A DNA stretch of 64,000 nucleotides from Diprion similis (lineage: Eukaryota; Arthropoda; Insecta; Hymenoptera; Diprionidae), in contig NC_060108.1 of the NCBI RefSeq assembly GCF_021155765.1, positions 23,213,025 to 23,277,024 of the forward strand, read 5' to 3'. The notes under the pieces are model-generated. The model worked only from the letters and a program-made list of their open reading frames with translations. It was not told the DNA's origin and did no database searches. Shown piece after piece: positions 1 through 64,000 of this stretch. The position numbers and the translations under genes are program-made. Within the stretch, counting starts at the first letter, position 1, and every line of letters begins with the position of its first letter.

Positions 1-189
1 GTGCAAATCAAAAAATTACCTCTGATATTATCACAGAAGGCGAAGAAAATTTGTCCGTTATAGATTCTTATAACAAGAAAGATAGAAATATACCAACTGG
101 CTATGTCACTTCCACTTCGCTAGCCCCACACACACACTTGAAATTCATTTTTTATCTCACACTATGCAATAAATAAAAAAACTAACTCA

Positions 190-195
190 TTTATT
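190..195 (-). promoter_or_regulatory. loqs: Candidate poly(A) signal in a loqs intron
   Basis: TTTATT on the plus strand reads AATAAA on the minus strand. It lies about 74 bases past the stop codon (cta at 269-271) that is met if translation runs through the gtaagc donor at the end of the dsRBD2 exon. This position would suit an intronically polyadenylated isoform. In AT-rich DNA the hexamer is common, so it is only a candidate. Confidence 0.35.
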
Positions 196-358
196 TCTGA
201 TTCATATCCGAATGATTTCATTGGAAAACAGACACAACTCAACTCACATGTCATTATTACCTCAGGAACTATACTGTGTATACATTTGCCTTCTGCAATA
301 TCTTATGCAAACATTTTAATACTGTCACTATTTTTAGAAGACTAAGCATTTCGCTTAC

Positions 359-2071
359 CTCGTCATCGTCAATTCCTGGACTCTGATTGTTCTCAATTGG
401 CGTATCCCGCAACGTGCGCCACATCTTGTCAGCAGCCTGTCGTTTAGCAAGTTTCTTGCTTTTTCCAATACCAACTTGTCTGTACTTCAGTATAGAGCAG
501 ACAATGGTGAATTGTCTTTCGTGAGGTAGCCCTTCCTCGCCTTCCATGGTGTATTTTGGTGGAGGCCAGTGATTAGACATGCACATTTCTTGTAACGAAC
601 CAATCGGATTTCCAATGACCTTGTCTTCCCCATAACTTTGCAGTTCCTGAAGATTCTGACCCCTGATATAACGTCACCAATTACTTTATTCTCTGAATCC
701 TTTCCTAGCGCACGAAGGCAACATCTTTCAAAATGAACATTGTGGAATTGCAAAAATGCAGTGTACTTACTCAGATATGCTGTTAGGCAGTGGACCCTCT
801 GATGTTTCAGTGTTTACCCCAATCAGTTTGTCCAGGACTGCTTTAGCTGCAGCGTGTTTTGCCTCCTTCTTAGATCTCCCAGTCCCCATAGCTGAAATGA
901 TTGGATCTGCTTCAATCGTGCAATTCTTTTCGAGTGATTTTATGGATTCGTTCCAAGAGTGCCAGGAGGCAAACATTAATGTGTATATACAGCTTGGCAT
1001 TCATTAACATCTGATTTTTTTCAATTTGAATAATTCTTGATTAGTTGAATGTTTGTTATCGAATTCAACTTTGCAAGGTGATTATAATTTTCGATTTTAC
1101 TTATTTTCATTTCGTCTTATATTCCAATTATTCTTTCACTGATTCTACAAGAGCATTGAAAAGTGTAAAAAAATTATGACAAAGCTTCAGATTAAATCAG
1201 CGTGAAGTGATTTTTTATTTTGTACGTGAAAATAATTAGGAGTATGACAAACATCAAATATGTATCAACTTTAGTGTTGAATAATTTAGTAATGAACTGT
1301 ATTGGGATAGAATATAACATGATTGAAAAAAATCAGCGCTACTTACAATTTCCATTACAAATGGAAGTGGTGAATAGATATTTCAATCCGAGCTACCATG
1401 CTGAGGAAATTGATGTCCAATCATTCATTACATGAAAATAACACTCTCGTTCATTCATACTGGTTGATAAATGTATGAGATAATTGAAAATCATATTAGT
1501 AGTGACTGTGAATTATATTTTCGAAAAACTGTAGAACCACCGCTATCATGCTTGCAAAATTAACTTGCATCAATTATTCGTATTTACTGAATTACATCAA
1601 TGGAAAAACCAAACAAGAAAAAACTATTTGCTAGACCCTTGTATTACGCAAAAGAATTGAATTCTCAATTGATTACTTAAAATTTAATACAGCCAACTAT
1701 TTACTTCAACATTTACACAAACTCTTAGGTGAAAAAATTTATAGGACGTACTAACCCACGACATCAGAGACAGTGACGCGATAACGGAAGGTAGGTTCAT
1801 GTATGGCACCCTCTATTTGTACAAGTTCATATTTTGGAGTGGTGCCTCTGCGTGACAGGAGCTCTTGCAAAACGGAAACTGGAGTTTTAGCAGGCATGGA
1901 CTTCATTTCTAAACGTGCTGCCTCGTCCAATGGTAATGCCTCGGACATAAGAGTGTGCATCGTCACACGATTCCTGCCATGACGATGTACGCTGTTAGGA
2001 TGAATAGTTTGAACCCCAATTCCACTCATCATATTGGGCACGACTTGTTGAGAATGACGCATCTCATCCAT
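359..2071 (-). CDS. loqs: Loquacious (TRBP/PACT-type dsRNA-binding protein), 3' part cut off
   Basis: Loquacious partners Dicer in miRNA and siRNA production in the cytoplasm. Coding exons on the minus strand: 2071-1756, 906-771 and 662-359 (exon acceptor for the first is at 2080, so 9 bases of leader precede the ATG). The joins keep frame and give 252 residues. dsRBD1 spans about residues 62-133, beginning KTPVSVLQELLSRRG and ending in the GTGRSKKEAKHAAAKA helix; dsRBD2 spans about 169-236, with NPIGSLQEMCM, GLPHERQFTI and GKSKKLAKRQAADKMW. Introns have GT donors (gttagt, gtaagt, gtaagc). The third, Dicer-contacting dsRBD expected in full-length Loqs is absent, so the remaining exons must lie left of base 1. 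The start is the first ATG in the exon, with a non-coding 5' exon presumably further right. Identification is firm from the two diagnostic domains; the far 3' structure is not visible. Confidence 0.93.
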
Positions 2072-2080
2072 GTTATTATT

Positions 2081-4859
2081 CTGTAAAATAAAATAATAAT
2101 TATCATTTTATTGAGAAAAATATTTTGCGCAACAACTGAGCTAATATTTAGACATGTGTGCGTTTCTATTTCTCCGACACCAGGTTCAGAGCTTATTGCT
2201 CGACTAAGGTAAATTGAATTTCTTAATCTTAAAACTTGAAAACTTGAAGCATGTATAAAAATTTTTATAGATGAATCAATGTTTCTGTGAGATTGAATTG
2301 CTACCTTTCACTTTTCGATGCATTTTTTTGAAATATTGACGGAAGTGGATTTTTCAATTTTAAACATGAGCTAAAAACAGACTTTCAAATGCACAAATCT
2401 ATATCTGATTTCTGACCCAGAATTGTTGTATTGAAATATCAGAATCAACACGGTTGTCTAATGCCTAACCATAAAGCTAATCCTGCAATTAATGCCAGGG
2501 GTAAGCCACATGCTTCAACGATATCCTTTAGCATCTGACTTACCGATAAGATTAGGGAGTTTAGGAATAATCACTCGACATACCGGTTCAAATATTGCGG
2601 TTTACCGAACTTTAAAACCTGCCGTACCTGGCGATTTATTAACCTAAAAATCAATCTTTCAACACTTTCGTTGTAAAAATTTTACACATCCCGAAAGGCA
2701 GATACGCGAATACTTTCCTAAATTTGACACAAATCGGGATGAGTAAATGTGGAATTGTGGGTGAAAAATCCTGCGGCGAATAGCCGTAGATATCATGCGG
2801 TATTTTTGCGAAGTGACAAGCCGTTGAAGAGCACGCTTGTTGTTTGGCGAAAATAAAGGGGATCGGAATCATACAAGTAGACTGGTTCGTTCGAAACAAA
2901 CATGCGGCAAGTAGGTCGAAGGACAGAAAGTATGCTGGGTTCTACGACGAGGCGTCGAACCCATGAGGTACTTGCCGGTCATTGATCTGAATGAAAGGCG
3001 GTACAAAAATACGTGCGTAGACCTTTGTTATTCAGAGGTGTAAGCAGGTAATAAGATACCGGCGGACGGCCATGTTTGTTATAAAATTTTCATCGATTGA
3101 ATCTTGAATTGGTAAGGATAGACCGGTGCGATGATGCGGGACTGTTGGAGGATGGATAGATAAAGAAAGGCTTGATCTTGAGGGTAACAGAAGTTGCAAA
3201 AGGAACGAAGTAAGGATCTAACGCCCATCGACACGCATCGTGACATCGACCGCTGCTCTCTCAAAGCTGCCACTCGTAGATGTACGTGGATGTGGATCGC
3301 GAAGAGTAGAGGTTCGACGGTGTTATGAGGCTTATACTCACAATTTACCACCAAGCAAAGTGCAGATATCCTGGCTTCTGCGGCTCGCCAATTCCTATGC
3401 GAAAAGCGAATCCCGCTTTTTGTGACCGATCCAAGTCTCACAAAAAGCTTGATCCGTTTGACGACAGAAAAATGGTTTATGGACTACCGGAGAATCCTTC
3501 CTTGTTTGCGGCTCTGCAGCAATATGCTCTCTGCTACATCAGACCTGCGCCGTGAACTTTTGCGCCGCCGGCATGCGCGCTTCGCCCAGGCACCGTACGA
3601 TTATATTCTACGATTATAAGATTATAACTGTCACGATGTTCGCACTGTGAAGCGAGTAGCGGATGTCATTCAGTTCCCAAACAGGTGAACCATGGATTTT
3701 TGTTTTTTTCTGTCATTGCTGGTTGCGAATAATCATGCGTAAAACTGATTGAGCGAATAATATGTAATTCGTGCGTTCTTTGCAATCAGCGTGATCTATG
3801 CGCCGTACTCGATGCGCAAGCCTCAATTTGCCAGGGTGCCAAGTTTTGGTAAACAAAACCGTTGATTGATTACAGCAGAATCGGATAAACAGTGTATCTA
3901 GATAATTTCAGCAAAAACTAGATCCACGTGGGTGTAGGTAATGTAAACAGACTGACTTCAATGAATGTTCACAAGGATGTAGCAGGATCACGGTACTCCA
4001 TGTATATACACTAATATACAGTCACGAATAACGCGCGATGTTTGGTGATAATTAAATCGCTAGTCCCGAATAATAATGCATATTATAACCATTACAATTC
4101 GCTTTTTCAAGTTACAAAATGCGGCGCAGATCGTCTTTTTTCCCACGTGGTTAGGTTAGTGAATCTCAATTACATTTCCATTCGAGGAATTCAAAAATCT
4201 AGGATCTTTAATTGGAAGTGTGACACAGTCGTGGAGAAAATGTAGAAGCGAGATGAAGTACCTGATGGCGTATTCGGACTGCACGCAATCGATTCCTCTC
4301 GCAAAATTACGTCAATATAGTGTATGAAAGAATTGGTTTAAGGATTTTTCAAAATCGACCAAATTTTGACTGAAAAAATCCAAAAGTTAACTTTCTATTA
4401 TTATTTGCGATTTTCAGAACCCGGAAACTTTTCGTCTCAGAATCGTTTTTGCAGGACTCTTTTTCCGCTAATTAAAATAACTGAATATATCTACGCTCAA
4501 GGTATTTTATTCGGCTGGAAGTCGCCAGAAAATTTCAATTGACGCCTGATACCGTGTGCAATGGCAATTTTTCGAACATCTAACCGCGTTGTGCGCAGCT
4601 CGCATAGCATTTCCGACCGGTTGAGAATTGCTTCCGAGCGCGGCGCTGTGTCAGTCGCTTCCGAGCAGCCGTATTGAAGTGACGTGAGCCGCAAGTCGAG
4701 AATTCAGATCGCTACATGCTTCGACTATTCGGAACTTGACCAAAAACCGATAACTTATGTTTAAAAAAAAGGCTGTGTAACGTGATCCGATCAGTGTATT
4801 CCCACGTAACTCACTGTGAATAATATATGAACGACAGTGTATGGCCAATATTAAAAGAA
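2081..4859. other. Non-coding stretch upstream of loqs
   Basis: No gene could be supported here. Open frames between 3079 and 3619 and between 4497 and 4878 overlap one another on both strands, lack splice-consistent partners and resemble no family. The loqs leader exon and promoter should lie somewhere in this stretch but I could not place them. Confidence 0.5.
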
Positions 4860-4860
4860 C

Positions 4861-5621
4861 GGGGTTACTGAAACACAAACAGCAGAGGACATCGAAGGTG
4901 AGTTTCGTGTATCAAGTTTTTATTCTTTTGTGCGGCTTCAGCTTGTAGCGATTTCGATTCTCGACCCTCTGCGTCGGGTGTCGTTTGTTGTTGTTTGTGC
5001 GGCTGATTTTCGGCAAGTGCGTAGTTTCGTTGTTAGCAAGTTTAATTGGTCAGTTTAGACAGGTAACTACAACACAAAAAGTGTGAATAAGCTTGGAATC
5101 GGGTGTAATTATTACGACAACAAACTAAACATTAAACCACCCGCTATGTAGTGAATAAAACTAAAAGGTACACGTTCGATATGATTTTTAATTACTATGT
5201 CATTTTCGATCTTACATGATTTTAGCTGCGGAATAATTTTATGCATTCATTCAATATCTGTTCTTATTTTATTAGCCTGTTATTATTTTCTTATCATATT
5301 TTATTATATTCTCATTGTAGTATGAAAAGTGTGTCACCACCGTACAACCTGAGAAGCCTCGAGGACTACTACACATACATGTGAAGTGTGGAGCCACCCG
5401 GAGGAGGTAAGAAAACTTATTTCAATTATTGTTTGATAATTCGACATGCTGCATTTGAAACCCAATTTTTATCACTGCGTAATATGCGGCAAACAAATAT
5501 GAAAGGAGACAACAGTAATAATGGAAAATCCAGTTTGCTAAATTAATTCGAGCTTCCTCTTTCGTTTTTTCAGAGTTAAGCAGAAACATCCGAGTAACTT
5601 CTCCATTACTCAGCAACGTTG
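4861..5621 (+). ncRNA. Candidate spliced plus-strand transcript (lncRNA or leader exons)
   Basis: Three exon-like blocks follow one another. The first ends at 4897 before gtgagt (its start is not visible). The second, 5321-5406, follows cattgtag and is followed by gtaaga. The third, 5574-5621, follows a strong tract ending tttttcag and is followed by gtgagt. All three donors are close to consensus and the acceptors face the right way, which is unlikely for three consecutive sites by chance. No long open frame joins across them; the middle exon holds a 20-codon ORF. They could be an lncRNA, an mRNA for a small peptide, or leader exons of a gene further right such as ERCC3. No RNA evidence is available. 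Confidence 0.35.
5322..5384 (+). CDS. Candidate 20-codon small ORF in a spliced exon
   Basis: An ATG at the second base of the exon 5321-5406 opens a 20-residue frame that starts MKSVSPPYNL, continues with SLEDYYTYM and stops at TGA 5382-5384, all inside one exon. It is rich in Tyr and Ser with no signal peptide, and does not contain the LDPTGXY motif of the tarsal-less/mille-pattes peptides. Its position within a splice-bounded exon is the only support; it could equally be an upstream ORF or chance. Confidence 0.2.
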   Translation: MKSVSPPYNLRSLEDYYTYM

Positions 5622-7767
5622 GTGAGTTTGCACGTGTTTAGGTTACGGGTGTTAATTCCCTGGGACTCCTTTGTCACGTGGCGTGGCGGTAAAAATTGTT
5701 GCACAAATCTTCGATTTCTTAGCTGCATGGATAGGCTCATTCGCGATCTCGACGGTGCTTGACTTTCAGTCGATTCATTTTCTTTTTTTTCTTTCTTATT
5801 GGAGTTGACCTATTTTACCACAGTTACTCAAAGTTAGAAATTTTGCACGTTGCTGAAAGTGGAATGAGCATCGCGACAGGTTACCATCACTTACTCAACA
5901 TTCACGGAAACAGATTGTATTTAGCTACAGATTATATAATTACAATGATGTTGTTTAAGTGGTGAATAAACCTGAGGTTTAAACATATTCCAAAGATTGT
6001 TTAATTGATAGAGTTTCAAAGTCTGGCAGAACATAACGTAATCAACTTGCATGATATATCTTGAATCATTTTCAATTTTTCAATGACCAGCAACTATCGA
6101 ACAACCACAGGCTTAGCTCGCTTAGAAAAATGCTGATAAGCATACAGGATGTTTTTAATCCATCTTACAAAAGGTTGATGTACCGATAGTCCGCCAGCAA
6201 TCACTAAAACAATACTCTTGCTGACTACGGTACAAAAACGTTTTGCTCCCCACAGGTGATCAGTGAAAAAGTAAGTCACGGTGACCACGGTGCAAATGGG
6301 GAAGAACGATGTGTGTTGGAAAGAATGGAGAATCGTTTAGAGCGAATGTAGGTAATCGGGTAGGTAGGTGGGCGTTGTGGGATCCGTCGCGGGGTTTGAT
6401 GCAGATGTGCGTGTGAATCTCTTTTCAACATTTCCGTTGGGTGGTTCCGTTGGGAATCAGGCGAGGGTAGGAAGGTCGCGATGCACCGTGATGTTATTAA
6501 CTTTTGTAATTCACAGCGTCAAATGATCACAGTGATTTTCATCCAGAAACACGTAAGAGATTGAATATAAGAGTCTTCGAACTATTTATTAGTAAGCTGT
6601 CAAATTTTAACGAGGTTCAATTTCTCATTTCTTGTCACTTTGCTCCATTTTTCAATCCTCATTGAATTTAATTATTTAGTCATGATCTATAATTACTTCA
6701 CTCAATTGATCTCTGTGATCGTCTGACTGGGCAAAACGCATCTCTGGACCATCTATCGCGTTCCGTGGTACGCTAGATGGTAGAGATGCTGAGCTCGAAG
6801 ACTTCGCGTCGAAGAGGACCGCCGACCGTCACGCCACACAATAATGCATGCCCTCCAACCTCCCTCCCAGACTTGACTCGCATCTCGGAACAACAATTCG
6901 CATCGCAATGTGTCGGATTAAAAAAGACGCAGATGCGGATTGGTTTTCTACAGAATTTTGCGACAAGTCCTAGACGTTTAAGATTTTTTTACGGATTAAT
7001 CGGCCGCGCCTTTTTGCGCGTAGATTAATCACGGGAATCAGACGCGTCATTTGCGCGACGATTGAAAATCAAGGTGGTGACTGACCGGAATAGTCGGTAA
7101 CAGTTGGGGAATTTCGTTTATCGGGTAAAGTCAGGGAAGTATGACAGACCATAGGAAAAAACGGGCTTTTTTTTATAAATCTTTTTACTCTTCAGCTATG
7201 CTTCGTAATTTCAGTTGAGCGCCTTTCGCTTGACGATTTTGTAAAAGGTATATAAGAAAGTAAAGCATTTTCGATGTGTCAAGCGGTCAGCTTTTCACTG
7301 AATTTCGTTACCAACAACTGAGGTTTCAAGTTTAAATTGACCGCACCTTTTGTGCGTTGACTTGATACTTTTTGGTTCTGAAAGAAAGCGCGGCATTTGT
7401 AAGCCAGTGGTCAGTTCACAGGGATAAAAATCGCGGAGTGTACAGTGGTGGTGAAATACCTTGTCGTAAGTATATATAAAACATATCTGAGGTGTACGAA
7501 AGTATTTTTTTAGAAATTTTATCGTCTTCTGTTTCGGGGCAACAAGTAATTTTTTTTTAAAGTGTACCGAGAAATAGTCAGTCTTCGTTCGAACAAAACA
7601 TTTATTTTAATAATTTCAAGTTGAAAATTAATTTTGATTCACAATTTTTTTATTTTTTTATTTAATCATAAAAATAATAGAGTAGAAGACTGTTTTCGCA
7701 AATGTTGACTGTGGGCTCGACGTAGTTTTTGTCGGTGCACGCACTATTTGTCATTGTGCTAATCTTA
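5622..7767. other. Non-coding stretch, no gene seen
   Basis: Short open frames (for example 5759-5965 and 6777-7028) show no recognisable domain. A donor-like gtaagt occurs near 7463 after a block that follows ttcacag, so further non-coding exons of the 5-kb transcript are possible, but I cannot define them. Confidence 0.4.
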
Positions 7768-8290
7768 TTTTCATCTGTTTTAGTTAATCAAATCTTTTGT
7801 CTGTTTCAGCTAACCAAACTTTTTGTTTGTTTCAGCTAATGAATCCTTTCTCTGTTTCAGCTAATCAAATCTTTTGTGTGTTTCAGCTAACCAAACTTTT
7901 TGTTTGTTTCAGCTAATGAATCCTTTCTCTGTTTCAGCTAACCAAATCTTTTGTGTGTTTCAGCTAACCAAACTTTTTGTTTGTTTCAGCTAATGATACC
8001 TTTCTCTGTTTCAGTTAATCAAATCTTTTGTGTGTTTCAGCTAACCAAACTTCTTAACTGTTTCAGTCAATCATGCCTTTTGTCTGTTTCAGCAAAACAA
8101 ATTTTTTGACTGTATTAGCTAATCACACCTTTTGTCTGTTCCAGCTAATTAAACCTTTCGTCTGTATCAGTTAATCAAACTTTTTAACTGTTTCAGTTAA
8201 TAATATATACCTCTTGATTGTTTCAGATAACCAAACTTTTTATCTGTTTCAGCAAATAAAATTTTTGACTGTTTCAGCTAATCGAATTAA
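7768..8290 (+). repeat. Tandem array of about 20 splice-acceptor-like units
   Basis: About 20 copies of a 26-27-base unit of the form ctgtttcag-ctaaNcaaaNcttttt run head to tail. Each unit holds a CTAAY element like a branch-point consensus, a T-rich tract and a terminal CAG, the three parts of a 3' splice site. The left part shows a higher-order period of three units (about 79 bases; variants starting ctaatcaa, ctaaccaa and ctaatgaa repeat in order up to about 8040); the right part is more diverged, with changes such as gtattag and gttccag. It lies about 370 bases upstream of the ERCC3 start codon. Confidence 0.85.
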
Positions 8291-8302
8291 GATGTGTTAA
8301 AA

Positions 8303-8383
8303 ATGCTGATCGGAGAAATATTTCTCATCAGGGGGCTTGGCAGAGGACCTTTTTTGAAATGAAATATTTCCCCGATCAACATC
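8303..8383. repeat. Short imperfect hairpin
   Basis: The arm 8303-8324 (atgctgatcggagaaatatttc) pairs with 8361-8382 over 22 positions with two A-C mismatches, leaving a loop of about 36 bases. Size and pairing fit either a small MITE remnant or a pre-miRNA-like hairpin. It directly follows the tandem acceptor array. I recognise no known insect miRNA in either arm. Confidence 0.5.
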
Positions 8384-8663
8384 TGTGATCGAGATGGCTA
8401 CCTAACTTAACATGAAACGTACTTCAAGCCTAATTTCTATGTGCATGACTTCAAGTCATACTTGCAAACTTCAGGTTGTCTGTGAGGTTATGTCAAACCA
8501 GATTCTGTGTTGACTGTTGCCGTTGCCAGTGGGCAGTGCGCCGTGTGCTTTTGAGGTTATTCGTCGATATTTGCATCGAGTGATTTTCCAGTGGCAACGT
8601 CTGACAGCGTCGAATCAGCATACAAATCATTTTTCCTGTTTCTAATTTTTAAGCGGAGCTATC

Positions 8664-13371
<4,708 letters not shown>

Positions 13372-13559
13372 ATTTGTATTTATATTTCACATGTGTTGAC
13401 GTAAATTATACAGTGGGGTTTTCCACCAGTTATTTCGTACTCGTTCAGCTTCTCTCAGTCGCATGCCCCGTTGTTATAAGTTAAATCTGTTGAAGAGGTG
13501 ATTGTAAATGCAAAAAGTCGACGCATATAACATCCGCTGGATATATCAGATTCGATCTC

Positions 13560-13565
13560 AATAAA
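13560..13565 (+). promoter_or_regulatory. Poly(A) signal of ERCC3
   Basis: AATAAA lies about 190 bases after the ERCC3 stop codon and is followed by T/G-rich sequence (tttcatctttgtc), the usual layout of an animal cleavage site. Confidence 0.6.
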
Positions 13566-13571
13566 TTTCAT

Positions 13572-15571
13572 CTTTGTCTACATGGATAAAATCTTTCAGC
13601 GAACTGTTGTACTAATTTACAGAAAGAATTCCGACTTTCAATAGTACATCAACTTCTAATCCAGTTAAACTTCGTCACATTATTTCTAATCCGATCAAAT
13701 TATTGATTCGACATGAAACTTTTGACAAGCACCTATGTCGAAATAAATGCTACTTGAAACGATTAAAGGGGAACAATCAGAACTATATTATCTGTGATAA
13801 ATATTCTGTTATCTAATTTTTTGTACGTGCATTCATGTTTTACATTACCCTTACACAAATTAACATTGACTCATTACTATCCTTTGTGATTGTACCACGA
13901 AAGCCTTCGTGATTGTATCATGAAAGTAGAACCAGCCGTGATTAGTAACCTAAGCTTATTGATCTAAATAATATACCGTGTTGATAAGATAAGGCGACGC
14001 TAATTTCTTCGTGGTCAGTGATTAAATATTTATTCAGCATGAGTATGCTCAGTTGATTACATCCAGAAATATTACGGACAAAATAAACTATAAATTTCTA
14101 TGAAGACACAACCAGTTCGAGATCATCCATAAATTAAAATAAACAAAATTCAAAGATACAAAAATATTTCTGATACGCTATTATCAGGAATATGCTTAAG
14201 CAATTGTTTATTATTTTCAATCTATCAACACTCATACAATATTTCGAATATCGGAATTACTTTGTTCTGTATTTTCGACAATCTTCGAAGGAAAAGTCTG
14301 TAAATATTTACGCTACGAAGTAAGTAGTATCAATTAGACCGACATCTTTCCCGTGGCCGTTTGGATAATCAACAATTTAACGGCGTTACAATTGATAATT
14401 AACACTAAATAAGCTTTAGGGGAAGCGGTAGATGTAATACACAAATAATTGACAGCGGACGGGTAATAATAGTTTTTTATTTTGAAATCAAAACAGATAA
14501 ATGAATCCAACCACAAGTTTCCTTTCTGGTAACTGGTTGAATGAATCATTCATTAGAGTGAACTTGACGATCCGGTTCTTGTCACAATAAAAAACAAAGA
14601 ACAGACCAAAGGTTCGAATTCACTTGCGACGCCACGTGCGCCACGTAATCCTGATGAAGCGGTAAATGCTGAAAATCTGGCTGAGTACTTACGCCGCACT
14701 TTCGCTTTCTTAATTCGCGCGGTCTGCGCGGAAAGGCAGCGCGTATAAGTTAAACCGTTTGTATGTCTCATTTGTCAACGGGTCCTAGATGGCGAGGAGG
14801 GGAAGACGGTCTACGTATTTCGACAAGTTGATACGACGGCAGAGCCGCAGCTCATGCGTGCGAGGAGTCCCTTGGCTAAGCATATGTGTGTGTACGTAAT
14901 CCTATCGTCGAATTTTCCGTGTCGACACCGCTCCTCGCCGGCGGATGATCATGATCAGTTTTCGCGGACGACCGACAGTCATTGCCTAGGCATTCGTTTA
15001 AGGCTAGGTCGATCTAAAGCTTCGCCAAAGAACCGCGAAACGCAGAGCTGGAGGGGGGGGAAGAGCGAAGAATAAAAAGAGCAGGGAGCAGAACGACACC
15101 AACAATAAGACTGCAGTGCGAGCGTCGTGTCGAGGAGTGTGTGATATAGTGTATAAATATTGTTTAGGGAGTGCAGACGAATGCCGGTGTCGTGCTGATG
15201 CGTCGCAGGGGGGCTGGAGGGGGGGACACGAGAATGAGACGGCGTAGTTGAACTCAGTAAATATCGTACCTGTCGAATGGCAAGGAATTTAAACAGGTAT
15301 ACATGCAGATGCGCGACAACACAGCGTGTGTAGTTACAAGTTACAAGGTGAATTCGTGGGCGAGACTCGGTCGTGAGCGTTGATACGAGGGACGACAAAT
15401 CGTGGTCTAAAAGGCGTCAGGGATGCCAAGGCCACACACCCCGCCGGGGCGGTTAAAGCAATACTTGCTAACGGATACTTAGGTATTATAAAGAGCGGCG
15501 GAGATCAAACAGAGAGTCTCGAATCCCGAGGACTCCGAGCCTGCCGCCGAATCGTCTGCAGGGCGAACAAG
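13572..15571. other. Intergenic sequence and GlcT leader region
   Basis: From 13.6 to about 14.55 kb the DNA is AT-rich with no supported gene. From about 14.6 kb G+C and CpG rise sharply up to the ceramide glucosyltransferase ORF, which suggests its promoter and 5' leader. A TATAAA-like stretch lies at about 15150 (gtgtataaatattg), but a transcription start cannot be fixed. The glucosyltransferase frame stays open upstream to about 15380 without an in-frame ATG. Confidence 0.45.
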
Positions 15572-16768
15572 ATGAGCTCGGTGGTTTACACCCTCTACGG
15601 GTTCGCGATATTCTTCATGGTCTTCTGGTGCGGGATGTGGGTCGTCCACGTTCTGGCCTTGGTCGCCGGCCGCTGGAAGTTGCACAGGAAAATCGGGCAG
15701 GTCCCGATTTACGAAACGCCGCTGCCCGGCGTATCGATACTCAAGCCGCTGATGGGAGTCGACCCGAACCTCTTCGGGAACCTGGAGACCTTCTTCACCA
15801 TGAACTACCCCGTTTACGAGCTGCTCTTCTGCGTCGAGGACGAGTCGGACCCGGTTCTTATGCTCGTCCACAAGCTGATGGAGAAGTACCCTCATGTCGA
15901 TGCGAGGCTGTTTCTCGGGGGCTGCGCCGTCGGCGTTAACCCCAAGATAAACAACATGCACTTGGCGTACGAGTCTGCCAAGCACGAGCTGATCATGATC
16001 AGCGATAGCGGGATAAAAATGAAGGAGGATACCCTCCTCGACATGACGAACTACATGAGCGACAAGGTCGCCCTTGTTCATCAGATGCCCTTTACCGCGG
16101 ACAGGGAGGGATTTGCCGCTGCGTACGAGAAGATATTCTTCGGCACTGTTCAGTCAAGAATGTACTTGGCTGCGGATGTACTCCGCATCAATTGCCACAC
16201 CGGCATGTCCGCGCTGCTGAGAAAGGCACCGCTCGACGAGGTCGGTGGGCTCAAAGCTTTCGGCGTATACTTGGCCGAGGATTTCTTCTACGCCAAATCA
16301 CTCACGGACAGAGGCTGGAGGATTACCGTTTCCTCTCAACCCGCCATGCAGAACAGCGGACATTGCGAGCTCAGTTCTTTTCAGGCCAGGCTAAGGCGGT
16401 GGGCCAAGTTGAGGGTGGCCATGATACCGCTGGTTATTGTGTTCGAACCTCTTAGCGAGTGCTTACTGCTCGGCGCCTGCGCTTCTTGGGCGGCCAGCTT
16501 GTTGTTCGAATGGGACTCCCTTGTGTTTTATTTGGTTCATATACTTTTGTGGTTTATGCTCGACTGGACGTTGCTTCGTGTCGTGCAAAACGGACCCCTT
16601 CCTTTCGACAAACTTGAATTTGTGTGCGGCTGGCTACTCAGCGAGATCACCAGGCCATACTTATTTGCTCAGGCTGTACTCGACCCCCTGATACAGTGGA
16701 GGTCCAGGGTGTATAAACTGAAGTGGGGTGGCATAGCTGAGGAAGTTAAGGCAAAAGTTAAATATTAG
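15572..16768 (+). CDS. GlcT: Ceramide glucosyltransferase (UGCG/GlcT), intronless
   Basis: Transfers glucose from UDP-glucose to ceramide, the first step of glycosphingolipid synthesis, on the cytosolic face of the Golgi. The uninterrupted frame gives 398 residues, close to the vertebrate enzyme's length. An N-terminal membrane anchor (about residues 8-32) is followed by a GT21 catalytic domain: D1 in FCVEDESD (D90), D2 in ISDSG (D145), D3 in LAEDFF (D237) and the (Q/R)xxRW motif as RLRRW (273-277). Two or three hydrophobic segments fill residues 283-380. The start is the first in-frame ATG; upstream codons are open but carry no ATG. It lacks introns, unlike all other complete genes here, and its 5' two thirds are clearly richer in G+C than the flanks. 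Confidence 0.96.
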   Translation: MSSVVYTLYGFAIFFMVFWCGMWVVHVLALVAGRWKLHRKIGQVPIYETPLPGVSILKPLMGVDPNLFGNLETFFTMNYPVYELLFCVEDESDPVLMLVHKLMEKYPHVDARLFLGGCAVGVNPKINNMHLAYESAKHELIMISDSGIKMKEDTLLDMTNYMSDKVALVHQMPFTADREGFAAAYEKIFFGTVQSRMYLAADVLRINCHTGMSALLRKAPLDEVGGLKAFGVYLAEDFFYAKSLTDRGWRITVSSQPAMQNSGHCELSSFQARLRRWAKLRVAMIPLVIVFEPLSECLLLGACASWAASLLFEWDSLVFYLVHILLWFMLDWTLLRVVQNGPLPFDKLEFVCGWLLSEITRPYLFAQAVLDPLIQWRSRVYKLKWGGIAEEVKAKVKY

Positions 16769-18863
16769 AGCTGATTCGGGCAAGACGATGAAAAGAAGAA
16801 GGAGGAGGATTTTACATTTATGTATGAATTGAATCGAATGGATAGCTTTTATCAAATATTGCCAATATTGCATATAATGTACATTATTTCCATGCTCATG
16901 TGGTATATGCTCAATACGGTGCAATGATCTAAAAACTGTATTTACCTATAATAGGTATATTAGTACGTAACGAGTACATCGGTATTGTAGTTTTAATTAA
17001 GTCGATGCGTCGAATAGTGCTCGTCTCATGTTCGTGTTATTGTTACTTGACTATTGTTTTCAGTACCATTTTTCTAAACCCAACGTTGGTATGTGGTTAG
17101 AGTCTTAATTTTTTGTCAAACAGCTACGGTTTGCCTTCATCCGCATATTCGTAATCTTGAAAGGAAATACAATTGCACCAACATCAGAAAGTACTGTTCG
17201 ACCCCAAAATCACGCTACAAAATCCCATTCAACTACTGGTTGTGTTGTAATATTCGTACGAGTGATTTATTTTATGCACAAATTTATTATTATAGCGGTT
17301 GCTCGCCGAGGCTGATTATCCTTTACAATTTAAAGGATATAATTCAAACGACTAGTTTATCTTGATACCTTTTTTCTTTTATCACCGTATTATCGTACTC
17401 GTCATCTAATTGTCTTTTCGTGTTATAACTTATAATCGTATTACGACTACATATTGTGAAGAAGCCATTTCAAGTCAGTCTCACAGTAATGTATAAATAG
17501 TAATTGGGAAAATTTCGTTACTTGCCCAAATTATTATATCCAGTTTAGAATTTCGACTTTGGATGAAATGGTGAAACTCGTTATCGTTAAAGGAAGGCAG
17601 CAAATTTGCGGCGGTGAAATTCTTGTCAACAAAATCAAGCGAGATACACTAGTCGTTAAGAAAAAGAAAGCCTTTCAAACTGTACTGTACTCCCATGAAC
17701 GGGTGTTAAGCATTAGAGAATCTATTAGTACCTAAATAACTAATATGGAAACAAGAGAATAGAAGAAAGCAAGGAAAATCATTAACTTGTATAAAACAAG
17801 TACAAGTCGTCGATTTAAATCATTCTTGATAATCATTGTTAATTGGATAGTAACTGAAAATTTTATTCCACTATAATGTTATAGGTTTACAATCATGTCT
17901 TGGCTTCATAACGCTCAATGCATAATACGTTAACACTTTTCTTACCAGTTTTCACTGACTTCCGGTTCTTATTCATAACTTTTCTTCGTTTTTTACTTAT
18001 CAAGCTAAATCTCTATCTTTTCTCATGTGCTCAATCTTATATTTATAATCGTTGTGTCGTGATAAGATATTTGTATATTTTTTCGTGATGATTCAGGTTC
18101 AATAATGTCTTTTTTTTTTTGTATTTCTATTCATTTATACGATTGTTGATGGTGTCGATTATGGTTTTTTTTTTTGTTCTGTTACCTCTTTTTTTATTCT
18201 GTTATCTTTTTTTTAATCTGTTATGCAACTTTATATCATATATTGTACTTGCCTAAGGAAGGCAGTATGGCGAGCAAGAGGAATTTGTTTTGTACAACGT
18301 ATATCTCGGCAATATTAACTTACATGATAATGAAAGTTTTTTTTTTTTTTTCTTGTCATTTTTTTTTCCCCTTCAGTTTACAATGTTGATAATCTTAACC
18401 CAAGCAGCCTTACTGCGATGCGGTAACACTTCTTTTAATTTTTCCTTAAAATATTCCTAAGTTCAGAATAAATTTTTTCAATAGCATTATATACAGATGC
18501 CAAACAATATATAAGAAGAAGATAAATTTATTCAAGGAAACGCATGAAAAAGATAAACACGGATCGATCAGGGGAATAAAAATATGTAATTCGCAGTAGA
18601 AAATAATGCGTTATCAATATAGTTTCACATAATTCACTTAATTCACTTCCTGCCTCCATCTATACATATTTACGTACACGTACACACAATGTGAATGCGG
18701 TTACACACGCCCAATATTACATATACATACCTTATAACGCTTATCGAATTAAATTAAAATATTTACTAGTAAGAAATCATTTACACGAGACCGCTCTATG
18801 TGACAATGAATAGTCATTATTTACAATTAGTATATAGTAATACGTTTCATTATACATATTGTG

Positions 18864-18865
<2 letters not shown>

Positions 18866-18894
<29 letters not shown>

Positions 18895-18913
18895 GTTACT
18901 ATTATTATTATTT
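18866..18913. repeat. (TTA)n microsatellite
   Basis: About 15 TTA/ATT units with one interruption (ttgttac). The poly-Leu open frame across it is a by-product of the repeat. Confidence 0.9.
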
Positions 18914-19470
18914 TTCAATTCACAATGGTTTCATGCATTAATTATTATGAAATTATTCGGTATCAAACAATTGCCTCAATTGAAACTTATCTTCAATGTA
19001 TTCATACTACTATCATATATACACTTGTTTAAATAGGCTTTATTACAACACGCACCGTGTATTCGGGTATCACGAGTATCGCAAGCATTACAAAATTCTT
19101 GAAATACCTTGACGTATGTGCCGCATATATAATACATATATACACTTGAAGTAAAATTATAGGTAAAAATTTATCGTATGTATTGAAAATGAGCCAACTA
19201 ACCGATACTTACCGTTCGATACATTACGATACAGGGAGGTATTATTACGTGTATACTCGAACAGAAATATTGGAGAAAAACAACCAATTAAGTTTCAATA
19301 CCGATTAAATTGAATCAATTTTTGTGTTACGTCTGTAGTATTTAATGCCTTTTATAAGCTTACGGATATAATATTATATTATATTATTATACATACCGCG
19401 AATTGCTCGAGATCAATCAGTTTATTATCCATAATAGGATCATCAAAAATAAGGGACTAAAACATGTACC

Positions 19471-19512
19471 TATATATACACACACACACACATACGTATA
19501 TATATACACACG
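19471..19512. repeat. (TA)n/(CA)n microsatellite
   Basis: Runs of tatata flank about six CA units, followed by tacgtatatatatacacac. Confidence 0.85.
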
Positions 19513-20835
19513 TCTATAACTTTCGAACTATTATAAAAGTTATATATTTTCTCTCATCTCACTGTACATAATCATGTATACTGTATCTTTTCGTCTAGAA
19601 AACACAAATAATTTAATTAAGAAAAAAACCAAAAAAAAAAAAAAACAAATTAAGCAAATAAAGAAACGTCACCTAGTTTCATAGGTGATTCGAATAATTC
19701 AGTAATAATTATAGTTTTATTTATACATATGGATGTTATATACACACCCACACGCATATATATACATATGAAACTAAAAAAAAAATCAAACATAATTAAA
19801 CGGTATGAATATTAGGTACATTTTCTCAAGTCTTTGTATATATTATCAAAGAATGATTGTTATCTCCTGCGGATTCATTATACGTTTAGTATGATATCAC
19901 TTAAGTATAATACAATATTATTATTATCACTTATCGCGCGCGTATGAAAATTATTAAACTATACAATATTCGAAAATAACTATCATAAATATTGCCTCAT
20001 TGTTTTTACTCTGCTTCCTTTGTTTTCCAATTTAATATTTGATTTCTCCTTTTTTTTTTTTTTTTTTTCCTCATTGTAATTACATTATTTCGTCTCGGGA
20101 ATTCGCTTTCTTTAATATTAACTTTTTCGAAATCATGCAGTAAGGGAAAATAATTATCCACGCCGTGAAATAATTCGCTGCAGCGTGCAATAAATGTATT
20201 ATAAATTTTTTCTAACTAGCGGTGGCCAATATACGGCAGCGCTGTGTACTGCTTAAATGCATTGTATGTAAATGCTGTATTATAGTGTAAGGATTTCTTG
20301 ACCATTATGATGTGCAGCTGCGATGCTTGCGAATTTAAACTGAATTTAGCGCGTTTACATGAATGTTTTTACTGACGGGAAACATATGTGTGTCGAATGC
20401 TTGTCGAATGATCAGTATGATAAGAAAAACTTTAAGAATTTCTTCAAATTTTTTTCCTGTGGAAATGATCGCGTAAATTCCGAGAGTTTTACGTGTCTAC
20501 GATGTTCTTGTTATAAGATTATCCTCATACGTGGGAGAAATCCGGATCTTTATGTACTATATTTCGCTGGAAAAAATTTCAAGGAAGCAATTCGTGAAAC
20601 TGGCCAAACATCCGGATCCTCGGTATGACAAAAGTATAAAAATGTCACATTCCAGGAAAGTTCTTTACAAAAGGATTAAAAAACAAACCTTGGATTGTGA
20701 TTATATATATGAAGACTTTGAATTTCAAGAGCTGCACCTCCCGACGAGTACAACGAGCTTTCGATAAACGAAAGTTTCTAAATCTAAAATATTCAAAGGC
20801 CAATCGTATTTTGAGGTAATATTATCATCATTATT

Positions 20836-20862
20836 ACTATTGTTATTATTATTATTATTATA
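20836..20862. repeat. (ATT)n microsatellite
   Basis: About eight ATT units with small interruptions. Confidence 0.8.
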
Positions 20863-23058
20863 TCCTAATGAACAAGATGGGATACCCCGCGCGTATAATA
20901 CCTATAATATATAATATAACATAATAAAATTTATGATAAAATCTCTAATAACTTTAATAATATCGTATACTTAGGTATGATAAAAGAAGTTGTTCACCGC
21001 TCCGCGTTTATTATTACATTTTCTATAATATATACGTAATATATACCTACTATTCGAGCAGTAATTTAGTCACAACTTCTTTACTCCTATCTATATATAT
21101 ATATATATGTATTGCGAATGTTTCGTTTCTTCTTCTCTATTATCCCTCGTTTTTCGAAGATAGGTTTTTGTCAATGATGACTATTACGCATATAAGTATT
21201 ATATATGTCGGGGGGAGGCCACGAAATGGAGGAGAGGATGAAGGATTAGCAGGATTTACAGCACGTCGAGGTTTATTCATTGCGAAAGCGTGATGATCCC
21301 AACACGACTGGTCAATTCGTTTGCTTGACCGAGACTGCTGATTTCATCCAAGCGTTAAATAAACAAACAATTTGTTTGTTGCTAAGGTTCTGTAGCAAAG
21401 CTATATTCATAGCATGCTGAATAACGCTTGACGCTCGATATGGCGGATTCATTCAAAGTTCCTCTTTATTCTTTTCCGACATATACGTATAGATTTTATC
21501 GTAAATACCTTATCTTTCTTAGAACAACGGAAACGTGTTATTCACATCGGGAACACACACCCATGTCATGACACATAACTTCTCGCTTATATTTTTACAC
21601 ATATATGTATAATTATACACGTGATGCGCCTTAGGGCAGAAAATGACTAACTGGTGATTCCTATAATCACTTTATTTGCACTACATACTTCCTTTCCCCA
21701 GCTATACGTCCAATTTTTTAATTGCAATTTATGCAAAATTGCAACGTTTCTATGTTCGATCTTTTTTCGGCTAATAACGGCGGTGGAGAAGGGAGGGGGG
21801 GGGGGAGCATTATTTTTTGAATGCATTCGATTCTAATCTTCGTATCACTGATACTGACGGTTGGCCGTGATTTTTGCTTACAATTAGACTGCCATTTGGC
21901 ACGATACGAGAGTCCGCATCTGCGCGCGAGGATTTCATCAGTCTTTATACACTCATTGCGATATAAATCATCGGAATGTTGCACGAATATTAATTGATTG
22001 ATCAATAATTATCATCAACTTGTCAATCACATGTTGTTAGAGATAACATGTATGATTTATGTGTAGGTACCGAATTTCATATTGCCAAATATTCTCATAA
22101 TTGAAATTGTTGCAGAATGCCGGTATATCAATACATACGTCTGTGTTATTGTGACAATTTAAGTGTAACAACATGTTAGAAATATATTACAGAAGACGGA
22201 TATCGAATTGATCCGGATTTTTTTAACGTAATGTTAAATATCCAATAAAGAAAAGAAACTGTATAAAAAAAAAAAAAAATTGGTCAACAAATAGAAAGAC
22301 AAGTTTTTAACCTTAGAAACTATCTAGAGAAGGTCACTTATAATCAGCGTAAGATAGGCGGAAAAAATATCCCATTCGCAGATCGGTCTCTGGATTACAG
22401 GGGCATAATCGAAACCACAACACATCATCTCCTAAAAAAAAAAAAGGCGGATGGTGACTATTCTTGTCGGCATTCTGCGCGGCGAACCGGTTCAAATCGT
22501 ATGCTAATTGTATACTTGTAAAAGTGAATAATAATATATAACATTAAGGTATGTATATCCATCGAACGGAATTCCTTCGTGGTTTCTTCGCTTCATATTT
22601 ATACGTGATATGCGTTCAACTTGAAAATACGCATACCGTAAACATCCTCTCATATTATATGTTGAATAAAACAAAGTGTTTTGCACGTTGATGAATGTGA
22701 TACTGAAAACATGGTTAGCCATGTTGTAGGCGTCGAGTGGCTTAAAATAGCCTCACTTTAAGGCGTTCTTTTAAATGTGGCTGTAAAATCTGGTATTCGA
22801 TACGTATAATATACAACGCAATGTAACTACGATTAGCTAGGGAGTAAAATTTTTCGGTAAAAGGCTCATCGAACGATCATATCGTGTACATGATATCTAT
22901 TCACTGTTCTATTCACACACTATTCACGACACGCCTGAAGTGACGCTTGGAATTTAGACCTCTGACATTTTGGGTGTGACGAACTTTATCGTATTTTTAT
23001 ACGTATAATGACTGCGTTACGCCTGCTCGTGAAGATTAATAATCGCTGACAAGGTATC

Positions 23059-23096
23059 GTCATCATCATCATCATCGTTATCATCAGCAGCAGCAT
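23059..23096. repeat. (CAT)n/(CAG)n microsatellite
   Basis: Six or so CAT units are followed by gttatcat and three CAG units. Confidence 0.8.
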
Positions 23097-23387
23097 GAAA
23101 CCATTCTGACGATTGAGTGAAATACTCAATTTCGTTTAAATTTCAGCGCGCCGTGGTTTGTCATCTCGAATTTAAATAGCTGGCGATACCGCGTTTTGCG
23201 CTGTTCCGCTGAAACTTATCTCGGTTGCTTCGGGTCTACGGTATATCTCATCGTGATAAGAAGTAAAAAAAATTACACGATATCGTGGGTTCCAATCTCT
23301 AAGTTGAACGAGCTGCTAGATTAGATACCGAGAAGCTTTTATCTTCAGCGATTAAAAAAACTACTCGTATTATACAGGTTGAACAAG

Positions 23388-23412
23388 TTTTTTTTTTTTT
23401 TTTTTTTTTTTT
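23388..23412. repeat. Poly(T) run
   Basis: Twenty-five consecutive T residues; length may be unreliable in an assembly. Confidence 0.85.
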
Positions 23413-26043
23413 CATTTTCGCATTTCAATGTAACAGAAGCTTGTATGAGTCATTTTTCGGTGTTTTCCTTTTGTTTAAAAATAAGCGAGCCTACCAACCA
23501 TTTCTTATTTATATTTGTCTAACAATAAGGTCAGAAACGCGGATAATACGAGCCTTCGACTTTCACCCGATTTTCTATGTTATCACGCTGATATAAGTAC
23601 ATCTTTTGGCCAACAGTCACACGATATGTTAAAATACTGGCGCAATCGTTCGGTATTTGAGAAAAAATATATATATCTTCTTTTTTTTTTTTTTTTACAA
23701 GACGACGTTTCACACTTTTTTTCAAGATAGAAACTGGAAAGTGGCTTTTTTCGTATATAAACGTCGTTGATTATTAATCGTATTACAATAATTGATCGCG
23801 TTTCCTTTCAGTCACAGTCTCTCTGATTAATTCCAGCGTAAGGTATATCGGAATCGGGCCGATCTACACTACTAATTGTAAAATTATAAATTAATCGATG
23901 CTAGGAGACTGCCATAATCACTCATCGCTGTCTGTAAGCCTAAGTAAGATAAAGCACGTCGCCTGATGTTTAGGCGCGATCATTACTTTGGGTTTCCATT
24001 GAAATTATGCCGACGCAGAATTCCGCGTTCACGCCTCGCCCTGTGAAACTTATACGCATTAAGAGATACCTACACGGCTTTTACGGAGCTTAAATTGATA
24101 ATGATAACGAAAAGTGAGTCGCTTTTTCCACACCCTGCCTGGGCTACAATGCTGCTATAAATTAACACGACTTCAAAAGCAAACATCAATTGCTACAAGT
24201 GAACAATTTTATTACACATAACTATACGTGTGTTTGTGGATACAATCGAGCTTTCCAGAAACTGATAATTATATGTAATGGCTGCATTTGTTATTGTACG
24301 CTTTCTGCATTTCGCACGAGTCATCTCTGCACTTTGACAAATCGCTTATCCTCATTGTACACTCTCATTTTTACAATCGCATTGAAATTCAAAGGGCATA
24401 TACGGTGTAATAATTACACCCATACAACTTGCTAACGACGTAATTTGCTCGAAGTGACGATTTGGTTTTACATTATGTGTAAATACAGCTTCAGCACAGC
24501 TATATACTCTTCCCTGCATAACAATACGCTATTATATTCCCGCTGAACGATTTTTTTAGTAGAAATTTTCTATTTCTGTTGCAGAAATTTACGCGGAACG
24601 AAAATTTTCACTGGTACATACCTATAATTATAATTATTGCATAAGTTTTTTTCTCTCCCATTTTCGTTACATTCACGGGTATGAAATGCTCTCTGTTTCC
24701 TCTACTAAACTAATCTCTCCACATTACATGCAGTACGTGCCTATAAGAGCAATGATACACATTGCAGCTGTCCGACATGTGTGGTTCGATTTGAAACTAA
24801 TTAAATTAAGCCACCAGCCGTCGATCGTGCGGTTGATCGATCAATGCCTGAGAGTTTCGGCGTCAAGCAGTTAAACGCGATAACGAGACCTGTTGTGGTA
24901 TACAATATTCATACAACAGGGTTTACAACTTATTGTTAAGTCCTCAAGTGACGAAGGTTAATGCCTCGGAAACACGCGATGCACACGTGTTTGTACATAC
25001 ATCGTATAATATGCCAAAATTTGCATTGTATAACCAGAAACACGCGTGGGCAGCACATGTAATCTATCGGTGCATGAATTTATAATATTTGTTCAATTAT
25101 ACAGTAATTTCTTTTTATTCCCATGAATTTCTGTAGGCACCTAGACGACTCCCTACCAAATCCCAAGTGTTACACGCCGAGTAAACATTGTTTTACGTAT
25201 TGAGGTCGGTGTTACACGTACATTACGGTATCAAATATAGTCATATACCGAGTTATATGGAGGCGAGAGTGTTATCAGTCAATTATATTGTTCGTACAGC
25301 TAGGTATTGTTACCTACGTGCAGACTAGGCATGTAATCATCGAGCGGAGAACGAAGCGTGAGGCATGATAACGATTGGGAAAGGTGTGTAATGGATACGA
25401 AGTGTGTGTTGTTTGATTATCGCATTTTCAAATCTATTAAAATTACTTTACGAATTGCGGCGACGAGATCTGACGCTAGGCTTGATAAGGTGTTATCCTT
25501 TTTTTTTCTTCTTACCTTAATTCTACACGTTGGTATCTACGCTTATATGCAGTGCTCTGTCCGTTTTTCTACATTCGGCGAAAATCTTCCGTCTACTAAA
25601 TTCATTTGAAAATTGTAGAAAGCGGTGTAAACAAACTTGCGTGACGTCCCGAAACTCGAGTTCGTTGCCGAAAACGATTTTCGAAGCTGTCAATTAAAAA
25701 AAGAAATTTTGACGTACAAAACGAGATAACCATATATTCACGTCAAGTTAGATTTTTCACAGATACGGAATCATGACGCAATTATAATTTAACGAAATCA
25801 AGATTATAACTGGCGCAGATGCCACAAGTAAACGGATTAATTAATTGTGCAGCAGTGCGACTACACGAGTTAGATTTTACCTAGCTGCAACGAGGATTAT
25901 CTCGACCATCGGTTTACAACTTTCCAAGGATAAAAACACCGCAGTTGCTTATTGCATATATTTATATGTATAGGGAGACCCTGATTGTGAGCTATGCAAT
26001 GCGCTTCTCTGCACGGGTATCAGTAAATACAGATATGTACATT

Positions 26044-26695
26044 ATAGACTGTATCAAAAAAATTGACTATTTTTTTTTTTTTAATGGTATACTGAAAATA
26101 TTGTTCAAGGTGACGAAAAAGAAATACCATAAAAATTTCAGATTTTAATATTGATATTTAGAGGTGCCTCATCGCGATTTTCTACTTTCCATAAGAATAA
26201 CATGGCAAAAATGGTTCTTGCTCCTTGCGATTTTTATAACTAAATAACGACGCGTCGTACAGAAAATTCATAAACATGTTTTTGTAGGAAATTGAACGTT
26301 CTACAAAAAAGGCCTCTTGTCATTTTACGATAAACCTACTCCTTCAAAAGTTATTTGAGGTCCTTTGCTGATGTTTGACCTCAAATAACTTTTGAAGGAG
26401 TAGACTTATCGTGAAATGACAACAGACCTTTTTTGTAGAACGTTCAATTTCCGACAAAAACATGTTTATGAATGTTCTGTACGACGCGTCGTTATCTAGT
26501 TATAAAAATCGCAAGGAGCAAGAACCATTTTTGCCATGTTATTCTTATGGAAAGTAGAAAATCGCGATGAGGCACCTCTAAATATCAATATTAAAATCTG
26601 AAATTTTTATGGTATTTCTTTTTCGTCACCTTGAACAATACTTTCAGTATACCATTAAAAAAAAAAAAATAGTCAATTTTTTTGATACAGTCTAT
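26044..26695. mobile_element. Foldback (long inverted repeat) element, non-coding
   Basis: Two arms of equal length (26044-26362 and 26377-26695, 319 bases each) are near-perfect reverse complements around a 14-base loop. The ends read atagactgtatc and gatacagtctat. If the element proper starts GACTG, a TA dinucleotide flanks both ends, which would fit a TA-targeting (Tc1/mariner-like) non-autonomous element; that is an inference. No ORF over 75 codons and no transposase relic is present. The very high arm identity implies recent insertion or ongoing arm conversion. Confidence 0.85.
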
Positions 26696-29600
26696 GTACA
26701 ATGTATATATAATATATATATCTCAAGTTTAAGATACATCGTCGCGTGTTTACACGGCAACAATTTTGTTTGTTCAATTTTCTCAACGTTACATATCTAC
26801 ACTTATAAGAATAATATTAATACACAATAATTGCAGAGAATAAGTGGTCACAGGCGGTGGAGTAAATATTTATTTGTCTTAATTCAAGATATATTGGTCT
26901 GACAAAATGTTTACTTGATTCAAATACATTCTGTAGACCAACAAAATATATATATACATATGACAGATAAAAATAAATTGCTGTAACAACAAGTTTTAGT
27001 TAAAATGTACAGAAACAAACAAATCATATTTATAAATATATATTAGGGTGGTTTTTTTTTGGCTATATTTTTTGATCAGTCCTGACCTAAAATTTTGTTG
27101 GATATGTCGAAAAAAAAAAAAATTCTCTGAAAGTTATAACCCTTAATATTAATACTAAGTACTTTCCCTGGGTGTGAAAAGATTTTAAATAAAAAATACA
27201 ATGAGTTATAGAATCTTGAAAAAAAAAAAACAATGTTTTAATTTGCGTGTATTTTATTGAATAATAATTTATAATTTACACGAACACTCATCACGTACCT
27301 ACGTCTTATGATTCGGACATAGATACTCTATTATACAGATATATTTGTGTATTGTATTGTCATTATATGTATAAGTCATTCGTTGATTGACGGTTCAACG
27401 ATAAAATTCATCCTCCTATAAAAGTTAACCTGCGGGCAATGAGCAAGCGTGTTCCATCATTATATTAGTCAACAGAATACCTTTGCACAAGTTTATCCCG
27501 ATTTATCAAAGTCGAAATTTTCTGGTGTGGTGTAGTCTCAAGCCCGCGTATAGTAAATTGAGAATTAATGAGAACATGGTGTTATACATGTACTGCGTAT
27601 GTGTTCGATATTGTACTGCATTTAAGCATAACAAAGTATTCAAAGTATATGAAAAACGATTGAATATAGGTATTAATAATAATTTGGTCGAAGGACGAAT
27701 GTACTGACGTATCGTTAATTATTTAAATAATCAATTAGTGCTAATCGTATATCTGACGAATTATTTGCACGTAACGACGGTCATATTACACGCGTTCGAT
27801 AAACTCATAGCTTTGATGCGATGAAAGTATATTTCACTACACATTTGTATATTGCCGAAAATTGAAACTCAGCTTTTTCCTTCATTTCAAACGCGAATTA
27901 GTACACCTTCAATCATCGGCATTTATCACCGATTGGTGCAGACCTGTATACGTATAACGGTATAAAACAACCCCCTGCATGTAATGTCTGTAATATTAGC
28001 GGTGCAGTAATTGCCAGACGATTCCCGCATTGCCGATAATCGATGTAAACCAAGGTTTGTGTACACGTGTTCACTCGGGCGTTGTTAGGATATCTAAGTT
28101 ATAAGTATACATGTTATAGGTATAGGTATAATAGGCTACATGTACATACATTCCTGCCGTGATGTTGTACCGTCGCCAAAATGATATAAGAAAATATAAA
28201 CTGTATATTCGTGTATATATTTATATGCATATCTAACCGCACGTACAGGGTTATCGTTGCTGCGGCTATATTCTGAGTAACTTCCGTTTCCGTTTTTTAT
28301 CGTCGTGTTCAATCGGTACGTTTACGTAATTCCACATGATAAATTCACGTACAATATGAAAACGAACTCTGCTGTACATTGCTGGGCTAATATTTTTCAA
28401 CGCTGCGGTTAGACGATAATACGTCACTACTTGGATTGCTTCTACTTTCTATACATTCTATACCTGTAACGTACGTACGTACGTAATCACATACCCACTC
28501 ATCAATTTTAGGTCATATTTATCGACCTCTTTATCCTTTGTACGGATTATACCTACCCACGTGTATATATGTTCTGCTTGGCAAACTCCCGTAAGCTGAA
28601 TCTGTTATTCGGATTTCACCTCGGAGAGTATCGACCATCCTTATATGCGAGAGATTGAGGGAATGATATCACCGTAGAGTTGTGACAAACAGGGGATTCG
28701 GTAAGGATTCTGTAAAAGGATAAAAACAAAATCGTAAAAATTTCATCCAACTCACGGTCACGTATAATAAACTTCGCTCCGCTCGTATCGTTTTACTGCA
28801 GACACTCGATTTTGAATTCATTGACATATAGGTATAATAAATCAACGCGATACACGCAGGAGAAGAAAATTAATATCCGTTGATATAGGTGAAGGTGTCG
28901 CCTGGAATTCAATCAAGTGATTCCGGAATCTAAGGGCTCCACCACACATGTATTCGAAGAGAAGCGAGAGAGCTGGAAGTAAGCTTGGCCGACTACCGAT
29001 GAATACTGCACGTGTTTCCGGTCGATAGACTCTCGTTAACCACGTTAGAATTTCGCAATACCTTGCTTTGACATTCGCTTGCGTTAGAGTTGTTTTTCGT
29101 GTTGCTTGCCGAGCTCTTATCAGGTGCGATTAGGGACGTTTGGTTTAGGTTTTCCGAGATGATATTTACTATTGGCTTAATTATTCACTCGCGACGGTTC
29201 AGTTGTACCATCGAAACTAGAGCAAGGACCGTGTACTGAATAATGTATGTATAAAAAGTTGTTCAAGAGACGTTTCAACAAGAAATTCGATATTAAGTAC
29301 ATCGAGTATGGAATTAAAATTGACATACTGCGGATCACGCGTCATGATTTTTCAGAAAATTACTCCGAGAAACGAAAATACGAGAAGTTGTACATTTTTC
29401 ACCTCATTGTTAAAAATATAATTGTTCGGTTCGACTTTCAATTTTTTAGTATCGCACTAATATTGATTTTTAAAAAAAAACAGTAATAGTAAGTTTAACA
29501 TTGACAGAAAAATCCGTTCCAGTGAATTGGGTAAATAAATGGTTTTCTCAGGATAATAAACCAGCGTAGGATGAAATCGAAAGAATATTTTAAATTTTTT

Positions 29601-31889
29601 AACTACTTTAAAGTGATTTGAAATTAAAAAAAAAACAATTTCGCAACGATTACTTGTAATTCTATCATTTTTTTGCCTCAAATTGTTCGAAAAAGCATCG
29701 TATCTCGTGAAGATATAATAATCTCGTTCTCAAATTAACGAAAAAAAGTTGATTTTCGACTCACTATAGGCCCTCAACGTTTTATTGCCACGTAAAGTTT
29801 TCATGGCTTTGTGAATACTTTAAGCCATGAGCCGATACACTCTTATCACTGCGGTAACTTCTGAAGCATAAAAATCCGCTTTACTTTTTATCGCAGGGAT
29901 TCTCAAGTTTTAGCATTTTCTTTCATAACAGCTACATCGTTTGAAAAATCGCACCACATCGCTCTTTATACAAGTAAAGCGTCATAGAGCAGTGCTTTAA
30001 TCAAGCATGAATAATCTGTCGGCTCAAGTTGCAGCGTGGCCGCGTTACTTTTATACTTATTATATTGGAAATACGATATCTCGTTAAGTCCATTCGATCG
30101 TAGCTGAAAAAGAATTACTCAAAATTCTGTAATTGAAGGAAGCAGCCTAAGCTGGCTTCGCTTTTTCGCGTGAAAAAATTTCGTTTATTACTGCAATATC
30201 AATATCGGGTAACGTGCTTTCGACAAAAGCATTTTCCGCCTATTGTCCTTTCAATGGTTGAACTTTTTCAAAAATCTTTCAGTAGTTCCGTTATAGCTAT
30301 TGTTTCTCGAAATTGCCTTCTCCCGGAAAATCTCCATCGATAAAGTTTCGTCGAATTCAATACTGCGCACGGAAAATTTGGCAAATATTTCGTCCTTGAG
30401 ATTTTTCAAAACCGATGATGTACTGAATATTTTTTACTTGAAATAGATGTAGTTTTCTAACATTATCGTTCTAATTCTGTGTCACTTGAAGATTCCTTTC
30501 GTACTATTCTATAGCTGGCAGCGCGCTATATATAGCTTTTGAATTTCACTAAAAGATGGCGACACTTTTTAAGCAAGAGTCCTTCGCCTGCGGGGAAACC
30601 CGAATCGCGGGTTCGTCGGTAAATAAGCATGTCGAAGGGTAACGCAACTGGTGACGAAGTGTGTACTAATTTTGTCGCAAAACAGCTAGAACCAGTTTTC
30701 AATAACAGTTCAATTGGACTCGTCAGTCAACGGACTTATCACTTCTCAAAAGTTGGTAGCGAAAAACGGTGCCTCTATCAAGGGCATGCCGTGGCATGTC
30801 GAAATTCAATTAAAAAAAATGAATTACCTCTACGAAATATGATATTTCAAATTTCGATTATAATAGATCAAACATTTCAGGATTTATATTACATAAATAC
30901 ATCTTATATTGTAGCACAAAAAAAAATTCCACCGTAATAAAACATTCGCATTATATTAAGAGTTGAACTCCATCGTAGGTCAACGTTCGCTAATTTTGAA
31001 TTCAAATTTGAGACTAAGGAAATTAGAAAGGCCTCGGAAATTATTGTCTGCGGGGATTCGGCTAAAGACATTTGGTATCATTTGATAAATGTAAAATGTA
31101 TAATTCATTCCTCATTATTGCCAATGGCAGTTATTTTTCAACATGTAGTCCGTCAAAGTAATTCCGCGAAAAGAAATTCGATGTATAAATAAATTAAAAT
31201 CTCGAATCATCGATTTTAATGCGAACTTGATATCACTTTCCTGGTTTTGATTGAAAGAATATGGAAAAAGCCATTCTTGGATGTCTCTGAATTTTCTAAT
31301 ATTTTTACTAATTGTGAATTTAGGGAAGTAAAATTTGGTTAAATAAATTTAGAGGTATTATTTTTCAAAACCATTACAATATTGAATAGATAACCGATAA
31401 GGAATTTCCAGCCATTATTCGGCGAGTTCAAAGAACGAGCCGGTAAGTTACCGATTGATTATGTGTTGTGACCGTTGTGACTGTGCGGGTAATACGGGAA
31501 TGACTACGTTAGTCAAGAGTGTGACATCTAACATCGTTGTCATCAGTCATCATGAGCTGTGTATTGAGATTTATCGAAAATAGCCAGATATACAGAATAT
31601 TCTAGCATTAAAGTGATAACAAGTTCGGTGAAGGGAAATGCCCTTGGACTCACGATGGACTGGTGTAAAATAAATATCGAAAGTGACAGAGGTTTGATTT
31701 AAATCGTGTTCAGTGGCGACGGATTGGAGATACTATTGTGAAAAGATGTTTAAACTGCTACCAGCTGACGATTCTGACACATCTGACAGTTGAAAATTGC
31801 GTAATTTCGTACGGATATAACGGATTCGCCACACTTCATATGACCGTCTTCACGTGATCTTCGCATATTATCATCACGCAACTGCGTAT
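26696..31889. other. AT-rich stretch before ZER1, no gene seen
   Basis: Only short open frames without recognisable domains occur (for example 29247-29486 and 30629-30937). Poly(A)/(T) runs and a short ACGT repeat near 28468-28482 are present. The ZER1 promoter and leader should lie in the last few hundred bases (about 31.4-31.89 kb); no TATA box is evident. Confidence 0.5.
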
Positions 31890-34800
31890 ATGATGGCGTA
31901 TCCCGATGCCTTATTCAATCGAAAACAGTACATCGGCCCAGAGTCCCTCGCGGATCTATGTTTCAGATTGATTTGCAACAACTTGGACATCATTTCGTCC
32001 AAGGATGAACGTGGCTACCGAACCCTTAGGAAGGGCATCTCACTTCCCAGCGAGATTTGCGACAAGATCATTGAATTCGCCCACAGAAACGGGACCGGAG
32101 ATATTGACGATTACTTTTTATCAATATTTAGGGACACGGCGACTAGGCTCAAGCGAGTCAAGATTGTGAACTGCAGCCTGTCGGACGAATCTGTCTTGAC
32201 GATAACCAAACACAAGCTAACAGAACTGGAATTAAGCGAATGTAAAAACCTTACCGAGCTTTCTATAGAGCACATTAATGCTAATTCGGACAATTTAACA
32301 AGCTTGGCTTTTCGTGGAGATTCTATAATCGTTCCTTCTCAGCTCAAATCTGGTAATAATTCAACAGACAGAAGCGTTGGTCTCGTTCTTTAATGATTGC
32401 AGTAACATATGTTTCTTATTATTTCAGAAAATGATTCTGGGCTCAATTATCGCAAGCGAGGGTATGTCTTTCACGCTCCGAACTTGAAGAGACTGGCTCT
32501 CTGGAATGCCGACATAGCTGCCTACAAATACGAACTTCTATTGGCAGGATTAACCAACTTGACGCATTTGGATTTATCGAATGCTTCCCACATAGGACAT
32601 GTTTTCTATCCTAATTTGGTACCAAACTTGGTTTCCCTTTCGCTCTACAATGTCAAAATGAACTCGCATCCTGAAGCATTCGTCACAAATATTAGCTATT
32701 TGAAAAATTTAAGGTAGTTTAACGCAGTCACAAAATTCCAGTAGAACAAAATGAATTGATCGACCCCACTCTTCTAAGATTTTCACTGAATCATGTAATA
32801 AAAAAACTAATTTACCATTGGAATGAATTATCATTAATGTAGTAATGTCCAAAATCTGTGAAAAACTCATTGAGCAATTCATTTTTGTTTACTAGGATGC
32901 ACGAGAAAATGATTTTTGTAACACAACTTGTAACGAATCTAATCTGAAATCTATTTTAGAATCCGTTTTTAGTAAATTTTATTATTCCAAACGTTAATTT
33001 CTATTCATGAAACATTTAATTAACAAAAAGTAGTTAAACAAAATTTGAGCCACTCTGCTTCAATTTGAATAAATCTTCACATGTTTACCGCTGTAAGAAA
33101 TGTAATAAAAATATTGATGTCTTTTAAAGGGAGTTGGACATTTCTCAATCGCACAGTAAACACGGGGAATTTAAAAACCCTAATAAAATCTTGGGTGACC
33201 TTGTCTGCGGCTTGCCAAAGCTTGTGTCATTGGATATTGGTGGAACCAATCTAGCAGGAAGAGGGGTCGCAGAGAGGCCAGATAAGTCGATAGAATATTG
33301 CAGCACGCTATGCGACATTCCTGGCCTCTCCTTCAGAGTCCATACACCTCTTCAGTTCTTAGGTCTCTACGGAACTGCGCACGGCGCCTGCAGAAGGCAT
33401 GATATTCCTGCCCGAGTGGTACGATCATACCTCAAGCATAAAATCAAACATTTATTCAAGTGGCAACAATTCAGGAAATCTTTTCTGTAATGAGAATTGA
33501 TAATTAAATAATTGAATTTGCAGATAGCAGGAGAAGGCAATGAGGAGCAAATATTAGTTGCCGCTAGAGTTTGCATGGACAACAAACGGGATCTCTTGCG
33601 GAAAGTCTTGAATGACCTGTACCATATTTTTAGGTATGAAAATTGTGAGCGGATGGATCAAGCCTTACAAACTGTTCTTGAAGCTATGGAAAAACACCCT
33701 ACTGAAAAACATATACAGATATCTGGCAGGTGGGTATATTTATTGCCATTTTTCCAACAAACTTGTAAAACTACTGCTGAATGACAAAAAAAAAATATAT
33801 TTTTCAGTGCCACGTTATTTTACATAGTGAAAATACAAGAAGAAAATGGATTGCCCGTTGAAATGAAACGCAGAATAATTGGAACCCTACTCGCAGGGAT
33901 GAGTGCCCACCGAGACGAAGAGACTATGATGCGAAATGGCTGCTTAGCTTTGTGCCAGTTTCGTATTCCACATGATGTAGTATGTATCAGTTTAATCATA
34001 ACACTTATTATATGCGTTCAGTGAACAGCCTTATCTATGAAAACACATGGCGATCAAAATCGTACATTCTTATGATTATTCTGATCTGATTTTACAAGCC
34101 ATAATTCTTCGTTCATTTGCTCCAGATTAAGTACCTTATTAAATTAAAACATGTCTACAGATGTGGAATTATGAAGCACTGGTAAGAGTATTACTACACT
34201 CTGCTCAGAATGCTGAACAGGAAGGCTTTGTACAGCGCATTGGACTTTATCTACTAAACTCGTTAGCTTGTCAAGTTGATGGAAGGCACAAACGTTTATT
34301 AGGAGAATTGGGTTGCGTGCCAACGATGTTGCGATTGATCGAATACAGACTTGAGGGCGGATTATTTGATGACGTTCTAGAAGTTGCTTGGTCTACAATG
34401 TGGAACATGACAGACGAAACTCCAATCAATTGTCAACGATTTTTGGTAGCACAAGGCATGCAGCTCTTCCTTGGATGCGTTGATGTACGTATCCCCGTCA
34501 ATAGTTAAAATTTTACATTAAAACTCTATTAGAGAGAAAAGTATTCTAACAACTTTATTACACAATGAAGTAAATGTTGCATATTTTAAATATTCTTGAA
34601 GGCTCCTGTAAGATTAATGTATTGCTCTGAAATCTTTCAGAAATATCCAAATAAAGAGGAGCTACTAAGAAATATGATGGGACTGTTGGGTAATGTAGCA
34701 GAAGTGGAAAATCTCCGACCTCAGCTCATGCAAGAAAGATTCATAGCTGTTTTTGCAGATTTATTGAGTTCCGATAGCGACGGCATCGAGGTATCCACCC

Positions 34801-36220
34801 AGTATGAATTTCGTATTCCTTTTTTGAATTAACAGCGTTCCTGATTTCACTCTAAAAGCATAGAGAAAGTGTGCTGGATACCAGTGTAAGCGGTGGGATT
34901 GAGTTATCATCCATAGAACGCCAGTGACGTCGACATACCCATACGCTCAGGTCAATCATTTATTGGTTTATAAAATTTACGTATCTATAATTAAGCCATC
35001 TAGTCTCTCTTAAAAAGTATTAGATCGTGAATCAAAGCATAATACATGGCCCTTCTGAAATTTCAAGCCCATGATTATAAACATTTGTATATGGAAAATA
35101 ATTCTCTGGAATGAAGAAGAGCTAGTTAGTGTGTGCTAAAAGAATGACAGAGCATTGACGGCAGACGTAACCTGTCCCATAGTTTCTAGGTATCCAGCAC
35201 CCTTCATGGTGTATAAATTACGCTTTGAATGATATTTCCATGAGGTGATATCAGAGAGGGGACCCATCTTCATTATGCGAAACAATCTATATTGTAGTTC
35301 GCTATCAAGTTTTGAGAACAATGGGGTTTTTTTTTTTGTAGAGGATTAATAAACTGCAAGTTTGGCGTGCATTTTTATAAACTAACTACGTACTCATAAT
35401 TCTCAAATCTTGAACGGTACGACAGTGGTGCTGTTAACATTAACTTACCAAAACTAAGAAAAGTATGATATTTCATCATCGATAGAGACATGAGCTTGGT
35501 CTCCTCCTTAATAAAACTTCCTGGGTATTTCAATATAATTTTTGCAGATACATGGATACGAAAGTTGATGATATGTTCTCTTCATTGTTGTTGTAACGGT
35601 TTTCTTTATATTTTTGAATCTAAATCATATCAGGTGTCTTACAATGCTGCGGGTATTTTGGCACATATGGCATCTGACGGAGAAGCAGCCTGGGTCATTG
35701 AAAAGCCTGATAGAGACTTTGTATTAGCTCGGATGTCTGTAGCCATTGACCGCTGGAACCTGTGTGCGGCCCGTAACATCAACTATAGATCATTTCTTCC
35801 ACTGTTACGGTTACTCGATATATACCATACGCCGGAATGCCAGCATTGGGCCATTTGGGCACTAGCAAATCTCACCAAGGTCTACCGTAAGTATATGTCA
35901 GTTTTTCTGATTTAATAAAATTAGTGAAGTATGAAACTTCAAGAAAATTCGGATCAAAACGGGTTTGAAACTATTTTATTTTTATATGCTGACACCTTTA
36001 CATTTTATTTCACGTCCCAGCTGACAAGTATTGCATCTTGGTTGAAAGCGAGGGTGGTCTGAAAAAGCTCGAGAGTTTGCTACAAGACATCAGGCCTGAT
36101 TCTCGTATCAAGGAACTTGCTCGCTCAGTGATAATGCATTGCCGACTAGCATGCCAACCAGAACAATTTCAACCTTCAAAATTGTCTTCTGATGACGATT
36201 TTAATGCCGAGGCTCTTTAG
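31890..36220 (+). CDS. Zer1: ZER1/ZYG11-family Cullin-2 substrate receptor
   Basis: ZER1/ZYG11 proteins are substrate receptors of Cullin-2 ubiquitin ligases that recognise N-terminal glycine degrons. Nine exons join in frame: 31890-32352, 32428-32713, 33130-33418, 33524-33729, 33808-33979, 34161-34484, 34641-34790, 35634-35886, 36021-36220, giving 780 residues. A short N-terminal region (SLADLCFRLICNN, LPSEICDKIIEF) leads into leucine-rich repeats (about 90-345) and then armadillo-like helical repeats to the C terminus, including WSTMWNMTDETP, GLLGNVAEV, NAAGILAHMASDG, RNINYRSF and PDKYCILVESEGG. The RNINYRSF and DGIEVSYNA segments favour ZER1 over ZYG11B. The start is one of two adjacent ATGs (31890 or 31893); upstream in-frame codons are open for a short way with no ATG. 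Intron 7 (843 bases) is the largest. Confidence 0.93.
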
Positions 36221-36559
36221 TACTCTGTTATAGTTTTATACAACTGCTTAATTCAACCAGTGAAAAATGATGGATGATATGTAAAATATTGAAAGACGTT
36301 AAAATTATTATATTGTGTATACTCAATTTGTATCGAATGACTTCTATTCTATGGAGGAAATTCAGCAATAGTAACGCAGTGACCCATATTTTCAGCATAA
36401 TAATTGAACATGGTAATTTCTCTCCGTAACTGATGAGTTGTTTTCTATTCCTTTTATTTCTTTCGAAATTCTTAAACTTTGTAAGAGATTTTATAGATTT
36501 ATCCATGTTTCATGTATACATGAGAGTGGTAAAAAAAAATTTTTTTTTTTTTTCAAGTA

Positions 36560-37489
36560 CTATCATCTCAAAAGCTTCTCCAAGGTATAAAAAAAATTCC
36601 TTCCAAAGCGCAGCTTGATATCTCAATTCTCCATTAAGCTCAACGAATTTCTATTTTTCCATTTAAATAACACGTAAAAAAAGTTTTTTTTATGAATTTC
36701 GCATCGATGATTCTTGTAGGAAATTTAATTTTCTACAAAAACGCACTGATATAGTTTCGTCGTAATTTTAACGGGTACAAAGTTATAGAGCTTTGAATAC
36801 TCGCTACTGATTAAATTTTAAGAAGTTTAGTTACACAGCAACGTTTTGAAATAATTGATAATTTACTTAATTTTTATGGGTATGAAATGATTTTTAACTT
36901 TTTGAAAACTTTTTTAGTGACTGCATGTATTTATTAAAAAATTGATCAAACTCTAGACTATTATAATGATATAATAAACTGTTTATTATATCATTAAAAT
37001 AGTTTAGAGTTTGATCAATTTTCTAATAAACTGTTTATTATATCATTAAAATAGTCTAGAGTTTGATCAATTTTTTAAGAAAATACATGCAGTCACTAAA
37101 AAAGTTTTCAAAAAGTTAAAAATCATTTTAAACCCATAAAAATTAAGTAAATTATCAATTATTTCAAAACGTCGCTGTATAACTAAACTCCTTAAAATTT
37201 AATCAGTAGCGAGTATTCAAAGCTCTATAACTTTGTACCCGTTAAAATAACGACGAAACTATAACGGTGCTTTTTTGTAGAAAATTAAATTTCCTACAAG
37301 AATCATTGATGCGAAATTCAAAAAAAAAAATTTTCGTAGTTTTACTGGATAAAAACATAAAAAAAACTTTTTTACGTGTTATTTAAATGGAAAAATAGAA
37401 ATTCGTTGAGCTTAATGGAGAACTGAGATATCAAGCTGCGCTTTGGAGGGAATTTTTTTCATACCTTAGAGAAGCTTTTGAGATGATAG
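36560..37489. mobile_element. Second foldback element with duplicated centre
   Basis: Outer arms starting ctatcatctcaaaagcttctc (36560) and ending gagaagcttttgagatgatag (37489) are reverse complements over about 400 bases. The right arm has an extra block of about 40 bases near 37318-37360 that the left arm lacks. The centre holds a 31-base palindrome (36965-36995) and a direct duplication of about 52 bases (36973-37024 and 37025-37076). No coding capacity. It sits 340 bases after ZER1's stop codon, in the ZER1-to-TTF1 spacer. Confidence 0.85.
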
Positions 37490-39190
37490 ACAAAAAAATT
37501 TTTTTTTTAGTAAATTCAGCTGAGACTAAAAGGAATTTATAGAAGCAATATTTTCGATTGTTGATACTAAGTATTTTAATAGATTATTTTCTACCCTTTC
37601 GACTTCTTACACCTTGTCGTTTTGCTTGCCTGAAACTGTGGTATTATAGTAATCATTATAAAGTTGGCTCTGATTTGACTCCATGATTTACCTCAATACC
37701 TACCAAAGTTGATCTATTTTTACACGTAATCTCTATTGTAACCCATGATTTGAGTACAAAATGTTATTCGATCATGGTATTTACAGCGGAACACAGTACA
37801 CTAATGATGAAAATCATAACTATCGATACATTGGTTTGTCCATATATTATTTTACCTACAGATAGTTTGCAGAAATTCAATTGCCAAGAAGATGAAGCAA
37901 CTCTAAATTTTTATGCAAGGTGTAACATTGTATAAGACTTAGGTACGAATGATTATGCATAGATTTATTAAAACGGTGATATACAATTTATCTTGTTATT
38001 ACTATAATATAGGTGTATGTATACAGCCCTTAAATAACGAACTTCCTTCGATGTAAATAGCGAATCCCTTGAAATAAATGAAATTGTGAAAGAGGAATGT
38101 TCACCTACCATATCTAATTCTCAAAATCACATCAAATTTACCAACCATCAACTTATCATTAAATTGATATGGACGGCTATTTTATCCGAGCTCAACTTAG
38201 TTATAGATTAGAAATCTATAAGTCTAATCTAAGAAAAAAGAATTCAACGCAAGACACTGTAACACCATTAAATTCGTCAAATCGTACAACCAGCCGCACG
38301 TGTACTTGTGTTTGTAATGCTTGTTTTGATGCCCAGCGTGGAAATTGATGGTGTCTATTGGTCAAAACTCGGCAGCGTTATGCAGTCCGTAAAAATCCAG
38401 CCAATGTAGCATGTGTTGTTCAAGTCCTTTTTGGTTAAGCATAGGTTAACCCATCACGATCTGAACCTTTATTTACCATTTTTCGTGTTCGATTATATTA
38501 TTTGCTATGTTTATCGCGGAATTTATTCATTCTAATATGTAAATTAAGTAACTTGTTGCAGAAGTTTTTTAGAAAGGTCAAAAAACGGGCAAACGGTTTC
38601 TCCCTTCAAAGGTTAGCAAACATTATCTTATGTGATACAGTAGTATACTCTTTTCTGATAGTCTGCAACTAAAATCAATGTCTAATAATTCATATGATAT
38701 CTTAGCTGTAATGATGGCTTATAAAGCTAGTGGATGAACAATGTTTTTGACGTAAAACTTCAATGTCAAATCAACATAACCTCAAAGCACGTACATACGA
38801 GTACGTTCCAACAACAGTAATTATCATTGATTTGGATCGAAAACGACAATCTGGTTATACATATTTATCCTTTCATTCGTTTCCCATTTGGCCAAGTTTT
38901 TCAATGACAGTAGTTTTTATCAATATTTTCACCAGATTTGCCCATTGTTGATGGTTACGATTTGATTGTAGTAAGAGAACCTGTAAGGCAGAAAAGCATA
39001 CTGTATTAATGACCAAGAAAATGTCATTAGAGGAGGATTGGAGGAGGAATAATGCTTTATTATTGCGATTCCATAGAATTTGATGAACACCGTCGATATA
39101 CTGGCAGTACAGAGTAAGACCTTGCTAACTCGAAACCTGGATTACTATTGCTGTGAAATATTCAAGGTAGATTATTGAGCAGGAAGCAAA
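37490..39190. other. Intergenic stretch upstream of the TTF1-like gene
   Basis: No gene is supported. A small hairpin (gattagaaatctataagtctaatc) lies near 38210-38230. Short open frames at 37750-37935 and 38763-38951 have no recognisable content. Confidence 0.5.
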
Positions 39191-42100
39191 ATGCAGAAAA
39201 ATGGAAATAAATCATCTACCGAAAACTCTGAAGAAAATTGTACACAATTCTCAAAACCACATGGAGTGCTTAAAAAGAATAAGAGGCCAAGCAAACGTAA
39301 ACGCAAAAAGGCTCAGGCGCTTGCTGAAGCGCAACAGTCTTCAACGGAACTTAGTGACACTGAGCCAAGTACAAAAAACGTTTTGTTCCATGTACGTAAA
39401 AAAGATTCAGAAGACAACATTACTAAAAAGCATAAGAAGCCAAAAAAAAGAAAACAGATAGTTGAGACTGATGATAGAACTGTTTTAACAAAATGTGCGG
39501 ATATTATTGAAAACAAATATCCTAATCACCAAAGTAGCACTGAATCAAGTCAAATTGCATTGGACAAAGCTACCATTAAAACAAAAAATTCCAAAAGGAA
39601 GCCTAAAATTAGTTCTAACATGACTATGACAGACTTCTTCTTCCCCAAAGCAAAGAAATGCTTGAAAGATGATGAAAACTCGGATGATATAAAATATGAG
39701 TCGAAGAGCAATGGAAAACGTCGTAAAATTGGGCATGCAATACTATCTGACAATTCAACAATTAATCCAGTGTTGAGCTGTGATTCTTCTAACATTTCAG
39801 TAAAAAAGTCTAAACTACATACAGGAGATTTAAAAACGGAGATTCTTGCATCAAAAGAAGAAGTTGCATCTAAAGTAAAACATAAAGCTGAAGAAAAGTG
39901 TCATAATACCCTGTTAACTATGATCCACGACAATGCAAGTAGTTCTGATTCGGACAATGAAACTAAAACCATCAATGATGGCCGGGAGAAGCCACCGAGT
40001 GAAAAAGGTTCAAGAAAAACCTTTGAAACGAGAGTTGACGGGATATTTACGACCAGTGATGACGATGAAGAAATAGAATCTTCGGACGAGGAATTTAAAA
40101 AAATCACAAATAATAGACATCGTAATTTCGACTTAGCAGAAGAAGCTAAAGATGTCGAAGAAATGATTAGTGCCTTGGAAGAGGAAGAGCAACTTCCTAG
40201 AGAAACTGTAAGAGTAAGTAAATAGCCACAATTTGATCTATGTAATATATTTAAAATTAAAGATGTATGATTAACTTTTGTGAGAATGATACAAAAATTC
40301 TGGAATTAATATATATGTTGCATTGCTAATGGGATTTTATTATTATTACAGAAATTGCGAAGTTTATGCGTGAAGTTGAACCATACTGTCCCGCCACAGC
40401 ACATGATTGAATCATGTGCTGGATCTCGAGGTCCTAACAGAAAGCAAAGGGATGCTATTGAAAAACTTGGTCCTATCAAATATGGGAAATTCACTCCTGA
40501 AGAAGACGACATCATTGTTGCTAACTGGAAATCGTTTTGCAAAGTAATTATCTTCAAAACGCATTCCTTGTAGAGGCATAAAATTATGTTTACAATTAAT
40601 TATTGAAGTTCTGCGTTTCCTGTGGGTTTAAATTAAGTTATGTATTATTGCCATTATACAGTCCGTACAATGTGTGTTTAAAACAATCAGTTATCTTAAT
40701 CGATTATCTTAACAATCAATATTTCAACGAAACTAAATATCATATGGTTTTCACATATGTAGACACATAATTGGGATTCAAGAAATGTAAAGCCTTTCAT
40801 GTACATGAGGCATCATCAAATTGGTACGGTAGCAAAATTTGAAGAAAGACAGAAATTCGTCCAGTATTTAGCAGCTGGATTACCATGGAGAACATTGTAT
40901 AGTGTTTACTGGAGATTCCGAAATTTATATCAGCCACACATTCAATCTAGGTATGTTTTTATTTCTTTAATTAGTCGTGTTTTTTTTTTTTTTGTGTGAA
41001 TTACCTTATCAGAAATTTAGAATAGTGCGTACTTAATTCATCCTCATATCAGTGATAATTTAGACTTTTATAATTGGTGGCAGATTATAATTTATAATTT
41101 TAACTAATTCATTATTATATAGATAGTATTAGATTAATTAAGACAAAAACGATCAATTTCAGGTACACTGACAAAGAAGACAAGCTAATAATAGCTCATA
41201 TGGAAAACGATTTGGCTATTAACGCTAAAAATATTCGGAAATTTTCTGAACTGGGTAAAATTTTGAATAGAACAAGAGCTTCTGTTTGGCGGCGATACAG
41301 ATTGCTGAAAAAAAAGAAGAAACCTAAAAGTTAGTAATGCAAAATTGTTCTAAAAAAGTGTATTACCTATCGTTTACGCATGTCTCATGTAATTAGAACT
41401 ATAAAATACATCATCATTCAAATATTTTCACAGAATATAATATATAATGTACATATATATACATTTTTTTTTTTTCAAATTCTAATCGAGGAGTATTTCT
41501 CCGTTTCAAAATATTCTTTTATACACAGTTTTAATTCAAGTTAGTCAATAATGTTGAATAATTTGGCTAATTTTACGAATAACAATAACAGCTAGTTACT
41601 ACAGGTGTACACGTGCATACACGTTCGTTCCATACTTAAATATTGCATTTGAATGAATAAAATAGTTGTTAAACATGAAATATGTTGCCTAAATGCTTTT
41701 TTATTTAAATTAAATTAGATTTTATTCAGTTAGGATTTGGCATGTCATATAGAAATATACTCGATTCACATTATATGTCGAGTTAAGAGGATAGTTGGAA
41801 AATTGCTTCGATGTCAGCTGTCCAATATTCCCGGAATAGAGAGGAAATTTTGGTAGATACATAACAAATATTATGATTACCAAAAATTAGACGAATTTGT
41901 GTTTTTTCAGGTATAGAGTGGGATTCTTATTTAGTGAAAAAGTTTATACGAAATTTAATGCTGATTACATTGAGTGATGATATCCGTCAGTTAAAAGATC
42001 TATGCATACCACTTGTTGTATGGAAAAAGCTATCAAAGAAGTTGAAAATAAATGAGAAAAATTTGAAGTATTTCTGGCTTGTGAAGTTGCATATGCAATT

Positions 42101-42920
42101 ATTTTGCAAAGAGCGAGTTTACCTAAATGATGTTAAGATAAAAATAATTGAATAGTAAGTTATCATGTATGACGAATTTTTTCTTTGGCTTTTTAATACA
42201 TACTATATCATCAATTAAATTTATACTTATTATTCATTATGCTGTTTTTGTATACAACAATCTAAAAACCGATGTCAATTTTTCACGAACTCCGTTAACT
42301 TGTTTTTGTAACTAGCATCTATGAAATGGGAATATCTGAATGGTGGGAGCTTGAATGGACAGGTATATCGAAAAAATTTGATGGCATGACTTCGACATTT
42401 CTGTCGACAATATTTAACAGTATGGTTCATGACAAAATTTTTGAAGGAATGGAATTGTGTGGTGAGTGCACCCTCCAAATATCACATTACAATATGAGTC
42501 TATAGTTAAGGATAGTGGAAAATTTATTACTGGATCTAAATTATAGCTTACACGATCTCTGAATCAAGTCTGTGGCATCTTTTTCAGAAATTGTGGAATA
42601 TTTGTATCACGTCAAAAAATCACAATTACAACAAGCTACTATGGACAGATGTCTACCTAGAATTGTTTTTACAGAAAACACTGTCAAACTGCTAGACACA
42701 GAATTGGATGATGAACTCGAATTGAAGAAATTACTTATCGAAAGTTCTGTTGAAGACTCGCAGGTCTTTGAGAATACTGGTAATTTTAATTGACTATGTC
42801 TGATTGGAATCTATTAGAAATAAAATATCTAATTAACACTACCACACAGTATATTACGAATTTACAGAAACAAGCGTATCTGACAAATCAAGCGAGAGCA
42901 ATGATTTAAACTCTGAATGA
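39191..42920 (+). CDS. TTF1/Reb1-like Myb-domain protein
   Basis: TTF1/Reb1-type proteins bind DNA through Myb/SANT repeats and stop RNA polymerase I at rDNA terminators; that role is inferred here. Eight exons join in frame: 39191-40213, 40352-40543, 40763-40950, 41163-41329, 41911-42154, 42316-42461, 42588-42779, 42868-42920, giving 734 residues. The first 341 residues, all in exon 1, are low-complexity and rich in Lys, Ser, Glu and Asp, with nuclear-localisation-like KNKRPSKRKRKKA and PKKRKQ. A first SANT-like repeat covers about 386-415 (KFTPEEDDIIVANW), and a second about 468-515 (RYTDKEDKLI to RASVWRRYRLL). A third, divergent region (525-660) ends in WWELEWTGISKKF, similar in pattern to TTF1's C-terminal Myb part. 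The C terminus is acidic. Assignment to TTF1-like rests on layout and Myb motifs, not on a search. Confidence 0.75.
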
Positions 42921-43179
42921 CGATCCTTCCTGATGAGATGTATGCAGAACAAGGATAAATTGGGACTTCGTTTAATAGATAGAAAACTGTTTTCTTGTAT
43001 TCAACATTCAGCTGTATATTCAGTTTCAACGCAAGAACTTTTTTCTGAAAATAAACACTTTCTTTCACACGACAATAACTTGGTTTTTAACAGGCCACCT
43101 TTATTTTATAAAGTGTGTCATGGAGATAAAAGTTGAAAAATCACACAATAGGTAATATGTATTTGTTATTGAAATGAAT

Positions 43180-43185
43180 TTTATT
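43180..43185 (-). promoter_or_regulatory. Poly(A) signal of UCH37
   Basis: TTTATT on the plus strand is AATAAA on the minus strand, 143 bases after the UCH37 stop codon. Cleavage shortly after it would place the UCH37 3' end inside the opposing gene's 3' UTR. Confidence 0.45.
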
Positions 43186-43197
43186 ACTTTTTTTTTA

Positions 43198-43237
43198 AAT
43201 AAATCTACAACACGAATTCAATTGAGTATGTAATAAA
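43198..43237 (+). promoter_or_regulatory. Poly(A) signals of the TTF1-like gene
   Basis: AATAAA occurs at 43198-43203 and again at 43232-43237, about 280-310 bases after the TTF1-like stop codon and about 90-130 bases before the end of the convergent UCH37 coding region. Confidence 0.5.
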
Positions 43238-43327
43238 AAGAGTTTATCCAAATTTTTTTTATAATATTAATTTAACTGAAGGTATCGGCCAATCACCCCA
43301 CACGTTGGTACAAAGTTTGTGCCAACC

Positions 43328-44974
43328 TTAGAGTCTTTTTTGATTGTCAAATTCTCGAGTGCGTTTAGTCTCCTTTTCAATCGCTCTCTCTTTCGCTTTT
43401 TGATACAAAGGCACCAGTTTTCCCTCCTTAGCCAGTAGTTTAAGCAATTCCATTATGAGTGGCAGATAGTTATGCTTTCGCCTGATATTTTCTATTTGAT
43501 ATCTTTTAGATTTTCCAAGTTCCTCCTCAATAAGTGACTGCAAGCGAGCTATTTCAGCAGGATTTCCTGGTCCCACAGCTATCTTCTGCCGCTCGTACAA
43601 CAATTTTCGATCCGATACCAATGCCATCAGATTAAAATGGATTTCCCCTTCATTGTACCTGATGCAAATGTACAACAAATTTCAGTGTATCTCATAAAAG
43701 TGTCAAGTACGTCAAAAAAAAGCTTCGCTGATTAAATGGGCAAGTCCAAATTGATATATTGATTTTCACAAGTCAAATCATGGATTGATGGAAAAAAATT
43801 CTTGCTGTAATCTGTCTTAATCGCCTCGATTTAGAATTAATATCAGAAAAACAAAGCGAATATTTTCAATACTTGTTAATTCGCTTCTGAATGATTGGTT
43901 TAGCAGCCTGAACCCATTGGTCGCCAATGGGGCAAGGTCCAAGGTCAACAGGGCCCTCTTTAAGTCCGTCTAGCTCATACAAACGACCTTCAATTGGCAA
44001 GTAGCCGACAAAATGGAAAACGTCTTCATCCTTTGATGACTGTCTGGAATCGTACTCGAAGAGGGTTTGCCTAAAATTTATGAAGGTTTTATAATTCTTT
44101 CATCATTTCCTTAGCCGCACAATACGTTTATGCAGCCAACGAATGTATTTATGTACCTGGAAAATGAGTTGTGCACTTCTCTGATCATATCGCAATTACT
44201 TAGAGCTAGACCTCGCATATTGGCGTCAAAACTTTGGCAGAAATTTTTAAAGTCCTCAAGTGTTGTGCCCAGTGATACATCTGGATGCTTACAGTTTAGT
44301 AAAATGCTTAGAATGGCTTGTGTTGCACACGCATTGTTTATTACCTGTAAAATTAATAATTCCGATTGAAAAGTCTTCATTTCGCATAGAAGGAAACTGT
44401 TATTTTGGTAGAGTTGAGATTTATTCATTAATTATTCAATTTGATGTTACCTGTTTGGCAAAGAATATTTTTTCAAGACGGTTGTCCTGCACAATATTTC
44501 CAGATGGTTCATCGTCTTGAACCCATTTGAATAGAAATATCAATCCGTGTATCGGCCTGCAAAGTAATAACATGTAAAGAAATAGCAAGGGTAATATAAT
44601 TTTTAGGTTAACTTTCGTACGGAGTATAATGACAATGAAATATCGGACTTACTTTAGGTTTTCAAATTGCTCGTCATCAAGACTCCATAATTCTTCAACT
44701 TGTGCGCCTTTAACACCTGTAAATTCAAAAAAAATATATAGTTTGTCAATAGGAAATGAAGAAAATTTTCAAAATGTCAAACACGATTCCGAATACTCAT
44801 CGCGCCGTTGTGTTACTTCGAAATTAAAAACTAAACAACAGGTTGAAGAGGAAAAATCACAACCCAACGATTGTTGATAACTTTTATAAATTATTTACCA
44901 AATTCTTTGATTAATTCAGTAAATACACCAGGATCACTCTCGATGAGACACCAATTTCCAGCAGATTCCGCCAT
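43328..44974 (-). CDS. Uch-L5: UCH37/UCHL5 deubiquitinase of proteasome and INO80
   Basis: UCH37 removes ubiquitin at the 26S proteasome (via RPN13) and associates with INO80. Six minus-strand exons join in frame: 44974-44899, 44716-44653, 44556-44451, 44344-44157, 44070-43873, 43658-43328, giving 320 residues, near the human length of 329. The catalytic set is intact: oxyanion Gln82 (FFAKQ), Cys88 (NNACATQA), His164 (DVFHF) and Asp179 (LYELDG), the same numbers as in human UCHL5. The C-terminal part has the KEKE-rich ULD/DEUBAD tail (NYLPLIMELLKLLAKEGKL, then KAKERAIEKE). The start codon context is gcggaATGGC-like and matches the conserved AGNWCLIESDPGVFTELI opening. Its promoter faces that of the HIG1 gene across about 1 kb. 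Confidence 0.97.
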
Positions 44975-45632
44975 GTTTTTTATCGATCAGATAAGAATTA
45001 AGAAGTGTCTACGCTTGATTCATTTTCCGTGTAAAGCTGCCTTCTGATTGGTCTAAATGGCGCTTATTACCGTTTTCACGAGTGGAAAATAAGTCGGTAT
45101 TAAACTAGGGTTCTGGGAATAGACAACTCAATCTACTCGAGAGCCCATAAGCATGTTAGTGAGGCTTTTGTTTATCCCACAGGCTTCTACAGACAACTTA
45201 TTATGATTTATTCCGCAAGCCCAATTTTTTTAGTACATACATTCATTCAACGCATTCACAGATGTGGCAACTATATATTTGTACCCGCAGTGTTCATGGA
45301 AATTTAGACTGTATATAGATGCACAATATTAATACATGATTTGAATGATCTACACTCTGGCTTTGATCGCACTTTCTTCTGTTTGCATTTCAAAGTTATA
45401 GGTATACATCGGTGCTTACCGAAGTAAAAAATTTGGTATCCCGATTATGAATTACTTTGAAAGTACAAATATAGAGAAAGTTGAGTAACAAGAAGGAGGC
45501 AAACTCGGCTCGAAAAGACTGTTGCCTTCTTGTTGCACACGTTTCTTTACATAACAATCGTTTCTTCAGTCAACGTAACAATTAAGAGCCTAGCCTAGTA
45601 TAAAACGCGTCATTTCAGATTTGTTTGCGACA

Positions 45633-45710
45633 GCGCATGCGCGCAGTAGAGAAAGGACCACTTTTAATTTCTAGGAGTTAAAAGTGGTCTTTTCTGTACT
45701 CTGCGCATGC
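45633..45710. promoter_or_regulatory. Hairpin carrying a perfect NRF1-type palindrome
   Basis: The 33-base arms 45635-45667 and 45678-45710 pair with about four mismatches around a 10-base loop (about 45668-45677). The 5' end contains GCGCATGCGC (45633-45642), the NRF1/Erect-wing consensus palindrome, and the 3' end a second near-site (tgcgcatgca, 45702-45711). It lies between the divergent UCH37 and HIG1-domain genes. The hairpin could be a small MITE that brought in the sites; functional use is inferred. Confidence 0.5.
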
Positions 45711-46191
45711 ACATTCAGGGCTTACTCATTCCTATATCCATGGACTTACTCAACCGTCATAGAAAGCAATACTTTGTGTATGGAAACATGCATGAAAAAA
45801 TGCGTAAAAGATGCTCGCGTTGTAAAAATACCATTTCACTTCTATATTATTCTATGCTATTCTGTTATTTTTTGCTTTTCACCGCATCTAGTTAAAACCA
45901 ATATGATCGCTAAAGGCTAAAGCAACATCTCTGTCCAATTGTAAAGCTTTCACATTATACGTTCGTGACAACTCGCGCATATGTAAATTCCTGCTCTACC
46001 CTTGTATGTATGTACGTTCTCCGTAATTTCTACCAGCCAAAGAAGATTCTTTGCCTACAGCGAGTACATCACGTACGCATCTCGTTGCGTCTCTCCGTTG
46101 CTCTCCGTGCGCGCGGTCACGTGTTTCGGGTGAATTTTCGGACCGTGGAATATTGAAACCAGTCGGTACGCTCCTGGATCAGCATTGTCCG

Positions 46192-46199
46192 TATATAAA
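46192..46199 (+). promoter_or_regulatory. Candidate TATA box for the HIG1-domain gene
   Basis: TATATAAA sits about 30 bases upstream of an initiator-like ctcacatt (about 46219-46226) and about 350 bases before the donor of the first exon at 46549, within a locally G+C-richer stretch. Confidence 0.4.
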
Positions 46200-46545
46200 C
46201 GGTGATCAGGCACCTGACTCACATTACGTGATCCATTGCGCCGTGCGCGTCACGAGCATACCTACTATACGTCTTTTAGTTGGATTGGTAAAATTCGCGC
46301 ACGCTTTTAGTCGGCGTTGATTTTATGTAACTTGTGTCAAACATACGTCGTCCATATTAATTGTGCGCGAATCGTCAGCGTCAGTTAGGCATAGCCAAAG
46401 GGCATAGCTAGATACCCCAGATAGTCAATCGTTGGGCATGCGAATAGTTGCAAGGTCAAGTTCCGTGCGCTGACAGATCCATATTCGAACCCGAAGGAAT
46501 ACGATCCAGGGCAACAGTTTGCATCTGTTATTTGCTACAGACAAA

Positions 46546-46548
46546 ATG
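46546..46548 (+). other. Upstream ATG at the end of the HIG1-domain leader exon
   Basis: The leader exon ends acaaaATG immediately before the donor gtaaga (46549). Spliced to the acceptor at 47525 (tacag, exon start 47526), this ATG reads on in frame through 12 codons (SSEKDIRFSAVK) into the ATG at 47562, so it could add 13 residues to the protein. Confidence 0.45.
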
Positions 46549-47561
46549 GTAAGATATTAACATAATCGCTTATGCGACTTGAGCGCTGTTCATTTAATAA
46601 TTTATGTCCAATACTTCCTCCGATTTTTCCACATTGCTGAGATTGTCCATTCGATTTTCCATCGTAAGTGATATCGGCATCTCGTTGCACAAAATTGCCG
46701 TCAATACAATAGTAAATCTCTGCTTAAAGATGTAACCTTAAACTTGAAAGTGTGCCAGTGTTAGCAACGTCAATTTTTCTAAGTTGAACATTTTTAGCCG
46801 CTGAAAAAAGTGAATGAAACTTTCCGTGGTTCAGAGTCGGCTGGGGAATGATGTAACACAACGGATTATCGCGAAAATTTTTGTCGAACGTGCATCACTT
46901 GAATTATCGACTATAATCAGACAACAGTTTTTGTTTCTGACTGGCAGAGATGAACAATGCGTGTATTGAGCAATTGAAATAATCTCTGCAACACATCTTA
47001 CGGTCTAAGTGCCAAAATATAAATTTAGAGGTACATACAACAACTTTTTGTGCTCAAGGCTGTCATAGTTGAAACACGTATGAAAATTCAAATATATTAC
47101 AATTGCATATTTACAAATATTTTGTATCCAGATGCTAGTCGAATAACTTTGATTTACAATGCTCCACATATAAAATTTAACTAATGTAATATGTTGGCGG
47201 GTATTAATTTGTTATCAAAAGAAACTAGGGTTCACTTTGAAATTCACAAATTTTGACCGCTTATCAGTTATTACAATTGTGTTACATCATAGTCTGATTT
47301 GAGTCTAGTAACAGACAGCTATCTATAGACGATATCTGACAGATTTGGGTAATTAAATCTCTGAGTACCACTTTCAAGCGTTTAAAACGATCAATCAGTC
47401 AATTCGGATTAACACGTGTAGTTAATGATGTTCTAGTAGAGCGGGATTTGAGTGCATTGTCAAACCACTACACATTATTCAAATTGGAAAATTTCAGAAG
47501 CATTATCATTAGCATTTTGTTACAGAGTAGTGAAAAGGACATAAGATTTTCTGCTGTCAAA

Positions 47562-48325
47562 ATGTCTGATTCCCAAATCGGTATGTACGAAGAATCATTG
47601 GGATCCAATTTCGCTAAAAAGGCACAACAATCACCTGCTTTGGTCATCGGTAAGAATCTGTGCTGTATAATACATATTGTGTGATTTGATGCTAGTCATC
47701 CCTGACATACTTTGCTTTTGAGGTCTTAATATCGTAACTTCCTCAATGAAATCTGAATACCATGGCCATTAATTTTGCTAGTAAAATTATGCTACTTCTT
47801 TAGACAATGGAAAATTTTCCCTACGATGAAAGGTCATTTTATCTCAAAATTGTCACACTTGTATCTTGTTTTATGTAATGATGATCTAATTGATAATCAA
47901 TTGACTGAAATAGATTTAACAAAATAGGCAGAACTTCAGTTTTATCGGTGATTTCACACGAACCCAAAATTTCTATGCAATAATTGGTTACGCTGTATCA
48001 CTTTTTATAAATTCATGTAAGGTAACATAAAATTCAAATAGTAACTGAAAGTTTCAATCTTGTAAAAAAACGTTCAGGTAGTCATTACTACTGGGTGTAT
48101 AGTGAATTGCTAATGAACTTATTTCTTCTATATTCAGGTCTAGTCGGTTTGGTAGCCACTTGCGCGATCGGAGCTTACAAGTACAAACACAGAGGGACAA
48201 TGTCAACCTCTGTCTTTCTGATGCAACTCAGAGTCGCTGCACAAGGAGTAGCTATCGGAAGTCTAACGATTGGAATGACATGGTCAATGATCAATGACTA
48301 CGTCTTACACAGGAAAAAGGAATGA
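47562..48325 (+). CDS. HIG1 domain family protein (HIGD1A-like)
   Basis: HIGD1 proteins sit in the mitochondrial inner membrane and help respiratory complexes III/IV assemble and adapt to low oxygen. Two coding exons, 47562-47649 and 48138-48325, join in frame to give 91 residues from MSDSQIGMYEESLGS. The hypoxia-induced-protein domain shows a first membrane segment (about 33-48, GLVGLVATCAIGAYKY), a conserved basic loop (KHRG), the family signature QLRVAAQGVAIGSLTIGM and a C-terminal basic tail (HRKKE). The coding exon begins at 47526 after tacag. The start is taken at 47562, but an upstream in-frame ATG in the leader exon is possible. Gene symbol is left empty because several HIGD1 paralogues exist. 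Confidence 0.93.
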
Positions 48326-48367
48326 TAATGCATAGGACCTCGATGATAAACCATAATTAGAGAAATT

Positions 48368-48373
48368 AATAAA
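48368..48373 (+). promoter_or_regulatory. Poly(A) signal of the HIG1-domain gene
   Basis: AATAAA lies 43 bases after the stop codon, followed by more A-rich sequence; further hexamers may be used downstream. Confidence 0.5.
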
Positions 48374-48379
48374 AATAAA

Positions 48380-49847
48380 TATACTCCAGCAATAGAAATT
48401 ATGACAGTTACTCCTAGAATAAAGAAGAAAATCAATATTGATCAATTTTAATTTTCTTCATGAGGCATATATGTATGGCACGTTGAAAATTCTATCATTT
48501 CGATATTCTAACTAGATATTTTCTATAGTAACACTATTTATTTTCATTGCTACATTAGCATATAGGTATACATACGTATGAGTCGTTTAGACGATGATGT
48601 AGGGAATGTTCAATACATCATATCAGAAAATTTTTCGAATTCATAATTCTTGCCTAGTATAGGTACATTACGGATGAGGTTTTTGATTATTTTTTGCGAA
48701 AGCACATACAAAGCACCCAATTTTGTAATATCGAATGACATTATATATTTTACAGTAAGTACATCGAATTGTTCCTTCTTCTGTTTGTGGTTGAATTGAA
48801 TACTGATTTACATCAGTAAAAATAACAAATTTCCCTTAACATTTGAAGATTTACACAGAAATTTTGATTTTGATTTACACAGAATTTTCTATATTTCGTA
48901 TTATCTAATACTACATCTGGATGCCTCATACGTTAATCATCATACCTATAATATTTTATCAAATATATTGAATTTTGTATTATGTTTGAATAACAATGTG
49001 TATCTCAAGTGATGTATGGAAATGTAAAATTGTAAAGGCTGGACCTTTCTTTCGACGGGTTAAAATATGTTAGTTCTGATGTATGACGAATGAAAAATGA
49101 AAGAAAATATTTTTCATTATTACCACAAGCTGTGATCATTCATTGTCAAAGTGTCAACTTCGAAAAAATTTGTACATACATACATAATATGTTAGCGTGT
49201 TATTTTCAAATGTATGTCTCGCAATTTGTACGTTAATTACGTATTTATTGTACAAATTTCCTGACGCAGGGTATGAATTGTATATTATTATAGCATCTCA
49301 TAATATTTATTGTTGTATATATATTTCGTGTACAATAATACATACGTAACTGTTTATTTACATTAAAAAAAATTACATTATTATTATATTTTTCAAAGCA
49401 CTGTCTTGTACTTTGAAGGTTCAAAGCTCAATTGTGATTAGTTATAAAATCACGGAAGAATTCATATGTAATTAGTTATAATATCTCTTATCCTATCTCT
49501 CGACATTTACAATGGAATTTCCGTGGTAAGTTATAAAGTTCGTACGAATATGTGAAGTTTGTGTTTGGTTCTTCATTACTGAGCTGCTTTGGCATCTGAT
49601 CTTTTAAGAGGATTTTAAATTTTATCATCCTAATAGCCCAAATTGACATTAGACATTTTTACTCATCAGATGCAGAACAGAGCCAGATTAGAATTAGTAA
49701 TATTCATTAAAGCAGCTCTATTCGATACTTCGATTATCAACCGTGGAGATTAGGGAAGTGCGCAGGATCTGACGCTTCTATTCGGTCGTCAAGAAACCAT
49801 AACGTCAATGTAAATGTCAAAATACACGAAATACGCTAACATCAAAC
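48380..49847. other. Intergenic stretch between the HIG1 and WW-CUE genes
   Basis: AT-rich sequence without a supported gene. The last 150 bases before 49848 should contain the WW-CUE promoter; no TATA box is obvious. Confidence 0.5.
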
Positions 49848-52800
49848 ATGGCGGAACGGAACGACAGAAGTCAATTGCCACCCGGCTGGGAGTGCAGATA
49901 CGATGTTCGAAGTGGCAAATCGTACGTAATATCATAGACAATTATTCGCTGCTCATACTATCTGCACCCTTCGACATGAATTTCTTTGAAAAAAGCGTCC
50001 AACTGCACGATTTACGCGTTTGTCTCTTACGCAACATGGACCTTGCTGTGTATTTCCATGGAAGAGTATTACATCACCACGGTTAATTTCCAAATACCAA
50101 ATGTTGTTGATAAAATTAATGAAAGAAAGTTAGGCAGAAAAATGTCTCTGTACATGTTGTGTTACGATCTAAAAGCAATCTTCAGTATACGCTTTCCAAA
50201 CTGCCAACCTTTTGTTCTGTCATCAATCAATTCTTTACATATAATCAATTTATTGTTGTTATTATTACTACCATCATTATTTGTCATCCGTTATTATTCC
50301 CGAATCTTTCCTTCCGGAACCTTATCCATTATGGTTTGTTTATCTGAAAATCAATCAAAACACTATATCCGTTTTTAGTTCACTTTAATTTTGATACATT
50401 TTTTTTTGCTCTGACTAGTGAGTAGAGTATCTAAATCTATTTCTGTTATTGGCATACAGGTATTACATAAATCATTTCAACAAAACAACATCATGGGAAG
50501 ATCCTCGTGTGCGGTATTGGCAATATGCTCAATACTCACTGGCGCAAAATTCTGCGGCACCCAGTCCAGCAACTTCGACAACATTGCCAGAGTCTATACC
50601 CATGCAGGTCGGTATCGTTATTTGTTGGATGCTGATTGGCTTGGCATTTATAAGGAAGTTATAATATCTGAGAGTTTGGCAGATTAGTAAGAGTGTGAGG
50701 ATTCTCAGCTTTTATGGCCATGTTTCGTCTTGTACAGATCTGTAAACTAATATGTATTTGAATACATTAGCCTACTAACACAGAACAAGTATCGCTTATA
50801 TGGAATACGGATATAATATGGAAACTTTATTGTACAGATTTTGATATAATACAGCATCGATTTACATATGTATACCAACATGTAATATGAAATCAAGTGA
50901 ACATGTTCTATACTTATGTAATAAATGCTGTGATATTGAGAACTTGAAGCAATCACCATGGAATTGCTTATTTTGATTGGGCAATTGCGTAGCTTTTTAC
51001 ATTCATTGAAAGTTCGAAATTTCGAATGCATATGCGGTGAAGACTGATTATACAATACAATTTCTTACATTGTGAAATTACATTATTGATCCATCTGATG
51101 CAATATTTACCTACATTACTACTAAACCTGCTTATAACAACTTTAATTTAGCTGTAGAAAGACGGCGCTATGGGGAACAAAACTAGTAGCAATGATAAAA
51201 ACTCACGTAATTAAACACAGATAGTAAAATTTCCAAAAATGATTTATCTACTGTGATAAAACTGCTTCATCGGAAATCTTTTTTTAAAAACATCAGTCTC
51301 CATGCACAGTACGTCTTCCGACAGCATTCATATCGCCACTGATTTCCCAAGTGTTGATCAGTTTGAAATTTCAATTTGTAACAACATTATCCTCACAGGA
51401 TATTAAAATCTTTGCACCCTCCTGGCAGCAGTAAATTAGACTACACTAAAAATCTCAGTTGCACTCTTATTGTAAGCTTTTTATGTATTGATGTGAATGA
51501 AAAGATATGGAAATTTTAAGACGAAAATATAATATTCTAGAGCAAACATTAACTATTTGTTATTTACTATGCTATACGCATGCTGCTTTGGGATCTGGCA
51601 ACTAAAATTGGTGCGACAACAGAGTGGCGGAGGTGGTGGAACTGGTAGTTATCTGGGATATGCAAGCACTTATAGGGCACCACAGGTGTATCCAACACCA
51701 TCGCCTTATCGTAATCCACAACCCGCATTTTTATCACCAGGTGTACAGGTGGGTCAAGTATTGGAGAGAATCGCTACATAGATGTGCTAATGCTTTTCAG
51801 GAAATTTTCTGTGAATTGATTCTCATACGAAGTATCACATTTTTTTCTTTGTACACAAATATCTATTTTACTGCTGACAGTGCGTGTAAAGAAAAGACAA
51901 AATTTTATCCTAACAAGGGTACTTAGATTTGAGGCAGAAGTTTTATTCCTGAATCTTGCTTAGATTCAGATTTTATAATCGGAGTTTAACACATGTCATA
52001 TTTACTTAATATTCATATTTTTTTTTTCAAATTTGCAATTGCTATGATTTTGTACTACAATTTAAAGCAAATATAAATTTAAATAAAAGCATCGGTATCT
52101 AGTAACGCTGTGATCTAAAAGTATTGCCGTGAAGATGAGTTTGTGAATTAAATTTTTGCTTCAACTTGAAATGAATTTCTTTAGTTAACTTTAATGCTTG
52201 TATTTTAATTTTTGAAATCCATACAAAATGTTGTGTCTTTTATTTTCAATGCCAAAATAGATATTTGCTCGTAAGAAGGAAGAGTTGAACAACTTATTTA
52301 CATGTGAAAATCCTCCAAGATTGGGCGTATTGTAATTGTTTAATATATGAGTTGCGCGTATGTTACAGAATACGTATAGGTGAACACGCTATTTATTCAG
52401 ATAAATAAACGTATTTATATAATTTGAACAGGAATTCAAGACTCCAATGTCATCAAGATCAATAAGCGCGATGATGAACAGATTAGGTGAAATGGCAATC
52501 AACTCAACAACACCTGTTCGGATTATGGAAACTAACTTGAACCAAAATGTGGACACAGAGGTTCAAGTAGCTAGGATCAACGCTATGTTCCCTACTGTCT
52601 CAGATACTCACATTCGGCTGTTATTAAAAAAGTAAGTATTTCATTTATGTGTACTTCCTGATTTTCTATTATAAATATTTCAAAGAACATGATTTATACA
52701 TTGCAATTTGACGAAATTTTAGTTACTTGTATCTTGTGTAAAGTCCAATTGTTGAGCTTTTACCAACAACATGTTTATATTGTTCTACCACTGGCGATCT

Positions 52801-55800
52801 TACTTTTACACTGCTTTTACTTCGGCAATGTTGTGTATACTCATTATCAACTTTACTAATTAACTAACATTATTAACCACCATAAACTTTTAAAGTAGGT
52901 AGGCTTCAATCTATTTTGACACAATGTTCTTACGGTGTACCAGAGTAATGAGAAAATAATTTTCAGCTATACAAGGTTGATTTCACGATTCGTTAAATTT
53001 CTACCGATCTCATATGATTGAAAATTTTTGCAGTTACAGATTATAACCCCAGTATATGTTGAAGTAGGTAAAAACATGTAAACGCCCTACTTCAACTTTT
53101 GTTCTCATTAATTTACCGATTTTTTTTTCTGAATATAAATTCGATCTGATGGGTATTTCAACAATATGAATCCAACGTACAATCTCATCAGAATATAGTT
53201 CAATATGCGACAATATGTGTAATAAGTTATCATACAGAAAACAGGTAGAAGCGAAATCTCTACGTGAAGTTCATGGAATCTATTTATTATTCTGTTCATT
53301 GATGAATGGTACACTTAGGTTCACAGAAACCTATAGCTAACAGAATATCGTTTTTGTTCTTCTCGGAATCCACAAATTTGACTTTAGAATTTTTCCAAAA
53401 TGAGTACATGCAAAAAAAAATTGTTACACATGATTGAGGTTTTGTGGGACGTTTAAAGCTTCAGTGTACCATAATAAACTTCATTTCTGTTAAACATCAC
53501 TCTTGCAGGGTGGAATAAAGTTGCCAGAAATGATGGGTTTCTTTGTACTCTTCCTTGCAATGTTTGCACCACAGCTTCATTTGGCATGTTCCATTTTTAC
53601 CTATTCCGTAATTAATCTCTGAGATCTTGAAAAAAGGAACATCTTTTGTAAACATTTTTCAAACATTCCGGATTTTAAATGATGTACAGAATGATATCAA
53701 AATGCTCTTAAAATAATGCGTCTGCAATGTACTTTGTAAAGTTCCGCTTTTTCACACAGTTTATTCATTTATTATTCTTTCTACAAGTCGTTAATGCGAT
53801 ATAAACTCTGTCTTACTTTGTATTTCGAATGTTTCTAGTTCTAAGTCAGCAGCAAATGTATTTCAGATACCACAACAGAGCAGCAGTAGTGGTGAGTGCT
53901 CTTCAAGTTGAAAAGCATCCTCTATGCGCACCGGGACCTTGTACACCTGTGGCAGTACATGCGCCCAATGCTATACCACGATGGCGCCTTCCAGCTCACG
54001 CCATACATGCTGCGCTGACTTTAAGTCCGCCTCGAGGGGGCAGGCAACCCCCTCATTCCCCAAAAATGAAACTTAGGTTCCTATACATACTTTCAGTCTC
54101 ACCAAATCTGGATGCTCGATGTTAATATCGTATTTTGCTGTTAAATTGGGATCTATATTCGTGGATTTTTTGTTTTTTTTTCAAAAATCATTCCGCTATT
54201 GTAGTTGCAAAAATTCATCGTTAGTTATTACCCGTAGTTTTGCAAACTTGGCCCATAAAATTTTATAAAATACCAATATTGGTAGAATGAAAAAAATCTC
54301 TAACAAATATAAATCCCATGGATGTACAATCTGTTTCAGCGCAGTGTAGCCATGTAGCATGACTCCAGAGTCCCTGCTCTACATTTTGTTACCCAGGATG
54401 TTGTGAATTATCTTATGGGCATCATAAACTTGCAATTAAGCAATTTACGATAAAATGATTTCAACGAATCTGAAAATATCTAAATACTTGCAGAGAAAAC
54501 ATTTGTTATGATTCATTCGAAAGAGCTAATAAGATATTAGTTCACATCACCCACACTAGATTATTCTTTGTTTAAATAATTTTCTTGGTAGATTGACTTT
54601 ATATAGTTTCCCATGATTTGAAATAATAATGTAAGATCATTTTTAATTCTTATTTTACGCAAAGCAGGTAGTTGGTATGCATTGAGTGATGCAATATATT
54701 GCATAGTAATAACTTTTCAAATACTTCAGGTTCATTATAATTTATTTCTACCAATGCAACACTTTCTCACTGTTTCAAAAACAGGTACCAAGATATATTA
54801 CGTTACTTGTATGATCGACTGCCAAATATCAATTATTATCTAGTTTACTTTATTGAATATGTTGTAACATACAATTTTTCGTATTTATATTGCACTCTTG
54901 ATCTTTTTAATCGTTTTTAGATCTTATTTTGACTTTATATTCTGTTGTTCTTCTCAATTTCAGTTTCCGCGTCGTTAATGGTATCTTGCGCATTGAGTCA
55001 TTAGTATGCAATTGAAGATCAAAGCCTGGTCATAGGTTGGTTTAATTTTCGTTATGGGTTCACCTAATTTTGGAAGATGATTTTTATTTTATATTGGTGG
55101 TGGTAATTGGACTTTGATGATCTGATTTTTATGTCTCGATATTAGCTGGAGAACGATACGAATTAATGAATTTTACAGCTTAACGTTTGAAATTCGAGTA
55201 ATGAGGATGAGACATAAATTGTGTAGCAAATTATACAAAGAAATAAGTCGTACGATAAAATTTTGAATCTGTGAAATTCATTTAATTGTATAAATAACGA
55301 GAAAATAATTAATCATTGACGCAGCATGACTGTATGAGCATGTGCATTGTATTTTCATAAAATCACGGTTAATTATTCTATTTATAATACTGTGTACAAA
55401 CTAACCATCTAACAATTCTGATTAATAGAATGCAATTAATATATGAAATGCCTGCTGTAATAGTGTCTTGTGAATGTTGGTTGTATTATTGCTGTGTGCA
55501 ATCACATGTGCATACCATGTTAGATGAAGTCTATAATCTTTCTAATCAGTGTTAAAATGGAGACATCAAAATAACAGTTCCCTTCATACTGTTGGAAGTT
55601 TCGAAATTTCAAGTGAGATCATATTTTATATGAATGATAATACAATTCATATAAAATCATTAATATTTTTCAATTTAATATTATAGTGTCTGCATTAAAA
55701 TCATTCGAACAAAACAATTACTACATTGGACCTTGGTTATGATGTAGAGTAGACTAATATTAATGTTCTAAAAATAGTTTATTGTATGTGAAATAGCTGA

Positions 55801-57517
55801 CACAACATATTGTATTGTATTGTACTGTTGCATTAGAAAAGGATGTGGATCACACCTCAATTAATGCATTATTTTTTCTTCTTAAAATTGATAATAGGTA
55901 CCTGAAAAATGTATTTCCAAAAGCTGATGAAACAATTCTGCTTGACATTTTGGAACAAAGTGATAACAATGTACAAAAGGCATCAGAAAAACTAATCGAG
56001 CTCGGATACGAGAAGCGCAGCCCCACTGGCCCCTCCAAATCATCATTGAAGAAGCAAACAGATGAACAAGTAATTTTCAATTCAATTTATTATAAGAATA
56101 ATATTTTTATTCCATTCATGCTACTTAATTTTCAATATCTAATTTTTTTTTTTATATAAAAGATGAAGCTTCTTAATCAGAATCTTTTCAGGAATATGCC
56201 CTCAAATGTATGATGAAGTTTTTGTTTTCAGAATCGTACTGAACAAACAGTGCCAACTCCTCCCCCACGAATGAGGAGCCTTGAGGAAAAGAATAAGAGT
56301 AAGTAGCTTTCTGTACTGTCCTGGATCACTTTTCTAGAAAATTGTTTCTACTTAATTTAGATTCAAATAATATTATTAAACGATTTTTGTGTAACAATAT
56401 ATCGTTGTTATTTAAATATATCATCTGTGTTTATGGAAAGATAATGTGCAGTAATAGAGTAATTGCTAATGTTTAATTCTTGTCTACACATATAAATATA
56501 TACTTTTGTCACTGTAGTGAAAATGCGTTTGATGGATAAATATAAAGCTGTTCCGGACAAAGTCATAATGTTGGCAATGGACAGTGTTGATTATGACGAA
56601 GAGAGGGCAATTCATATCTTAGATATAATGATGGCCGAAGAAGCTACACAGACACCTCGAACATCGAGTGGACACAGGTATTTGAAATATCATCTGATCT
56701 ACTTGTTATAAAAATACATAGTAGTTTTTTTCCATTAGTTACAAGAAAAGCACTACGCTAAGTTCTATATCTTGAGTTAAAGAAGAACGTTTGGTTCTGA
56801 ATATAAATTGTTCACTATACATATAAATACTTAACAGCAATCGCAGTGACGAACAAAAAAGCAGTGCGCCAATAACTGAAGCTATAAAGTTGACGGCATC
56901 GCCAATTAAACAAATCAAGTATCCAAACTTAGAGAAGACAAAACGTTCTAAAAATAGAATTGATACACCAAAGTGAGTATATTTATGCAGTTTGAATCTT
57001 CGAGTAGCCTCTGATATATTATGGAAGGAACATTATATAGAATACCATAAAATCCTTCCAGAATATCTCGTGGAACTAGCACGACGGAAGATAAAGAGTA
57101 CAAGTCTCCTTACTTGACTAGACCTACCGGACCCAATCCAGATTTCAGAAAAGGACCCAATGACAATTTCTTATTGTGAGTACAAAACGTTTTTTTTGTA
57201 TGCATCTTAGTTACCCGTCTTCAGTGGTTCATCATGCATTATGACAAATTCTGCACGTCATATTAAGTATTAATTATTATAAATTTACCTACTCCAGGGC
57301 TGATTATATGCCTTGGGCAGGTCCGGATGCATCGCTCTTAATATCTGAGACTAGTAGGTCATTGGCAGTTGGTCCTAACCGTGCATTGGTAAGAGGAAGC
57401 TGCGCAAAAGGAGTTGGGCCAAATTCTGCTTTTAGCAAAGGTCCAATGCGAGGACTAGCTCAAGGTTCTATATATTCTCAACGAAATGCTGCTAATACAG
57501 AGAGTCGAGGCAAATGA
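49848..57517 (+). CDS. WW and multi-CUE domain protein of unknown function
   Basis: Eleven exons join in frame: 49848-49921, 50460-50607, 51623-51748, 52432-52631, 53867-54076, 55898-56069, 56232-56298, 56518-56677, 56838-56972, 57062-57175, 57298-57517, giving 541 residues. An N-terminal WW domain (about 10-41) has both tryptophans (W14, W37) and the closing proline (P40), split by intron 1. A CUE-like ubiquitin-binding fold (about 161-202) shows the MFP motif at 168-170; a second (about 253-295) has VFP (258-260) and ends KASEKLIELGY; a third UBA/CUE-like helix bundle spans about 333-376. The C terminus is rich in Gly-Pro pairs (TRPTGPNPDF, PWAGPD, VGPN). This suggests an adaptor linking proline-rich partners to ubiquitinated proteins. 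I do not recognise the family name. Exon 3's acceptor (gacaacag) and exon 5's donor (gttcct) are weak. Confidence 0.85.
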
Positions 57518-58076
57518 AACATATTTAATTGCTTTTTTTGAATCAGTACAGTACCGAAATATAAAATTTATATTCATATAATGCGTTGTAGTAAATACTC
57601 AGTGGTTTTGAAGAGAAATTCAGTTACAGGCATTACTTATTTGTAATTGAAACTTCATTGATATCTTCACACCAAAGAATGAAACCATACATTACTTTGA
57701 ACAAGTTCTGTTGCTTCATGTTTGCCATAAGAATTATATTTTGATAGCGATTAATTTTTTAGAGAACAAATTTTATTCCTACCTATAATTATGTAATATT
57801 TTTATTTGAGCTTATCAATTATTTTATAATATTTATAATGATAACAGTAATCTCACGCTTGCATATAAAACTTGGCATAGATTTTTCTGTTATAATGCAG
57901 TTTTGCAAATTTTGTATACTATAGTTTTATATTTTTCAAATTTCCACTTTGTTACGTTATTGTTATTACTTATGTTGAAACTTATTAAAGGATGATTTAT
58001 TTACAGGTTGTTATGTGCGTTATTATTCTGCATAGTATCGTTTCAAATGTATTTGTGATTGTAGAGAATAACAACC

Positions 58077-58082
58077 AATAAA
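58077..58082 (+). promoter_or_regulatory. Candidate poly(A) signal of the WW-CUE gene
   Basis: AATAAA about 560 bases after the stop codon, followed by tcttgctacatt. Other A-rich hexamers nearby make the true site uncertain. Confidence 0.4.
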
Positions 58083-61000
58083 TCTTGCTACATTCAAGTT
58101 ATAAAAATGTATAAACAGCTTAGATAGCATTATGTAGTTCGAATGTACGTGCTTAGTGTACTAATGTTGAAAAAAAAGACTAGCCAGTAACAAATGTATC
58201 ATTTTAAAAGACTTATACCGATTCGATGGATATAAATGATTTGAGATTAGAATTTGTCGCATCAGCAGATTTCTAAAGCCTGAAACCCAACTTGTGAATC
58301 TCAGTTATAAGCCAAAGCATAAGTTAGAATAATTTATGGGTGTAGGAGAAATAGAATCTTCCAACTAGTATCAGATAATAATATTTTCTCATGTTTCAGG
58401 CCTCACGTTACACTTTTATCAAGTTTTGCTACTTGTTGCGAATGTAAGACAGCTTCTAGACATATACGTACATGTATACATATCTACAGTATTCAGTAAA
58501 AAATTTGTAAAGATAAACTTCGGTATTGTAAATCTGCACTCGAATATTTTTCGTGCCCGTACTATTGACATTGCCAATTATGAATCAGTGAGGTCTGCAA
58601 AGACAAATGAGACTGTTGGAAGATATTAGTTGTATATTCGTAATCAAGTGAGAATAAAATCCCTCCTTTAAATTGTATGAAAACTTCGTAAGGAAGTAAT
58701 GTGTTCTTTACAATTTCATTTTTTTGCTGCATCAGTAATACTTCCCCAAGTTGCAAATAGTTAAATGAAATCAAAAAATTAGTCGAAGTCATTGGAATCG
58801 CTATTAATTCCTATTAAATTAGATAAATCTTGTAACCTTGCTATGGTCGAATTTGTATGACTTCTAGTAACTTTTACCTGATTGTTACATAAAATTTTGC
58901 GTACAGGATTGAAATATAGTTAGGATAAGACGTCCATTTATGTGTAATGCAGGCAATCTACATTCTAGATGATCCCATCCAATGTTTAATATTAATTATG
59001 AATTGAAAATTTTCTATTTTGCCAATACATGCATGAATCTGATTGTTATATAGATAAAAAAATGTCCTGTTATTTATGAGGAGGGAAGTGATGCGTAATA
59101 CTACATGTGAAACGAATTGTGCCATAGCTAAAATGATGAAGAGGTATTTTTCTTATCTTGATCCAAATATAGTCCTGCCTTCAGAAAACTTAATATACAA
59201 TATTTGTATATGAATACTGAATATGATAAATAGGGAGGGCTGTGGTTGAAATGTTAGTAGCTCAGAGCTATTTTTATAGCTTATTCATTTTTGATGGAAC
59301 TAAGATGGGCGAAATAATATATTTTGACTATGTATTTACGTACTATTGCATACGGCTAAGTATATAATGATGTGGGATGGTTCTTGATCTTAGCGTTATT
59401 CTTAATAAGTGTCTGCAAGGATGTAACTTTCCTTCTCTATACAATCTAAATTATTATGTTACTACATATTGAGATAACTCAACGGGTTAATATTGTAATA
59501 CGTAGTTTCATTTTGTTGAAGCGCATCAGTTTGTTTAAAAAAACTCCAAAATACTTTATTTACAGCAAATGAATAGGTCACAATCTTCACATTGATTGGC
59601 AAACGCCCCACATTTTATGTACCTACGCCAAGCTCCCTAAATAACTAATGATTAGAATATAAATACATTATAGTCTCATGTAGCTGTATTTCCTTAAAAT
59701 TTAATATGAAGAACATTGTGATCGTATGGAAAAAGATATGATTCTAAATATTATTGGCTCTTGTGTTTTAAATCTTGTTAGTTGAAATACGCAACTATAA
59801 ACTGGTGCAATAATAACATCATTTGAAATAACAATAGATTGATAAATATGAAAATTATGTGGAATTTGTAATAATTCGTCTTGTATCATCAGTATAAATG
59901 TTTGTTAAATTGTAAAGTTGAGTTTTGTCAACATTATGTATTTTACTTAATTGGTATGTATCATTTTTCTGAATAATCTTTTAAATGTTTACTCACATAG
60001 ACAAGAAATGCGTGAGAAGATTTCTCTCAGCTGCCATTGTGACGATCCATGGTGGATCTTTTAAACAATTTTGGAGTCAGGTAGATTATTTAATACTTCT
60101 TAGGAAATATGAAAGTCAACAGATCGAGCTAAATGATAAGTGATAAACTACAAACAGTAAACGTTTATCAAGGATAAGAAGCAAGAAAGTACTAGTACCA
60201 AAATGTTGTATTCTAGTATGTTTTACAATATTATTGATTAGCATAATTGAACAAATCACTAAATCTGTAGCAATAAATCGCAGAGATTTAAATGTCTGCA
60301 TTTGTACCACAGTTATCAATGGTCAAAGATAATTGTATTTAGTTGTATACCTATACATATCTGTGCAATAAAAAAAACTATTTAATCACATATACACAAT
60401 CCTATCATCTTCTATTACAAAATTTTTATATAATTTTACTTTCCACTTTTTGAAAATTGTTTGATAGTGTTTACAATTATAAGAACCACTCTTTACTGTA
60501 GAAAATAAGACGATGGATAGGATTGAACAATAATTAATATATCTGAACGTGATTTGTAACTCTTTTATTGATTTGGCATATTGTTGCAGTGCTTACTGAT
60601 TCTTCATTACAAACAATTAATTCTGCCATTTGCTTTTGATGACTTAATGCGAAGATATGAAATCTAATAACATACAGTTAAGTTTCTCGTTTTAACTCTA
60701 AAAGACAGCCATTATTATTCGAGTCAAGAGATTATAAATATATAACGTTAGTGATGCATCTATTTACTACAAAACTTACAATGACTGATATTAAAGATAA
60801 TTACGTCGAGAACGTAGAATTGTTATAAGAGACACATGTAAATTGACAATAGAGTCAAAATAGTTCAAACAAAACTTGTCGCAAGAATATACATCTATTC
60901 TACTTAAATATAAATAAATGCTGATAATTTTTTATGGATACTTTTAAATGTGAGTTGCTGTAGATGCATCTATAAACGACCGAGGCATTATTTATATTAG

Positions 61001-61223
61001 GTATCTCTTTGAATCCTATATTCTACATAATTTTCTGTAGATGGAGAAGACTATTCATCATCAAACGGCTGAAACATAATATCGACTTGTTTTTCTAAAC
61101 TAACAGTAAAATTGAATAAAGTGGCAATGTACAAGGATTTTTTAATTTAAAAGTTATCAATATTCCATGAATGTATGATCTTGTCAAAATTTTTGATAGG
61201 AATATATATGACTCAGCTTATTT
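58083..61223. other. AT-rich stretch between convergent genes
   Basis: Three kilobases with no supported gene, between the 3' ends of the WW-CUE gene (plus) and TRMT112 (minus). Short frames at 58426-58629, 59701-59889 and 60116-60319 have no recognisable content; part may be extended 3' UTR. Confidence 0.5.
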
Positions 61224-62003
61224 CTACACTTCATCTTCATTGAGTAACATATTGGGGATTCCGTCATTTATTGGAAACTTTCTTCCTGACTCAGGGCACA
61301 GCAAGTCGCCATTTATCACTTCAACTTCCAACAAAATGTGGTGGACTTTTTTAAGGAAATCTTCATTTTCTTCAAAGTCTTCAACCAGTGTCTGTGGTAG
61401 CTCACCAACATGACCAATCTATAAAAGTGAGTAGTCATCAATTTAATTTTGCAAACTATTGATTTTTCTCCTACAATAATTCACTGAAAAAGGCTCTCAA
61501 GTCAAATTTGTCTCTAGTAAATTCGTAGTCACATGTATAGTATTGTTGTTTACTATAAAAAATTCAGCACGATTGAAGATAAGGAAGAGATTATTGCCTG
61601 TGTCTAAATGTATTGATCGTTGCGTTGTTTATGCATGTGAGAACTTATTTAATAGCAAGTTTCGAGCTAATCTTGCTTTAGTTTATTAATGAATTGGTGA
61701 CCTACGCTCTCAGCTGCTTTCCACAGGGTGACCCAATCTAATTTGGGAATAATTCTGGCGATGAATTCGGAGTTGAAATCAACTTCTGAGACCTTGATAT
61801 CCTTGGCCTGGAATGAAATTAATCGTGTGAAGGTTTTGAAATGAGGGTTAATGTGGTGCTTATGGGTTTCATAACCTCACAAATGTACCGCATTCGTTTC
61901 AGGATCATCGAAGCTGTTTTCTTACCACAATTGCTAAAGGGTATCCTACTGTAACGCCTTTCAAACATTTTGACGTCAACATGTTATGCGTTAACAGCTT
62001 CAT
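61224..62003 (-). CDS. Trmt112: TRMT112, activator subunit of RNA and protein methyltransferases
   Basis: TRM112 is the obligate small partner that stabilises several SAM methyltransferases acting on tRNA, 18S rRNA and release factor eRF1. Three minus-strand exons join in phase 0: 62003-61926, 61807-61706, 61418-61224, giving 124 residues against 125 in human. Diagnostic segments are the opening MKLLTHNML, then EFIARIIPKLDW, VHHILLEVEVINGDLLCPES and the closing GIPNMLLNEDE. The C-terminal CPESGR stretch belongs to the Trm112p domain. The start is the conserved MKLLTHN methionine. Promoter probably lies within 62.0-62.5 kb. Confidence 0.96.
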
Positions 62004-63399
62004 TTCTGTTCAGGCTTACTTAAAACTAACACGCTGGAAAAAGTTGACACGAATTGCAGACGGTCACACCGTTATTTTGACATGTGTGTATGTGTCGTCT
62101 GTCGATAAAAATCGAAACGTTTTACTTTGAGATCCTCTGACGGACATTTCCATAACCAAAGCGTGAATTCTTATTTTGCATGTAGCGCTTATTCATGAAG
62201 AACGGTAAAAGTTGACTTTTCCGAGAGCGCGAGACTCTGGTTTTTGAAACAAGTATTATGTATGTGATTAAACATCCATAAAGTTCCACGTTTGTGAAAC
62301 CATGAATTGCGAGATTCTCGCTGCTTAAAATCTGAAATCATATCAGTATTTTTCAAATAAAATATTTCATCGCATTCGCGTTATAAGGCTGTACAAGACT
62401 CACAGATTCCATTGCAAGTTTGATTGTTTGTGACTCAGACTGTAGAATCAGTTTCACATCCACGCAACAGTGGGAGTGAATAATGGATTGCTCCTATTCT
62501 TCGAGTGGTTTTACTTTACTCTAGTTGTTATCACTAAGGTTAGGTTGCGGATCACAAACTGTTAAATTGGTTCAACGATATTATAAAATTTTATGAACAG
62601 TGTGAATAAAATTTGTACGTTAAAAATCAAACAACTCGAAGAGATGTAAAGATGATTTGGGCTGTGTAAAGTAACATAAGTAAACATACATATAATACTC
62701 GCTCTAAAAATCGACGGACTTTCTCAATTTGGTTTGTGAAGTGTTTGATGTTCCACTGACAGCCACATCATCTGGCCTTGATGATAAAAATGTGTAATCA
62801 GTTGTGAGGTGTATTGAGTTTATTGCTTATCGTGCTTCTGCACCATCTGGCAAGATACAGACTGGTAAATTTATACCTAAATATCTCAGAAATTCGTCAC
62901 AAGAATTATATTATATTCAACGTTATTTCGAAACCTTATGCTGTTCCGTTATACCATTGTCATTGTTTTCCGAAAAATTATTAGTTGCCTCACGAAGGGA
63001 AAAAATTCTCGTAGAAACAAGCACTAGTAAAGCACTACCGCCCAAAAACAATAATAGATATCAGTGTGATAAGTAAAAATTGAAATACAATAATAATCGA
63101 ACTAACAATAATAAGAATTGGTTAAACCATCAAATTAGGTGAATACTTACTGTACATAATAATAATGGTAATCATAATAATAAGATCAACAGGCTTGAGA
63201 AGACGTTAAAGAGTTACACACTAAGAAATTGAAATTTGCATTTGAAGTTAAAAATCTTCAACGTAGACAGTAACATATATCGAATAATTACAGTTTCAAC
63301 TTGAATACGTTTGGATCCAAATCATCGCAAAACTATGCCCTATCATTTTCTGAAAGTGTTGATATCTTGACAACAGAAAATAGAAAGTGATCAACTAAA
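62004..63399. other. Intergenic stretch between divergent genes
   Basis: No gene is supported. The open frame at 62804-63076 has no recognisable domain and poor coding character. The stretch should hold the TRMT112 promoter (left) and that of the gene starting at 63400 (right). Confidence 0.45.
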
Positions 63400-63521
63400 A
63401 TGGCTCATGCTGCATTGATACGTGGAATCCTACTCTTTGGATGCGCTTTCATATCAATAGTAAAAGCTTCTGAGGATGACCCCATTGAGTACATGAGCAA
63501 GGAGGAACGAGAAGCGCTAAA
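63400..63521 (+). CDS. First coding exon of a secreted or ER protein, cut by the window end
   Basis: An ATG in the context ctaaaATGG opens 40 codons plus two bases ending at a clear donor (gtgagt at 63522). The peptide has a basic-poor start, a hydrophobic core (IRGILLFGCAFISIV) and a likely signal-peptidase site near VKASE, followed by an acidic stretch and KEEREALK. This is a typical signal peptide plus the start of a mature protein entering the secretory pathway. The rest lies beyond the window. The charged KEERE segment would be compatible with an ER-luminal enzyme such as an EDEM-type mannosidase, but that is a guess. Confidence 0.6.
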
Positions 63522-64000
63522 GTGAGTATTTATATTTGGCATGAGTTATTACTCCTCTCATTATCCGAACAGATTTACATAATATTTTGTCTATGGGCTT
63601 TTTAACGGAAAATTTCTATCACCGTTACTCAGAAGAAGGTAAATATCGTAGAGGAGTAATGAAATATTCATAGCAGTTATTTATTCACGTTAAACACTGT
63701 ATTTGAAGTTTTTCTTGAACCATTAAGAAAATTTATACTCAAAACTTTAGGCAGCAGTGAAGTATTTCCTATTTGTTAACTTGGCCTTTTAAATTTCTGG
63801 ACAGACAAAAATCAACGAATTTTTCTGTATTTGGCAACTAGATGATACGATAATTCAAAACGGGGGACTTTTCAAGGTTTATTCCAGCATTACTATCACT
63901 TTTCTGATGGTCGATTTTTTATTGATGTAAAGGTCAAGCAACTTTCTTAACTGTAAACAGTCAATACTTATTATCCTCACGGTTCGCAAATACTTATATC
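63522..64000 (+). other. Start of intron 1 of the partial secreted-protein gene
   Basis: AT-rich sequence following the gtgagt donor, with no coding feature and no obvious acceptor before the edge. Confidence 0.5.

Follow-up and report, generated by a model that had tools for sequence, protein, structure and literature searches.

A tandem array of acceptor-like units upstream of ERCC3 in Diprion similis is a module of a dispersed, probably spliced repeat element

The window, i.e., the whole stretch of 64,000 nucleotides of Diprion similis DNA that was analysed, contains a gene with its start codon at 8664 that the original prediction had named ERCC3. This identity was confirmed by a match to XPB (E 5e-9) and by the Pfam family ERCC3_RAD25_C. 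A tandem array on the strand of ERCC3 precedes the start codon by about 0.4 kb and is part of a copy of a repeat element. The copy sits between ERCC3 and a gene for a Loquacious-like double-stranded-RNA-binding protein, which lies beyond the element at window 269-2107 on the minus strand, divergent from ERCC3, and was recognized by dsrm matches in three open frames and by a match to Loquacious in the PDB. The main features upstream of ERCC3 are as follows.

4142..8381, plus strand: copy of a dispersed long repeat element, subfamily A, cut at both ends (limits of homology to other copies)
4142..4279, plus strand: residual left inverted terminal repeat (matches 695-829 of copy L055 and, inverted, 6379-6261)
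7768..8287, plus strand: 26-bp minisatellite, majority unit CTAATCAAACCTTTTGTCTGTTTCAG
8303..8382, plus strand: remains of a long post-array hairpin, its outer 3' arm cut off in the window copy

Tandem-repeat analysis described the array at two periods, i.e., 26 bp at 7774-8287 (19.8 copies, 72% matches) and 77 bp at 7769-8281 (82% matches). Wrap-around alignment to the cyclic unit gave 20 full 26-bp units within 7768-8287, in agreement with the roughly 20 units that had been predicted. The predicted three-unit higher-order period on the left was also recovered, both as the 77-bp period and as identical 26-mers at 77-bp steps, which were found in the units ending 7835, 7912, and 7989 and, as a second pair, in those ending 7860 and 7937. 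The differences among the units ending 7886, 7963, and 8040 are confined to their first five bases. Each unit had further been read as a complete acceptor module, which held only in part: all 20 full window units end in AG, but CTAAY was found in 12 of the 20, and the complete module, defined as CTAAY, at least 10 pyrimidines in 14 positions, and YAG, likewise in 12 of the 20. Across 29 other copies, 525 of 801 units carry the complete module under the same definition. All 20 window units have a G at unit position 20, inside the pyrimidine tract, which does not need it.

Scoring of the units with a splice-site model, as had been suggested, was carried out with a rough acceptor matrix built from 13 ERCC3 acceptors read off this window. 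The AGs of the 20 window units scored from -1.1 to 7.8, compared with 0.0 to 8.0 (median 4.9) for the 13 true sites when each was left out in turn, and 12 of the 20 scored at least 3.2, the third lowest value of the true sites. The true median was reached by 8 of 21 AGs in the array stretch and by 392 of 6316 elsewhere in the window, and no other 523-bp stretch on a single strand had more than seven such AGs, against eight in the array. The array thus resembles a set of acceptors without being extreme; judged by sequence, its units are fair, not exceptional, acceptors. In post hoc tests, the CTRAY-tract-YAG arrangement arose on tandemising in 0.37% of random 26-mers drawn from the window and in 1.6% of shuffled units (200,000 of each).

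A search of the species' own 269-Mb assembly with the array as the query returned 100 matches, the window's own copy included, which merged by eye into about 36 loci on 12 contigs. The surroundings of the array are dispersed as well: the left flank (7400-7767) had at least 58 matches and positions 4300-5660 at least 64, own copy included in both cases, and for 6700-6870 the best 40 of 109 candidates were scored, i.e., the own copy and 39 others that were 96-99% identical. Homology to the other copies starts at about 4142 (earliest 4138) and ends at 8381, so the window copy is a 4.2-kb piece of a longer element. The segment 8382-8640, beside ERCC3, had no other match in the assembly search, and the repeat therefore does not reach ERCC3. 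Almost certainly, the array is a tandem module, variable in its number of units, of a long dispersed element that is present in many copies and has no long open frames.

One full copy, L055 (C3:6649200-6656500), spans 5,956 bp and has inverted ends of about 250 bp (563-811 and 6518-6264, 77% identical), as a DNA transposon or foldback element does; it is the only long copy in which both inverted ends were read. The element ends read GGCTGGATTTTCAC in several copies, and L055 is flanked by a possible 3-bp duplication, AAA, a weak signal from the single long copy with both ends read. In the window copy, the outer 130 bp or so of the left inverted terminal repeat are missing or diverged. By position, about 14 of the 40 terminal-repeat hits scored, counting that in the window, mark the left end of element bodies, and among the remaining scored hits, others bound short elements. 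Inverted pairs of the same terminal repeat were also observed close together (L055:5883-6518, L020:2526-3007, and L067:781-1717), either alone or at the right end of a long element; these may be MITE relatives.

No open frame of 200 aa or more was found in the window element, and the longest frames in L030 and L044 were 128 and 96 aa, respectively. A protein-coding core was not supported, considering that the longest stop-free stretch in the core of seven copies is 109 codons and that indels occur between copies; these checks covered a few copies, and a gene of short spliced coding exons would escape them. In a narrow test of viral origin, one exact 26-base pattern taken from hairpin hp1 (described below) had no match in viral_contigs.

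The copies read, which were cut out by tools or fetched individually and form a non-random sample, fall into two subfamilies, A (the window type) and B. Over 5619-7065, identity to the window is 75-78% in twelve of the 13 B copies, and the thirteenth, L035, matches the window in two pieces (75% and 82%). L003/L026 (C11) is intermediate between the subfamilies, with L026 counted as A, and some locus identifiers denote parts of one copy (L040 and L056; L011 and L050). The ends of subfamily B were not found in the copies read. Head-to-tail copies were observed in L029-L031 (C2:5883000-5911000; period 7,119 bp, 99.7-99.96% identical), on C1 at about 10214000-10275000 (period about 10,268 bp), and at C2:7618468-7635684 (period about 8,523 bp), which reflects either recent local amplification or an assembly effect. 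Near window position 7220, L030 and L044 contain roughly 3.6-3.8 kb of inserted sequence with 8-bp tandem repeats, CTCGATCA / ACTGGATC, at L030:830-917 and 4088-4191 and at L044:3985-4082 and 7377-7500.

The following splice sites and putative exons were compared between copies.

4898..4899, plus strand: donor AAG/GTGAGT (GT in all 8 copies, GTGAGT in 7)
5321..5406, plus strand: predicted exon 2 (limits putative), ending at donor GAG/GTAAGA
5574..5621, plus strand: predicted exon 3 with conserved ends, preceded by TTTTTTCAG and followed by GTGAGT
6256..6270, plus strand: possible 15-nt microexon (exon putative), acceptor ACAG, donor GTAAGT
6952..6953, plus strand: acceptor TTTTCTACAG (AG in 27 of 27 other copies)
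7466..7467, plus strand: donor GTAAGT, subfamily A only (the site placed at 7463 in the original prediction)

Upstream donors had been placed at 4898, 5407, and 5622, and the conservation of all three in A-type copies bears this out, with 72/73 (98.6%), 80/81 (98.8%, nine copies), and 90/90 (100%) bases identical, respectively. In subfamily B, the 4898 donor has no counterpart in the copies read, and the 5407 site is not kept (57/72 bases); exon 3 is largely missing from B, together with the preceding intron, and despite this loss the 5622 donor is kept there in 113/114 bases. Around the exon 3 acceptor, 98/100 bases (98%) are identical in A over 5566-5575, a range offset by one base from the site itself. 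Among 9-mers with enough copies, these donor and acceptor sites fall between the 92nd and 96th percentiles. A further donor, perhaps at 7463, stood for subfamily A, in which GTAAGT near 7466 is present in 12/13 copies, but not for B (0/11 copies); in the nine-base identity comparison, the 9-mer taken for this donor, 7461-7469, is offset two bases from the true site.

Acceptors other than the array were also kept. The AG of the acceptor at 6255 is present in 25/25 other copies (12/12 A, 13/13 B), and the donor GT that follows it in 18/18 sequences. The acceptor at 6953 is present in 14/14 A and 13/13 B copies, with mean scores of 6.7 (A) and 4.9 (B), and the acceptors at 6147 and 6516 have AG in 25/25 other copies each. 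The array as the sole acceptor for the 5622 donor was rejected, because AG at 6255 and at 6953 is intact throughout the copies read. The identity of the 4898, 5407, and 5622 donors in A copies (98.6-100%), compared with 77-94% in their flanks at 10-60 bp (77-83% for the 4898 donor), suggests that the element probably gives, or once gave, a spliced transcript. That the array is used to a real extent as an acceptor in this transcript is a more tentative proposal, which we would sooner doubt than assert.

The arrays of the 29 other copies (16 A and 13 B) range from 4 to 52 full units, with 223 units in A and 578 in B. In A arrays, AG is intact in 203/223 units, rank 2 of 25 dinucleotides, and tract changes that stay pyrimidine outnumber those that do not (242 vs 113); spacer purines, by contrast, show 37 transitions vs 49 transversions. 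In B arrays, AG is intact in 476/578 units, rank 15 of 25, with the pairs TT, AT, and AA ranking above it, and the corresponding tract changes number 556 vs 463. AG ranks 12 of 25 in both subfamilies together (679/801 units) and 1 (tied) in the window alone. Considering that the units of one array are copies of one another, these changes are not independent events, and the signal for retention of the array as acceptors appears, from these counts, mixed between A and B. AG is present in the first full unit of 27/29 other copies and in the last of 29/29, the latter value (about 0.02 against the set means) being partly built in by the local-alignment end and not relied upon. Beyond the array, 8288-8381 of the A-type window had no match in the B copy L032 and none at B loci among 10 other hits; an exon common to both subfamilies was therefore not seen there. 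In seven other A-type copies (L010-L016), the array is followed by a hairpin with 39 predicted pairs.

Mean identity between five A sequences (window included) and 13 B sequences was 93% at 6695-6865, 89% at 5622-5760 and at 6261-6535, 87% at 5841-5895, 82% at 6130-6260, and 81% at 6866-6975. The spacers were less alike, with 61% at 5761-5840, 72% at 5896-6129, 71% at 6536-6694, and 65% at 6976-7065; because the block limits were drawn after the alignment had been seen, the contrast between blocks and spacers is somewhat favored. Such conservation of the blocks exceeds what would be expected of an inert repeat, which counts against our preferred reading below. Three hairpins lie within them.

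6168..6245, plus strand: hp2, pre-miRNA-like hairpin (18 sequences, window included; 22 pairs)
6739..6788, plus strand: hp1, hairpin with conserved loop (28 sequences, 97% mean column identity)
6894..6942, plus strand: hp4, hairpin (28 sequences, 27 distinct)

Hairpin hp1 is in the 93% block, hp2 in the 82% block, and hp4 in the 81% block. In hp1 (18 distinct sequences among the 28), 99.1% of cells pair and two-sided changes occur in 2 of 18 pairs; its covariation score was reached by 0 of 500 shuffles, its two-sided pair count by 59, and its pair-type count by 482, and much of the covariation signal is one A/B difference. In hp4, which is 99.1% paired with two-sided changes in 2 of 12 pairs, the covariation score was reached by 4 of 500 shuffles, the two-sided pair count by 365, and the pair-type count by 379. 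The 18 sequences of hp2 have near-invariant arms, as the hairpin of a microRNA gene does, a loop of variable length, and zero two-sided changes. Single-strand folds around hp1 and hp2 lie 3.2 and 4.6 standard deviations, respectively, below mononucleotide shuffles. A comparison of 2500-9000 with Rfam 15, from which a lineage-specific family would be absent, gave no match at E up to 1. RNA structure at the hairpins is likely, not proven, and arm-to-arm conversion in the DNA could yield the same pattern. The blocks and three hairpins in 5622-6975 are more surprising than the array itself.

Our preferred reading, to which we give a probability of about 0.7, is that the array is a module of a dispersed, probably spliced element, in which it is possibly one acceptor among several, and that its nearness to ERCC3 is incidental. 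The ERCC3-side locus would have inherited the array along with the element copy at 4142-8381. The number of units would shift through unequal exchange or slippage, and the units would be homogenised within each copy. The element, with conserved exon ends of its own, is probably transcribed and spliced, and in A-type copies its transcript may use the array units as acceptors for the donor at 5622 or the one near 7466, the array being one of several acceptors there.

The original prediction instead suggested that the array could be a splicing decoy, sponge, or source of alternative acceptors that tunes ERCC3, or could damp transcription into it. The position of the array on the same strand shortly before the start codon, its acceptor-like units, and the conserved donors upstream agree with this proposal. 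However, the same repeat occurs genome-wide, with the array at about 35 other loci, and the element copy is cut at both ends, its homology stopping at 8381, before 8664, with 8382-8640 having no other match. We do not uphold a decoy, alternative-acceptor, or damping role, and the tuning of ERCC3 is highly improbable; an effect by read-through is conceivable, but it is unsupported here and we give it hardly any weight. The array units may also be DNA- or RNA-protein-binding sites whose acceptor look is a by-product, candidates being, for example, TAAT-type homeodomain sites or sites for a transposition protein. The retention of positions that splicing does not need, such as G20 in all window units, and the pairs that rank above AG in B speak for such sites, but the array is internal and away from the element ends, and we find this explanation quite unlikely.

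The family might also be explained as a functional non-coding gene present in many copies, of either host or selfish nature; it would produce hairpin RNAs, and its last intron would end in the array as a redundant set of 3' splice sites. This account shares ground with our preferred reading, to which it adds function. It draws on the conserved donors at 4898, 5407, and 5622 in A, on the A arrays, in which AG ranks second and tract changes favor pyrimidines while spacer purines behave otherwise, on the conserved hairpins hp1, hp2, and hp4, and on blocks of 87-93% identity between subfamilies against spacers of 61-72%. In B, however, AG ranks only 15 of 25, the donor near 7466 is lacking, and 8288-8381 finds no match in L032 or at B loci among the 10 other hits. 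The acceptors other than the array are better kept, two-sided changes are few, with one A/B difference behind much of the hp1 signal, and two of five measures do not exceed shuffles. On balance, we regard this gene as somewhat unlikely. In its boldest form, which we consider unlikely, some 40 to 100 non-coding loci, dispersed and in places tandem, would be maintained by selection as a possibly selfish gene family whose spliced transcripts carry conserved hairpin RNAs; a self-homogenising set of 4-52 redundant 3' splice sites would close the last intron.

For a minisatellite carried by a repeat element, the array is nothing out of the ordinary. The unusual part is a family without long open frames that keeps splice sites and blocks at 87-93% against spacers at 61-72% between subfamilies, a pattern that calls for a function, perhaps at the RNA level. 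The ingredients are all known singly from elsewhere; we found no precedent in the open-licence literature for their combination or for the conserved blocks, nor any report there of an acceptor-unit minisatellite within a repeat element. Intronic microRNA host genes are one system with which the element can be compared. The near-invariant arms and variable loop of hp2 resemble them, whereas the conserved loop of hp1 and the lack of an Rfam match at E up to 1 do not.

Tetris, a foldback transposon of Drosophila virilis (PMC4079207), is likewise apparently non-autonomous, with internal tandem repeats that expand and inverted ends shared with a MITE. Its repeats are about 220 bp long and lie inside the inverted ends, whereas the unit here is 26 bp long and internal, beside conserved donors and hairpins. 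In the human ABCA7 intron 18 VNTR, the 25-bp minisatellite unit carries a splice site, and retention of one unit is visible in RNA (PMC5954066). The ABCA7 unit carries a donor, in one human gene, whereas the present unit is acceptor-like by sequence and lies in a dispersed repeat. An engineered Ds gene trap in barley is also a mobile element with consecutive acceptors, branch point, and T-tract; it is synthetic and has three sites, unlike the array. In that study (PMC2647555), 14 transcripts had used the first acceptor and three the second; an eleven-fold preference for the first over the others is quoted there from earlier work. By analogy, the dominance of the first acceptor suggests that the 20 sites of the array would be largely redundant. 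Ready acceptors carried to many loci would offer a natural test bed for the choice of the spliceosome among equal 3' sites.
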